NCBI GenBank assembly: GCA_944472155.2
Contig: OX235275.1
Location: 32,072,731 to 32,136,730, forward strand
Reading direction: 5' to 3'
DNA: 64,000 nt
Origin: Trichobilharzia szidati
Taxonomy: Eukaryota; Platyhelminthes; Trematoda; Strigeidida; Schistosomatidae
In this document: positions 1 through 64,000 of the stretch, piece by piece
Position numbering within the stretch: the stretch's first letter is position 1
Layout of the letters: every line of letters begins with the position of its first letter
Program-made: the position numbers and the translations under genes
The notes under the pieces: generated by a model
Database searches by the model: none
Told to the model about the DNA's origin: nothing
The model's input: the letters and a program-made list of their open reading frames with translations, nothing else

Positions 1-91
1 AATAAGCAAAGCATCCTATTTAAATTGTCATTATTGATTAAATATTACTGATTGATGCTTTAACTAATATTTAGTTTTTCAATAATTTAAT

Positions 92-718
92 AATTCATTT
101 TCTTAGCTGTACAATCGCAAATATAATATGTGTTATTTTGTATGTATGTGTACAATAAGTTTATCAAACAAAAATACAATTGGTTATAGTTATTTAAACT
201 AAACAGGTGAAGATTGGTAATTGGAGTTACGTAATACAAAATCAGTCAAGAAAATTAGGTGTTAGTGAAATTAGGGTAGTAACAACGGTGATGAGTTGTC
301 ACAAACAGTTGTTAAAAGAAGTTATGTAATAATATGAATAGTTTGATGAGTGAGTTTTACTCAGGATGCACACAGGAACAAAGTAGATAATACGAAATCA
401 CGTAAGAGTTCTAAGTGAATACAAGAATTATAAGCAATTAAAGAACAGGCAAAGAAACAAAATTAAGTTAATTCTTTGCCTGTTCTTTAATTGCTTATAA
501 TTCTTGTATTCACAACTCATCACCTTTGTTACTACCCTAATTTCACTAACATCTAATTTTCTTGACTGATTTTGTATTACGTAACTCCAATTACCAATCT
601 TCACCTGTTTAGTTTAAATAACCATAACCAATTGTATTTTTGTTTGACAAACTTATTGTACACATACATACAAAATAACACATATATATTTGCGATTGTA
701 CAGCTAAGAAAATGAATT
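92..718. repeat. Large fold-back (nested inverted repeat) related to PLE-associated termini
   Basis: Left arm 92-299 is the reverse complement of right arm 512-718 with only scattered differences. Inside it a second near-perfect hairpin pairs 415-457 with 472-513 around a 14-base loop. Bases 300-414 have no partner, so the right arm seems to have lost the matching segment. Related sequence recurs at about 10600-10870, 30690-31005 and 31795-31960, near PLE and LINE remains. No coding potential is seen. It is most simply a folded-back terminal sequence of a retroelement; the link to PLEs is inferred from neighbourhood and from the palindromic PLE copies elsewhere in the window. Confidence 0.75.
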
Positions 719-1284
719 CTCCGAAAAGAGACTCTTCGCTGATCTACGTGTTTTGTTTTCATTAATGCCTGGATGGGGATTATACATGAATTTAATAATT
801 TCTATTCTAACATTGTAACACTGATAAGGCAGTCTGCTTCAAACTTGGGCTGACAAAAACCTCCATCAATATTTTGCATATAATTTCTGTTATTCAGCTT
901 GTTTAAATCTATTAAAATATAACCTCTACTTGTATTATCTACTCTGGAGAGTATTTAAACCGTTAACAACCTGCTGGTTCTCAAGTTTCTACTAAACTTG
1001 AGAAAAGGCATTATCCTTGAGGGATGGCAGATTATCCCAATACAGGAGACAACTGTTTCTTGGGTTATGTCATCGACTCAACTTTTTATAATTGGCATTC
1101 AAACAAAAGTCATAGATTTTTCGAAGGAGACAAAGAAGAGCTATCATAATGGATTGCTTTACGCTTCAGGTCAGGTCACACGATCTATTGTCAGTTGATG
1201 AAAATCCTGGACGAAGAGGAAATATCATTCAATAAGCTCCACATTACATAAACACTGTTCAAAATAGACTACTATTATTATTGT
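719..1284. other. Unassigned AT-rich sequence
   Basis: The first part (to about 800) continues the repeat seen again at 31860-31960. The rest shows no recognisable element. The short open frame at 998-1198 starts on TTG, has no recognisable domain and is probably not a gene. Confidence 0.5.
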
Positions 1285-1535
1285 GCGTCAGTGGCACAGC
1301 GGTAGAATGCCTGCCAACCATGTATGTGGTCCGGGGTTCGACCCACGGCCGATGCACTCCTTTACCTCTCTAAGCCAGTAATAAGACTGATAAAGAGGGA
1401 AGGTTAGTTAGGCGTAAGACTAGCAACCCCATCCCCTAAAAATGAACACCAATGCTACCGAAACTTCAAACCTATAGCTTGAAGCCCTATGTTCCACTAG
1501 GAACGTAAAGGAATTAAAAAAATAAAATAAAAATT
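1285..1535 (+). mobile_element. tRNA-derived SINE, family A
   Basis: The head at 1285-1356 folds like a tRNA. It has a box A-like segment (GTGGCACAGCGG) and a box B (GGGGTTCGACCC), and its ends can form an acceptor-like stem. About 180 bp of body follow, then a tail containing 'gaagccctatgttccacta' and an A-rich end at about 1510-1535. The same tail motif ends the RTE LINEs in this window, which suggests mobilisation by RTE machinery. Other family A copies lie at 15981-16210, 21380-21560, 36068-36250, 36605-36785, 40857-41088 and 46755-46975. Confidence 0.85.
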
Positions 1536-1619
1536 TTATATTAACAATATTCAGGAAGATACTTTTTCAAAGAATTTATTATCAACTGTACAATCGTATT
1601 TATTGTTTTTAAGAAACCA

Positions 1620-2206
1620 TATCCCGAACCGATTTCTCGATAAAAACACGAACGATAATCAGTCCGAACTGGTCACTGACACGGTGTTTCAAAGAAAGCC
1701 ATCTCCATGAATTTGAAATTCAAAGGTGATCAAGCTTCAGATATACTCAAAACTGTCCCTCTAAATCAGTCAGTAAGACGTTCTTTGCTGTGAAATTATA
1801 AATGACGTTTACCAGCCACAAGTTGTTCTCCATCTCTGTAAAAGACAAGCTCCCTCATTTAGCCGCCTTCATTGCATCTACAGTTCACCTACTCTTGTTA
1901 AACAAGGTACACTTTGGCTGTACCCAGAGAATGCTTCCCACATGGACACGAGAACATATTCTCTAGCATGGTTTCACAAGGGAAATAAAAGGTTGTGCCA
2001 AGTTTGGTCGACTCCTGTTAATCTACCAATCCTGACCATGATTTTAAGATCATCATATATCGAATCCATGTTCACTGGCCGCGTTTTCTTCGTTCTAAAC
2101 TTCTAAAGACAGCGAAGTTCTTGGAAATTCAGGAATTTAAGCCAGACTTTTGCGTACAAAAGAAGCATGTTCAGTCTCCACTTCTGCCTTGACCGTAGAA
2201 GGATAG
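1620..2206 (+). pseudogene. Decayed Penelope-like element, 3' coding part
   Basis: The stretch aligns by eye with 27504-28085 over several hundred bases, so both are copies of one repeat. Near the end (about 2145-2200) the translation resembles the C-terminus of the PLE proteins here (K-P-D-F-C-V-Q-K-K-H-V-Q). Upstream, the region where the GIY-YIG domain should lie is frameshifted and has stops. Non-functional fragment. Confidence 0.65.
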
Positions 2207-2515
2207 ACATATATTTATTTTATTCATTTTGTTTATTTAGTTAATCTATGTACATTTCAGTCATTACTACGATTATTATTATTATTCTCACTTTAAACTG
2301 TTGCCACTTGTCCCACTTGTCATTCTAAATTTTAAAAATGTTTTTTACAGTGTTGAATTCCATGTTTTCAAATTTCACATCATGTTATGTAACGTTTTAT
2401 ATTAGCCTACTAACCCTACAATTATACACGCCTTTTCAACATCTAGACATCTCATGAAACTATTCTATATATGACATTAATCATTTTGTCACTTGACACT
2501 TGATATTTATTTTTC
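2207..2515. other. AT-rich spacer without recognised feature
   Basis: Nothing coding or repetitive is recognised beyond a short ATT run near 2273-2286. It may be the decayed 3' UTR of the preceding PLE. Confidence 0.4.
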
Positions 2516-2945
2516 TATAGTTTGGTTTGTAAGCGTTTGTTATGTTTTTACGAGTTGATCACGGACTGATATCAGTTAGAGAACCATTGAAAACCAGCAC
2601 AGGAGTACTGGACAGCTGCTGTTTCATCCTACTTTGGGAATCATCGGCAGTACGCACCCACTGGGATTCGAACCCAGGACTTTCTGGTTACAAGGCAAGC
2701 TCATATACCATTCAGCCACTGGGACCCTATTCGATGCCTCATGGATTCTAACTTCTACTAATTCGTGATTTAGCCCGACCCCAACCATTGTCGTTAGTGG
2801 GACATCCATCCACACACGTGACATCCAATTGGACCTCACTGGTCATGACTTCTCACTAGAACTCCGGGAAGCTCCATCCTGTAGCAGGTCACTAGCGAGC
2901 ATCAGGTTAATTTTCTGTAGTTTGTATTGTAAAGGTTTGTTATGT
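2516..2945 (-). mobile_element. SINE family B (tRNA-like head plus hammerhead), left copy of inverted pair
   Basis: Read on the minus strand it has the family B order: a 5' leader, a tRNA-like segment with box A (GTGGCTGAATGG) and a box B (GGGTTCGAATCCC), then the hammerhead segment, a 3' body, and a tail resembling 'ccctacaaaccaacac'. The hammerhead part (about 2600-2650) has the derived core CCGATGA instead of CTGANGA and a mismatched stem II, so it is probably inactive. It faces the plus-strand copy at 2946-3249; the two form arms of roughly 300 bp with only a few differences. Confidence 0.85.
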
Positions 2946-3249
2946 CGTGACCAGTGAGGTCCAATTGGATGTCACGTGTGTGGATGGATGTCCCACTAAC
3001 GACAATGGTTGGGGTCGCGCTAAATCACGAATTGGTAGAAGTTAGAATTCATGAGCCATTGAATCGGGTCCCAGTGGCTGAATGGTACACGAGCTTGCCT
3101 TGTGACCAGAAGGTCTTGGGTTCAAATCCCAGTGGGTGCGTACTGCCGATGATTCCCAAAGTAGGATGAAACAGCAGCTGTCCAGTACTCCAGTACTGGT
3201 TTTCATTGGTTCTGTAACTGATATCAGTCAGTGATCAACTCGTAAATAC
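2946..3249 (+). mobile_element. SINE family B, right copy of inverted pair
   Basis: Nearly the reverse complement of 2542-2845. The tRNA-like head is at about 3068-3142 (box A near 3074, box B GGGTTCAAATCCC near 3118) and the hammerhead-like segment at about 3140-3192. Its core reads CCGATGA, which breaks the CTGANGA consensus. The mirror-image arrangement could arise by template switching or twin priming during retrotransposition, or by palindromic duplication. Confidence 0.85.
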
Positions 3250-3605
3250 TTGATGTTTAACTATGATTATTATCACATCACCTCCGTGTCCTCCTCCTCC
3301 TCCATGTTCACCTGGAGTTGTGTCTTCGATGGCAGACAGACTCTTCTACCAGTTTGTTGGTTTTCGTCTGTCTGTGATTCTTCGAGTTTGTGCGACATCA
3401 AAAATATAAATCATCCACAGATGAAATCCAGATCTTCTAGAGTCTTCTTATCAGCCAGTGCAGCGTATTCCTGCCTTCTCACTCACTCTCTGTGCACAGT
3501 CTAACGCATAATCCAGTCCATCACAATTAAGAACATCTTCGTTGGTGATAATAGGCAGCCAGTCTTGTCTTACTCCATTCTGTATTCACTTCGAACTCCT
3601 CGCTG
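3250..3605 (-). pseudogene. RTE LINE reverse-transcriptase fragment
   Basis: The minus-strand translation gives broken matches to the RTE reverse transcriptase seen elsewhere here: F-E-V-N-T then a segment where V-R-Q-G is expected (about 3545-3590), followed by a degraded equivalent of L-x-D-L-D-F-A-D-D (about 3400-3440). Several frameshifts and stops are present. Orientation and order agree with an SR2-like RTE element; this is not an active gene. Confidence 0.6.
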
Positions 3606-3689
3606 AGTTATAATATTAAGCATAAAAATCTGTAATGCAAAATAGAATATCACATTAAATTATGAGGGAAATTTATGCAACAAATTAAG

Positions 3690-4075
3690 GATACAGGATT
3701 TTCATCATGAGCTGACATTAGTTAGAGAACCATTGGAAAACCTGGGAGTACTAGACAGCTGTTTCGTCCTAGTTTGGGACTCTTCAGCAGTACACACCCA
3801 CCGGGATTCGAACCCTGGACCTTCTGGTTACAAGGCGAGCTCGTATACCTTTAAGCCACTGGGACCTGATCCCATGCCCCATGAATTCTAATTTCTGCAA
3901 ATTCACAACATAGCGCAACCGCTAGCCAATGTCTTCGGCGAGTATTTGTCCTCACGCCCGACCTGCTGCACCCTACTGGTCACGACTTCTCACTAGAACC
4001 CCAGGCAACTACCTACCTGAATAGGGCAAGTCACTAGTGAGCATCTCATTGATATTCAAATCCCTACAAACCAAA
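3690..4075 (-). mobile_element. SINE family B copy with intact hammerhead core
   Basis: A nearly full-length family B copy on the minus strand. The 5' leader is at about 4050-3890, the tRNA-like head at about 3870-3796 (box B motif GGTTCGAATCC on the minus strand), the hammerhead at 3793-3748, and the 3' body down to about 3690. At the leader end a short piece of the family's tail (ccctacaaacc) occurs in opposite orientation, suggesting rearrangement on insertion. This is the best-preserved ribozyme copy of the family in the window. Confidence 0.85.
3748..3793 (-). ncRNA. Hammerhead ribozyme, type I (intact core)
   Basis: On the minus strand all core elements are in order. Stem I 5' strand GUACUG is 3793-3788. 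The core CUGAAGA at 3787-3781 fits CUGANGA. Stem II GUCC (3780-3777) pairs with GGAC (3769-3766) around a 7-base loop. GAAA is at 3765-3762. Stem III is made by the self-complementary octamer ACAGCUGU. The cleavage-site triplet is GUC, ending at 3754. The stem I 3' strand UAGUAC (3753-3748) pairs with the 5' strand with one G-U. The predicted cut lies between 3754 and 3753. Such compact hammerheads are known from schistosome Sm-alpha repeats, but this stem I and stem III differ from that family. Confidence 0.8.
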
Positions 4076-4084
4076 AACCTTGAA

Positions 4085-4860
4085 ATTAAGAATAGTTAAA
4101 ACATCGCTGATGGTCAAGATAAGGAAGCCGTCTGAACCAACTTATTTTGCTTACACAGAGAAATCTACCGATAAGAATATGAATCTAAAGCCAAAGTGTC
4201 AACAATTCTGAACTTCAAAAACTTCTGCCCCAATGAGTTACAAACAGGGATTGGTGAGAACACTGTTTGATCGTGAAAAGAAACTTTGTTCAGAAGAAAA
4301 AGTGAAGGAAGTACGAGCCACTATTGAAAAATGCCTGCACGATAATGGTTACCCAAAGAAGTTCATCGAGAAACATGGGAAACGTAGTACAGCACAGCAG
4401 AGAAAAAACCCGTCTTTCTATAGCTTGTCTTCAAAAATGACGATGCTGCTAGTAGAATAAGATGCAGACTGAACGCCGCCCTGAAAAGAACATATCCAGC
4501 TGCAAAACTTGTATGTGTTTATCAAACGAACAGTTGTTTAAGACAGTCAAAAGTGGAAAAACTCCCACCTCATGTTACCTCCAACTGTGTCTACTAATTT
4601 ACATGTACGTGCCAAGCACATACATTGGAAGAACAGAGAGAAGGGTTGTTGTCCGCATTTCTGAACACATACCAAAGAACCTGAGACTGAAAGGTCCGCA
4701 AGCATTAAACAGTGCGATTGCGCGTCATCTATTAGACACTGGTCATATTGTAGACAACCTGAAGTCATTCAAAATAATCAACAAGCAAAGGAAACCTAGC
4801 TTACTACGCTATGCTGAAGCAATTGATATCAAACGACTTAAACCAAATCCATGTACGTAG
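4085..4860 (+). pseudogene. Penelope-like element fragment: RT linker and GIY-YIG endonuclease
   Basis: Two consecutive open frames, 4233-4460 and 4462-4860, cover the end of the PLE polyprotein. The first has the linker typical of PLEs (I-E-K-C-L-H-D-N-G-Y-P-K-K-F-I-E). The second carries a GIY-YIG-type segment, T-Y-I-G-R-T-E-R-R, followed by R-I-S-E-H, and ends R-L-K-P-N-P. The reverse transcriptase upstream is missing and the two frames are separated by a stop, so this is a 5'-truncated, broken copy. The C-terminal half resembles the remnant at 54650-54940. The GIY-YIG nuclease would nick target DNA during PLE retrotransposition. Confidence 0.8.
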
Positions 4861-5177
4861 AAAGAGACAGTGGTGGCTGATCTTGCAGCGCAGAAATTTC
4901 ACTACGTCATCTCATGTCCTGTTTAGAAAACTTGAATTTTTCGACTAAACATGACTCATCCTACCCCCTCATTTTGTCTAATTTATGAAAACGTGTTTTT
5001 CTGTGGTTACGTGACCCATTACTTTCTGTACTCTCTCTACTTAAACTTTATTTCTAATCACAAAACATCTGCTGTCCTTTTGTTTCCAAGCTTAGTCATG
5101 CAATTCTTCTATAAATAGTCGATCCTTCTGACCCCTCTTAATTATTTAACAACTTACAGTATTTCTGACCGATGTTA
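4861..5177. other. AT-rich stretch after PLE coding end
   Basis: No open frame or known repeat is recognised. It probably contains the 3' UTR of the preceding PLE copy, ending where the solo LTR inserted. Confidence 0.4.
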
Positions 5178-5182
5178 CTCTT

Positions 5183-5495
5183 CTAACGACAGAAGATAAG
5201 GGTCAGGTAACAGATCGTTTATTTAGAAAATCTACAGATATTTATAGATTTTTATGTACATTATTATAGGTTGTTGTTAACAGAGAAACAGAGTCTTCTG
5301 ATTGGTTGTTTTCACCCTGAAAATTAATCCGTCATCTCTTTGTGGCCATTTATTTGAAGGTCACACCACATATATGCTTATCGTATCCGCCTACTCAGTC
5401 TTTGTTCTTGTTTTTCTCACGATCAATATTTGGGACGTAAACATTGACGTAAATTGCTGTCTACCAACTTTGGCTAGCAGACAGCTGTCACCACA
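5183..5495 (-). mobile_element. Solo LTR (Gypsy-type family) with 5-bp target duplication
   Basis: The reverse complement matches the LTR family seen complete at 17727-18066: it starts TGTGGTGACAGCTGTC, contains a TATA-like CTATAAATA segment, and ends near CTGTTACC...TCTGTCGTTA. It is flanked by CTCTT at 5178-5182 and again at 5496-5500, a plausible 5-bp TSD. No internal region is present, so it is a solo LTR left by recombination. The outermost base pairs on its 3' side are degraded. Confidence 0.75.
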
Positions 5496-5629
5496 CTCTT
5501 GGTTCCTATCAATTACTCCGTATCATTGTAAAAAAGTATACTCAGGTCTTTAATTTAGTCTATAATTTTGGTATTGTTCAGGTTGAGAAGAATCCACGAT
5601 ATAATAAAAATAAAAACATGAGCTCAGAT

Positions 5630-6130
5630 TATCCTGGCACATTCTTTGTCGTTCTTGCTTTATTCAAATTTATTAATGCTGCTGCTGCTGCTGGATTCAA
5701 CATAGAACTTGGCACCGAAGTGCAGCAGTTCGAGTTGCCACGTTCCAAATAGCACACAAAGGTAGACAAGAAAATGAGAGAAGAGAATCAATAGAATTTA
5801 GATAAGTATAAAAGTGAAACAGAATGAGTAATGGTAGAAAGGAATATGAAGGTTAAAGGGACTGAATACATCTGCGCCATTGACGACGATTTTGAGCCAT
5901 GTCACCTATTGTCTCCAGCCATTGATTCTTAGAGTCCCGAGGGCCCCAACCCGGAAGTCTGCATCTCTCTACCTGCCTCAGTTTAACTGTCAGGGATTTC
6001 ATGGACTGATGCCATGTTCTTGTTTGGCCACCACTTACTCTTTTCCAACTTGCACCTATATCAGCTAGTAATGCCCGTCGGGGGAGGCGTTGGTTAGGCA
6101 TGCGCAGCACGTGACCTAACCATCTCAATT
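5630..6130 (-). pseudogene. RTE LINE (second family) C-terminal ORF2 fragment
   Basis: The minus-strand frame 6128-5853 reads M-R-W-L-G-H-V-L-R-M-P and later G-W-G-P-R-D-S-K-N-Q-W and G-D-M-A-Q-N-R. This is the C-terminal end of an RTE-type reverse transcriptase common in schistosomes. A short CTG run (5676-5691) and a 3' UTR-like tract follow toward 5630. The same family supplies 24300-25860 (middle part), 23225-23420 and 42960-43850. The frame is open over 91 codons but lacks the catalytic domain; it is a 5'-truncated insertion. Confidence 0.8.
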
Positions 6131-7015
6131 ATTAATGGGAAGAATTGTACGAAATTCTGCAAAACACTTTGTTCTTACAGTTCCAGCTCCTCGGTGAAAT
6201 AACACCAGTGAAATAAAATAACAGGAAACTTAAGGAATATGGCTTTATTAAAAGCATTCAGTGCCAATGAAGTAAATTAATTCAGTGCTTAATATTGACT
6301 GCACTTCAGAATTAATTCGCCTTTGAAGTTTTATTGAGAAGGCTTAACCAGTTGCCTTCATCAGGTCAGGTGTGAGAGATGAATATTCTCCGATGAGTTT
6401 GGTGGGCGGTAGAGGTATATTTTGTGAAGTGGTAAGTACCAGATTTCACGGGACAAACATTTGATTGTGTCCCAGCTGTTCAGTAGTCAACAAGCTGGTC
6501 TCGTAACTTTGAAGGTCTGAGTTCAAACTCTATTTAGCACTAAGGTCATGGATGTCTACTGTCAGTGAGTCCTAAACTAAAAAGAAACAGATTTGCAACA
6601 CTTATTTCTTAATTTCAATCCTAATTTAGGATGATATTTTGCTTCAGTGACATAAGAAGGAAGAAGAGAGCTTTGCTGAAGAGTGCCTTTACGTGCGAAA
6701 CATGAAGTTCACAGTTTCTTTCTAATTACCTCCCAAACTGTCTAACTTGTGCGAATATAAGAAAGAGACACCAAATGCTTTTCAAAAAAGAGCCTCTTTG
6801 TTGAATATTGTGTTCTTGTGATGTTACAACGAGAATTGTCTATAGTATTTTAGGCGCCAATCCGTACTAGTATGTACTATCCATTTAAGGGTTTCGATTG
6901 AAACATATAGCTTCAGCAGCACATCCCTATTTCACCTTGTTCTCTGCAGTCCTTTTCAGATGCCTGCACGATTCTCATTAGGCTCCATTTCCACCCCACC
7001 CCACCCGGTCACATG
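6131..7015. other. Unassigned repeat-like sequence
   Basis: No protein match is recognised. A tRNA-like trace occurs at about 6480-6545 (box B-like GAGTTCAAACTC), suggesting another decayed SINE. Bases near 6785-6830 resemble the fold-back repeat of the window start. Confidence 0.35.
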
Positions 7016-7244
7016 GTCTTCTACATGTGACCAACGGACTTACATCCAACCTGTCGTTTCCTTTTTGAATTTATTGCGAGGAAGTGGTGTGCGACGTGGT
7101 CTCGTTTAAGGATATCTTTAGAATGTTCCCAATCCGTCACCATTTTCTTCTGCCGATATGTTCTTGGTTGGTTTGGTGCCCGCTTGGGTGCCTTGTTGAT
7201 TACACTTCCAATCACCTGATCTTCAGTAGGCAGTAAAGGTGTTT
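7016..7244 (-). other. Unidentified basic short open frame
   Basis: The minus strand holds a 64-codon frame (7215-7021) rich in Lys and Arg (P-K-R-A-P-N-Q-P-R-T-Y-R-Q-K-K). I do not recognise a family. It is bounded by repeats and may be a fragment of an unknown element. Confidence 0.2.
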
Positions 7245-7635
7245 AGATAGTTGGAGGCAATCGTCCACAGGAAGCCCTACACCTTGGACCTAGGTTTCGT
7301 GCTAGTTGGCACTCACCAGTCAGCAAGGCGTATCTGCAACCTTGAAGGAACTCATGTCCCTTCTGAGATTCGAAACCACGTCACCCAGTGCTGCCTGCAG
7401 TCACAGACGTTACCACTGAGCCAGCTATTCGGGCTAGCGACTGACCTCCTGTAGGACTGTAGTGGCTATTTTGATTGAACACTAGTGACTAGTGTGACGT
7501 GTCTAGTCCTTTCTTTGGTGCAGACTGAATTCTATGAGTCAGTCAGGTTTGCAATGTGGGCACCAACAAACCAGGTAGCTCGCCATCACGGTGCACATTG
7601 ATTTGATGATAGTGGTTAGTTGGAGGCAATCGGTA
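7245..7635 (-). mobile_element. tRNA-derived SINE, family C
   Basis: Read on the minus strand it carries a tRNA-like head (CCCGAATAGCTGGCTCAGTGGTAACG near 7436-7410, then a box B-like segment near 7370), then the conserved family C body. That body includes TTGGAGGCAATCG and GGACTAGACACGTCACAC-like ends. The same body occurs at 13935-14330, 19085-19570, 50160-50400 and 57300-57610, often with inverted partial copies of the 'gttggaggcaatcg' end on both sides. Confidence 0.75.
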
Positions 7636-7808
7636 TTAAGGTGTTTCTTGACGAAAGTCTGCAGCAAATTGTTGAAAATGCGCCACATGGCGCACGCCAA
7701 ATCTCTGAACCGTATAGAAGCGATGACTGATTTGACATTCGTGTTGAAAATCCCAGTACTGTTCTTTATTCCCAACTCAAATGATTTCCATGCTGACTTC
7801 AGATTAGT
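7636..7808 (-). pseudogene. RTE LINE fragment
   Basis: The sequence is a diverged copy of 11290-11460 in the same orientation. That copy encodes the post-RT region of the RTE protein (K-I-R, F-N-T-N-V-K on the minus strand). Here the minus strand contains F-N-T-N-V-K-S-V. Short and interrupted. Confidence 0.6.
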
Positions 7809-8640
7809 GTGGAATTCGCATTCAACAAAGCCATTAACAGACTAAAAGATGGGATTACAATGAGATTACCTCTGGGTCCACTGCTAGCAGACTGTTTCGT
7901 GGCTAATATTAAGAATAGCCTATTCAAGTCAACTATTGATAATTTTCAATTGTATGCGACATATGTGGATGACATCTTTGTTATCTGTGATGATAACAAT
8001 GATTTTAATTGACAGTTACAGAGATATTCAACAAATGGGGTCGAGCAACAACGTCCAATTTTTAAATAGAAAATCAATCTAAAATTCCTTTTCTTGATAT
8101 CGAACTTAGAAGAAGAGTCGACGGAACTGTAAGAAGATCCATTCCTTTGGAAACCCACATGGGATGGTCAACTGTAAAGTTTCTACAGTTTCTGCGTACC
8201 ATTTAGTTGTAAACGAAACCTAACACGATGTCTCTTGCTACTCGCGTCCAACGCATATGTAATCCTGATACTCTGGAAGAAGAACTACACTTTTGAAAGA
8301 AATCTTCATGAAAAATGGACATTCAAAACAAGATCACTTGACAAGAACATCAAGCCGAAAATTCAAAGACAAGAGACGTGCCAACAAAAAGGAACTTTAC
8401 ACGAACCTCGACTTCAAAGTTGACCTACTAGGTGATGTCCTTAGGAGGAGAATTTCGGCATCTTTAAGAAAAACATTCTTCGCACCGACGTTAAGAGATA
8501 CTGACATTGATCGTTTGATGCGGATCCTCTCTAAAAAGATTCAAGAACACTATCCAGCATTGCTGCGAAAAGCCAGTAGTCGCTGCATAAGAAGTGTGAT
8601 GATCGAAAACACTATCAACACTAGTCATCCATCATTAGAT
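7809..8640 (+). pseudogene. Penelope-like element RT domain and linker
   Basis: Frame 7809-8012 contains P-L-G-P-L-L-A-D-C-F and then Y-V-D-D-I-F-V-I, the catalytic YVDD box of PLE reverse transcriptases, and stops soon after. Further frames (8235-8423 and 8293-8685) give L-D-I-E-L-R-R-R equivalents, the linker with M-K-N-G-H, and V-L-R-R-R-I-S-A-S-L-R-K-T-F-F. The GIY-YIG part is absent; the coding sequence runs directly into an inverted terminal repeat. Multiple frameshifts make it non-functional. Confidence 0.85.
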
Positions 8641-9119
8641 ATAAGATTTTATTTTCTAAAATCACACAGTGTTGTTATACAGTAATATTTACTGATGACA
8701 ACATTTCGAGCACAAACTATTGCCACTCATAATCACATCAAAGTACTCAATCCCACAACCTTTTACTTCATTTATATACACGAGTGAAATTGATGATTAC
8801 ACATTTGAATACAAATCAATATAAGATAAAGTACAATCAGAAATAATAATATGGATGTTATCAATCAAGTACAATCAGATGGGAAATAAGACGAGTGTTT
8901 TTATAGTCAAAATAACAAGTAACTTGTTATAATGTTATAATGTACGTGTATGTCTAATCAGTTTCACTCATGTATATAAATAAAGGAAGAAAGTTGTGTG
9001 AGTGAGTAACTTGATATGATTATGAGTGGCAATAATTTGTGCTCGAAACGTTGTCATCAGTAAATATTACTGTATAACAACACTGTGTGATTTATCAAAA
9101 TAAAATCTTACCTATAATG
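8630..9119. repeat. Palindromic PLE terminal repeat (pLTR)
   Basis: Left arm about 8630-8802 is the reverse complement of right arm about 8950-9119, with 8803-8949 between. Both arms contain 'ataatcatatcaa'-like and 'gtgctcgaaac' segments found at the ends of the PLEs at 26143-27490 and 38450-39870, and partly at 18990-19675. PLEs are known to carry long terminal repeats in direct or inverted orientation. On the plus strand, 9007-9075 can be drawn as a hammerhead-like fold with a 2-bp stem III, but the core is not canonical. Confidence 0.75.
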
Positions 9120-9292
9120 CAGGTATACTCTACCACAGTGACCAAGTTTTATACTGGTCATCCATCTCAACAAACGAACGCCCCCTCCTTCACAGTAATC
9201 CACAAAGTGAAGAATAACCTGCCGAAGACGACAATACTCTTTCACCTCCTTTGCACTGCGAATGTTTAATTTTTGTTATATATTTTGATTAT

Positions 9293-9470
9293 AGCTTGAC
9301 TCCACACCGTATTTTTGGTACAAGTATGGGATTTTCAGCATGTGATATCGGTAGCCCAAATTTCGCTGGCCGGCCATAGATATTAGGTGTGCGTCGGCAG
9401 GGATGCGAACCCCGGACCATGTGCATGGTCGGCGAGAGTCTTAACCGCTGTGCCACCGATGCACAGCAGA
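9293..9470 (-). mobile_element. tRNA-derived SINE, family A-like head with a different body
   Basis: The minus strand begins with a tRNA-like head (GCATCGGTGGCACAGCGG, box B GGGGTTCGCATCC), followed by a body containing CTATGGCCGGC and ATACTTGTACC. A sister copy is at 41345-41525. The head is the family A head; the body differs, so this is a subfamily or a chimeric SINE. Confidence 0.75.
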
Positions 9471-9639
9471 AAACTGGAGCTATGCATGCCACTTCTAATA
9501 TCATGGTAACAACCTCTGACTTGACATTTTATGTCGCTGCCTTTCTAACTCCTGATAACTTTTGTATTTCTTTACAACTCTTACATAATTCCATATTTTC
9601 TTTTAAATCACGGAATATACATATTGGGTCATAGGAGTT

Positions 9640-10080
9640 ATTAAAAAGACAATCGCAGCGAGCCTACGACTGACGTTTTCTTGCAAGAAACTGTCCAGCA
9701 AGAACGTGAAAGACAAGCTGTCGCATTGGGCCACCTCAACGTGCATATACCAGTTTACTTGCTCTTGTGGAGCTGAGTACATCGGCCGTACCATGCGCCG
9801 ACTTGGAAAACGCGCTCGCGAACACTACCCAGCCTGGCTAGTAAAAGGAGACCAAAAACGTGTATACAGTTCAGTGACAGAACATCTGTTCAACTCAGGA
9901 CATTCAGTGCCTTTCGAAAAATCCTTCAAAGCAATATACAAGATTCAATCAAACCTATTAAAGGGAGTCAAATCAAGACATTTGGGCATAGCTGAGGCGC
10001 TAGCTATCCAAAAGCTCAAACCCACGTTTTGTATCCAAAAGAAATACACTCAACCCCTGTCCCTGCCATGGCCATCATAA
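9640..10080 (+). pseudogene. PLE GIY-YIG endonuclease C-terminal region (one open frame)
   Basis: The frame 9706-10080 (124 codons) is uninterrupted and reads C-I-Y-Q-F-T-C-S-C-G-A-E-Y-I-G-R-T, a zinc-knuckle-like Cys pair followed by the GIY-YIG core. Then come R-A-R-E-H-Y-P, a helix region G-I-A-E-A-L-A-I, and the family's C-terminus C-I-Q-K-K-Y-T-Q-P-L-S-L-P-W. The N-terminal RT is absent. Upstream sequence back to about 9640 can continue the frame only with changes. It is a 5'-truncated copy, better preserved than the others of its type. The 3' UTR (10081-10560) is shared with 28460-28742 and 29069-29215. Confidence 0.85.
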
Positions 10081-10870
10081 ACAGGTAAATTTTTTAATAA
10101 TGACCATTCCATCGCCTTTCTTATCTAAACTTCCTGTTTATTCATGTTATTTTAAGTTTTCTTAATCCCTGTCTACACTACCATATTTTCATATCCACAC
10201 TTCCTGTTTATTTTGTCATTTTACTATTCCTACATATTTAATCCCTGATTGCATAAACAATTATTCATCACATTAGTTTTTTATCCAAACATCCTGTATA
10301 TTTTGTTATTTCTACATTTCTAAACCCCAATTGCACAATGTCAATCTTCTTAGTTATTATGCTACTTTGTTTGAGTTTTACCCATCCCCCTGTTTATTAT
10401 GGCATTCTAATTCCTAATTGTAATTTTTATTAATTTGACACTTAACCGGAAATTATTCTGAAAATTTCCCATCCATTTGATATAAATACACGAATGTACA
10501 GCCTAGATGATGACTTCGTCGAAGAGAAAATTTTCTTCGCTGCAATGGTCTTTTTATTTTCTTTTGTTTCTATGTGTAACCTGATCACAAGTCACTCATT
10601 CAGTTAGTCACCTTGTTACGTAACCCTATTACACTTATTCAACTCCTCTTTTATAAATTAACTAAAACTAACAACTATGATTATGACAACTCATCACTTT
10701 TGTTATCAGCCGGCTTCATGAAAAGAGATCGTATATAAATGCGACTGTACAGCTAAAAGAGAGGGCAATAAATCCGCTGAAAACGGTCTCTTTGCTGAAC
10801 AACTTGTCTTGTTTTCATTTGTGAATGTCTATCTCGCTATTCTGATCCTAGTCGCTGCTGATATTCGCAT
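10081..10870 (+). mobile_element. PLE 3' UTR and associated terminal sequence
   Basis: 10081-10560 is an AT-rich non-coding tract repeated at 28460-29215, directly after the PLE stop codon in both places. 10600-10870 resembles the arms of the 92-718 fold-back (shared pieces such as 'gcgactgtacagcta' and 'caactcatcac'). I see no open frame. Confidence 0.7.
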
Positions 10871-10893
10871 CCATCTCACCTGTAGTTAAAAGG

Positions 10894-11830
10894 ATTATCA
10901 TATTATTATTATTGTTTCCTTTAATTCCTAGAGGAACATAGGGCTTCAGCCACGCGTCTCCATTGCGTTCCGTTCTCTGCTAGAATCTTCACCTGGCTCC
11001 AAGTCTGTCCACTCGTTTTCATCTCCTCTTCACATGACCTCCTCCAAGTCACCCCCACCCTTGGACGACCAACTCGCCGCCGCTTCCCTTTCGGCCGGGT
11101 TCCACTCGAGCAATGGCTTGTCTAGTGATGTCACTTGATGGTTTCCTCAGAGTATGGCCAGCCAATCCGTCTCCCTTTCTTCCTGCATATTTGTTTCACG
11201 ATCGGCTCCTGCTGCGTTGGTTCGCTCATTGCCAGAGATCTTTGTTGCTGATCTTTTCTGGCCGGCCATCTTATCTTGAGTATTGAGCGAAGACAGCTGT
11301 TGATGAAGGTCTGTGGTTTGTTTGAGATGCTCTTTATGACGCGCAGTGCAAGTCTCTGATCCGTATGTTAAGTAGCACTGACTTCACATTGGAGTTGAAA
11401 ATCCGGATCTTATTTTTGATGCTGAGTGCTGTTGATCTCCACACAGACTTAAGAGTAGTGAAAGCTTGTCTTGCTTCGATCTCGCTGCTTTGATATCCTC
11501 GTCATTTCCTCCTGTAGTTGAAACGATGCTTCCCAGGTAGGTAGTTAGGTAAAAGAGGTTGTTTCTTTCAGGTTCCTCCCATTTATGCTGATCGTTGTCA
11601 GTTGTTGTTGTTGTTCTTGTCCAGGAATCTTCATTACCTCTGTTTTCTCTATGTTCACCGGAAGTCCTATCTTTGATGCTTCTTCTATCGCCAACTTGTT
11701 GCTTTTCGCTTGCATATCTTCCAGTTTGTGGGAAATCATACATATATCATCGGCGAAGTTCAGATCCTCCCAGTTAAAAGGATGCTGCCCAACTAAATAA
11801 GTGTGAGGCGACTCCATTTAGATTACTCCG
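10894..11830 (-). pseudogene. RTE LINE (SR2-like), 3' half of ORF2 and 3' end
   Basis: Minus-strand frames 11817-11545 and 11743-11384 give W-E-D-L-N-F-A-D-D-I-C-M, the catalytic F-A-D-D box, then K-T-E-V-M-K-I-P-G-Q and S-I-N-G-R-N-L-K. They are followed downstream by the C-terminal segment with I-R-W-P-A-R-K and W-R-R-S-C-E-E. The element ends with 'gaagccctatgttcctcta' and an (ATT)-rich tail at 10894-10910, as expected for RTE retrotransposition. 5' truncated and frameshifted. A sister copy is on the plus strand at 31005-31790. Confidence 0.85.
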
Positions 11831-11940
11831 AGTGGTAGTGGTTCAGTGATTGTTGTTGTTGTTGCTGTTGGTTGTCGAGTATTTTCATCACTTTTATCTA
11901 CTCTATGTTCTCTTGAACTCCTGTCTTTACTTCTTCACCA
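11831..11940 (-). pseudogene. Short RTE LINE remnant
   Basis: The minus strand repeats the K-V-x-x-I-E-N-x-Q region and the poly-Gln-like (CAA)n tract of the RTE copy just described, indicating a second truncated insertion or a rearranged piece of the first. Confidence 0.5.
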
Positions 11941-12600
11941 GCGTGCATGAATAAACCCGTCTGAGTACGGCCAATGTAACCAGCTCCACATGAGCAGTTG
12001 AAGTCATAGATATACATCGATGAGGTCATCTTTGGTAATTTATCCTTGACTCGATACCTAGAGGTAGGGTAACGATGGATATCGTATATAAGACACCTTT
12101 GTGTCTTAAGTTAAGTTTTACAAAGGGGAAATTGCAGCTGATATTTTAAAATATCGACTTAACACGGCAGCTTAACTGCCACTCAGCTTCTCAACTGAAC
12201 CAGTACTCACACAACGAGTCAAGGATAAATTACCAAAGTTGCTTCATCATTGTATATCTATGAATTCAACTGCTCATGTGGAACTAGTTACATTGCCCGT
12301 ATTCAAAGAGCTTTATCAATGCGTGCACGTGAACATGTACCTGTATGGTTGGGTAAACGGGTAACCACATACGTAAATAGCCCACTTGGTAGATACTCGA
12401 CACTCGATATAACCTGACCAACCGTTCTCAGTTACTTACCACATCCCTGGTAATCTATTCAAAGGAGCTCGGCTACGTCTTCTATCAGTAGCTGAAGCGG
12501 TTGCAATCAATACCAGAAGACCGACTCTTTGTGTACAGAAGAAGTATGTTCAACCGCTATGTTTACCTTGGCCTACAATAAGGTCAACAACTGCTCCATA
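11941..12600 (+). pseudogene. Palindromic PLE fragment with GIY-YIG remnant
   Basis: Left arm 11941-12053 is the reverse complement of right arm 12215-12328. The right arm continues as decayed PLE coding sequence: I-Y-E-F-N-C-S-C-G-T-S-Y-I-A-R, R-A-R-E-H-V-P, then near 12510-12595 R-P-T-L-C-V-Q-K-K-Y-V-Q-P-L-C-L-P-W, the family's C-terminus. The second residue pair of the catalytic region (Y-I-G-R) reads Y-I-A-R in the right arm but Y-I-G-R in the left arm. The copy is frameshifted. Confidence 0.75.
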
Positions 12601-12624
12601 AACATTAGCACTTTAAATTCCTAT

Positions 12625-12973
12625 TGTGGTGACAGCTGTCTGCCAGCCAAAAGTGTAGACAACAATTTACGTCAATGTTTACGTCCCGAATCGGGGTCAT
12701 GAGGAAAAACAGTAACAAAGCCTAACCTTGAGGAACTCAACAGCCAATCACAGCAGACCTAGAGTATGCAAATACGATCCGCAGATATATGGATAACTTT
12801 GTAAGAAAGGGTCACAAGCAGTACAAAAGAACCTTCAGCAAGAAAACTACCAATCAGAAGACGTTGCTTCTCTGCTAACAATAACGAATATTAATGAACA
12901 TAAAAATCTATAAATATCTCTTGATTTTCTCAATAAACGATCTGTTGCCTGGCCCGTGTATTCTGTGGTTACA
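12625..12973 (+). mobile_element. Solo LTR with 4-bp target duplication
   Basis: Begins TGTGGTGACAGCTGTC and ends GTGGTTACA. It contains the family's TATA-like ATCTATAAATA and AATAAA-like signal (about 12900-12940). CTAT at 12621-12624 recurs at 12974-12977, a typical Gypsy-type TSD. It lacks the 77-bp internal duplication seen in the 17.7-kb element. Confidence 0.85.
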
Positions 12974-12977
12974 CTAT

Positions 12978-13339
12978 CACAATTTTTTTCTTTTCTTCTT
13001 CTTCTTCTATTCCTTTGTTTCATTGACAAACGTTCACTGCTGACCTTTTACGATTTCATGACCTTTCTTATGATTTCTATTACCTTAGGTTTAAGTAGTG
13101 CTTTTCTAACTTGTTATCGTATTTATAAAATCCTGTTCATTCCACTTCATTATAATTATTATTATTATTTGACAATCATTCACCAATAGTACTTTTAATT
13201 GTACACCACATCATCGTTATTATTTCAAAATCATTATTATTGTCGTTATTGTCGACCTTGAACTTATCTCTAGTCCCCCCGCCCCATTCGTTGGTTTATT
13301 TATCTCTAGTATTCATATTGTCACACACACACACACCAA
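12978..13339. other. Low-complexity AT/CT-rich stretch
   Basis: Contains TTC runs (12988-13010), TTA runs (13150-13168) and a CA run (13322-13335). No gene or element is recognised. Confidence 0.5.
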
Positions 13340-13590
13340 TGATTACACTCACTTTCGAAACCTGTACTTCTTCTTTTGTATACTGGCTGGTTTTCTTGAG
13401 GTGCGACGTAAAGCACCTGATAAGTCTAGACATTCCACCAGTGCCTGCTCGTCTGTCCAATTTATACCCGTCTTCCCATCTCTCCTCCACATAGTGTGTT
13501 GCACAATCCAGTTGACCACAATCAGGAATATCACTGGTGATAGATAGACAGAGCAGTTTACTAGCCGACTCACAGTCGAGAAGAAGATGG
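13340..13590 (-). pseudogene. RTE LINE RT fragment
   Basis: The minus strand reads I-F-L-I-V-V-N-W-I-V-Q and then T-G-I-N-W-T, with a degraded equivalent of L-D-D-L-D-F-A-D-D (L-D-L-S-G-A-L). This is the RT palm region of an SR2-like RTE, frameshifted between two overlapping frames (13490-13296 and 13573-13349). Confidence 0.65.
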
Positions 13591-13934
13591 AAGCTCTAGG
13601 AGTAGGACTAGAGTATCATCTACCTATGAAAATCAAAAACCAATCGATACAGAAACTTTATAACACATTTGAGAGAAGTTATATGAAAGTTTGTACTGAC
13701 TTTTCATATAATAATATTCACTAATAAATATTTATCAGTCTAATTAGTTATACAAATTGAATTCATAAATTATGATAATTTAGTGAGTGAATATAGTTGT
13801 ACTGTTATGTTGTTAATGTACTCTAGAATTGTAATGAGGTCAACTGAATGCCTTTCTCTCAATTATGAGTTATTCACTGCACCTGGTGGTTTTTATTCAA
13901 ATTCTGTTTTCATATACTTTTGACTGGACATGTG
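13591..13934. other. AT-rich spacer
   Basis: No coding sequence, SINE head or terminal repeat is recognised. Confidence 0.4.
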
Positions 13935-14330
13935 TAATGTGTGTGTCTAGTTGTATCTTTGGTGTAGACTGAATTCTATCATCATTCAAGCTTGCAGTGT
14001 GGCCAGCATTCCAGGTGGCTTGCCATCATGACCATTTTGAGATGGTGGTATTAGAAGGTTGGAGCTTCGATAGATTCCTCATCAGGCTCTGTATTTGTAG
14101 TGATAGATGAATCGCGAGCCCGAATAACTCGATGGTAACGTCTTTGACTGCAGGCAACACTGAGTGACACGGGTTTGAATCTCAGAAGAAGAGACAGGAG
14201 TTCCTTGAAGGTTAAGGGTACTCCTTGCTGATTGGTGCGTACCAACTAGCACGAAACCTATCTGGTCCCAGCAAGGCTTCCTGTGGCCGATTGTTTCCAA
14301 CCATCTAATACCAACAATCCATTGCGGAAA
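13935..14330. mobile_element. SINE family C, partly inverted copy
   Basis: 13935-14050 carries the 3' body in minus orientation. 14095-14330 carries the tRNA-like head (box B-like GGGTTTGAATCTC near 14170) and the 'ggccgattgtttccaacc' end in plus orientation. The junction at about 14050-14095 marks an internal inversion like those in SINE B. Confidence 0.65.
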
Positions 14331-14579
14331 TATCTAATGTTTTCATAATCCGAATTCAATTTTCTCTGCATCTTTTTTTCCATTCTCTGAGTTTTGAGTG
14401 GAATAAAGAGATTCCTGGTTGGAAAATTTCAATACAGCCGGTTATGTGTTGTAATCTGTGAGGAGAGGTTACTAGTCTCACACCAAGCCTTCACTTGTGT
14501 CTGTATAAGAGGAAGATAGTTGTTTATCTTTCCTACATATATTGCTTAGTCGACGGCCCGATGGATCAATAAAACGATC
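14331..14579. other. Unassigned sequence
   Basis: Weak similarity to the family A SINE body around 14450-14500 (GTTACTAGTCTCACACC), but no head is found. Confidence 0.3.
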
Positions 14580-15330
14580 TATTTATAGAAAGCTTACCTG
14601 GATAGGAAAGTATCTTAATTATCACGGTTTCTGTTCAGTATAAAACAGCCTTAGTAAGGTGTTTCTTCAGTAGAATCCAATGTATATGCACTGAAGACAC
14701 ACTTGATGAGGAAGAAAGAAAGCTGACACAAACCCTGGTTGATAATATCTATATCGAGGCAAGTTCATTTAGAGATGTAAAGTAGTCAGAGCAACAAGAC
14801 ACACTCTCCAACTCACCCCTAAGAAAGACGTGTATATCAGGCTACCCTATATTGGTGATCACAGCAACTTGACAACTAGACAAAGATTGAACGCTGCTGT
14901 TAACAAGACTTTTTATGCAGTAAAGATGATACGAATTGCGAATGTGAAGCCAATATATCCATCCAAGTCCTTAGAACATGCGAAAAATACTTTCACATCC
15001 CACTGTATTCACCAATTTGAATGTACATGTGGACACAAATACATATGGAGGACTCATCGATCTCTGCAAATAACGGCTCACTTCAGAGCATATTCCTTAA
15101 CGGTTTCAGAAGCAAACAGAATCCCCAGAACCCATTAATGATGAGAACAGTCGAACTAGCTCCTTTATTGACAAACATATTACAGAGGAGACAGGACATA
15201 AAATCGATGTCTACATGTCTTTTAAACCTATCTATAGAACGTGTTTGGGGCATATCCTAAAGTTTGTGGAATATCTAGCTGGCAATTAGGAAGTTTAAAG
15301 CACCTTTACTCTAAACCTTGCTTGATAAAC
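14580..15330 (+). pseudogene. PLE fragment with GIY-YIG domain
   Basis: Frame 14830-15138 has R-L-P-Y-I-G-D-H-S-N-L, Y-P-S-K-S, C-I-H-Q-F-E-C-T-C-G-H-K-Y-I-W-R-T: the conserved region before the nuclease and the nuclease core, with Trp replacing the usual Gly. Frame 15021-15260 continues the C-terminal half after a shift (T-E-E-T-G-H-K-I-D-like segment and V-W-G-I). The invariant Gly of GIY-YIG is lost, so it is dead. Confidence 0.75.
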
Positions 15331-15534
15331 TTTGTTTTGATACCACCGCAGATGTTCTATAACCTGACAATTCAAAAATCTAATGTAACAGGATGGGGAA
15401 AGTGATAACAGAAGTTTGATTTGTCGAATTAACTGAGAATTCGCTAGAATAAATAAGTTAATATGGAATTTTGAAGTGTTTGTTTACAAGGATTTGATTA
15501 TTATTTCAAGTTTTTCCATGAAATGAAGTAGAGT
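15331..15534. other. AT-rich spacer
   Basis: Likely the decayed 3' UTR of the preceding PLE, with part of a SINE B tail near 15480-15500. Confidence 0.35.
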
Positions 15535-15712
15535 TAGAGAACCAATGAAAACATTCAGTGAGTGCTGAACAGCCCGCTGTTTCATCTGTAGCACCCACCC
15601 ACCCCACTGGGTTTTGAACCCAGGTTACGAGGCAAGCTTTTAGGCCATTCAGGCACTGGGAGCCAACTCCTCAAAAGCCACCTGCATGATAACTAACTCC
15701 TGTCATTTGTGA
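15535..15712 (-). mobile_element. SINE B remnant
   Basis: Minus strand: tRNA-like head and 3' body are recognisable, but stem II of the hammerhead has been deleted (the core runs almost directly into GAAACAG). It forms an inverted pair with the plus-strand remnant at 15800-15980. Confidence 0.65.
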
Positions 15713-15799
15713 TATTAGCACGAATATCAGTCAGTGTTATCCGTAGCGAGTGTTTGTCCCCACTCTCGACTGGATGGACGTCATTGGTCACAACTTCGC

Positions 15800-15980
15800 A
15801 ACAGAACTGTAGGCAACTTCTTCCTGAAACCAGTAGCTACAAGGGCATCAGACTAATTTAACTTAAGACTCGAAAATCCTGGGTTCAAACTCCGGTGAGG
15901 GGAGTGCTGTTGAAGAATCCCAAACTAGGATGAAACTACTGGCTGTATAGTGATCCAGTGATGGTTTTCAATGGTTCTGT
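15800..15980 (+). mobile_element. SINE B remnant interrupted by SINE A
   Basis: The box B-like region and a degraded hammerhead (GTTGAAGAATCCCAAACTAG) are visible at 15880-15950. The 3' body continues at 16211-16250 after the SINE A insertion. CAATGGTTCTGT at 15969-15980 is repeated with one change at 16211-16222. Confidence 0.7.
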
Positions 15981-16210
15981 TTTTTCTTTCCTTCTCGTTC
16001 CCCACTGGAACATAGGGTTTCAAGCTAGTAGCTTGGAGTTTCTGTAGCAGTGTTTATTTTACAGGATGGGGTTGCTAGCCTCATGCCCAACCTTTCCTCT
16101 TTACCAGCATTATTTCTGGCTTAGCGAGGTAAAGGAGTGGGTCGGTCGGGGATCGAACCCCGGACCATGTGCATGGTCGGCGAGCGTTCTAACCGCTATG
16201 CCACCGACGC
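15981..16210 (-). mobile_element. SINE family A inserted into SINE B, with 12-bp TSD
   Basis: Minus-strand copy: tRNA-like head at about 16210-16140 (GGTGGCATAGCGG, box B GGGGTTCGATCCC), body, then tail with 'ggaacatagggtttcaag' read on the plus strand at about 16010-16028. Flanked by CAATGGTTCTGT and CAACGGTTCTGT. Shows SINE A was active after SINE B. Confidence 0.9.
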
Positions 16211-16265
16211 CAACGGTTCTGTAACCGATACTAATCCGTGATCAGGCTTAATTTGGAATAACCAA

Positions 16266-16680
16266 TTACTTCGTCTCATGAAAAATAAAAGTTATTTCAA
16301 ATATTTCCTTTCGAAAAAACGACAAAGTTAAACAACAGCGTCTCAATGGATGCGAACGCACGAGTGACCTCAAGCTGACCAACCATGCAAATAAGTGACT
16401 TTTGCACAAAAAATGACGTTTATTTACAAGAAAATACACGTGAACACAATAACACAGGGTATTTTTCTCTGACATGACTTAAAAATGCATCCCAGTTATT
16501 ATGAGGAGTGTCAAGTTTTACTTTAAACCGATTTCTGTACATGTATTCACTGAGGTGACTTAAGGTGAGATGTTCATCGCTCTTATCCTGTTTTGCAGTC
16601 TTCCGCAAAAGCCCTCGATTGAATTGCTATGGTTTCCAGTAAGAGAATCGACGACTACTCACTGGTAAAATGTGGATGAT
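16266..16680 (-). pseudogene. Possible Merlin/IS1016-like transposase C-terminal fragment
   Basis: Two minus-strand frames (16608-16420 and 16475-16266) are not part of the SINEs. The first reads D-E-H-L-T-L-S-H-L-S-E-Y-M-Y-R-N-R-F, then D-A-F-L-S-H-V-R-E-K-Y-P. This resembles the C-terminal end of ISXO2/IS1016-type transposases (H-L-x-E-F-x-x-R-x-x-F ... Y-P), a group known in flukes as Merlin. No catalytic DDE region is visible. Identification is tentative. Confidence 0.35.
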
Positions 16681-16724
16681 ATAACAAATTAAATTTAAAT
16701 AAGACCGACTCTAAATCTATCCCC

Positions 16725-16806
16725 ACTTGTAAGCCTAACCTTAACCTTGATACTAACCCTAACCGTAATCCTAATCCTAATTATAATCCTGATCCTAACC
16801 GTAACG
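16725..16806 (+). repeat. Degenerate telomere-like tract
   Basis: Roughly twelve tandem 6-base units of the CCTAAC/CCTAAT type (several exact CCCTAA or TCCTAA units) on this strand. That is the complement of TTAGGG, the usual animal and schistosome telomere repeat. It is interstitial and diverged. Confidence 0.7.
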
Positions 16807-17285
16807 ATCTATTAACACATCATTGAAACAGTACTTAAAAACGTGATCTAGGTGAAATTTACTCCTTAGTTGGTGAAAAGCGTTCATATTAGTGCTATAT
16901 TATTAATGACAGGTGTCCTTAGCCAATGACTACCATGTGTTCAAGGTCAAAACGGAGCAATTTCAACCCTGGGATGCTATTGTTTAACTTCACCGAAAAA
17001 ACACCTTTTTGACAATATAATCAATGCCACCAAAACCAACAATGCTCTATATCAACCATGTGAGATACATAACATGATTGTATGAACTTTAGGTAAATGT
17101 CAAAGAAGAAGTGAACGCTAATCACTGATTGTTGTATCACAAGGTCATTCGATAACAGGTGAGTAGATGAAGATCGTGATTCAAATTGAAAGTTTTGATA
17201 TCACTGAATAACCTTTAAATGACCATGAATTCAGCGTAATTTGATTGGCTTATAAAGTGTAAGATGCAGGTGTATTTGAGGCAGG
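16807..17285. other. Unassigned sequence
   Basis: No open frame or known repeat is recognised. Confidence 0.4.
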
Positions 17286-17289
17286 ATCG

Positions 17290-17722
17290 GAAAAGTGAGA
17301 TAGACCTTGATTAAATCGAAAGCATTGTTGAAATCTGCTGCACTTAGCTCAAAGAATAAGATCCGAATTATGAACATTAGTATGAGATCTAGTCAATGCT
17401 TCTATGTGGTTAAGAGACGTGGTGAGCACGTGACGAAGACATTTCTAAATAAGCTAGAGGATTTCAACATCAGCTACCGCCTTCTCCGACTGCATACTGA
17501 AGACCAGACGACCAGAGGGAAAGGATTAGAGATAAGGGATTCTGGTTAGTGACAAACCAACTAGGAATAGAAATGGGTGTGACACATGTCAGGAAGACCG
17601 CTGAGTGACATAACACTCCAGGCCACCGTGCGAGTTGGGACCTTAATGACAGGCAACAATTTGGTAGTGGGTGCGAGAGTGATATGGAGAAGATCGTGTG
17701 AGGCAGAGACTATGGAAGTGTA
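17290..17722 (+). pseudogene. RTE LINE C-terminal region, interrupted by LTR element
   Basis: Frame 17307-17549 has S-K-N-K-I-R-I-M-N, the region after the RT in RTE proteins, and 17590-17720 contains a degraded G-R-P... W-R-R-S-C-E segment. The LINE resumes at 18833 and ends at about 18935 with 'gaagtcttatgttccacc' and an ATA-rich tail. The LTR element sits inside it. Confidence 0.65.
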
Positions 17723-17726
17723 TAGG

Positions 17727-18828
17727 TGTGGTGAGAGCTGTCTACTAGCCAAGTGGTGGACAGTAATTGAGGTCAATGTTTATGTATCAAATATTAGTCA
17801 TGTTGTGGTGAGAGCTGTCTACTAGCCAAGTGGTGGACAGTAATTGAGGTCAAAGGTCAAGGTGGACAGGCGGATACAGTTGACATATAGATGAACTGAC
17901 ACAGCCACAAGAGATGCAAGGTTAACTTTGTGTGAGAAGCAACCAATCAACAGACTGTATTTTCCACTAACATTGACCTACAATAATGTACATAAAAATC
18001 TATAAATACGTGTTGATTTTCCATAATAAAGGATCTGTTGCCTGGCCCTTGTCTTCTGTTGTTACATTTGGTGTCGCTGCCTACCGACAAATGGAAAGCC
18101 TATACCCTGCAGTTTTTGATGAAGACATATGGATCTTCGGGCAGGACTTTGAGGCTTATTCGCAGTTGAGTGGCGTTCAAGATCTGTCAGCGATAAGGCT
18201 GCTACTTGGGACGCTGCTGGGAGGTCGGGAGAAAGCAGCATATGGAAGTGTGAGGCGAAATACCTACGAATGTGCGACAGGGTCAGGCAAACAGTTTCCA
18301 AAGTGGGAAGGACCATATATGGTCACGTTGAGATGGGGTTACGCAGACACAATCGCAATGGTAAACACCGTTAAACAAGTGGACATCCGCAAGCGCCGAG
18401 ATTCCAGACAGCAAGACAACAGAGCAAAGCCCCAAGAACAGAGAAGACCGAGCCAACTTCAGTCCAAACTATTTGACGGGGGGACGAGTGTGGTGAGAGC
18501 TGTCTACTAGCCAAGTGGTGGACAGTAATTGAGGTCAATGTTTATGTATCAAATATTAGTCATGTTGTGGTGAGAGCTGTCTACTAGCCAAGTGGTGGAC
18601 AGTAATTGAGGTCAAAGGTCAAGGTGGACAGGCGGATACAGTTGACATATAGATGAACTGACACAGCCACAAGAGATGCAAGGTTAACTTTGTGTGAGAA
18701 GCAACCAATCAACAGACTGTATTTTCCACTAACATTGACCTACAATAATGTACATAAAAATCTATAAATACGTGTTGATTTTCCATAATAAAGGATCTGT
18801 TGCCTGGCCCTTGTCTTCTGTTGTTACA
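17727..18828 (+). mobile_element. Young internally deleted Gypsy-type LTR element
   Basis: Two 340-bp LTRs, 17727-18066 and 18489-18828, look identical by eye over their whole length. Both start TGTGG and end TTACA, and carry a TATA-like CTATAAATA and an AATAAA. The element is flanked by TAGG at 17723-17726 and 18829-18832. The internal part is only 422 bp. TGGTG right after the 5' LTR is weakly compatible with a tRNA-Trp primer site, and GACGGGGGGACGAG before the 3' LTR is a polypurine-like tract. Each LTR has a 77-bp-period partial duplication of its first about 50 bp. Identical LTRs imply recent insertion, so it was presumably moved in trans by an intact relative. Confidence 0.9.
18091..18510 (+). 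CDS. Short gag-integrase fusion frame of the deleted LTR element
   Basis: The ATG at 18091 opens a 139-codon frame that stops inside the 3' LTR. The start, M-E-S-L-Y-P-A-V-F-D, then F-E-A-Y-S-Q-L, resembles the N-terminus of a Gag. From about residue 70, F-P-K-W-E-G-P-Y resembles the C-terminal end of a Gypsy integrase. A basic Gln-rich tail follows. Everything between (rest of Gag, protease, RT, RNase H, integrase core) is deleted, yet the frame remains open. Upstream in-frame codons lie in the LTR and are unlikely to be translated. Whether a protein is made is unknown. Confidence 0.55.
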   Translation: MESLYPAVFDEDIWIFGQDFEAYSQLSGVQDLSAIRLLLGTLLGGREKAAYGSVRRNTYECATGSGKQFPKWEGPYMVTLRWGYADTIAMVNTVKQVDIRKRRDSRQQDNRAKPQEQRRPSQLQSKLFDGGTSVVRAVY

Positions 18829-18832
18829 TAGG

Positions 18833-18935
18833 CAGTTGTGAAGACAGATAAAGAGAAGTGTAGAGAAAAGGTAGAAACGGACAGAGATGTACTTTTGAAG
18901 TCTTATGTTCCACCTGGAACCTAAGGGAGTAATAA
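18833..18935 (+). mobile_element. 3' end of the RTE LINE interrupted at 17722
   Basis: Continues the C-terminal tail and ends with the RTE signature 'gaagtcttatgttccacc' followed by a short ATA-rich tail. Confidence 0.7.
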
Positions 18936-18989
18936 TATTAATATGTCTTTGATTGATCAAGTGAGTGATCAAGTTCAGTTAAAAATATA

Positions 18990-19085
18990 TATTTATACTC
19001 CTTGATATAAGAATAGAACTTGTGCACTGTGGTAGAGTATAATTCCATTATGGGTAAAATTTATTTTGAGAAAGTCAAACAGTTG
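18990..19085. mobile_element. PLE terminal-repeat fragment, left part
   Basis: Matches the edge of the PLE at 26143 ('cactgtggtagag', 'ccattatgg', 'aaatttattttga'). The rest of the terminal repeat resumes at about 19570 after a SINE C insertion. Confidence 0.7.
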
Positions 19086-19570
19086 ATGTTACATGGTTGG
19101 AGGCAATCAGCAGGAAGCCTAGGATCGGACATTGCAAACCTGACAGATAGAATTCAGTCGGCCATCAAACAAAGGACTCGACACATCATACTAGTTACTA
19201 GTGTCCAATGAAAGTGTTCAATACAGTCCTACAGGAAGTCGTTGGTGGGCCCGAGTAGCTCAGTGGTTATGTCTCTGACTGCAGGACTGTTTGACGTGGG
19301 TTCGTATCTCAGGAGGGATATGAGTCCCTTCAAGGTTGTAGATACGCCTTGTTGACTGGTGAGTGCCAAACTAGCTTGAGACTTAGGTTAGTCAAGGCTT
19401 CCTGTGCGACCGATTGTCTCCAACCATCTAATACCAACAATTCACATTGCACCATGATGGCGAGCTACCTAGAATGGTGGCCACATTACAAGCCTAGCTG
19501 ACAGAACTCATTCTGGACTAAACAAAGGACTAGACACATCACACTAGTTACTGGTGTCCAATGAATGTCA
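19085..19570 (+). mobile_element. SINE family C, longest copy
   Basis: A tRNA-like head lies at about 19238-19315 (GCCCGAGTAGCTCAGTGGTTA, with a box B-like GTGGGTTCGTATCTC). A body follows with GACTGGTGAGTGCC, 'cgattgtctccaacc', and an end with 'ggactagacacatcaca'. A partial copy of the 3' body also lies upstream at 19095-19210 in the same orientation, so this is a partial dimer. It splits the PLE terminal repeat; the flanks (aaagtcaaacag and gaatgtcacacag) may be a diverged TSD. Confidence 0.75.
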
Positions 19571-19674
19571 CACAGTGTAATACAGTAATATATACAATGT
19601 TGCGAACACGGTATATTGCTGCTCATAATCATATCGAATTACTCACTCACACAACTTTCTGACTTCGGTCATAT
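19571..19674. mobile_element. PLE terminal-repeat fragment, right part
   Basis: Continues the pLTR ('cacagtgtaatacag' ... 'ctgctcataatcatatc' ... 'cacacaacttt'). Confidence 0.7.
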
Positions 19675-19910
19675 TGTGGTGAGAGCTGGCTGCTAGTTAA
19701 ATTGGAAGACATTAATTTACGTCAATGTTTATGTCCCATACATTGGTCGTGAGAAAAATAAGAATAAAGGCTTTGCGTAGGCGGATACAGTTAGCATATA
19801 GATGATCTGACTGACATTCAAGAAACAGCCACAAAGAGATGAAAAGGTGAGAAACAACCAATCAGAAGACTATTTTTCTGCTAACAATAATCTATAATAA
19901 TGTACATGAA
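19675..19910 (+). mobile_element. 3'-truncated LTR of the TGTGGTGAGAG family
   Basis: Starts TGTGGTGAGAGCTGGC and follows the LTR sequence to about 19910, lacking the end with the polyadenylation region. Confidence 0.75.
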
Positions 19911-20339
19911 TTCACATGATCTGTCATCAAGATTTGACAGAATAGTTCTAAAATATTTGGGTGCCGAGTGAGAAGTAGACATTTGTAAAAAAATTATATT
20001 TGTAAAATCTCAGCGAGATTGAAATGAGTGATTATTGAAAAGAATATTCTTCGTTCAGATTGACTTTTAATTCACTATGATGTGGGAATATTTCACACTA
20101 TTAAGTTGTATAATAAAATAAAAAAATAAATAAAATTGACAGTAATAACTAAAGAACTATCGTCTCATCTTGTACACACATCACCCCCTCCACCCCGTCA
20201 CAAACAATACAACAGCTTCTGATATAATTTTCATGAGGATACCTCGAAATCGGTTATCTTACCGAAATCTCAATAGAATTCAGCGAAAATAATTTTCCTC
20301 ATCGATGAAATCATTTCCAAAGACCGTACAATCTTAATT
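19911..20339. other. AT-rich spacer
   Basis: No gene or element is recognised. Confidence 0.4.
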
Positions 20340-20668
20340 ATTCAGGTAGGTAGTTACCTGGGGTTCTAGTGGGAAGTCGTGACCAGTAGGGTGCAGCAAG
20401 TCGGGTGTGAGGACAAATATTCGCCGAAGACATTGGCTAGCGGTTGCGCTATGTCGTGAATTGGCAGAAGTTAGAATTCATGGGATCGGGTCCCAGTGGC
20501 TTAATGGTCTATGAGCTCGCCTTGTAACCAGAAGGTTCTGGGTTCGAACCCCGGTGGGTGCGTACTATTGAAGAGTCCCAAACTAGGACGAAACAGCTGT
20601 CTAGTACTCCCAGGTTTTCCAATGGTTCTCTAACCGATGTCAGCTCACGATGAAATCCTGTAACCAAT
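20340..20668 (+). mobile_element. SINE family B copy
   Basis: Order: leader with 'caggtaggtagttacctgg' (20344-20362), conserved 'gaattggcagaagttagaa', tRNA-like head at about 20488-20560 (box A GTGGCTTAATGG, box B GGGTTCGAACCCC), hammerhead 20562-20607, and 3' body to 'atgaaatcctgtaacc'. One of the least damaged copies. Confidence 0.9.
20562..20607 (+). ncRNA. Hammerhead ribozyme copy with compensated stem I
   Basis: Stem I GUACUA (20562-20567) pairs fully with UAGUAC (20602-20607). Stem II GUCC (20575-20578) pairs with GGAC (20586-20589). GAAA is at 20590-20593, the palindromic stem III octamer is ACAGCUGU, and the cleavage triplet is GUC. The single deviation is UUGAAGA for CUGANGA (C3 to U), which usually cripples catalysis. 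The last stem I pair is A-U here and G-C in other copies, i.e. both sides changed. Confidence 0.7.
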
Positions 20669-20699
20669 CTTACTTATATTTACAATAAAAACTTATAAC

Positions 20700-21060
20700 C
20701 ATTTAATATTTAGGAACAGGTGATGGTGGGCGGTGTAATACATTTGAGACAATTACTCCAAAACTATCTCTATTCACTATCCGGTATAGTTTTCTTGACC
20801 ACTATACCAGACAATTACTAGCTCAATACTCCAGTCCCTAGTGAACTCAGGCTACACAGCGTCACCAGAGTTATCTTTTGAGGTTATCTACAAGTTGTGG
20901 TACAAGTGATGTTAGCTTTACACATGTGTGTACAGCAGCGACGGCGGAAATTCGTCCATATAATCCCGAACTCTCTCTCTCTGTATACAGAAAAGGTTTG
21001 TTCAGTCTCGTTTTCTACCGTGGTTTTTAAATCTTTCCTATTGTTTGCTTATACTCTTCT
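20700..21060 (+). pseudogene. PLE C-terminal remnant
   Basis: Around 20960-21035 the translation resembles the PLE C-terminus (L-C-I-Q-K-R-F-V-Q ... L-P-W-like). The remainder is too decayed to read. Confidence 0.45.
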
Positions 21061-21379
21061 GTGTGCATTTCACTGAGTTACTTCTCACCAGACTTTTAAC
21101 AACTTTCCTTCTCATATAAATAACAACGTTCAACTGATGAGATTTAAAACTCTTAGCTCCAATGTGCCACAATGACTATTCCGTATTATTCATTTACTTC
21201 AGGAACCACTTCTGACCAATGGTGTCAGTTATGTAACACCACCTTATTTTACGCGAAAACAGACTGCCTTACGTTTCGTCCCAGTTTCGAACTTTTCATT
21301 AGTTTGTACATACGACCTCACGAATGAAAGTCGAATCCAGTGCCTTCATGCTACGTGGACAAGCTCGTTATTGTTGTTT

Positions 21380-21560
21380 GGAATTCCAGCTTTTCTTCCA
21401 CTCCTTGCGTTTCGAATGGATCATAGGGTTGCCAGCCTCACACCCTATCTTTCCTCTTTTCTGAAACGATTTAACTAGCAATTTGCAAAATTGACGAGGT
21501 TAAGAAACGCCTCTTCTGGAAATCGAACGCATGCCACCAGTGTGGCTGTAGAGCAGTCCA
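21380..21560 (-). mobile_element. SINE family A, decayed copy
   Basis: Minus strand: remnant head and the body containing 'gggttgccagcctcacacc' as read on the plus strand, a hallmark of family A. Confidence 0.6.
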
Positions 21561-22680
21561 CCCACCTTTGGATCTCCAAACCACTTAGGAATTTTACACT
21601 TCATACTGAATTAACGAGCTTTCCGGTTTGTGTGTGTTTGTTAGAAATTTGAAAAAAAACACTTAAGTGTCGTGTGTTTACTAATAACTCTCTGAACATC
21701 TAACTTGTGTATATTTGAGTGCATGTGTGTGAGTTCTTTAAGCGGTTATTTTTGGAGTACTCCTTCTATAACCGTGGATGTTGTCGTCTGTTTCTGACAT
21801 ATAGAGACAGATAAAAAATGCATTGTCCTCTATTGGTAATACGGTGATCGATGTCCAGACTGGAAATAAACCAATCAGAAATTAGCCTACGTAAGTGATC
21901 GATTTCCAGTCCGAAAATGCACCAATCAGAATTAGCCTCCATGAAATAACGCCCATTTTTTTATTGATCGTGTTTCTAGACTAATTGAAATATCAACCTC
22001 GGTGATTTTCTGAGTCATACATTATTACCACTAAAATATGCTTTACGCGGCTCACGTCATTGTGTGTTCTAGTTTAAGTAGCTGCGCACTGAAGAAACAG
22101 GTAATTGTCGTATAATGTTGTTGGTATAGTCAAGTGGTATTGGTGATCAGAGTATCTGTGTCCAACTCAGCGTCCCTATTTCAAACTCAATGTTACTGGG
22201 ATATGATTAACACAATGACATCACAATAACGTCATCAATGAATTCAGTTTAATAATGGTTGATCTTAATGACATTCCCATTCTTTAATGCTTTGTCCTTA
22301 TTTCACTCTTTCAGGTGTTACCAAAGTCTGAGTGTGTGTGTGTGTGTGCACGCCCTAAGAGTCTGTAGACACCTTGAAGCTTCACTGCAATCCGTGACAG
22401 TTAAAAATGCATAAAACAGCTTGTAAACTGTTTACTGTTCTTGTCTATGTGAATGATGTTGGCACTGTTCTGTGTTTTTTTATTTTGCAAAATAAACAAA
22501 TTCCAAATTTAGACAAGGTCAGTAAAACTTAGAAGAATATCGATAGCATCTGTTTATGATTTAACACTAATTTACTGGAATGTCATTCACCCAGTTTATC
22601 AGAACAAGCATGTTTTATCTGGATTGGGTTACTGAAATCTCTGATTGGAAGAATGCCTGACTACCTTGTCAAGCTACCGA
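21561..22680. other. Mostly unassigned sequence
   Basis: Holds a short repeat at 21828-21960 that recurs inverted at 61955-62085 (shared 'gtgatcgatgtccag' and 'ccaatcagaa'). It also has a GT run at 22329-22348. No open frame of interest. Confidence 0.45.
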
Positions 22681-22689
22681 AGAAGGGAG

Positions 22690-23225
22690 ATTAACGCCTC
22701 ACTCTGCAAGAACTGACGTGAGTCATGCTCTTGTCCACACAAGTAAAATACTATCTGCATTATCTGGATGCAAAACTCCGCCTCCCACCCGGAACAAGCT
22801 GGATTCAAGAAAGGTGAATCATGTGCTCGTCAAACTGCAACTCAACGCAACATCATTACAGAACAAAGCATAGAATGGCAGTCAAACCTCTCTCTACCTT
22901 AACTTCATCGACTTCAAAAAGGCCTTCACCAGACAGTGTTGACCGAGAATTAATTCTGAAACTACTTCAACACTACAGCATGCAGTGCTCAAATCTTTAT
23001 CAACCTCATTCAACAGCTGGCTGGCTACATGACAATGTCACGTGTCAGCTGATCCACAACGGGAAACTCAGTGAGGCGTTCGAAGTGAATACAGGAGTAA
23101 GACAAGGCTGACTACCTATTATCACCAATGATATTCTTAATTGTGGTCGACTGGATTATGCTTCAGACTGTGCATTGGGAGCGATAAGAAGAATCCATGC
23201 AGAAGATTTGAATTTCGCCCTACCA
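22690..23225 (+). pseudogene. RTE LINE RT fragment (SR2-like)
   Basis: Contains E-Q-A-G-F-K-K-G-E-S-C, then F-I-D-F-K-K-A-F, the RT motif A region, then S-V-D-R-E-L and F-E-V-N-T-G-V-R-Q-G. A stop follows at once. Frame changes occur several times. Coding order agrees with the plus strand. It abuts a minus-strand fragment of the other RTE family. Confidence 0.8.
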
Positions 23226-23420
23226 CTTCACTTCACTCCCTATCTTTAAGCTAGGAGTGAGTCGGCGTAGTCCAGTCCTGTAGCATAATCTTACATTTAG
23301 CAAGGAGAGCGAATTGCATGCCGAAAATTCAAAGATTACTACACAGTGTTTTCAGAAGACTCTGCCTCATTTTGTCAGCTTCTTCACCTAGAAGAGCTAT
23401 AGTCAACTTTTCTTCTGACC
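23225..23420 (-). pseudogene. RTE LINE (second family) fragment
   Basis: The minus strand reads L-L-G-E-E-A-D-K-M-R-Q-S-L-L-K-T, then F-G-M-Q-F-A and L-Q-D-W, the region following the catalytic Y-A-D-D in this family. The same piece, also minus, lies at 43760-43850. Confidence 0.7.
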
Positions 23421-23760
23421 ACATGATCGCGGATAATATCAAAAGTGAAAAGTACAAAATAACCCAAGGATCAATACTAATGCCCAAACATATCATTTCC
23501 GAAAATAATATAACACATACAGTAACAAGAAGAAGACCATCCATGAAAGCGAAATTGAAAATTATTCTACACATGATTTTTCTTAATGCCAACTATTCCG
23601 TCAGCTGATATATGCGTTCTTAATAAATTGTGTTTTTTTTTGTAAATTTTTTCAAATATTATCGCCTTATATTATCAACAGTCAAAACAACAACAACATA
23701 TAACGAAGAAAAAATAAATATCAATGAACAATGAACTCATGAAGGTAACTGCTGACATGA
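23421..23760. other. AT-rich spacer
   Basis: Nothing recognised; the open frames here have no similarity to known families. Confidence 0.4.
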
Positions 23761-23779
23761 TCAATAGCCACACACACTT

Positions 23780-24195
23780 CAGATATTAGATCACGAGCTG
23801 CCATGAGTTGTAAGAGAACATTGAAAATCACCAGGGAGTACTTGACTGCTGTTTCGTCAGCCTTGTTTGGAAGACTTTGGCAATATTTACCCACTGGGGT
23901 TGGAAACTAGGACCTTCTGGAGACACTGAAAGCTTGTAGACCATTCAGTCACTAGGATAGGATTTCACTGGCCAGCCTATGTATTCTAACTTCTACCAAT
24001 TCATGATTTTAGTGTGATTTGCATCAGTCAAGATTATCAGCGAGTATTTGGGTGGATACTTCTGAAAAGTTACAATTGAGGACGAAACAGCTGTCCAGTA
24101 CTCTCTGTGGCTGGTTATCAATGGTTCTCTAACTGATATCAATTTGTGGTCAGACTTGAACTCAATCAAATCTCTATAAACTAACTCTTGCAAGT
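23780..24195. mobile_element. SINE B inverted pair, decayed
   Basis: 23780-24020 is a minus-strand copy (hammerhead segment degraded). 24040-24195 is a plus-strand copy whose ribozyme reads CTGAAAA, with the stem I partner CAGTAC and a good ACAGCTGT stem III. G8 of the core is changed. Confidence 0.65.
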
Positions 24196-24299
24196 TAAAG
24201 AACAATTGAAAATTACCATGCAGGATACTAGATGAATGTTTCGTCCCAGTTTGTGACTCTTCAGGAGTATGCACTCATCGATATCGCCAGCTAATGTCG

Positions 24300-25860
24300 C
24301 CAGAGAATAATTGTGCTTACACTTGACTTCATGGACTCCAATGGTCACGACTGGTCAGTAGAAGACTGCCGCTCCTTCTGGAACACATACATAGACTCCG
24401 ATCACGCTCTGGTCCGCGTACTTTTATGCTTACGATTAAACGGACATAAGAATTTGCTGGAAGCAAAACAGTTACATCCCCGACTAGATCGAGACTCTGA
24501 GTCCCTATTTAAGGAAGAAATAGAGAAACGAGTATCTGAGGTCGACAGCAAGACTCTTCCTGAGGTAGTCTGGCACAACATACAGTTAGCTGTAGACACA
24601 GCTGTAAAAGCTGTTAATAACCTGAAACCTAAAGTTAGTAAGAGCCATTTGATTTCTACTACCTCATCCGAACTGATTGATGCAAGAAGACTGATTCTGG
24701 CGAGCTCCAATTATGATGAGGAGCGAAAGCTACTCAGACGCAAACTAACAAGAAGCCTTCGCAACGACCATGAACAGTGGTGGGCGACAAATTAGAAAGA
24801 TATGGAAAAGGCGTCGGCGATTGGTAACACCATACAACTATTTAGACTTATCAGGGAAACAGGTGGTAAAAGGCGAACGATAAGTGAAACAATCTCTGAG
24901 AAAAATGGCACCATAATTAGCTCCCAGGATAGACGACTAGGACGTTGGAAAGAACACGTTGAGGAGCAGTGTAGTTAGCTTACAGCGACGCTCAACCTAC
25001 CGAACATCCAAAACCACCCTGAATGGGATATAGACACAGGTCCTCCGTCCCTAACTGAGGTTACTAAGGCTGTCACTAATCTGAAACGAGGCAAAGCTGA
25101 GGGACCTGATGGAATGACTCCAGGGGTATTTAAGGATGGCGGAGACAGTTTACTGTCTGCGTTAACTAGGGTATTATGCAGAGTCTGGGAATCAGAGGAA
25201 GTCCCGTCGGGTAGGTGTAAGTCATTGATTATCCCCATATACAAAAAGGGAGACAAGACTTCCTGCGATAATCATAGGGGGATTAGCTTGACTAATGTGG
25301 TATCTAAAGTTCTAGGCTCAATAATCATGCGTAGACTAAGTGGTGCTCGGGGGAAAAGAAACACGAGAGAACCAGGCAGGCTTTAGACCAGGGAGAGGGT
25401 GCATTGATCATATCTTCACCCTTCGACAGATTCTGGAACAAGGGAATACTTACCGGCTTCCAACAATCGTTATATTTCTTGACCTAAAGGCGGCATTCGA
25501 TTCTGTAGACCGAGAGGTACTATGGTGGTGTTCGGCTGTGAAGGGAATACAGAGGAAATACACTGAATTGACCAAAGTAGTCTACTCGAACTCAAACAGT
25601 CAGCCAGGTGAGAGCCTATAGAGAGTCGTCAACTGATAACTTTGATGACAACCAGTGGTGTCTGCCAGGGATACCCACCGTCCCCAAGACTTTTGTTTCA
25701 TTTCATCATATAGATGTACTTATGGACTTAACTTTAACTGGCTTCATCGACTCAGGGATTGACTTGTTACCATCAGGGAATAATCTTGCTGACTTAGAAT
25801 ATGCAGATGTTATAGTCCTTCTAGGACTAGGTGCAAAGTTCTATGTTGAAACCAGTTAGT
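24300..25860 (+). pseudogene. RTE LINE (second family): endonuclease end, RT start
   Basis: Frame 24313-24795 begins in the AP endonuclease (S-D-H-A-L-V, the C-terminal catalytic Asp-His motif) and goes on into the linker. A stop at 24793 is followed by the same frame content to 25386: G-P-D-G-M-T, I-I-P-I-Y-K-K-G-D-K, N-H-R-G-I-S-L-T-N. A frameshift near 25340-25386 leads to Q-A-G-F-R-P-G-R-G and F-L-D-L-K-A-A-F-D-S-V-D (RT motif A, Asp present). Then come N-L-A-D-L-E-Y-A-D-V, where the catalytic Y-A-D-D has become Y-A-D-V. Several nonsense codons and shifts. It is the longest stretch of this family here and ends in a TCAG repeat. Confidence 0.9.
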
Positions 25861-25880
25861 CAGTCAGTCAGTCAGTCATT
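25856..25880 (+). repeat. (TCAG)n microsatellite
   Basis: About six tandem 4-base units ending the truncated LINE. A similar run occurs at 41584-41608. Confidence 0.9.
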
Positions 25881-26142
25881 CAACTGGTCACGACTTCTCA
25901 CTGGATCTTCAGTTAACTTCTTCTTTCACTTAGTTACTAATTTGTATCAAGTGTGTTCTAATTGGAAATCGATCAAATCTCTGAAAGGTAACACCAAAGT
26001 TCACACATAATACAGGTCAAATAGTGAGGTAATTGATAGTGACATGCTGGTTGCTTAAACCTATAGTTCATAGATCAGCTAAATGCTACAGAATACTCAG
26101 GAAGAAAAATCATTGTAAAAATAGGCAGAAAATGATTATCCG
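25881..26142. other. Unassigned sequence
   Basis: No element is recognised. Ends with the 13-bp target AAATGATTATCCG (26130-26142) of the following PLE. Confidence 0.5.
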
Positions 26143-27490
26143 TTGATATAAGTATAAAACTTGGGCACTGTGGTAGAGCATAACTCCATTATGGATAAGA
26201 TTTTATTTTGATAAATCACACAGTGTTGTACAGTAATATTAACTGATGACCACGTTTCGAGCACAAATTATTACTGCTCATAATCATATCAAGTTACTCA
26301 CACAACTTTTTCCTTCATTTATATACATGTGTGGAATCGATTAGATATTGGAATAAAATTCAATATGAGATAATGTACATTCAGAAATAATAATACGAGT
26401 GTTATTGATCAAATACAATTAGATGAGAAATAAGACGAGTGTTTCTATAGTAATAATAAGTTACTTCTTAGAATGTTGTGATGTGCTTGAATTGAAATAG
26501 AATATTAAGATTATTTATTATTCTCTTCTGATTTGACCGGAGGTAATAATATCTTCCATATTTCTGGTATTTGCATTGAGTCATTTCTGTTGCATGTATT
26601 GGGTGTAGACTCAATGAACAAGGATTCCGTAATCAACCTCTCTCTCCACCTACCTATGTTACTCTTTAGATGACATCTGAGACCCTACGTAGGATTCTAA
26701 ATAAAGCAGGAATTAGGGTGGCATTCAAACCTACAAACTCACTCAGGGACAAGCTCTGTAGGTTAAAAGACCCTGTTGACCCAATTAAACAAAATAATAT
26801 AATTTACAAAATACCTTGCAATGACTGTGAAGTCAATTACATAGGTCAGACTAGTAGGTCGGGGGTAGTCAGATTATCAGAACATAAGAATTTAGCTAAG
26901 GGAAGAATGGTTGACCCTGAGAAGATTAGTAATTTAGAAAAAAGCTCAGCAATTGCACTTCACGCATTAACAAACAACCACACAGTAGGGTGGGATAGGG
27001 TTAAAATTCTAAAGAGTAACATAGGTAGGTGGAGAGAGAGGTTGATTACGGAATCCTTGTTCATTGAGTCTACACCCAATACATGCAACAGAAATGACTC
27101 AATGCAAATACCAGAAATATGGAAGATATTATTACCTCCGGTCAAATCAGAAGAGAATAATAAATAATCTTAATATTCTATTTCAATTCAAGCACATCAC
27201 AACATTCTAAGAAGTAACTTATTATGACTATAGAAACACTCGTCTTATTTCCCATCTAATTGTAATTGATCAATAACACTCGTATTATTATTTCTGAATG
27301 TACATTATCTCATATTGAATTTTATTCCAATATCTAATCGATTCCACACATGTATATAAATGAAGGAAAAAGTTGTGTGAGTAACTTGATATGATTATGA
27401 GCAGAATAATTTGTGCTCGAAACGTGGTCATCAGTTAATATTACTGTACAACACTGTGTGATTTATCAAAATAAAATCTTATCCATAATG
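26143..27490 (+). mobile_element. Complete PLE insertion with 480-bp inverted arms and 13-bp TSD
   Basis: AAATGATTATCCG at 26130-26142 and 27491-27503 delimits a 1348-bp insertion. Left arm 26187-26669 is the reverse complement of right arm 27009-27490, nearly perfect over 480 bp. The right arm contains the last third of the coding frame, the 3' UTR and the terminal repeat, so the left arm carries an antisense copy of that coding part. The unique centre is 26670-27008. Such 5'-truncated copies with an inverted 3' end are typical of Penelope retrotransposition. The target is the decayed PLE now at 27504. Confidence 0.9.
26670..27167 (+). pseudogene. PLE GIY-YIG endonuclease domain (open frame, 5' truncated)
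   Basis: 165 codons. L-R-R-I-L-N-K-A-G-I-R-V-A-F-K-P leads into I-I-Y-K-I-P-C-N-D-C-E-V-N-Y-I-G-Q-T-S-R: a C-x2-C pair followed by the GIY-YIG core. R-L-S-E-H-K-N follows (catalytic Arg and His region), then A-I-A-L-H and L-I-T-E-S-L-F-I-E, whose Glu may be the metal ligand of the family. The frame begins exactly at the end of the inverted arm, so its ATG is accidental and the RT is missing. Close relatives: 63342-64000 (+), 43845-44310 (-) and 38450-39870 (-). Confidence 0.85.
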
Positions 27491-27503
27491 AAATGATTAT
27501 CCG

Positions 27504-28085
27504 AACCGATTTATTGACAAAAACAAGAAAGATAATCAGTCCAAACTAGTCACTGACACAGTGTTTCAAAGAAAGCCATCTTCATGAATTTGGAATTCAA
27601 AGGTGATCAAACTTCAGATATGCTCAAAAATCAGTCAGTAAGACGTCCTTTGCTGCAAAATTACAAATAACTAACTTTCACCAGCCATAAGTTGTTTTCC
27701 TTCCCTCCAAAAAAAGATAAGCTCCCTCATTTGGCCACCTCCATATGCATCTATGATCAGTTCACCTACCGTTATGGAGCAAAGTACACATGGACTGTTG
27801 TAGTTAGAGAATACTTTCTACACAGATACGAGAATATATTCTCCAGTATGGTTTTACAAGGGAGAAAGGAAGTGTGTAAGAAGCTGTCTCGATTCTAGAA
27901 CACTTCTTGATCGATTTCTATCACTCTACCAGTGCTGACTATGAATTTAAGGTTATCTGTTGCCATGTCTACAGACACAACAGACCTTGGCCATTTTTTT
28001 AAATAGACAGTAAACTGTCGTCAGACAATGCTTTCATTCAATAGACAATCGGACCACATTCTTATGAACTTTTCATAGAAGCAGT
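27504..28085 (+). pseudogene. Decayed PLE copy (sister of 1620-2206)
   Basis: Long by-eye similarity to 1620-2206. A conserved stretch near 27715-27790 corresponds to the Cys-rich segment and the Y-x-G start of the nuclease, but it is broken (Y-T-W-T-V in place of Y-I-G-R-T). Confidence 0.65.
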
Positions 28086-28385
28086 TTGAGAAGTGAAAAC
28101 ATATAACTGATAAAATAATACACTAGTTTAATGAGTTTAGTTTATTGTCGAGACTATGACTGTGGCGCACACAAATTTATTCTACAGATCGATAGAAATA
28201 AGTTACTAAATTTAGAATATTTAAAAAGGCGTCAGTCAATAAGATGAGACTGATGCTTGAAATGATACAGATCAATATACGGTATTCTACCAAGAATAGC
28301 AGAATGAATCACATATAGTGAAAGACAGGCTGAAAATTTCCTGAAATAAAGCTTTATTATTATCATATGAAATAAAATCAATAAC
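28086..28385. other. AT-rich spacer
   Basis: No element is recognised; an AATAAAGC sequence lies near 28345. Confidence 0.4.
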
Positions 28386-29215
28386 TAGCCAGCTAAAAGC
28401 TCAAACCCACGCTATGTATCCTAAAAAAATATGTCCAACCTCTTGTATCTGCCATGGCCATCATAAACAGGTAATTCTTTGAATAGTGACTATCCCATTG
28501 CCTTTCTTATCCAAACTTCTTGTTTATTCATATTATTTTTAAGTTTTTCTTAATCCCTATTTACACTACTATATTTTCATATCCAAACTTCCTGTCTAGT
28601 TTGTCATTTTATTATTTCTACATATTTAATCCCTGATTGCACAAAATGTCAATCTTCTCAGTAATTATGATGCTACTTTGTTTGAATTTTATCCGTCCCC
28701 TTGTTTATAATTGCATTTTAATTCCTTATTGTAATTTTATTATTACGAGTTGATCATGGATTGATATCAGTTAGAGAACCATTGAAAACCAGCACCGGAG
28801 TACTAGACAACTGTTTCATACTAGTTTGGGAATCATCGGCAGTACGCACCCACTGGGTCCCAGTGGCTGAATAGTATACGAGCTTGCCTTGTAACCAGAA
28901 GGTCCTGGGTTCGAATCCCAGTGGGTACGTACTGCCGATGATTCCCAAACTAGGATGAAACATCTGTCCACTACTCCGGTGCTGGTTTTCAATGGTTCTT
29001 TAACTGATATCAATCCATGATCAACTCGTAAAAACAAAACTAATCCTTACAAACCAACTATAGAAAAAGTAATTTTAATAATTTAACCATTGATCGGAAA
29101 TTATTCTAGAACTTTCCCACCCATTTATTATAAATACACGAATGTACAGCCTAGTTGATGACTTCATCGAAAAGAAAATTTTCTTCACTGCAACTGTCTT
29201 TTCATTATTCCCTAC
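28386..29215 (+). mobile_element. PLE C-terminus and 3' UTR, interrupted by a SINE B inverted dimer
   Basis: 28386-28470 encodes the end of a PLE protein (K-L-K-P-T-L-C, then Y-V-Q-P-L-V-S-A-M), as at 10010-10080. The shared 3' UTR continues to 28742 and resumes at 29069-29215. GTAATTTTATTA (28731-28742) recurs as GTAATTTTAATA (29069-29080), the TSD of the SINE insertion. Confidence 0.8.
28743..29068. mobile_element. SINE B inverted dimer inserted as one unit
   Basis: Arms 28744-28852 (minus orientation) and about 28920-29026 (plus orientation) are reverse complements and both contain the hammerhead segment. The tRNA-like head lies in the centre (box B GGGTTCGAATCCC at about 28908-28920). 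One TSD flanks the whole, so both arms entered together. The junction at 28850-28862 is a short palindrome, CCCACTGGG next to TCCCAGTGG, consistent with template switching at microhomology. Cores read CCGATGA. Confidence 0.8.
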
Positions 29216-29269
29216 AATAACTGCATTTAAAATTCTTATTGAATTGACTAAGGCGGCTAAGATATACCT

Positions 29270-30407
29270 GTTCCACATACCGAATTACCTCCTCCTTCGA
29301 TGAGTCATATATTTCTTCAAGAAAAAAAGAAGTCATAATGACTGCTCTAAACTAAATGGCTTTCTGTCAGAAATCAGCCAGTGGTCCAAGGAAAACGGTC
29401 TTACCTTAAACCCCTCCGAATGCCAAACAGTCAATTTCACCTTTAGGCATAAATCCGACCTAAATAAACCGGTTGGCTCTCACGAGGTGTGCAACATAGA
29501 TGGCACTGAAATAGAAACCAAGTCGAAAATTAAATACCTATGCGTCATTCTATCCGCTGATCTTTCCTGGTCGTCTCACATCTTGATGATTTCTGAGAAA
29601 ATATTCCGTCTTACCTTCTACATCAAGAAGTTAAGACATTCTGGATTAACCCCACCCTTACTCCTACGATTCGTTAATTCTTGCATCCTGCCCATTATTC
29701 TCTATTGTTCCCCCTTAGTTTTTCCCGGGCTACTGAAGAAAGACTATACCTTATTACGCAGGATGTTAAAGGTTGTCAGCAGGGTAAGCTCGTTAATATT
29801 CTAGTTGACAAGCACTTGAACTCATGTAAAAAATGGGCTGAATCTATTTTATATAACTCACACCACCCTCTTCATTCACAACTCTCCCCTTGTATCTCAT
29901 CAGGCACAACCAGAAACCTATTTAGAAAACTATATGCTCTCACTAGAAAGTATAAAAACTCAACCATACCCTACTCAGCCCGTGTTCTGTGCGATAAAGA
30001 AAGCATTAGGCGTGACACCAATAAGTCATTAAATAGTCAGTAGAACAACTGGACCTCGTCTTTCCAACTCATATCATTTATAGGTACAACATTTTCTTTC
30101 TTTCTTTTCCTTTTCTCTCTCTTTTTTTTTTCTCTGTTATGTGCTGCTTTGTTTCTTTCTTCCGCTTACGCCAGTAAATATGATAGCACCTGCTTTTCTA
30201 ACACCTTCAAACACTGTTCAACTTTGGCTTTGCTGCCGACATGCCAATATGTTGTTGTCATAATGAACTGAGATTTCCTTAATCTATGTAGAATTCTATT
30301 TATTGATAATGTACTAACTGGATGCAATACTGTAGTAAAAATGCTGAGAATTCCATTCTGTATCACAAGTACTGTTTTGGAATAAAGCAAATTATTATTA
30401 TTATTAT
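29270..30407 (+). pseudogene. CR1/SR1-like LINE, C-terminal half of RT ORF
   Basis: Frames 29340-29800 and 29681-30043 overlap by a shift. They read S-Q-W-S-K-E-N-G-L-T-L-N-P-S-E-C-Q, I-K-Y-L-C-V-I-L, T-F-Y-I-K-K-L-R-H-S-G and I-L-P-I-I-L-Y-C-S, the post-catalytic region of CR1-clade reverse transcriptases. A stop at about 30041 is followed by a 3' UTR with GGAATAAAGC and a terminal (ATT)n at 30388-30407. Related minus-strand remnants lie at 47100-47785 and 52070-52230. Confidence 0.85.
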
Positions 30408-30689
30408 AACACAGGTGGTTAGGATTAAAATAGAGGCGTAAATCACTTACCTGAGAGTGATTCATAAGGAATTAGAAGATAGTCACTAGAGATTTTTGGG
30501 CAAATAGCTCCTAGTCAGTATATGTAATATAGCATATTTGCCATGAAACACACTGACACTTTGTTTTCTTCAAAATATCAGCACATTACTATTGACCCTT
30601 GTCTAAAAAGCGTACTCTCTACTCATAGCATACACTTTTCAACCTTCAGTCAATTTATCTTTCAATTAAAAAGCAAAACACGTAGTGTT
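30408..30689. other. AT-rich spacer
   Basis: No recognised element. Confidence 0.4.
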
Positions 30690-31005
30690 CAGCAAAGAGG
30701 TTCTCTGGGGGGGGGGGGGAATTCATTTTCCTAATTAGCTGTACAATCGCATTTATATACAATCACTTTTCATGAACAGGGATAGTAACAAAAGTGATGA
30801 GTTGTCATAATCATAGTTGTTCATATTAATCAATACGAAAGGAAAGTTGAGTAGAAAGGTGTTAGGGTTACGTAATAGAACAAATAATTTAATGAGTGAA
30901 TGAGTTGCAGTCAGGATGCATAACTCACTCACTAAATCGTTCATCTTATTACGTAATCTGGAATACAATTATTCAACTACCCTTACTTATTCAGGTGAAC
31001 ATTGA
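30690..31005. repeat. Fold-back repeat related to 92-718
   Basis: Shares blocks with the window-start repeat (CAGCAAAGAGG, GCTGTACAATCGCA, AGTGATGAGTTGTCA). It contains its own hairpin, 30868-30906 against 30922-30956. A run of 13 G at about 30707-30719 interrupts it. Confidence 0.7.
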
Positions 31006-31790
31006 GAAAACATAGGTGGGTGATGAAGATTCCTGGCCAACAACAACAGACAACAATCAGCATAAATGGGAGAAATTTGAAAGAAGCAAAGTCCTTTACC
31101 TACCTACCTACCTTCCTACCTGACAAACATCGTTCCAACTACAGGCGGACGGAATTGATAAAGATATCAAAGCGAGGGTCGGGAAAGCAAGGCAAGCTTT
31201 CATTACTCTCAAGTCTGTGTGGAGGTCAACAACAGTCATCATGAAAAATAAGATCCAGATTTTAAACTCCAATGTGAAGTTAGTGCTACTCACTATACAG
31301 ATCTGACACTTGGCGCCACGCCATGTCACAAAGGGCACTTCGAACAAACTACACACCTTCATCAACAGCTACCTGTCTTCGCTCAATACTACTCAAGATC
31401 AGATGGCTGGCCAGAAAAGATCGTCAACAGGGATCTCTGGCAATGAACGAACCAACCCAGCAGGAACCAATTGTGCAACAAATATGCAGAAAGAAATGGA
31501 GGTGGATTGGTTATACTCTGAGAAAACAAACCATCATCAAGTGAGTGACATCACACGCCAGGGCATCGCTCGAGTAGAATCCGGCCGAACGGAAGGCGGC
31601 GAGTTGGTCGCCAGTGCGAGAGTAGGGTGACATGGAGGAGGTCATGAAGAGAAGAGGAGATGAAAGCATGTGGGCAGATGTGGAGCCAGGTGATGAAAAC
31701 GTTGGCAGAGAACCGAACGCAATGGAGACTTGCGTTTGAAGCCCTATGTTCATCTAGGAATTAAAAGAAACAATAATAATAATAACTATA
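31005..31790 (+). pseudogene. RTE LINE (SR2-like) 3' part
   Basis: Frames 31002-31244, 31310-31630 and 31323-31544 give V-M-K-I-P-G-Q, S-I-N-G-R-N-L-K, C-L-R-S-I-L-L-K-I-R-W-L-A-R-K, and the C-terminal segment around V-G-R. The 3' end has 'gaagccctatgttcatct' then A-rich AATAATAATAATAA (31765-31785). Several shifts and stops. Mirror copy of 10894-11830. Confidence 0.85.
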
Positions 31791-31794
31791 ACAG

Positions 31795-31960
31795 TGTCAA
31801 TTCATCACTTTTGTTACTACACTCTTTATGAAACAGAGAGTGTATGTAAATGCGATTGTACAGGTAAATAGGAAAATGAATTCACCCATAAAGAGCCTCT
31901 CCGTTGAATACTACGTGTTTTGTTTTCACATTAATGTCTGAATGGAGATTATTCATGAAT
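31795..31960. repeat. Repeat related to the 660-800 segment
   Basis: Shared order of 'gcgattgtacag', 'aatgaattc', 'tacgtgttttgttttca' and 'ttcatgaattta'. Confidence 0.65.
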
Positions 31961-32469
31961 TTATCTTTCCTGCTACTTTTAAAAAAAGATCAACTCGACA
32001 TGGTTTCTCTCTGTGTGTATGTACAAAATTGGGCGTATCTCTACTCTGCTTAATTTCAACAATGAATGTGTTACATACACCTGAAAACTCACTGTAGTCA
32101 ATAATTTCAAGTTTCTACCTTCCTTAGACACCTAATGCACAAGTACAATCATGAATGTTATCACCCCCACACACACTCACTATGTTGTCTTGAAAACATT
32201 TGGTTGATGAAACCAGGAAAATGTTTCCACAAAAAAAAGAAAAATAACCATCACTTTTACTTACCCTAAGTCCATAAATTAAGCTATAATAATTATTTTA
32301 CTTCGTTTAAATATGATATACACATAATTTCTTTATTAAGGAAATTATAACTATGTATCGTAGTGGTTACCATTACCCTGGATGTTAAAAATAATCCATC
32401 TTCAATAGTGACATTGAATTTCTTCCCTTCTATAGACATAAAGAAACTTAGAAATTCATACTATGAATC
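31961..32469. other. AT-rich spacer
   Basis: No element or open frame is recognised. Confidence 0.4.
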
Positions 32470-32485
32470 ATTAAATATTCTCATT

Positions 32486-32746
32486 TAATTGAATTTTAGA
32501 ATTTCCCGTCGACTGATGATTGAACCGAAGTGCTCGGTCTCAGGTTGACATGTTGGCTTTTTGTGCAGATGCTTCGACGATGTCTCGTCATGTAATTAGA
32601 ATTTCATTGGTGCATGCTGACTAGCAATGGAATCCAGGATAACGCGCATTTCGTCCTATTTGGCAGGTACATCCAGATGACGAGTCCCAAATAGGACGAA
32701 GTGTGCGTTATCCTGGCTGGATTCCCCTGCTAGTCACCATCCACCA
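32486..32746 (+). mobile_element. Sm-alpha-like hammerhead repeat with 16-bp TSD
   Basis: Flanked by perfect 16-base copies of ATTAAATATTCTCATT (32470-32485 and 32747-32762). The 5' part (32515-32560: 'cccgtcgactgatgattg', 'ccgaagtgctcggtctcagg') recurs in the unit at 33110-33368. The 3' part has the schistosome-type hammerhead (GACGAGTCCCAAATAGGACG) and ends CTGCTAGTCACCATCCACC. The segment 32619-32664 is a partial reverse complement of 32685-32750, so the unit carries ribozyme halves on both strands. Confidence 0.85.
32665..32730 (+). ncRNA. Hammerhead-like segment (Sm-alpha type), degenerate
   Basis: Stem I ATCCAG (32671-32676), core ATGACGA (C3 changed to A), stem II GTCC/GGAC intact, but GAAG in place of GAAA, then a T/G-rich stem III region and a stem I partner CTGGAT about 5 bases later than expected. 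Recognisable by homology, probably inactive. Confidence 0.65.
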
Positions 32747-32762
32747 ATTAAATATTCTCATT

Positions 32763-33107
32763 GCTAAAACTCCTGAAACTGACATTCAATGGAGACGTGA
32801 CTAATGAAGTCCTACATCTAAGATTATCTAAAGCCATAAAAATAAGGGACTTATACTGCTGCCTCGCCGTTTGTTTGTCATTTCCCATCTGCTGACCAAT
32901 TTATCGAGTGGTCAAGCGAAAGATAAGCTGAGCTGGCTTCTAGCTGTGCCATATCTTTTTTGTTGTTGTTTAGTTTTGACTTATCTGAGTAACACACAAA
33001 CACCTATAGTCTTAACAAAATACACATCACCAATACTGTCTACATGCACACAGTATTCCCATCAAATAAATTCATTATCGAGCATTTTACAAACAATGAG
33101 GATAGAT
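32763..33107. other. Spacer between the two Sm-alpha-like units
   Basis: No element or gene is recognised. Confidence 0.4.
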
Positions 33108-33368
33108 TTAATTCAATTTTAGATTTTCCCGTCGATTGATGATTGGACCGAAGTACTCAGTCTCAGGTTGACAAGTCGGCTCCTTGTGCAGATGCTTCGA
33201 CGATCTCCGGGGAATGTAACTAGAAGTTAACTGGTGGATGGTGACTAGTAGTGGAGTCCTGGGATTCAGAATCCAGAATCCTGAATGTACCTCTGCATCC
33301 CAGATGACGAGTTCCAAAAAAGTGCGAAACGCGCATCCTGCATTCTACTGCTAGTCATCATCCACCAA
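33108..33368 (+). mobile_element. Second Sm-alpha-like hammerhead repeat
   Basis: Same order as the unit at 32486. Hammerhead segment 33294-33352: core ATGACGA, stem II weakened, GAAA present, and the stem III octamer ACGCGCAT, one base from self-complementary. The triplet is AUC. A short imperfect flanking repeat (aatgaggatag / aatgagacgatag) may be a TSD. Confidence 0.75.
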
Positions 33369-33399
33369 ATGAGACGATAGTAGATAATTGAAATCCTAA

Positions 33400-34328
33400 T
33401 TGAGGCATTCCATCCTACACTTACTTATAATAAAACAGTTCTATCAAAGAGTCAGAATTTTTATTATTATTTTTTTCTCCAATCAATACATAATATTTCA
33501 TCAGTATACAGCATCAAAAAATTAATGATCACATGAAAAACAAGATTATATATGAATGAAATTCTGTAAAGTCTAATCATCATTATACGCGTATACAAAT
33601 TTGATAATATTTACATAATGTTATAGTGCCAAACAAAGCGTAATCTAACAACGCCTACCTAGTTCACTTTCAAAAATATGTATGTACAGAAACACTCGAA
33701 GGAGAACAGCAATAATAATATTAATAATAATAAATAAATAAATAGATAAATTTGCAAGGGTAATTCGATTAATTACAGTTTATTATCAAAGTACATACAC
33801 TCTCAATTAAGCACGCAAAAACTGTGTTGATTACTTATTTATTTATCGTAGCTACACTCATGGAAGACATAAACGATCATGATTTATAAAAAAAAACACA
33901 AACAAAAACAACTATGCACAACTGATGATTAGAAAAATTGAATATAATTGAAACATAAACTATTAGTGGTATTTTTCTTTTCTTGTCCCGGGGCTTCAAT
34001 GTGTATGTGCAAAAAGCGCGCGCCAACGCATAATAGTACAAAATAATCAATATTGTTATCCTTTCGAAGAAGTAGAAGTAGCAGAGGAAAAAACAACACC
34101 ATAAATAAAATTTGAGTAAAATCTAACTGAGAATTAGATAGAACTAAGTTGTTTTTTTATGCATAACTATTACTAATACTACTACTACAACAGTCCCCTG
34201 GCCTTCTCAATACACCTCCTCATCACTAGCCAATACTTCTCAAATAGGGAAGAAAAACTAAAATTTAAAATTAGAAAAACAACAACAAAAAAACAAATCA
34301 AAGATAGAAAAAAAAGAGGGACAACTAA
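33400..34328 (-). other. AT-rich, repeat-poor tract: possible 3' UTR
   Basis: Unlike the rest of the window, this 930-bp stretch lacks identifiable repeats. It lies just downstream (minus strand) of the stop codon of the candidate exon at 34329-35420. AATAAA hexamers are present on the minus strand, for example within 33832-33845 and 33725-33745. The UTR assignment is inferred. Confidence 0.45.
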
Positions 34329-35420
34329 CTATTCATCTGAATTCTGTACAGTAGTATTTTGAACATCACTCAACCATTGAATAACACGATTATGCGAAGC
34401 ACACCAGATATCATTGAATTCTAAGTTGAACATTTTTTCTAAATGATTTATAGTGTTTAAAAAGGCATTATCAGTGTTATTTAAATCAGCATTGGTTTCC
34501 ACTAGAGAACAGTGTTGCTTTGATAGGAATGATCGACACTTTTTACAGTTTTCTTGTAAGTTATTATTATTACTATTATTGTTATCATTCGGTAGAGAAT
34601 TTCGATTTGTTGTACAGGACTGTTGACTGGCATGAAAATGATGATGGTGATGATGATGATGGTGGTGATGATGGTGATAATAATGATGGTGATGATGACT
34701 AGGATATTTATGACGAAAATGAGGAAGATTTTCATTATCACTTTCTAATGAATTCATCTTATCTTTAACTTCAGTACCATTGAATGATTGCTGTGGTTGG
34801 TGTTGTTCCCGGTGGTCCACCTCTTCTTCTTCTCCTTCTTCTTCTTCATTATTTAAAGAATTATTCTGCTTTTCTATACTTTGATGTTGACTATGATTTT
34901 GCTGTTGGTGATGATGATGATGATAATGATGATGATGATGTGAATAATGTCTATGATGAGCATAATCTGGTTCTTGATGATGTACAGAGAAATCAGCATC
35001 TGACAATTGTCCAGTGAATTTAATCGCTTTTCTATCTGTAGCTGGTGATTGCGAGGAACAAGTTTTTAACCATGTACTCCAAGTAGAATCATCATTTGGT
35101 GAATCTACATCATTAGATGCTATTAGATGCATACTACTAGAGGATAAACCACTTATTCTAGAAAGAGGAGGTAGAATATCTGTATCCAAGGTGTCATCAA
35201 GCCACATTAAAGAGGGTTGATTCGATTCTTTATTCGCTCCAAAGTTGTCGTTGTTATTGTTGTTGTTGTTGGTGGTGGTGGTGGTGTCATGGTATCCAGT
35301 TAGCTCTTGTTGTTGCTCCTGAATCTTTCCTTCATCATGAGGAATGAAAGAGAATTTTTCTAATGAGTAACATCCATTATCCATTAATGGATTATATGCG
35401 ACCTGATATTCCATTATCAT
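34329..35420 (-). CDS. Candidate host exon: His/Asn-rich protein of unknown function
   Basis: The longest frame in the window (363 codons) and the only sizeable one that matches no element. It starts M-I-M-E-Y-Q. Residues about 50-60 are an Asn run. 70-130 is Ser/Asp-rich with W-L-D-D and S-T-W-S-T-W-L-K. 155-180 and 245-270 are His-rich runs with Gln and Tyr, and 195-210 is Glu-rich. A Cys-containing part (C-K-K-C ... C) and an ordered-looking C-terminus follow (L-E-K-M-F-N-L-E-F-N-D-I-W ... I-Q-W-L-S-D-V). No signal peptide or membrane span is seen. An in-frame TAG lies about 24 codons upstream and an AG acceptor-like site sits just before the ATG, so it may be a first or a last exon. Nuclear factors often have His and Asn runs, but no DNA-binding domain is visible. 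I do not recognise a family. Confidence 0.6.
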   Translation of the reverse strand: MIMEYQVAYNPLMDNGCYSLEKFSFIPHDEGKIQEQQQELTGYHDTTTTTNNNNNNNDNFGANKESNQPSLMWLDDTLDTDILPPLSRISGLSSSSMHLIASNDVDSPNDDSTWSTWLKTCSSQSPATDRKAIKFTGQLSDADFSVHHQEPDYAHHRHYSHHHHHYHHHHHQQQNHSQHQSIEKQNNSLNNEEEEGEEEEVDHREQHQPQQSFNGTEVKDKMNSLESDNENLPHFRHKYPSHHHHHYYHHHHHHHHHHHHHFHASQQSCTTNRNSLPNDNNNSNNNNLQENCKKCRSFLSKQHCSLVETNADLNNTDNAFLNTINHLEKMFNLEFNDIWCASHNRVIQWLSDVQNTTVQNSDE

Positions 35421-36060
35421 TTCTATTGACGATTCATTGTTATGCTCAAAGAAATGTGAACGAAATACTTCCAGATGACTTCTTTTCTACTCTGGATACT
35501 CGTCCAAATTTAGTAATCAAACAACAACATGACACAGTAGATAGGACTCCGGTAAGAACACCTACGTTAAGGTTTTAAAACAGAACACAGGACGCCTAGC
35601 AATGCTTTAATATAAGAAAAATGTAGTGTGCATCTACCAATCAAAATTAAAATGTCTATCTACCAATCAAATTGCCACTGATATTAAGTAGGCTGTTCAC
35701 GTGATTAACTGATTGACCAATAAAAGTTTAGACCGAGTAGTCCGTAATTACTAAAATCAATACGCCTACAGTATTTGACATGATTGATATTGACTAGACT
35801 TAGCCTGTTCCATGAGATGCTCCAAGCTGTCGTTAAAACTATGTTTGAATAACACCAGCAGCGAAATGTAGAACTTGGTGCCTAACATTTTTCCTTGATT
35901 TTTTCATAGATTGAGTACTACCACCTGAAAATTGAACAGTTTGAAGTTACCACTTATTACGAAAGTATAAAAATATGAGCTTATCAATTCTACAGTCTCG
36001 TCCATTTCCCCCTTATGAATGTATGCCTGTGAAAGTAGTCAGCACATCTTGATTTTATAT
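35421..36060. other. Region upstream of the candidate exon
   Basis: No clear coding exon is recognised. 35830-35960 shares short pieces with 5690-5750 ('tagaacttgg' near 'cagcag', 'aacagtttgaagttaccac'-like), so part is a LINE 3' UTR repeat. Confidence 0.4.
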
Positions 36061-36067
36061 GATCATT

Positions 36068-36250
36068 GTGGGTGGCTTAGTGATAACATGCTTGCCAAAT
36101 ATACCACAAATGGTCTGGGGTTCGATTCCTGGCTGATGCACTGGTAAAACCAGCAACGTTAACCAGCTAATAGTGACCCTGAAAAAGGGGTCTCCTCGTT
36201 ACTGAAACTTCAAGCAACTTGAAACCACTCGGAACACCAAGGGATGGCTA
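36068..36250 (+). mobile_element. SINE family A copy
   Basis: Head with GTGGGTGGCTTAGTGATAAC and box B GGGGTTCGATTCC (36117-36130). The body ends with 'cttgaaaccactcggaacac', a diverged form of the RTE-like tail. Confidence 0.7.
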
Positions 36251-36604
36251 AAACTTATAGCGATATCAATATATCGATTTATTTTGACAGTATTCTATCC
36301 AGTTGTTAATGTCAGAAACTTCAATACAACCGCTTTAAATTTTAGTTAAGAACTGACATTACTTAGGAGAAGTCTTACAAACTAATTAGCACTAAATAGC
36401 CATCTTTTCTGATTCTAAAACGTTGTCCTTACACATCCACGACAATTCATAGTATCGAAAACTGTAGCGTAAAGTTGCTTTGAGAGAATGAAACCTGAAA
36501 TGCTTAGTAGCGGTCTAAAAGATGGGTTAATTTAAGTTAATGTATCTTGACTTCAACAATGTCTGGTCTCCTGATACTCTCAGTACCATTCGAGTGATCA
36601 GTGA

Positions 36605-36785
36605 TACATTGAGGTTTTTATTTTTATTGAGTAGGGTTGCTAGCTTCATGCCCCCCCCCAACCTTCCCTCTTTCCTAATCTTATTACTGGCTTAGAGAGG
36701 TAAAGGAGCTCGTGGGCGGGGGATCGAAACCCGAACTGCCTGCATGGTCGGCGAGCATTCTACCACTGTGCCACCGATGCATTAT
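36605..36785 (-). mobile_element. SINE family A copy
   Basis: Minus-strand head at about 36785-36712 (box A and box B present, though box B is altered) followed by the body. A C-run near 36651 disturbs the body; the RTE-like tail is missing. Confidence 0.75.
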
Positions 36786-37440
36786 AATCCATGCTAGTTG
36801 GCGGGAATTCTATAGGTACGTTTCCACCTACCTGAACTCTACGGAGTATTCAGCCTGAACTAATCTATTCAGTGAAAAGAAAAGACATTCGATGCTAAGT
36901 TGAATTTCCAAATTCTTTAGCCATTATAAAATTAGAAAACAATTATTTTTCAAGAATACAATCACTGATCACCGAAGAGTAATCAGTGTAACACTACTGC
37001 ATGCAAGGTGTTCTAACTGAAGCCTATTCACATTAGGATTTCACTGTGTAAAGAAAGACTTATCACTGAAATGAACTGTAAATTGAAGTTTGGCTTACAG
37101 TTAACTACTATCGGTAGGAAGTGTAGAATCTTGTTTTTCTGATTACGCACTGACCCCTACCTCACCTTCCCTCTCTTAAACAAGACGTATCTCGTAAAAT
37201 CGGATGGAATCAGTGCCAGCTGTGGCATTGTAAACTGAACTTAGTTATTAATGTTAGGTGGAGAAAGTAAATAATCGAGTGTTCAAGTTTCGAAACTGTA
37301 TTTTGGTGAAATCAGACAGTGAGATACCTCTTTCCCCCCCCTCTTTCTCCCTCTCGCTCACTATCACACATGCACACACTGACAAACACGTATGGAGAGT
37401 GAGAGGAACAGATACTGTGCAAATTGGTTGGAGTATTTCA
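36786..37440. other. Unassigned sequence
   Basis: Contains a C/T-rich tract at 37328-37358. No gene or element is recognised. Confidence 0.4.
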
Positions 37441-37665
37441 TCATGAGCTGACATCAGTTAGAGAACCACTGGAAAACCAGCAGAGAGTAGTGGACAGCTG
37501 TTTCGTCCTATTTTGAGACTCTTCACCACCCACTGCCAGGCTTCGAACCCACGACCTTCCAGTTACAAGGTGACTGCTGTCGTAGACCATTAAGCCACTG
37601 GAACCCGCCAATCCAACGGCCAGACCATGAATTCTGACTTCTGGCAATTCACGACATAACTGACG
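37441..37665 (-). mobile_element. SINE B copy (minus), hammerhead partly deleted
   Basis: The minus strand contains the tRNA-like head and 3' body. Stem I 5' strand and the start of the core are missing (GTGGTGAAGAG), though stem II, GAAA and ACAGCTGT remain. Confidence 0.75.
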
Positions 37666-37689
37666 TCAGAACATGATGTAATCCTACAA

Positions 37690-38150
37690 CCAATCAAAAA
37701 AAATACCACCACCACAAAACTAATACTTGAAAAATCATCTGATGCTCACTAGAGACTTGCTCTGTTCAGGTAGATAGTTACCTGGGAAGTCATGACCAGT
37801 AGGATACAGAAGGTTGAAGGTGAGGCAGTAACTCATCGAAGAAGACATTGGCTAGTGGTCACGTTATGTCATGAATCGGCAGAAGTTGGAATTTATGGAC
37901 TGGAAATCGGGTTGGGTTCCAGTGGCCCAAATGACAATGCACTCGCCTTGTAACCAGAAGGTCCTGGGTTTGATCCCTAACGGTGAGTGCCTGCCGCTGA
38001 AGAGTCCCAAACTAGGCTAACGAAACGGCTGTTTAGCACTCCGGTGCTGGTTTTCCAATGGTTCTTTAACTGATGTCAACTCATGGTGAAATCCTCCAAC
38101 CAATCAAACAAAAATATCCCTACAAAAACCAACACTTGAAAATGTGTAAA
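37690..38150 (+). mobile_element. SINE B copy preceded by another unit's 3' tail
   Basis: The sequence opens with a family tail ('caaccaatcaaa', 'aaactaatacttgaaaa', 37690-37735), runs straight into a leader ('ctgatgctcactagagac'), then head, hammerhead segment (CTGAAGA core intact, stem II damaged), body, and a second tail ending near 38145 ('aaaccaacacttgaaaa'). This is a head-to-tail junction between units. Confidence 0.75.
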
Positions 38151-38159
38151 TTGCTTAGA

Positions 38160-38449
38160 ACTATTTCCTTATTTGGATATAATTGACGTCAGTGAATTAT
38201 TATATTTTTTATACTTTTGATAGACAGAATACGAGTCTCAGTTATATTTAGTAATACATGAACTTGATTTTATCATGAGATCGTGCCTTTTTTTGTCTTA
38301 CTCCTACATATGACGCTTATCATAAGACTGGTAAGCAAAAAATATCAAAATGTGACTATTATATGAGGCCATTTTATGTCGCTTAATTAAGTCAAAAATC
38401 CAGGGGGAATCAATCGCTAGAAAAGGAATGGCTTTATTAATCTGTGTGT
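38160..38449. other. AT-rich spacer
   Basis: No recognised element. Confidence 0.4.
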
Positions 38450-39870
38450 AAAAATTGAGCACCGTGTTAGTGGAATTATATATTAATGCGTTTATTACAT
38501 ATATCACACACAGAGAGAAAGTGAAACAGTATTATTATTTACTGGATGACACCGTTTCGAACACAATTTATTATTGCTCATAATCATATCAATTATGACT
38601 ACACAACCTTAAAACCTTCGTTTTATAGGTTTCTTTATTCCTTACTATTCGTCATAGGAGTAGAAGAATTTTCCCGATGTCCTGGTGGACAGATGTTGAA
38701 TCATTTCTGTTACACGTATTCGATTGTCAATCTCTCCCTCCACCCTGTGACATTAGTTTCTGAAACTTTCATTTTATCCCACCAAACTATTGTATGGTTG
38801 TGTGGAATTGCATGTTGTGTAGTGCTACAGCTGAACTATTCTCTAGATTTCTTATCTTATTCGGGTCAATTAATCTAGATTTTGCTAGGTTTTTATGCTC
38901 GGCTAGTCTGACTGCCCCTGTTCTACTACTTTGACCTATGTATTTGACGTCACTGACAATCATTGCCGGAAGGGTATTAGATAAACTAAATTGTTTTGTT
39001 TTAAAGGCTCCACAGGATCCATCATTTAAGACAAAGCTTGTTTCTAATTGAGTTTTTGGGTTTGGACACCAGCCACTTTTATTCCTGCGTAAGGTTTCCT
39101 AGGTCTTTTGTTTGTATGGAATTACCACTGGTAATTGAAATTCCTTACCGTTGGTGTTGTCATCATTCGGAGCATGTTTGTCATGTATGCCATTATGATG
39201 ATTATTAATTTTATTTTTACATTTTCCTACATACTTCCTGATTAATTTGTCTGGGTAATTATTAATTTTTAAAGCTTCTCTAATATGCCTTACTTCCGGT
39301 CTTAGATTTTCCTTGGTACTAGTTAGTTTTTGTACCCTATTACTTAAACATTTCACCAGTCCTATTTTTACTGACATACAGTAGGACGATCGGAAATCCA
39401 AATATCGGTTTGAATGTGCGCTTGGGTTTCCTGTAAACACTAGTGTTTAACTTCCCATCTTTTTTCCATTTTATACTACAATCTAACATTGGAAGCTCCT
39501 CTTCCTGACTTTCCAATTCATAAGTGAATTGAATTGCCTCTGCCTTCGATGTCATGTCTTCGACAAATCGATTCAAGTACAGTGAATGTATCATCTACAT
39601 ACCTCCACCATACTTTGAGGATGGGGTTTAATGTTTCAATGGCTAATTATCCCCACCTTCCCACGGAATATATCTGCCACAATCGAGGATATTGACGATG
39701 CCATAGTAACTCCCTTAGTTTGTTTGTATATTTTCCCTTGGAATTTAAATACTGTGGAAGTCAAGCATAGCTGCACTCCTAGCATTATGTCCTCTAGTGG
39801 GACTTTTGTTCTAAGTTCAAGTTATTGGTCAGAAATGAGTTCATTTCTGATCGCTTCTGTAGCCATATTT
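38450..39870 (-). pseudogene. Penelope-like element with RT and nuclease region
   Basis: On the minus strand, RT pieces begin near 39870. F-K-F-Q-G-K-I-Y-K-Q-T-K-G-V-T-M-A-S-S-I-S lies at about 39760-39690. The catalytic Y-V-D-D-T-F is at 39601-39590 and onward. Frame 39594-39340 carries M-L-D-C-S-I and S-V-Y-R-K-P, and frame 39440-39099 the linker with I-N-N-Y-P-D-K-L-I. 39110-38880 is a degraded nuclease region. A pLTR-like end sits at 38450-38620. Frameshifts separate the YVDD motif from the following frame. A GT run at 39874-39893 marks the 5' edge. Confidence 0.8.
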
Positions 39871-39909
39871 ATTGGTGTGTGTGTGTGTGCAAGTTTGGTT
39901 ACTCTATGT

Positions 39910-40385
39910 TAGAGGGGGTGGTGTGTAGGTGGCTTTGTGGTTAAAGTTGTATTCAATGAGAATAGCAATCTAATCACACTGAGGAAGACCAAGTCATCGG
40001 TGGATCAAATTGCAACTCTACTCACTAGCATCATCATCATCATCATCGACTTTGTAAAGACCTTTTGCAGCGTCGATCATGAAGTAATCTGCCAAGTGCA
40101 TGAACACTGCTCAACACCACCAACTATTACATATTTCATTCAACATATTTATGATGACTTCATATGTCCAGTGATGATTCACAGAGGAAGATTCAGTGAA
40201 ATCCTCGAAGTGAAAACAGGAGTAGGTTGAGGCTATCTAATATCTATCACTGATGAAATTTCTTGATACAGTGGACTGGATCGTGTGACGAACTGTGGGG
40301 AGCGAGAAAACAGGAGGCATACGCTGGATTGAAAAGAAGACTCTATAAGATCTGCACTTGGCAGATAATTTATTTTCTGGGCATA
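39910..40385 (+). pseudogene. RTE LINE RT fragment (SR2-like), first part
   Basis: R-K-T-K-S-S-V-D-Q-I-A-T-L, an expanded ATC run giving poly-Ile, then I-D-F-V-K-T-F and F-S-E-I-L-E-V-K-T-G-V. It ends at 40385 near D-L-H-L-A-D-N-L, the degraded F-A-D-D region. The LINE continues at 41110-41345 and 41540-41950. Confidence 0.75.
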
Positions 40386-40404
40386 GTTTGTAGGGATTCT
40401 ATTT

Positions 40405-40610
40405 GTTTCAGGTTAGACCATGGATTGATATCAGTTAGAGAACAGCTGTTTCGTCCTAGTTTGGGGATCGTCGGCAGTACGCACCCATTGGGTTTCAAAT
40501 CCAGGAGCTTTCGGTTATAAACTAGGATGAAGCAGCTGTCCAGAACTCCCTGATTCTCAATAGTTCTCTCAATGAAATCAGTCCGGAGTCTAACCTGAAG
40601 CACATAGAAT
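40405..40610. mobile_element. SINE B inverted remnant
   Basis: 40405-40520 is minus (core CCGACGA with GGAC and GAAAC). 40520-40610 is plus (GATGAAGCAGCTGTCCAG). Both arms are short. Confidence 0.65.
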
Positions 40611-41110
40611 CCCTACAAAGTAATTCTTGAAAATTTATCTGGTGCTGGCTAGTGAATGGCTACAGGACGGAGTTGTCTGGAGTCCTAGTGGGCACTCGTG
40701 ACTAGTGGGATCCATCCAGTCGTGAGTGAGGATGCAGTCCCTGCTGACGACAGTGGTTAGTGGTCGCCCTAAAATCACGAATTGGTAGAAGTTATAATTC
40801 ATGGGCTGGGCGTTGAATCGTGTCCAAGTTTCTGAACAGTATGCGAGCTTGCCTTGCTTTTTTCTTCCTCCACGTTCCCAGTGGAACATAGGGCCTTAAG
40901 CTAGTGGCTTGAAGTTTCCGTAGCAGTGTTTTAATTTTTAAAGGATGGGGTTGCCAGCCTTATGCCCAACCTTTCCTCTTTACCAGCATTATTTCTGCCT
41001 TAGCGAGGTAAACGAGTGAGTCTGCCGGGGATCGAACCGTGGACCATGTGCATGGTCGGCGAGTGTCCTAGGCTCTATGCCACCGACTCTTGCCTTGTAA
41101 TTGAAGTCAA
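40600..41110 (+). mobile_element. SINE B copy joined to the preceding tail, split by SINE A
   Basis: A family tail ('agaatccctacaaagtaattcttgaaaa', in pieces at 40607-40635) runs directly into a leader ('tctggtgctggctagtgaatgg'), then body up to 'cgagcttgccttg' at 40856, where SINE A interrupts. The copy resumes at 41098. Confidence 0.7.
40857..41088 (-). mobile_element. SINE family A inside SINE B, 9-bp TSD
   Basis: CTTGCCTTG at 40848-40856 and 41089-41097 flanks a 232-bp minus-strand family A copy. Head at about 41088-41020 (box B GGTTCGATCCCC on the minus strand), body, and tail with 'ccctatgttccactggga' on the minus strand. Confidence 0.9.
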
Positions 41111-41345
41111 TAAAGGCAGGACCTCGACTGAACACAAAGAAGACAGACGTGGTGAAGATACCTAACCACCACCACCACCAGCAACAACAAGAAGCACAAA
41201 TCACCATCATTTGCAGAGATCTGAAGTGAAATACTTCATTCACTTAAAAATAGGCGGCATCATGTCAACTCTAGGCGGCGAAAATGTGGATATCAAGATA
41301 AGAATCGAAAAGACATGACAGAAGACCTTTATTAATCATTTTTTT
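41110..41345 (+). pseudogene. RTE LINE (SR2-like), second part
   Basis: R-L-N-T-K-K-T-D-V-V-K-I-P, then a His/Gln-coding CAC/CAA run and R-D-L-K. These equal the K-T-E-V-M-K-I-P ... N-G-R-N-L-K segment of the other copies. Confidence 0.7.
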
Positions 41346-41530
41346 TTATTTACAGCTTGATTCCACACCGTATTTTCAGTACAAGTATGGAATTTTCAGC
41401 GTGGATATCGGTAGCCCAAATTCAGGCCGACCATAGATATCGGGTGTGCGCCGGCAGGGGATCGAACCCCGGACCATGTGCATGGTCGGCGAGAGTCCTA
41501 ACCACTGTGCCACCGACGCACAGTGCTGAA
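41345..41530 (-). mobile_element. SINE with family A head and the second body
   Basis: Sister of 9293-9470. On the minus strand the head reads GCGTCGGTGGCACAGTGG with box B GGGGTTCGATCCCC, and the outer seven pairs of a tRNA acceptor stem can form. The body has 'gatatctatggtcgg' and 'acttgtactgaaaat'. Confidence 0.85.
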
Positions 41531-41539
41531 ATCCGCTAA

Positions 41540-41950
41540 ACTCACCAAAAAAGAACAAGACTCGAGTTTTTCAACACTAATGTCGAGTCAGTCAGTCAGT
41601 CAGTCAGTGCACACCCATCACCGAAAGCCTTCCCAACCGACTACATCAAACTCGCATCAACATATGACCCCTTCATAGCAGGGTCAACAACGAAGACTTC
41701 TACAAGTGCAGAGTACCATTCAACAACCTGCTCTCTGCAATAATTATACAAAAGGAAATAGAGATGGACTGAAAATATTCTAATGAGACATTTCTAATGT
41801 GACATCATACACCAGACTATTGCACGCATGGAGCACGAATGGGAGGCGGAAGTTGTAACAGAAGAAATTATCATGTATAGAAGACAGTTGAAAATCATTG
41901 CATATAGGAAAGAGTAGGATGGTAAAGAACACCACTCAGGAGGATATTTC
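41540..41950 (+). pseudogene. RTE LINE, third part
   Basis: Starts after a TCAG run (41584-41608). Contains pieces of the C-terminal region, such as G-S-T-T-K-T-S, but is too decayed for a clear frame. Assigned by position and order. Confidence 0.5.
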
Positions 41951-42839
41951 ACAAATTTCATATTTTCTATACTGATTGACTGACATTCAAACGAACTGAC
42001 TTCACAAAATCTTGCCTATAGCATTCTTCTTTTTTCTTCTCTCGTCATGATTTCTCAAACCTTTGAGAAATTAAAAAAATTAAAATAATTTCTAACTTTC
42101 TTTCTAGTAGTGTCGTTTACTCCCTCTCCCTCTGCTTGTCAATGAGCCTTTCATTCTATAGGCATTTATACATACATGTGACAGATAATTAGACCACAAC
42201 GTACCATTAAATACAACCTAGAAAATTAACCAATCAAAGAATGCTTTGTAATTAAATCAGTATAGATTTTCAAAAATCAATGAAGTATAAAATCGATAGA
42301 TTAAAATTATTTGTAGAAGGCATAACACAAGGCAGTGAGTGAATAATAATAATAATAATACTCATAGAATATTAAACCATCTCAAGTAGACATTTTTTAT
42401 CCACATCCTAAGAAATACTTCCTCTTGCTACATTTCGTCTTCGATAAGGCAAGAAAGTTATGAAATACTCTACAAATATGGTTATTTATACAGTTTGTTT
42501 TTTAAAGGTTAATTACATGCAGAACACATGAACAAGAAAGAAAGAAAGACCAAATCTGCAGTATTAAATGATACCATCATTCTATTTCACAGGTTCTCAT
42601 CAGCTGCTGAAAACTACCTGAAATAACAATGGTTATAAATAATGACAAATAATATACTTTAATGTTTTGAATGATCGTAGAGATTTTCAATTTATGTACT
42701 TTCAAAATGAAAAATGAGCAGTGAGGAGAACATAGAGAACAGAAAAATCTAATAAACGAGGAGTGTTAGCTTGTAGGTTCACATAGCAACTCAAGAAGGT
42801 TATAGTTCATAAAATTGAAAACTTGCTCAGTAAGCTGGA
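41951..42839. other. AT-rich region without recognised element
   Basis: Holds an AAT run (42339-42362). No convincing gene. Confidence 0.45.
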
Positions 42840-42960
42840 ATTAGACCGCCGATGAAATTGGCTGGTGGCAGTTGCCCTAAAATCATGAAATGGTAAAAGT
42901 TAGACTTCATGGGCTGGTCATTGAGTCACATCCCAGTGACTGAATGGTATTGTAACTGGA
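42840..42960 (+). mobile_element. SINE B fragment (leader and start of head)
   Basis: Contains 'aaatggtaaaagttagacttcatggg' equivalents in short blocks and CCAGTGACTGAATGGTA, then ends abruptly. Confidence 0.6.
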
Positions 42961-43850
42961 AGAGACTAAAGAGAGATTTAAAAGAGAGATAATAAACAGA
43001 AATATGAGGCAAAAAGAATAGTAATATGGAAGAAAACAGTAGAGCGCTTTGATTAAATATGACAAATCGCAAAGAGTGAATTCATCTGCGCCAGCCATTC
43101 ACAACGATTTTGAGTCATACCACCAATTGTCTCCAATCATTAGTTTTATTATCCCGAGGAAGCCAGTCTACGCCTCCCTACATGACTTAAACTAACTATT
43201 GTGAATTTCGTTGACTGATGAAGCCATGTAATGGTTTGACCACCACTAGTTCTTTTCCAACCTGATCCAGCCTATGTCAGCTAACATCGCCCGTCAGTCG
43301 AGGAAGGCGATGAATAGGCATGCGTAACACATGTCCTAACCATCTCAATTGATGCAACTGCTTCACAACCTCGTTGATTTCCCCCCTCCTTACCTAGCAC
43401 TCAACCAATACCTAACGTGGGTATTGCTAACCTTATTATACCACCAATTAACAGGGGAGATAGAACGCAGACACCGAAGATCAAACACACATAACATTGT
43501 CATATCTTCCACTTTCAATGGCTATGTCTCACGGACAGCCATTAATGAGGACAGAGCAAAGTGCTGAGCAGTACACATGCCCTTTGGTCGACAGCTAGCC
43601 GGGTATCATGTCTACTATGCCGGAAATACCGTAACTTGGTAGTAAATCCCGAACGATCCTTCTGTATCCATGCTGAGATTTCGTCAGATATCAACTTGCT
43701 GGGGCTGATGCAACTTCCCAAATAAATGAAGTGGTCAACACGCTCCAACAACCACTTCATTCCTGTCTATCTTTAAGCTAGGACTGAGTTAATGTAGTCC
43801 AGTCCTGTAGCATCATCTTACATTTGACAGCAGAAGCGAATCACACGTTA
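42960..43850 (-). pseudogene. RTE LINE (second family) C-terminal half
   Basis: On the minus strand, 43850-43760 covers the region after the catalytic box. 43760-43542 reads E-R-V-D-H-F-I-Y-L-G-S-C-I-S-P and K-L-R-Y-F-R-H. 43345-43070 holds the degraded R-L-G-H-V-L-R-M-P region. A stretch of about 170 bp (43386-43560) looks foreign to the LINE and may be an insertion. Confidence 0.75.
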
Positions 43851-44310
43851 GGTGTAGATTTCATGAAGAAGGATCTGCTGATCAACCCTGTCTGTTTCAA
43901 CGAAACTATGCTAATTTTTAGATCCACAGCTATATCTCACCCTACTGTGTGTTGGTGCATCCATCCACTGGAACTACTCAGTTTTTCTCTAAGTTTATCA
44001 TCTTCCTAAGATCAATAATTTGCTGAATCGCTGTATTCTGATAACCTCACCCACTCCACTGTACTGGATTCACCTTCTTGGTTGACCTCACAGTCATTGT
44101 AAGGTATCTTGTAGACTATGGTATTTAGTGTAATTGGGCCAGTAGGCTCCTTTAATGTTCCGGGTTTGTCCCTGAGTCAGTGCGAAGGTTTGAATACTAT
44201 GCAAATTCCTGGCCTATCAAGACGGCTAAATAAGGTTTCAAATGTCCACTTCTCATATGGCAAGACTATAAATGCCTTGAATTCTATCTCATTTATGTTA
44301 TGCTAAATAA
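43845..44310 (-). pseudogene. PLE nuclease-region fragment
   Basis: The minus strand gives L-R-D-K-P, then I-V-Y-K-I-P-Y-N-D-C-E-V-N-Q, corresponding to the Cys-Asp-Cys segment before the GIY-YIG core (first Cys changed to Tyr). V-R-L-S-E-Y follows. The Y-I-G-Q-T core itself is destroyed. Confidence 0.65.
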
Positions 44311-44499
44311 TTTCCTTAGTAAACGTTTTCAATTGTTGTGACATCTTTTGATCTTCCTAATGAATTCTATAGTATACATCACCATACGTATTTGTTCTTA
44401 CTGGCTGTGTAAATTGGTAATTAGAACCTCCAAACGATGGACTTATATTGAGTCTTCAAACGTACTGAAAAATTCTTTTCAAGAATTGGTTTTTAGCGA

Positions 44500-44730
44500 T
44501 GGAGTTCCCGCCGATGATATTGGTTGCTGGTCGCGCTAAATCACGAAGTGGTAGAAGTTGAAATTCATAGGGCTGGCCATTGAGGAGTCGGGTCCCTGTG
44601 GCTAAATGGTCTAAGAGCTTGCCCCGTAACCTGATGATCCTGGGTTGGAAACCCAGAGGATGCGTACTGCCGATGAGTCCCAAACTAAGACGAAACAACT
44701 GTTCAGTACTCCCTGTTTTTTAAACTGAGA
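44500..44730 (+). mobile_element. SINE B copy
   Basis: Head with GTGGCTAAATGG and hammerhead 44654-44704: stem I GTACTG/CAGTAC, core CCGATGA (U4 changed to C), stem II GTCC against AGAC, GAAA, and a stem III octamer ACAACTGT. Confidence 0.8.
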
Positions 44731-44983
44731 TAACTTCTCCCTGTTCAGACGAAAAATGTCGCAGAGACTTACAATTCAATATCTCTGTACAGCCAAATTA
44801 TGTACACCTTATCTCCAAATCATCATCTGCACATGTTATATCTGCGCTTACCAGTTGTTATAATGGTAATGAACTCGACTGGTACGCTAATACGTCTATT
44901 TGTCCGTTGTACCTTCCGATTCACTGAGACAAGCAAATATTAAAAGACAAAGGCTGGCCTGTGGCTGTAAGATATTGTATATT

Positions 44984-45405
44984 CAAGGTTTGGTTTGTAG
45001 GGATTTGATTGGTTACAGGATTTTCATCATGAGCTGACATCAGTTAGGGAACCATTGGAAAACCTGAGAGTACTGGACAGATGTTTCGTCCTAGTTTTGA
45101 ACTTTTCAGCAGTACGCACATACCGACAGGGTTCGAACCCAGGACCTTCTGGTTACAAGGCGAGCTCGTATACCATTAAGCCACTGGGACCCGATCCCAT
45201 GGCCCATGAATTCTAACTTCTGCCAATTCACGACATAGCGCGACCGCTAGCCAATGTCTTCGGCGAGTATTTGTCCTCACACCCGACCTGCTGCACCCTA
45301 CTGGTCACGACTTCTCACTATAACCCCAGGTAACTACCTACCTGAATATGGCAAGTCTCCAGTGAGCATCTCATTGATATTCAAGTGTTGGTTTGTAGGG
45401 ATTTG
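44984..45405 (-). mobile_element. Longer-than-unit SINE B copy with 10-bp TSD
   Basis: ATTGTATATT at 44974-44983 and 45406-45415 flanks it. On the minus strand it starts with the family's own 3' tail ('caaatccctacaaaccaac'), then leader, tRNA-like head (box B GGGTTCGAACCC), hammerhead, body, and ends with the same tail ('caaatccctacaaaccaaa'). The tail copies (44980-45010 and 45378-45408) match at 29 of 31 positions by eye. Its ribozyme reads CTGAAAA (G8 changed) with stem II preserved by a U-G pair. Confidence 0.85.
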
Positions 45406-45419
45406 ATTGTATATTTTTG

Positions 45420-46305
45420 GAAAAACACATCATACTTGAGCATTTTATTTACCACAATACAGTTGGCTCTCAGCCGTGCTGAATGGACTGTTCTTATTGG
45501 CTGGAAATATCTATCCTGATGGGTTGGTGATCCGACAAAGCTTAAGGTGAGACAAAGGATGATATTTGATCAGACACTAAATCACAGTATGCGTGAGAAA
45601 TGATTGATTCACATAGTAACTCCATCACAAGATAAAACACACGATTTGTGAGAAAGGATAATATACTATTTATGCTGGATCCTATCAGCACAGATCTTCC
45701 GTGTTGTGCTCGCTACTTCTTGCCTTCATATTGTGTGTGTGTTTCCTTGTCTTCCTTTCACGTCTCTCATGTATCACCTCATCGCTGTACCATTCATTCA
45801 CTTTATCTGACATCAAATCTATCTCCCTACTATTTGATGTTTTTATGCCTATGAATATCTCTTCATGCATATACTACTGACAGATCTTATCAGTAGCACA
45901 CACTACACTATGTGCGCCTACCATGTCTTTACAGATAAAACCCCACCGAAAGAGAACACACTCCGGTGTAATTACATATAAAGAGGTGAACGAAGCAGAC
46001 AGGGCAACAGAAGCCTCCATTGACAACACAGAGGGAAAAACCTCATGGAAGAAATGTGATGTTTTTCGGAACATTTCCACACACACACACACATACCTAA
46101 TAGGATAAAGCCAACATGGTCTTTGGTAGTGAATAATTCCCCAAACAATTATTAGCCTACAGGTCTTTCATTTGGATACTCTGTAGTTTGAAGTTCAGCA
46201 ACTTTGTGAATGCACTCCATTTAGCGAAGTAGACATCCAAATCCTACTTTTATAATTCTGAAAAGTAGTTCACTTTTTGGATAATCAATTTATTGCGCTT
46301 TATTG
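45420..46305. other. Unassigned region
   Basis: Small open frames on both strands, none with recognisable domains. Contains a CA run at 46079-46093. Confidence 0.4.
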
Positions 46306-46309
46306 TAAA

Positions 46310-46530
46310 AAGACAGGAGTTGGAATTCATGATCTCAGATCAGATCGGTTCCTAATGGCTTAATGGTTTATGAGCTCACCTTGTAACCGGAAAGTTTTGG
46401 GTTCGAACCCCCGGCGGTGTGTGCGTGCTGATGAACAGTCCTAATCTAGGACGAAACAGCTTTCCAGCATTCTCAGGTTTTCCAATGGTTCTATAACCGA
46501 TGTCAGATCATGGCAAAATCCTGTAAATAA
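46310..46530 (+). mobile_element. SINE B copy
   Basis: Head with box B GGGTTCGAACCC (46399-46411). The hammerhead segment reads GTGCTGATGAACAGTCC: stem I and the core are shifted by changes, while stem II and GAAACAGCT are kept. Confidence 0.75.
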
Positions 46531-46754
46531 TGGTGATAATAATAAGCATTTGGTACAATATTGCATCACACAATTTACTCGAAAACAGCAAAAACAAAAC
46601 AATGAAATTACGTTACAGGATATAGGCAACTAAAATTGATAATAGCAGAAGTTTTGGTATTAGCAATGACAAAAAGTCAAAAATCCACAAAATGTCTAAA
46701 ATAATGATGACAATAGTGATAATGTTAATAACTAAAATTTATGCGGTAATTGAA

Positions 46755-46975
46755 ATAGTATTATCCTTTAAGTTCCGAGTGGAACACAGGGCTTCAACAA
46801 GCTAAAACTTTGACGTTTCAGTAGCGGTGACGTTTATTTTTACAGGATGGGGTTGCTAGCGTCATCCAGCCAAACCTCCTGTCGTTACCGGTCTTGTTAA
46901 CGGCTTAGAGAGGTAAGTAAGTGCGTCGACTGGAGATCGAACCCCAGCTGAACCACCAACGTCACTATAAATTAC
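46755..46975 (-). mobile_element. SINE family A, decayed
   Basis: Plus-strand view: 'ttccgagtggaacacagggc' tail at 46772-46791, body with 'ggatggggttgctagc', and a head eroded at its end. Confidence 0.7.
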
Positions 46976-47099
46976 ATAAAGGAGAAGATAAAAGAGCCAA
47001 TTATAATTTTGCTAATTACATAGTAACTTGTAGGTTTCACGCCTAACACTGTCTCCATCGTCACATACAACGCGGCCACACAAAATAGAGTATCGTCGT

Positions 47100-47785
47100 G
47101 TATTTGTACATAGTTGAACTATCGAGCATATTATCTTTCATAATGACTTTTATTCCTACTTACCTCATGATGAGATGCCCGATGGGGAGAGTTGTGATTA
47201 CGGAGTGTGTTCAGAGTCAGACAGTCAGCCTGTCCATTTCTCATATTATTCAGTTCAGATGTCTGTCGACGACAATAGTAACGAACCGGCTGACTTAATA
47301 GTATATCCCTTGCCCTTCTCATAAGCTTTATCGCCCTTCGAAATATGATATAGTCGTTTTTCAGCGAGTAGCTGAGGAAATACTGAGGGGTGTAGGTGTT
47401 GGTGGGGTAGCCATAAAGAATAATAGGTGGTCAGATGCAACAGTCGACAAATTGTTCTAGGTTGTAAAAGAGGTTGAGTGATATCATACTTGGTTGTCTT
47501 AACATCTTAATGTGATAGGTTAGAAGAAAGAACATTTTCTTAGAAATCGACAAGATATGGAATGACCAAGATAAGTTAGGTATTTTATTACCTGACTCCG
47601 CTTCTGTTTCAACCCCCTCTTTACTACAAGCATCATGTGAACGGACCACTTCGTGTAGATCACGTTTTTGCCTGAAGGTGAAGTTAACTGCCTGGGATTT
47701 AATGTAAGACCATTCAACAGATACCGCTGCCTGATATCCGACAGAAAGCTATCCAGACAGTTTGGAACAGTCAGATGGTCTATAT
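47100..47785 (-). pseudogene. CR1/SR1-like LINE RT fragment
   Basis: The minus strand gives M-N-G-L-T-L-N-P (about 47717-47694), then Y-L-G-H-S-I-S, T-Y-H-I-K-M-L-R and F-R-R-A-I-K-L-M-R-R-A. Order and spacing equal the copy at 29270-30050. Several shifts. Confidence 0.75.
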
Positions 47786-47994
47786 ATCCTGTATATAGTT
47801 AATCCTTGCTTAACTCTTAATAATTTATCAAATTACATCATTCCACACGTTTGTTACTCATATTTCCTACGTTACCATCATGTAAAAAGTTGTAGATGGT
47901 AAAATATTAAAGAATCAGCTAATGTCTTATTATCATAGTACATTTGTCATTGATGCTTTCAAGATTTGGATTGTAAGGATTAGATTTTTGTTTT
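47786..47994. other. AT-rich spacer
   Basis: Nothing recognised. Confidence 0.4.
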
Positions 47995-48295
47995 TACGAG
48001 TTGATCATGGATTGATATCAGTTAGAGAACCATTGAAAACCAGCAATTACTGGACAACTGTTTCATCCTAGCTTGGGAATCATCGGCAGTACCCAACCAC
48101 TGCACTGGGGTTCGAACCCAGGACCTTCCAGTCGCAGGGCAAGTTCGTATACCATTCAGCCACTGGGACCCAACCCCTCAATGGCCAGCCCCATGATTTC
48201 TATCTTCTACCAATTCGTGATTTAGCATGACCACCAGCCACCACGGGAACTCCATCCTGACACCCGACTGGATGAATCTCACTGGTCCAATTGGT
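47995..48295 (-). mobile_element. SINE B copy
   Basis: Minus strand: head with box B GGGTTCGAACCCC and a hammerhead of the CCGATGA subfamily (about 48045-48095). Confidence 0.75.
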
Positions 48296-49014
48296 GTGCA
48301 TACTGCCTATGATTCATGCTTTCTCCCATTAAATTTATTTAATTCATTTCAAAGCTGTTGGTATCAATTTGTTGAAATTCTTCAAAACGGGAACGAAATT
48401 TATGCATCAGAAGGTCAAGGCAACTTCTATCTGATAAAACAAAATTTGTTTCTATTTGAAATAACGGTAAAAATTGATCCGGTATGACCAGTAAGGAGAA
48501 GTGGGATCAAAAGAGGAAATAGAAATGACAAGAATAAATTTTCTATCACGTGTCATAATCATAAAAAATGCAACGTAATGATACACATATCATGTGTACT
48601 AAATATTGGACATTGAAATACAATCCCCCACACACACACACACACAAAGTATATCAAACTCCATCCCCGCCACCGTCCTGTTATCATATATCCGCATGCA
48701 AAAGATAAGATCATCAAAGAAGGCATATTCATGTGATTGTTGTGAAATGTCAAAGTATATCTCTTCAAACGAATAAAAGTACAATTTAATTAGTTCAATA
48801 TTGTAGTGATCACAATTGCCTTTTGTTTTATTACACCAAATGAATGACCTTGAAAGCATTGGTAGCAGCCCGCGCTTAACTTAACGCTTGTGTTAGCCAA
48901 TCATTGCGATTTTAATGAACAAGGTTTGAAAAATGAATGAGACGTTCATTTTTCTTCTCTTATGTATTTAGAATGTTTTCAAGATTTCTTTGAAAATTTT
49001 CGGTTTTCTAATTC
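48296..49014. other. Unassigned sequence
   Basis: Contains a CA run at 48628-48648. No recognised gene or element. Confidence 0.4.
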
Positions 49015-49350
49015 AGTGAAGGTTAATGATAACGATTGAAAGCTACCAGGGGGTTTGCTTCCTAGTTTGAGACTCTGCATCAGTACACACTCGTGTTCCC
49101 TTCATTGTAGAACGAATCAAGGACATTCAGGTTACAAGGAGGATCCAAAGGCCCATGAATTTCAACTTCTACTAATTCGCTATGTACAGCGCGATCACAT
49201 GACACTATCATCCGTAGAGAGTAGTATATGTCCTCATACCTCACTTAGTGTAGCCCACTGGTCTCATCTTCAAATTAGAACGTCTGGCAGTAGAATGGTA
49301 GGCCTGTACTACTGAAGAGTCTAAAAGTGGGACGAAAACAACTGTCGAGT
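49015..49350. mobile_element. SINE B remnant, strongly decayed
   Basis: 'ttcaacttctactaattcgct' pieces and a terminal GACGAAAACAACTGTCGAGTACT (in parts at 49330-49355) are recognisable. Confidence 0.5.
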
Positions 49351-50159
49351 ACTACCTGACTAGACACATTACATATACTAGTGTCCAATCAAAGTATCTA
49401 ATAATAATAATAATAATTTTATATTTTCATATAAACATAAATTTACATGAAAATGCATGCCATTTTTACAGGCACGATCAAGTATGATATAATGTCAAAT
49501 AGTAGATTGTCTACAAGTTAGTAATGTTTGAACAGCTAAATATTTGATATATGTATAAATACACTCTTTGTCTGACCCATGTCGTATCATTATTGAATTA
49601 AACAGCAGTCCTCCAGGTTGCGCAGGAAAATCGACTTCATTTCGTTTTCAACCCGTAGTTGTAGGCATACGATAACCAACCAATATTGAGGTAAGTACAA
49701 CGTTTACAAGGGATAGTAAGCTGTTTTAGAAAAGTAAAGGTGCAAAGGTGAATCATTAAAGTGTAATGAAATAGGTAAATGCAATGTATCATTAATATAT
49801 GCATTCATAAAGGAAATACAATGGGAGACTATAATCCCTAGGCTGACAAAGTTCCTTTGCAATGTATAATGCTACCCTATAGGTTTTACTATCATGTTGT
49901 CCACTTTTGGTTTAATACAATTATCCACAAGCCGGTTGTTTTAATTTCATACCTTTTTGTGTTTGGTGCACAACCGTACCCTATAGAGAATAGGAATAAA
50001 ATAAGTCGAATCAAATTCATAAAGAGCTATAAAATGTTAGGTTTAGTGGAATATAATGAGCAAGTGAAGACGTTATTAGAAAATGTATGAGATGAGACAT
50101 TGTTAAGTGATATTCGAAGATACGACAAAGGAAAGCATGTCAATTTATAAGATGCCCCA
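49351..50159. other. Unassigned sequence
   Basis: 49360-49395 is a SINE C end fragment ('tagacacattacat', 'actagtgtccaat'). 49398-49415 is an AAT run. No host gene is recognised. Confidence 0.4.
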
Positions 50160-50400
50160 TAAATCTGTGCAGAGCCAGTCCTACAGGAGGTCAATCGCGA
50201 GCCCGAATAGCTGGCTCAGTGTTAACGTCTCTGACTGCAAGCAGCATTGGGTGATGCGGATCGAATCTCAGAAGGGACATCAGTTCCCTCGAGGTTTTTG
50301 CAGATACGCCTTGCTGACTGGTGAGTGACCAACTAGCACGGAACCTAGCTCAGACAGGGCTTCCTGCCGATTCCCTCCAACTATCTAATATCACCAAGCC
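50160..50400 (+). mobile_element. SINE family C copy
   Basis: Head (GCCCGAATAGCTGGCTCAGTG; box B-like GCGGATCGAATCTC at about 50255-50270), body with 'ttgctgactggtgagtg', and end with 'tctaatatcacc'. Confidence 0.7.
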
Positions 50401-51009
50401 TACTTATATGTTTACGAAGTCATTGTACAGATTTTTACTATACTTCTTATGCGAATTCCAATCATTCAGGTGGAAATTGCGCTTCAGGTGATCATTGAAC
50501 CCACGACCTTGACATTTTGTTAATTCAAAATCCTTTTTATAAATAATGATCTCGTTCGATTAAGTCATCTTAGATACACAATTGAAATATAACCCAATAC
50601 CCATTAAATGAACCACTTCATGTAGTTGTAAGGAGGGTTCTTCACTGGTGCAGTGGATCAGCTTGGATGTAGGGATAAGGCTCTACAGCGAATTGACTTA
50701 AGTTAGTATTCGACAGCTGTTCAGTCCTTCCTCACTGGCTGAATGGTGACGTCATTACTTCATCATATGCACGTTCTAGGTCTGATTTATGATTAGCTCT
50801 AGTTATTACAAATCTGGGGACGAAACAACTTTCCAACGACTCATAGTGTTCAACCATCTCCTCATCAGCTGCGTTCAACGTCTGGTATTTAATGAAATCA
50901 GTCACAATACAATTTTGATATACACTTTCTCTATCGTCAAGAATCAGTCCTCCAATAAGTAAGGATTGATGTAAGAAAGTCATAGTAAAACAGAACACAA
51001 GGATGATAA
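50401..51009. other. Unassigned sequence
   Basis: The minus frame at 50998-50732 has no recognisable domain; no repeat is identified. Confidence 0.35.
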
Positions 51010-51720
51010 ATATTTATTATTCCCTTGGATTCCGATTGGAACATACGGCTTCGACAACAATTCTACACTCTCTACTATTCTCTCTTGTCCTCTTCACCTG
51101 GATGGTTCCACGATTCTCCATAATCTCTAATCTCCCAGTCCTCCCACACACTATCTCCTCCATGTCGCTGTCACATCGACCACCCACTCATCGCTTCCCA
51201 TCCGGATTCCACGTGAGTGATGGCCTGCATTGTGCGAGATGTCATTCGACAAGCTCCTCAATGTATGACCAACCCACCCATCCATCTCCATTTTCTCCTA
51301 CATATTTGTTGAGAAATCGGCCCTGGTCTGCTGCCGTGTTTCACAGTAGAAATTACCGTTGCTAATTCTTTCTGCCCAGCCAGCTGGGTGGCCGGCCATT
51401 TGATCATCAGTATAGAGCCAACCAACGAAGGTGGTGATGAAAGTCTGAAGTGACTTGTTGGAAAAACTTTTCGTGACGCACGTGCAGTGCAAGTTTCTGA
51501 CCCGTATAGAAGAACTCACTGACTGACTGACTTCACTGACATTTGTGTTGAATAGAATCCGAATCTTGTTCTTTATGCTGGCTGGCTGAATGAAGAAGTG
51601 CAGAAGATTTGCAAACTGGTTTCAGGTTGATCAAGGCGTATCTTGCCTTTCCAATCCACTCTGGCTGGCTGGTGTCGACATCTTCATCCCTTCCACCGGG
51701 ATAGCAATATATTTCTGCTA
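51010..51720 (-). pseudogene. RTE LINE 3' end
   Basis: Ends (plus-strand view) with 'ttggattccgattggaacat', the RTE tail of a subfamily shared with 55000-55395 and 59306-60425. C-terminal coding pieces lie upstream, including the CTGGCCGGCCATT region around 51380-51410. Frameshifted. Confidence 0.75.
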
Positions 51721-52069
51721 CTCTGTCATATTTAGAAAATTCTACTAATTTACAATAATTATTAATCGTTAATTATATTGTCCGTGAATTCAAATTTAGT
51801 ACTTAGAAAAAAAAATCAATTTATACATCCACAATGACTAAGAATATACAAATCAATATACATCTGAACTAGATTTTGGACGCACTGATTTATATATATA
51901 TATATATCCTATTCATTAAAATAATATGCTCATGATATGCCTATGTGTGGGTGGATTGACGGTAGAAGCAGAGACATACACTTTGGATGGATGTAATATC
52001 AGTGAGCGTTCAAATGTTTGGGTCAGTCTTCCTTCAGTAGGACATCCACATTTCACTCACTCCCTTCTT
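51721..52069. other. AT-rich spacer
   Basis: Contains a TA run (51890-51907). Confidence 0.4.
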
Positions 52070-52240
52070 TGCGCGGACCACTTCGTGTAGATCACATTCA
52101 TGCCTGAAGGTGAAGTTAACTGTCTGGTGTTTAGAGGGATTTTACATAAGTCTATTCAACTGAAACCATTGACTGATATCCGACAGAAAGCTATCCAGTC
52201 AGTTTGCGACAGTTAGGTCGGGACGTAGCAAGCGATGAGG
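52070..52240 (-). pseudogene. Short CR1/SR1-like remnant
   Basis: Similar to 47640-47780 in the same orientation (shared 'gcctgaaggtgaagttaact' and 'tccgacagaaagctatcca'). Confidence 0.65.
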
Positions 52241-52349
52241 TAGTCAGATCACTATCAGCGTATTTGATGAAGTTGATTTTTTTTCATCTGAAACAGGCAA
52301 GTCATGTAAGCTGAGAGAAAGAAGAAAAGGTGAGAGAACGCTACCCACC

Positions 52350-53612
52350 TTGAGGGTGACTCCAGTTCCAGAAGGCAAGACAGAGGGAGATTTGCCTTTA
52401 TCTACAGTATACTGCATTCTTTTCAAGAACGTGGACGACGCATTTGTAATAATCAAAAGAAACGAGTTAGATAAAACTCACAACTTAATAAACAACGTCT
52501 TCAACGACATCAAATTCACAAGAGAAGAGGAATCCGAGAATGAAATCCCATTTTGGGACGTCTTAGTCAAGTGAACAACCACAGGGGAATTAGAAACCCA
52601 AGTTTATAGAAAATCAACTCACACAGATCAAATACTGAATTACAACAGCAACAACCCAATAACACACAAAAGGAATTGCATACAAACACTATTCAAGAGG
52701 GTCAGGACTCATTGCAGCACTCACACCTTAAGGAAAATTGAAGAGAGATATCTCATGGACGTCTTCCAAAAAATGGATATCCACGAAATTTCACCATAAG
52801 CCCCCAAGGAAAGCACAAAGAAAGTCGCCCTGCCATATATAAAGGATATATCAGAAATCACTACAAGACTCGTCAAACCTTTAGGAATTGACGTCGCACA
52901 CAAACCAACAAAATCACTTCACTCAGTTCTATGTCAACCAAAAGACTCAACAGCGAAAGAAGATAAAACCAACATCATCTACAAAGTAAATTGTAACAAC
53001 TGCGAAAAACACTACATTGGCCAAAGTGGACGCCCCCTTCGTCTTCGTATCCATGAACATAAGCTAGCCGTCAAAAGACATGATATCCACTCCCTCATAT
53101 CACTGCATACAGACAACCACGGACATCAATTCGACTGGGACAACGTCCAAATATTAGACAGAGGAAACAACAAGAATGCTAGAGAATTTTTAGAAGCTTG
53201 GCATTCCAGTGAATCATCAATCAATAGACACATCGAGATTGACAAAATTTATCAACCGATAAGAAAGAAACCTCACACACAAAGGGTAAAAGTTCAAGTC
53301 AAAGAAACAATCAGTTCCAATACAAGTAGCCTAGAAGGTGTGAAAACACACGAAAACAACCAATCACGTTCAAGGTCACCAGGAGAGATGATTAATAAAC
53401 TCGTGGAGAAATCTAGAAGCTCACTTCAATTCAAATTGAAGTATGCGCTGAAGATGTCACCTAGTAGGGTGATGAAAGCTTCGCAAATTAACTATCCAGC
53501 TCAGAGAACACAGCCACATCAAAATCATCCACCTGAGCTACAAATCTTCGCCATAATATTTCAAGAAATAAGAATGCAACCAGTTAACAGACCAGGACTC
53601 AACTTTTTTTAA
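52350..53612 (+). pseudogene. Penelope-like element, RT end to GIY-YIG: nearly intact frame
   Basis: One reading frame runs from 52350 to the stop at 53610-53612, broken only by in-frame TGA at 52572 and TAA at 52797. It has N-V-D-D-A-F-V-I (RT catalytic box with Asn for the usual Tyr), I-P-F-W-D-V-L-V, Q-V-Y-R-K-S, then the linker. Next comes I-I-Y-K-V-N-C-N-N-C-E-K-H-Y-I-G-Q-S-G-R (Cys pair and GIY-YIG core, about 52975-53035) and L-R-I-H-E-H-K (catalytic region). A long basic C-terminal extension to about 53610 is absent from the other copies. The 270-codon part after 52800 has no ATG. A third, distinct PLE lineage in this window. Confidence 0.9.
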
Positions 53613-54649
53613 GGAACGCTTATTTAACCAAAAATGTCTGGGCTGAGTACAAACTCAAAAGCGAATTTATAATCAAGGAATGTACATCAAACATATTTGG
53701 CTGCTTTTTCTAAGTAGGAAGCGACATTATGATACAAGATAGCAGCACCACCTAAAGTACTTCTGTCCTGTTTATGAACAAACTGTCTCAGGTCATGCAA
53801 AAACTTTGCGATTACAAAATAAGGGACTCGCTTCTATGCTTTTAATAATTTTTCCAAGTTATTTGAGCTGATCTAACTCCCTGACATGAAGCAATCCACG
53901 GTCAGTGCTGTTGTTGTGCACAGCACGAAAAGCCAAACAACATCTGTCTGACTGTGGGTTCACTTCAATCTGGATAGCCAGCTCTCCTTCTTGACTTGTG
54001 TGTATATGCGTGTGGCTTCCAAGGTTTCATACCAGTCGGTAGGACATATCAAACGCGGACAATATTTCCCCTTATTTACAGGAAAACCATTAGGATCCTG
54101 ATATTTTATCCTTAACACATGTTTGATTAATTCATACTTAAGGAATTTTCGGCAATGATTCACAACAAACAAACTAACAAACGAATTTTATTTGTCCAGG
54201 AATTATTTCACTTATTTTTTTAGGAATGTCATATAAACCCAAAGAATATCGTAATGACTCATTTCTATATATATCTTTTTTCCCTTTTCATTCATCTTTT
54301 TATTAGACTATGAATCAATATTACAGTCCGATTGGTCAGTTGGATTCACAGGTATTGATTAGAATTCTCTTGTACGGTAGGCAGGCTTTAATTTCATTGG
54401 TTAGTTGGTTTCAGTAGGCCGATAGTCATACTAGACGCAAATTTCGAAGTTTATCAGAAAGCTATGAAGTAAGTGATTGATATCGAGGCGGTAGGAAGAC
54501 CACTGGAAGCTGAGAAACATTGAAGTTGCGGTTCTTTCAGCTGAGTACAACAATGAAAAGTTTAATATCAATGTACAACAGTTATTGATCATAAAATTCA
54601 AGGAAATTAATCCTGAATCTTGGATTCTAAGGTGATGATGTATTTGGAA
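53613..54649. other. Unassigned sequence
   Basis: May begin with the 3' UTR of the PLE. A minus-strand frame at 54172-53960 has no recognised family. Confidence 0.4.
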
Positions 54650-54940
54650 GAATTAAAAAATAGAATAAATGCTGCTATCATGAAAACTTATCCAGTTACC
54701 AGAATATTTGCAATTCATCAAATAAAATGCTTACTGTGAAACAGTCTGGAGTTGACAAGTACTCGCTTCATCTTACCTCCAACCGTATAATACCGGTTTA
54801 CATGTATTTGTCAAGTCACATATATCGGATGGACAGAAAGAAGGATTTTCAACTATAAATCTGAGCGTATTCCAATGGGACTTGCTTCTGAAAGACGCAA
54901 AATCCTTAGTAGTGCAAAACGATTTCCAACAAGTCACTTC
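54650..54940 (+). pseudogene. PLE fragment related to 4462-4680
   Basis: Corresponds in order to the 4.5-kb copy (K-R/N-A-A-I, 'tgaaacagtctggagttgacaag'-like, Y-I-G-W-T-E-R-R). The GIY-YIG Arg is replaced by Trp. Confidence 0.65.
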
Positions 54941-55395
54941 AGAATTTTATCAACAGCTGCCCACTTCGTTGGCTAGTTGCATACTCAACGTCAAATGGCC
55001 GGCTGGTCGGCTGGCTGACCAGTAAAAGATCAGTAACAAGAAACTCTGCTTTGGAACAAACCAACAGGCGAGAGCCGATTGTTCAATAAATATGTAGGAG
55101 AAAATGGAGATAGATAAGTTTGTCGGCCATACGTTGAGGAGACTATCGAATGACTTCACGCGCAATCCAGACTATCCCTCAAATGGGATCTGTTTGGGAA
55201 GTGACGGGTGGGTGGTGGGTGCGAGGATGACACTGAGGAGATCATGTGAGTTGGAGGGGGGAAGGAGGAGATGAGAGATTATGGGGAATCGTGGAGCCAT
55301 CCAGTTGAATAGGACAGGAGAGAATAGTAGAGAGAGTGAAGATGTGTTGTTGAAGCCGAATGTTCCACTCGGAACAAACGGAGTAATAATAATAT
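54941..55395 (+). pseudogene. RTE LINE C-terminal end and 3' tail
   Basis: Contains A-G-W-x-A-D-Q, I-V-Q-Q-I-C-R and R-R-S-C-E-like pieces, and ends 'gaagccgaatgttccactcg' with an ATA-rich tail at about 55385-55400. Same subfamily as 51010-51720. Confidence 0.75.
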
Positions 55396-55477
55396 AATAG
55401 TTAGTAGTGTGATTGTTTGATAGTATTTAGACATTCATTACGAAATCGAATTCGTTGACCTGTGGTCAACGAATTTA

Positions 55478-55720
55478 TTTGATATTCAAGTATTGATTTG
55501 TAGGAGTTTTGTTTGACTGGTTGAAGAATTTCATGATTAGCTGACATCGGTTAGAGAACCACTGGAAAACCAGAACTCGAGAGTACTGGACAGCCGTCTC
55601 GTCAGCCTAGTTTGGGACTCTTCAGCAGTATACACCCACCACCAAGGTTAGAACCAAGGACTGTCTGATTACAAGTTGAGCAACTCGTAGACCATTAAGC
55701 TACTGAGACATAAATCATCT
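55478..55720 (-). mobile_element. SINE B copy
   Basis: Minus strand: CTGAAGA core and TACTG/CAGTA stem I are intact; stem II is enlarged by an insertion and GAAA reads GAGA. The 3' tail includes 'tcctacaaatcaatacttgaa'. Confidence 0.75.
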
Positions 55721-56065
55721 GCGACAAGTTCATGCATCTAACAAACTCTACATGCATATGTCAGTTTACTTGCTTCTATGAAGACAAGCATATCTATTGT
55801 TCCTCGGTTATGCTTGACAAGCAACTTCAAGAATACTATCCCGCATTGTAACAGAAAGGTAGCTTTAGGCTTTACAATAGGATGCAATCATTTAACACCT
55901 TGTCAACAGTGTCTACTCTATCTCAACAAATTCCTTCTTCAAAGAAATTCACAAAGTGAAGAACAACCTGACAAAGACAATTTGCCATCACCTTATTTGC
56001 ATAACTCAAGGTCTAACCATCCAGGTAGAGAAAAGAGAGCCGTATACAAAATAGAAAGTTTTTCT
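55721..56065 (+). pseudogene. PLE remnant
   Basis: The first 130 bp can be aligned in frame pieces with the nuclease start. 55955-56040 repeats 9190-9260 ('cacaaagtgaagaacaacctg'-like blocks). Confidence 0.45.
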
Positions 56066-57299
56066 TCCCAATTTGCTATTTTTTTGTTATTTTTCTCTTA
56101 ATTTTCTTCCCATCTCTTGCGTAATAATACCTTGTTTTCCCTTGTTTCTGTGTGTGTGCATCCCGATTACGTAACTCTGTCATTCCTATTCAACTTCACA
56201 TAATAATTCGCTAATACTAATAATTATGATTACGCTACAGGGAAATTGTAGGAAATTGTATATTGATCAGGAATTGTACATTGTGGAATCACTAAATATT
56301 TCGTTAAATCAAGGGATAAGTCAAATTTTCAAAGGCTGGTTTCCAGGGACCTGAGTGATTTTGCAGTCTGGCGAAAAAAATCCCCCAGCAAGGCAATATC
56401 AAACCTCTAATTCATTGATTTTCAAACAAGAATTCGATTTTATGAACCTGAACAGAGAAAGAATAACAAACTTTGATTCAGAATAACTATGGTTGGTTCT
56501 CATTAGCTGCTTACAACCTATAATCTTTGATAAAATATGTCAGTGTAGAACCTGTAGCATACTTTTGTCTATCCGCAGGCATATTGTAAGAGCTTCATAG
56601 TGAGAGTGAACATCAGGATAATAAGGCCGTCTGAAGTATTCATCTTGTTAGAGAGAGGTTTCTCGAAAAAATTGTTGTTAGGGCGCTAACAATTAATTAG
56701 TAACAATTATGTAGTAAGATAAGAGGAGATGAAAATCCGATGTGCACGAGGTGAGATGAAAAGAGGATGATGTAATATATGGTGAGTAGAACTCAGAAGG
56801 TCAAGATGGATGACCTCTTATGGACATCAAACAGAAAAAAAAATGGGGTGTAGGTGAAACTAGAAAGAAAAGAGTTCTCAAAAGATGAGTCACCAGGATA
56901 ACTGAAACTGATTCAACAACTGATTCATTTTAAAACATGAGTCAGTTCATCGATTTTTCACAAATAATCATGATCAGACTTGAAAGCAAACAAATACCAT
57001 CAAACCAACACTAAAAAATCAATTTAATAACTCATTAATAAATGACTCACTGTGGAATGAAGTTCCAATGAGAATTATGACTATCGGGATCTACTATGTA
57101 GTAGGTGTGATGTCAGATACCCACCAATCACCTCGGTTGGATCTCGTGCTACATTAATATCGCGAACTGCCAGTGGTTAAAATTTAGAAAAAAACTGAGC
57201 AAAGAATATTCTTTTCGACAATTTCCTCTTCTGCCTCCACAATTATATTTATGTTTCTATACATAGAATATTCTAGAATAATCGTCATTAACAATATTG
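56066..57299. other. Unassigned sequence
   Basis: No open frame over 65 codons of interest and no repeat family identified, apart from 56160-56235, which resembles part of the window-start fold-back. Confidence 0.4.
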
Positions 57300-57610
57300 G
57301 TGTTCGGTGATATTAGATGGTTGGAGGCAATCGACAGGAAGCCTTGCAATCAGAAGAGACATCAGCTCCTTCAAGGTTGCAGATACACCTTGCTGACTGG
57401 TGAGAGCCGAATAGCATGAAACTTAGGTCAGTCAAGGCTTCAGTCCAAGGCCGATTGCCTCCAACCATCTAATACCATCAAATCAATGTGCACCATGATA
57501 GCGAGCCACCTAGCTTGTTGATGGCCACATTGCAAACCTGACTGACTGATAGAATTCAGTCTGCACCAAAGAAAGGACTAGACACATCACAGTAGTTACT
57601 AATGGTGTTT
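57300..57610 (+). mobile_element. SINE family C, with inverted ends
   Basis: Begins with 'ttagatggttggaggcaatc' and later has its reverse complement 'gattgcctccaaccatctaa' (57463-57482). Head is missing; body and the 'ggactagacacatcaca' end are present. Confidence 0.7.
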
Positions 57611-58189
57611 TTTAAATAATATCGATTTGTTAAGTAAGATCAATGAAATTACAGTTCAAGAAAGGCACCTAAGTTATAATAGGCATAAGAATGTAATAGG
57701 AAATAAAAAATATCAAATATAATTGAGGAAATTTCAACAACAAATTGAGGATCACTAAAACCCTAATAGCCAAGGTAACGACAGTGTCTGAGCCAACATC
57801 TACTTTTGGATACATACATAAGTCAGGCTTCTTAATGTAGATCCCTACAGTCAGCCTCAGCAATATGTAGTAGACGAACTCTTAAGGTGAAATTAAGATT
57901 AGTCGGTATACGGTAGATAACCTTGAAAGTCGCCTCGTTAATCTCATCAGCCTTGTGTTCTGTATCCACGAGATGAGATAGAATAGAGCTATGAATACAC
58001 GCCTGATTTTACGGCCTGTGTAACTAACTGGCTCTACAGCAGTCAAACTGGGAGATACTCATAGAAGAGGTGAAATTAGGCAGTTTATCTTTTACTCCCG
58101 AACGCAAAATCGGTGGGTGGTTTTGAAGACACAGAGCATAATTCATTGAATTCCATTCTAGTGGTCGAATGTTCCATGAGATTACCTTG
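57611..58189. other. Unassigned sequence
   Basis: A minus-strand piece near 57835-57780 (K-P-D-L-C-M-Y-P) may be a trace of a PLE C-terminus. Confidence 0.35.
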
Positions 58190-58280
58190 TCACCTGGAAA
58201 TTGTTGGTTCTATCTCAAATCGAGTTTATAAACCAGGTCTCTGTGTACAAAAGGAGATGGTCGTGACTCTGAATCTACCA
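58190..58280 (+). pseudogene. PLE C-terminal trace
   Basis: K-P-G-L-C-V-Q-K-E, then L-N-L-P-W, the last conserved residues of the PLE protein. Confidence 0.45.
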
Positions 58281-58308
58281 TGGTAACACGTTTTACTTAT
58301 TATTCTAC

Positions 58309-58309
58309 C

Positions 58310-58341
<32 letters not shown>
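58309..58341 (+). repeat. (ATT)n microsatellite
   Basis: About eleven uninterrupted ATT units. Confidence 0.95.
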
Positions 58342-58803
58342 GTGATTCATTTAAAACTATCCTTTATCAGTAGCATTATCTTAACTCACTTCAACACTAT
58401 TATTATTGTTCTTATAACTATTACTATTTATATTACTCTGTTTGCAATTCTTGTTATATTCTCTAATGACTAACTGTTTATCTAAGTGATGTTATTGAAG
58501 CGTAATTCAATTTATCTTAACCTCTCTCTCCCCTTATCTATTTGAACATGACCTGGAAAACATTCGCACCTGTCTTTCTGCATGACTAATTCAATGTAGT
58601 TTGTTTACTTATCAGTCTTATATCTCCCAATGTGGTTTCAAAAGTATATATATCCATGTATGTAGAGTATTCAGCTGACGAGTTCTACCGAGATTTGATG
58701 AATCCATCATTAAATCCTGCTTTATTAACCTTTATTGCTTGTTTTAAATTCGTATCGGGAAATAAATGTTTTCAATTCTATCCCAAATCGTTGGGACCAA
58801 GGA

Positions 58804-58859
58804 TGACTTCTGTTGAAGAGCCTTACATAAGGTGGAAACAACTGTCCAATATGAAGTCA
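58804..58859 (+). ncRNA. Divergent hammerhead-like segment
   Basis: Outer stem TGACTTC (58804-58810) pairs with GAAGTCA (58853-58859). The core-like TTGAAGA is followed by a CCTT/AAGG stem with a 4-base loop, then GGAAAC, ACAACTGT and C. One extra G precedes GAAA, and C3 is U. It resembles SINE B ribozymes, but the flanking SINE is unrecognisable. Confidence 0.4.
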
Positions 58860-58869
58860 GTTCGTGACT

Positions 58870-59305
58870 AAACTTGATAGGCTAAATGTTCTGATAGGCA
58901 AGAATGTTATTTCATAAACGATTAGTAAAAATCAACTATACAAAATCATATTTTTGCATTAGCTATAAATGAAATAGATCAATATATATATATATTATGA
59001 TCTTGAGGAAGTTATAGTTAGATTTTTATAAATAACACGTGATATATACTAATGTCTAATTGTGATCCATGCTATGCATGAACGATAGCCGGATTGTGTT
59101 TGTTTCAATTTTCAGTATGTGTTGTGGTTAATTGACTAAATAATAATTTGTTTATGTGATATAATAACAATAATAGTTGAACTACTTCCTGCATAAATTT
59201 TAAATTTTTTTTATTGATCGTCCGCTTACCTGTTTATTGATTATTTCTGTTATAACGTGTATATTGATTCACAGCGTCTGTATGCTTGCTATATGTGAGT
59301 ATATT
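58870..59305. other. AT-rich spacer
   Basis: TA run at 58981-58997. No gene recognised. Confidence 0.45.
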
Positions 59306-60425
59306 CTTGTTATTCCTTCGGGTTCCAAGTGGAACATTCGGCTTCAACAACACATCTACACTCTCTTCTATTCTCTCTTGTCCTCTGCAGATGGCTGGCT
59401 CCACGACTTCCCACAATCTCTCATCTCCTCCTCCCCCCTCAACACCATCTCCTCCATGTCACCCTAGCACCGACCACTCAATCGTCGCTTCCCATTTGGA
59501 TTCCACTCGAATGATGGCCTGCATTGCACGCGATGTCATTCGACAGCCTCCTCAACGTATGTACGACCAACCCATCCATCTCCATTTTCTCCTACATATT
59601 TGTTGAGCAGTCGGCTGTCACCTGTTAGTTTGTTCCACTGCATAGTTTCTTGTTACTAATTCTTATCGGCTATTTGATCTATACTAAGGAGCGAAGGCAG
59701 CTGTTGATGAAAGTCTGCAACAGGCTGTTGGAAATCCTATACGTGACACGCTGGCCAAGTTTTTTTCGCCCGTATAGAAGGACTGACTTGACATTTGTGT
59801 TGAGAATCCGAATCTCCTTCTTTATGCTGCTGAGTGAGTGAAGCAGAAGACTTGCAAATTGGTTTCAGGTTGATGAAGGCATATCTGGCCTTTCTGATCC
59901 ACTCTGTCTGTCTGGTGTTGACATCTTCATCCATTCCGAATGCCCTTGATTGAAAGCGTGCTACGTGGGGAGATAATCGAAGCGGGAGGAGAAGTAACCT
60001 CTGTCAAATATCTCTCCCGATGACGGTTATTGATTCTGGCTGTTGTTGCTGTTGGTGGCGGTTTGTTGGTTATCTTCACCTTCTCTATGTTCACTTGAAG
60101 TCCATCGGTCTTCACTGCTAGTTAAGCTATTCAGCTTGTTTTCGCCTGCCCGCAAGTGTTCAAGTTTGTGTGACATTAGACATAAATCATCTGCGAAATA
60201 CAGACCTTCTGTGGTCTTCTTTTCAGTCATTGCAGCGTATACCTGCCTTCTCACTCCCAATGCACAGTCTTCCGTATAATCCAATCCACCAGCGTTAAGA
60301 ATGTCATCGTAGGTGATAAAAGGCAGTCGTTCTTATATTACTCCTGTCTTCCCTTCGAACACCGTTTTGGATCACCTGATGCCTGCCACTGTCATATAGC
60401 CAGCTGTTGAATGAGGTTGGATTCA
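59306..60425 (-). pseudogene. RTE LINE, RT to 3' end
   Basis: The minus strand covers the V-F-E-G-K-T-G-V region (about 60370-60340), then L-Y-F-A-D-D-L-C-L-M-S-H-K-L-E (60210-60165, catalytic F-A-D-D), V-N-I-E-K-V-K-I, and the C-terminal end. The tail read on plus is 'ttccaagtggaacattcggc' (59322-59341). Frameshifted. Confidence 0.8.
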
Positions 60426-60700
60426 AGATTTAAAAGTTGATACACAGAAGAGTGCCTCAAATATTTATCAGCCACATTCAACAGCTATATGATAATGCCA
60501 CAAACAAAGGGACAGTTCACAACAGAAAGCTCAGTGAAGCCTTTCAAAATGAAGACAGGAAGTTAGATGAGCCTGCTTACTATCATCGATGAGACTGGTG
60601 GTCAACTGGCATACGTTTGACTGACAAGAAGACTCAAAGAGATCTGGACTTACTTAAAGGTATTTAAGCGAAAATCAACAAGTTGACAGAAGAGACAGGC
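60425..60700 (+). pseudogene. RTE LINE fragment head-to-head with the preceding one
   Basis: Plus-strand pieces (CACATTCAACAGCTATATG, 'gaaagctcagtgaagcc', 'gagatctggacttactt') repeat, in inverted form, the RT segment at 60420-60180. The centre of symmetry is about 60420-60440. Confidence 0.65.
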
Positions 60701-60754
60701 ATCGAAGACAGAACTTCAAGGCATCAGAAGTTATACAGTAAAGTGTAGATTGGT

Positions 60755-61110
60755 CAGAGGTTGATCACGAGCTAACATCTGCCAGGCAACCAGTGAAAAA
60801 CCAAGAAGCGTTTGAAAACTGTTTCATCCTTCTTTGGGACTCATCAAGAATACGTATCCGACAGAGTTCACATCCATGGCCTTAAAGGAAGAAGAAGTCA
60901 CCTATGGCAGCGGATAGATGATCTACGAGGCCGCCTTTTAATGGGAAGGTTCTGGGTTCGGACCCCGATGGATGTGCGGTGCTGAAGAGTCTTAAACTAG
61001 GAAGAAACAGCCGTCCAGTACTCCTAGCCGGTTTTCCAGCGGTTCTCTAATTGATGTCACCTTGTGAACAAGCTTGTAAACAATCAAATCCCCACAAAAC
61101 CAACTCTGCA
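60755..61110. mobile_element. SINE B inverted pair
   Basis: 60755-60885 is minus and degraded. 60890-61110 is plus with box B GGTTCGGACCCC. Its hammerhead keeps CTGAAGA and GAAAC, but stem II and stem I pairing are damaged. Confidence 0.7.
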
Positions 61111-62320
61111 AAATTTAGACTGTTAATCCAGTTCTATTACATGAGTAAAACAAGCACAGAAAAAAAATACTCCGAAAGTTTTTTTCTTGTTTAAAAGTCT
61201 GTTCTTTTTTCTGTCATAACTTAATTTTTGTATAAAAACCATTACAAAGTTAACTATTGATTCATTGAATGAAAGCAAATTCATAAGAGCCGCTCTCACG
61301 CACTTTCTTTGTTAAGCTGAGCAGATTATTGATTACATATTTGATTTGTCTAAACGAAAACAAAAATGCAAAAAGACAACAAAACTTAGACAAAATGCCG
61401 AAAAGATAAACACAGAGGTGATTTCATTAAAAGGTATATAGAATTCTGTGATATTCTTATATGCGTTTATGTATATATATAGGTGCGTGCATGCATGCGT
61501 ACACTCTTGTCAAGACGTTGTCAGACATCTGGAACAGAAATCATACTTTGTTGTTCAAATAATATTTTCTAATTTACCGATCATTCTATAATTACTCTTA
61601 ATAGTCCGCCTTTTATGATTTTGGCGTAGAATTTGATATTAAAAAAAACACCATGGAGACTGTATGCTTAAAAATTATCAGCACGCTAAGCGTATATGCA
61701 ATGCTATTATTATGTTTCGTTTAATATGTCAAGACTGAAATCCGGACGCCTAGTTGGGCACAGAGGCTTTGATCACGAATATCGTTTGACTACGCCAATA
61801 ACATAAATACGATAGCTGAATGTTCTCATCCCCCAGTACGAACTCCTTAAACGATAGCACACAATGACATGAGCTGAAAAGTATATTTTCTACACAATAA
61901 TGAATAAATTCAAGATATCACCAAAGATAGATCAGTTAGTTTGTAATCATGATCAATAAAATAGTGGGCATTATCTCATAAAGGCTATTCTGATTGGTTA
62001 ATTCCCAAACTGGACATCGATCACTTCTGCGGGCTAAATTGTGATTGGTCAATTTCCAGACTTGACATCTATCACCATACCAGTTATGCAGGTATTCAAG
62101 GTTATTTGACATTACAACTTTACAATATTGACAAGTGTGACAAGAAGCAGATTGATAAAATGAAGGACATCATCATAGAAGTATTCGAGTCATGTTAAAC
62201 GTTGGTATAACTCATACCAAGGTGTAGCCAACATAGGAATTTAGCAGAATTCGGAAACTATTAACTCGTCTTATAGAAGATTTCAAGTACTAGTTTATGC
62301 AGATTTGTTTGATATTAAGT
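61111..62320. other. Mostly unassigned AT-rich region
   Basis: 61955-62085 repeats 21828-21960 in inverted orientation. 61480-61500 is TA/TGCA-rich. No gene recognised. Confidence 0.4.
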
Positions 62321-62324
62321 AAGA

Positions 62325-62540
62325 CCAAGGATTGATATCAGTTAGAGAACCACTGGACAGCTGTTCTCTCCTAGTTTCGGACTCTTAGGTGAACTTACTG
62401 ATAACCTCACCTCAAGGGTTAGAATCTGGGACTTCAATTTTAAGAGGTTATCCTATGAATCCTAACTGCTGTCAACTCATAATATAGATAACGCCACCGC
62501 CAACCAATATCACTGACGAGTAATTGTCCTCACAATCGAT
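62325..62540 (-). mobile_element. SINE B remnant
   Basis: The 3' body 'attgatatcagttagagaac' and part of the ribozyme (GGACAGCTGTTCTCTCCTAG on plus) are recognisable; the head is eroded. Confidence 0.6.
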
Positions 62541-63330
62541 TATTTGGGACGAACTGATGATAAAAAAGCTCTGTCCAGTTGTACTTTACAGGTCTTTCTA
62601 CCTGGATGTACTTCCATTTTCTCAGAACTCGAATCCACCAGCCAAAGTATTACACAATAGGCTATGAAAGCCAATGAATCCACTTTTTGTAAAGTGACTT
62701 TCGTATTGATACTTACTGAAATGTATTTTGAATTTCTAACCAAATGTCAAAAATTTAACCCTAAAGCATCCTCGCAACTGTGAAGAACAAAACCGATTCG
62801 ATCTCTGTGCACTACTGCATAGCTGACAAAACTTCCCCAAGACAGGAACAGTCAGGAAACTCTCCAGAGATAGCAAAACATGCCTATTCATGGTTAGATC
62901 TGTGTAGTATCATTCAGCAAAAATAAAATGAAAAATTCAAAATTACCTCAACAGTCCCGTTAGGAATCCTTCCAGAGAAGGTCATTTTATTTGTACAAAA
63001 CAAGTATTGTAAAACAAAATTACTTAACTAAAGTAGTAAAATATTCCCGATAACTTGGGATCAAAACTCTGTTCACGTGATTCCGATACACCAACAATTC
63101 CCAAGGTCAGAACCGCCATAATCCCATCAAACAAAATCACATCGTAAAACAACACATTGTCAATGTATCGCACAAGCACAATGAGAAGCATTGAAATTAG
63201 AGATTAAACAGTGTCACGGGCAAATAATAAGAATCAAGTCAACCTGTGATATGCAAATGTTAGAATAACAATGATATCCAGTCCAGGAGAAGACAAGGAT
63301 AATAATAACAAAGTTTAAATATCCTACTAA
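62541..63330. other. Unassigned sequence
   Basis: No recognised gene or repeat. Confidence 0.4.
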
Positions 63331-63341
63331 GTTTCAATATT

Positions 63342-64000
63342 ATGATTAGATCGTTCAAGAAGGATTTCCAAAACAATAAGGAATCTAAATCATCAGTAGT
63401 AATTCCATACAAAGAAGAAACCTTGAAAACCTTACGCAGAATTCTTAACAAGGCAGGAATAAAAGTGGCATTCAAACACCCCACAAACTCAATTAGAAAC
63501 AAGTTTTGTCGGTTAAATGATGGATCCTGCAGAGCCTTTAAAACAAAACAATTTAGTTTATCTAATACCCTTCCGGCAATGATTGTCAGTGACGTCAAAT
63601 ACAAAGGTCAAACTAGTAAAACGGGGTCAATCAGTCAGACTAGCGGAGCATAAAAACCCAGCAGCAAAATCTAGATTAGTTGACCCAAATAAGATAAGAA
63701 ATCTAGAGAATAGTTCAGCCATAGCACTACACCACATGCAATTACACACAACCATACAATCATATGGTGGGATAAAATGAAAGTCTCAAAATCTAATGTC
63801 ACAGAGTGGAGGAAGAGAGATTGATAACAGAAGCTTTGTTTATCGAATCAACTGCAAACATGTGTAATAGGAATGATTCAACACCTGTCCAGCCAGATAT
63901 CTGGAAAATTCTACTACCCCTACGACGACGAATAGGAGAGAACAAAGAAAACTATAAAACTCAAGTTTCGAAGTCGTGTGATTATAACTGATATGATTAT
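63342..64000 (+). pseudogene. PLE copy running off the window
   Basis: Frames 63342-63653, 63583-63780 and 63806-63991 succeed each other by shifts. V-V-I-P-Y-K-E-E-T-L and L-R-R-I-L-N-K-A-G-I lead to the degraded nuclease start (Y-K-G-Q-T-S-K in place of Y-I-G-Q-T), then L-A-E-H-K-N-P and L-I-T-E-A-L-F-I-E, and P-D-I-W-K-I-L-L-P. Same lineage as 26670-27167. The terminal repeat begins at about 63960 and continues beyond 64000. Confidence 0.85.

Follow-up and report, generated by a model that had tools for sequence, protein, structure and literature searches.

We report that family B, a short repeat family of Trichobilharzia szidati (described as an avian schistosome in PMC4465651), is probably a non-autonomous retroelement that combines a Pol III-type promoter with a type I hammerhead ribozyme and is inserted by Penelope-class machinery, a reading to which we give a probability of about three in four. 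The architecture of its copies, their ends, the target duplications around them, insertions of more than one unit, and a signature shared with two resident copies of a Penelope-like element (PLE) are all visible in the genome. In our judgement this insertion signature says more than the ribozyme itself, and the label "SINE" needs a Penelope qualifier.

The initial annotation of the 64-kb stretch analyzed here (hereafter the window) had read a hammerhead with a complete core from the minus strand at 3748-3793, and had proposed a scan with the Rfam Hammerhead_1 model (RF00163) as a check. As a sequence motif this observation is confirmed: the model matches with 50.8 bits (E 3e-10, cut-off 34) along its complete length (positions 1-45), and a strict motif script (CTGANGA with stem II, 3 bp or longer, directly after it, then GAA, A15.1/U16.1, H17 and a stem I no shorter than 4 bp) finds all conserved core bases and the GUC cleavage triplet. 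This copy is the only strict match on either strand of the window, and none was found in any of 20 shuffled windows. The alignment and the motif also agree with the annotation that stems I and II are paired, and the position of the GUC in the alignment places the predicted cut where it had been placed, between 3754 and 3753. Stem I comprises 6 bp, with a core-adjacent pair that is G.U in the focal copy and G-C in most aligned copies, while intramolecular pairing of stem III (ACAGCUGU) is limited to 2 bp and a 4-nt loop. The Rfam cut-off is exceeded by five hammerheads of the window: one is Sm-alpha-like and four belong to family B, namely the focal copy and those at 20562+, 44664+ and 45070-, each of the latter with an altered core base. 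The features of the focal copy are as follows, where S1 and S2 are the near and far outer-end sites described below.

3748..3793, minus strand: type I hammerhead ribozyme with complete core (RF00163, 50.8 bits; sole strict-motif match in the window)
3753..3754, minus strand: predicted self-cleavage site GUC^U, from its position in the Rfam alignment
3804..3814, minus strand: B box GGTTCGAATCC, 11/11, 5' of the ribozyme
3847..3858, minus strand: A box TGGCTTAAAGGT, 10/12, 5' of the ribozyme
3735..3742, minus strand: GGTTTTCC, with TTTT 3' of the ribozyme, a possible Pol III stop
3689..4059, minus strand: long arm of family B, unit 224 to 199, outer end at the near site S1
4056..4085, plus strand: short inverted arm, unit 202 to 229, outer end at the far site S2
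3682..3689: target duplication AAATTAAG, 8 bp, left copy
4083..4090: target duplication AAATTAAG, right copy

The ribozyme lies just after the tRNA-like head, as annotated. Matches to the A and B boxes reach 11/12 and 11/11 in the family-B unit (10/12 and 11/11 in the focal copy), and a Pol III transcript carrying the ribozyme is plausible on this basis. The description "tRNA-headed" holds for the boxes and for a weak overall likeness but goes too far for the Rfam tRNA model, which matches in the window only at two other family-B copies with 25.5 and 24.0 bits (cut-off 29), and gives no match at E 0.5 or better in loci L025, L035, L011 and L005. ARAGORN calls a 96-base tRNA-Phe(aaa) at the focal head, which we do not trust; the Rfam tRNA model rejects the head. 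The TTTT, 14 nt past the ribozyme cut and ahead of S1 and S2, could end a Pol III transcript before the apparent reverse-transcription start sites, so that the templates of insertion may be read-through transcripts.

The annotation's label "SINE" suits the A and B boxes but is incomplete for a 394-bp unit that has about 170 bp 5' of the A box, is cut by its ribozyme after base 135 (unit coordinates), and occurs as partial tandems, one 6.4-unit array and two-armed head-to-head insertions; a LINE-driven SINE does not readily explain the tandems and the two-armed insertions. In the genome (1.11 Gb, 907 contigs), a query made of the focal head and ribozyme gives at least 42 family-B matches (40 of 2,387 candidates were scored, and the figure is not a copy number), six of them spaced 394 bp apart on one contig. 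This array (C1:149484885-149487419; 2,536 bp, 6.4 units) ends at S2 and is flanked by a 12-bp match, of which three bases at one end and one base at the other fall within the aligned element; we consider it a single insertion. Apart from a private A196G in three of the seven and two changes in the 5'-most partial unit, the units do not differ. A196G, beside S1, alternates irregularly among the units, for which RNA editing, reverse-transcription error or a mixed multimeric template are candidate origins. The unit tiles the array with nothing in between and is too short for the reverse transcriptase (RT) and GIY-YIG open reading frame (ORF) of an autonomous PLE; family B has no protein-coding capacity. 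Further copies in the window, with those of a second, Sm-alpha-like family (family A), are listed here.

2522..3241: older family-B head-to-head pair, 2522-2939 (minus) ending at S2 and 2944-3241 (plus) at S1; flanks agree over 4 bp only, taken as no match
20339..20669, plus strand: family-B copy with one arm seen, ribozyme 20562-20607 (47.7 bits; C3 is T)
28734..29067: S1/S2 pair of family B, arms head to head with the junction at 28855-28857
37423..38143: S1/S2 pair of family B, likewise head to head, junction at 37657-37658; its plus arm reaches S2 in one alignment and stops at unit 176 in another
44974..45409, minus strand: family-B copy of 431 nt, exceeding the 394-bp unit; G8 is altered in its ribozyme (45070-45115)
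60748..61114: head-to-head pair of family B, arms 71 bp apart, ends S1/S2; flanks agree over 4 bp only, taken as no match
32486..32754: family-A (Sm-alpha-like) head-to-head pair, S2/S1, 16-bp flank match; ribozyme 32671-32722
33109..33367: family-A (Sm-alpha-like) head-to-head pair, S2/S1; flank match of only 6 bp

The hammerhead at 32671+ has SM-alpha-type stems and represents the separate family A, which matches the Rfam Hammerhead_1 consensus, presumably an SM-alpha-based one. Comparison with it bears out the annotated claim that stems I and III of the focal copy are unlike those of Sm-alpha, and head and body differ as well. At E 0.01 the family-B query has no match in the family-A region (32.4-33.4 kb), and at E 1e-8 the family-A unit matches this region alone in the window and no family-B copy; at these thresholds, and with family A as proxy, family B thus has no detectable homology to SM-alpha.

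We aligned both units to each strand of 50 genome loci (28 A, 22 B), in samples that are ribozyme-baited rather than unbiased. The B loci were picked by the focal head and ribozyme (30 of the 42 listed matches, leaving 22 after array members and second pair halves were dropped), and the ribozyme model supplied the 28 A loci, which contain 35 of its 74 listed hits; four A loci (L069, L086-L088) were added for their closely spaced hits, and 21 of 22 A composites are S1/S2 without them. Abutting arms stand head to head, minus then plus, in 39 of the 50 loci (26/28 A, 13/22 B), while the same 50 hold no abutting tail-to-tail pair. Their outer ends fall at two sites, both 3' of the ribozyme: S1, 58-71 nt 3' of the ribozyme cut, and S2, mostly at 91-96 nt. 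S1 is paired with S2 in 25 of 26 family-A composites, the last being S2/S2 (L070), and in 10 of 13 family-B composites, the other three combining S2 with an unclassified end. Family B therefore lacks the single 3' end of a LINE-type element and has instead, each used once in these ten loci, the two 3' ends beyond the hammerhead that mobilization by Penelope would leave. Altogether 35 of 36 classifiable pairs are S1/S2 (binomial 5e-10 if ends are independent and equally likely), and none of the 39 two-armed loci is S1/S1. The tail-bearing arm can lie on either side (11 and 14 times in A, 5 and 5 in B). One-armed B loci make up 9 of the 22, four of which have flank matches of at least 10 bp in a wider search. 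Within the window, the ten family-B head-to-head pairs (gap up to 100 bp) divide into five S1/S2, including the focal one, and five with an unclassified end; two weak family-B tail-to-tail pairs are also present, and both family-A pairs follow the S1/S2 rule.

The two arms of a composite rarely begin at the same place: their starts lie within 5 unit positions of each other in 1 of 26 A and 0 of 13 B composites, and locus L069 is palindromic, both its arms starting at uA 326. Arms overlap by at least one base at the junction in 16/26 A and 9/13 B composites (25/39 as a raw count). From the unrelated starts and these overlaps we infer that two independent cDNAs were joined. Some arms are longer than one unit (11/52 in A, 3/26 in B), and such multi-unit insertions imply a multimeric or circular RNA. 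Agreement at subfamily sites is 0.84 within the same insertion vs 0.79 between different insertions for family A (17 of 22 pairs given), and 0.85 vs 0.72 for family B (12/12 pairs given); the arms of one insertion nevertheless differ by several percent. Five B arms (L021, L022, L033, L034, L035) begin at unit 251-253, and the family-A arms of L005, L070, L083, L087 and L088 share a 5' start at family-A unit 12-17. These common starts look like a fixed 5' end of the template RNA; in family B this end would lie some 170 nt upstream of the A box, a greater distance than expected of a typical Pol III start.

Outside both arms, the flanks match over 10 bp or more at 21 of 28 family-A loci, against 3 of 756 mismatched pairs, and at 7 of 15 family-B loci, against 0 of 210; the B test omitted L032 (12-bp match) and L037 (4 bp), and with both counted in, 8 of 17 B pairs reach 10 bp. 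The commonest duplication length is 13 bp (17 of 35 collected sequences of at least 10 bp; A+T 0.76), and the 8 bp of the focal duplication are also reached by 6 of 210 mismatched family-B flank pairs. Since such duplications enclose both arms, each pair so flanked represents one insertion, and we set aside independent neighboring insertions wherever flank matches enclose both arms. One-insertion pairs are as expected from cutting of both target strands with 3' overhangs and priming by both 3' ends. An inverted arm inside one duplication, a further trait of Penelope mobilization, is therefore present, though not in every copy.

The window itself holds two copies of one Penelope-like family.

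26143..27490: Penelope-like copy with a GIY-YIG-like ORF (26670-27164); minus arm with a tail of ~43 nt, plus arm without
26130-26142 and 27491-27503: 13-bp duplication AAATGATTATCCG of this copy
8634..9156: second copy of the same Penelope-like family; plus arm with tail, minus arm without
8624-8633 and 9157-9166: 10-bp duplication GTCATCCATC of the second copy

Both share the signature of families A and B, that is, two arms, a one-sided tail and a short duplication (13 and 10 bp). The Penelope-type protein of the window matches a T. szidati protein at 75% identity, and the Pfam GIY-YIG model reaches E 0.056 in the former and E 0.0023 in the latter, below cut-off in both; PLE RT fragments of T. 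szidati are known (PMC4465651). This PLE family, the only one examined in the window, has a different tail, and no autonomous PLE with the S1-S2 sequence of family B was found there. The likeness to PLEs extends to published work on other species. Rotifer PLEs are described as having inverted pseudo-LTRs, one of which may bear a 31-bp tail, and duplications of 8-10 bp, and pseudo-LTRs as having two 3' ends, an inverted arm and partial tandems (PMC3846280); hammerheads are reported to occur in PLE pseudo-LTRs (PMC7761336). According to PMC11167929, purified PLE protein in vitro uses two internal sites, both within an AC-rich stretch downstream of the hammerhead cut, to begin reverse transcription; it extends both target strands and can insert without the hammerhead, its main substrate being unprocessed RNA. 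The A+C-richest 34 nt of the family-B unit are units 196-230, which is the S1-S2 stretch, predicted to be mostly unpaired rather than a stem-loop; the A+C-richest stretch of family A contains S1, and the S1-S2 stretch of the resident PLE is not AC-rich (A+C 0.51). Family B thus shares with PLEs a hammerhead, a pair of apparent internal RT start sites, a tail that one of the inverted arms may carry, head-to-head structure, partial tandems and short target duplications, but differs in coding for no protein and in carrying a Pol III-type promoter.

Pairing of the ribozyme is well kept. Across 35 aligned A and B copies (27 distinct), 92.8% of pair cells are paired, in a count where four family-A rows (L001-L004) stand one column out of register in stem II. 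Two-sided changes occur in 5 pairs, as many as in 12 of 500 shuffles, and none of 500 shuffles reaches the covariation score. All core bases are kept in register with the stems in 12 of 23 sampled genome copies. C3 (unit position 102), an essential hammerhead base, is the most variable site of the ribozyme, with 14 C, 6 A and 2 T in 22 B copies and changes on several subfamily backgrounds. Because C3 is changed in 8 of these 22 inserted copies, copies with a broken core do insert, in agreement with the finding that PLE insertion in vitro does not require cleavage (PMC11167929). The C-to-A change creates a CUGAUGA three bases further 5', and window 32671 and 33298 are also among the sites with C3 changed to A or T. 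The best predicted fold of the focal monomer is not a hammerhead (-12.5 vs -5.0 kcal/mol). Stem III is an 8-bp self-complementary sequence that is too short in a monomer. A double hammerhead is predicted for the consensus B dimer, with an open core, and for one family-A dimer, and is not predicted for the focal dimer, two other family-A sequences or a 520-nt tandem.

We infer the enzyme, the order of steps, catalysis and the transcription of family B as follows. A PLE enzyme would cut both target strands, leaving 3' overhangs of ~13 nt, and both 3'-OH ends would serve as primers for reverse transcription of element RNA, which would begin at S1 for one end and at S2 for the other. The two cDNAs would then be joined head to head, often via short microhomology, to give a two-armed insertion inside one duplication. 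The template RNA may sometimes exceed one unit, through tandem read-through or as a circle, and multimers are probably cut down to units by the hammerhead, which may work best as a dimer through the 8-bp self-complementary stem III. Generalized to both families as "Penelope SINEs", with bilateral target priming in which one enzyme complex uses each of S1 and S2 a single time, one on either target strand, and a multimeric or circular, ribozyme-processed RNA as template, this model is one on which we are evenly divided. Its one-site-per-strand element gains no support from the absence of a strand difference in the start site reported in vitro (PMC11167929).

Several other accounts could produce parts of this picture. 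In the cycle proposed for animal retrozymes, the hammerhead cuts multimers, a host ligase circularizes the units, and the circle serves as template for reverse transcription. We consider this possible though not the likelier course: arms longer than one unit in both families, a single-insertion array of near-identical units, the consensus dimer predicted with an open core, and hammerhead circRNAs reported in coral, mussel and axolotl (PMC7761336, PMC7229834) all speak for it, but C3-changed copies (8/22) were inserted, linear read-through of an older array would look alike, PLE protein is described as inserting mostly unprocessed RNA in vitro without need of a hammerhead (PMC11167929), and the five B copies starting near unit 251-253 suggest a fixed 5' end of the template rather than a circle. 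Family B could also be debris of an autonomous element: an unseen PLE family, with a tRNA-like stretch in its pseudo-LTR, would have left solo pseudo-LTRs behind. The pseudo-LTR traits cited above (PMC3846280) and the hammerheads within pseudo-LTRs (PMC7761336) fit this idea, which is nonetheless unlikely given that successive 394-bp units of the array adjoin directly and that no B locus was noticed joined to a PLE ORF on casual reading of loci of ~3 kb.

Mobilization of a Pol III transcript by a LINE, as for an ordinary tRNA SINE with the hammerhead as passenger and with pairs made by repeated or twin-primed insertions, would accord with the A and B boxes, with window translations that read by eye as LINE reverse transcriptase, and with the filing of SM-alpha as a SINE (PMC8293314). 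Barring a LINE that itself follows the S1/S2 rule, we regard it as quite unlikely, as flank matches enclose both arms, S1 and S2 ends combine in 35 of 36 classifiable pairs, arms can exceed one unit, and the A box is preceded by about 170 bp; we rejected LINE twin priming because the arms overlap in content, unlike those primed on one RNA, and each outer end is a 3' site. Self-priming by snap-back, whether of cDNA or of antisense RNA, has been suggested for rotifer PLEs from junction palindromes (PMC3846280) and would suit the palindromic L069. Arm starts more than 5 unit bases apart in all but one of the 26 A composites and in all 13 B composites disfavor it, and we hold it to be very improbable as a source of the inverted pairs. 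We see equally little reason to take the hammerhead for a decayed or chance motif without activity: the focal arm alone passes the strict motif among 30 family-B arms in the window (not all of which reach the ribozyme), and C3 is often lost, but the 50.8-bit match, its absence from 20 shuffles, pairing kept through two-sided changes and the 12 of 23 copies with every core base in register count against this.

Elements of this type have a history in schistosomes. Published accounts exist of SM-alpha and Sj-alpha, which carry hammerheads, and of tRNA-Gln-like SINEs in S. mansoni (PMC2770079); for SM-alpha and Sj-alpha, Ferbeyre 1998 and Laha 2000 are cited in PMC2770079 and PMC8490949. Family B is reminiscent of SM-alpha and Sj-alpha in its tRNA-like head, type I hammerhead and short dispersed and tandem units; neither S1/S2 nor two-armed insertion figures in the descriptions given in those two articles, as far as these were available. 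A putative S. mansoni retrozyme with a tRNA has also been drawn (PMC4918200). Like metazoan non-LTR retrozymes, family B is non-autonomous, has target duplications, and carries a type I hammerhead in tandem units of 150-450 bp, as the 394-bp array illustrates; what sets it apart is the presence of A and B boxes together with an insertion signature of Penelope type. A review describes metazoan retrozymes as having neither a promoter nor a motif that identifies the mobilizing element (PMC7761336). PLEs have been proposed as their mobilizers from shared hammerheads, tandem copies and co-existence, and are there named merely likely or strong candidates (PMC7229834, PMC7761336). In the literature searched, which left most subscription papers outside, we found no report of family B or of an S1/S2 rule for a hammerhead SINE.

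The mobilizer of animal hammerhead repeats has hitherto had no firm assignment, and family B provides both Pol III-type boxes and the scar characteristic of Penelope-type insertion. If the proposed mechanism is true, the pairing of S1 with S2 is a readable record of two-site priming that explains the long-known one-sided tail of PLEs, and our findings suggest that this tail is a rule, one start site per arm, rather than an optional extra. Family B also adds to the SM-alpha type a second family of ribozymes in a schistosomatid.

Other hammerhead-like sequences occur nearby. The 3' region of the resident PLE (26143-27490, 8634-9156, 19568-19658, 38526-38610) has a hammerhead-like layout, with a GAAAC..GUC end in several copies and a 5' core reading AUGAUUA; it has no Rfam hammerhead match and is possibly a variant or lost hammerhead in which A-U replaces the C3-G8 pair. 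We also noted a third repeat family with a hammerhead-like motif at window 14213-14291 (plus strand), its core changed in that copy (Hammerhead_HH9, 28.3 bits, below cut-off; E 3.9e-5 in a 401-base search), with related repeats at 7243-7440, 19249-19444, 50193-50400 and 57352-57481. A probable hairpin lies at 410-523, where microRNA models stay below cut-off on both strands (422-506 and 430-498), and the Rfam mir-3492 match at 43656-43733 (plus strand; 47.9 vs 44 bits) is suspected to be a repeat rather than a microRNA. Finally, contig C5 carries two arrays of tRNA genes of equal scores: at least 36 genes at about 1.49-kb spacing (C5:8153977-8208734) and at least 13 at about 1.75-kb spacing (C5:32007885-32034034), the latter ending ~39 kb before the window.
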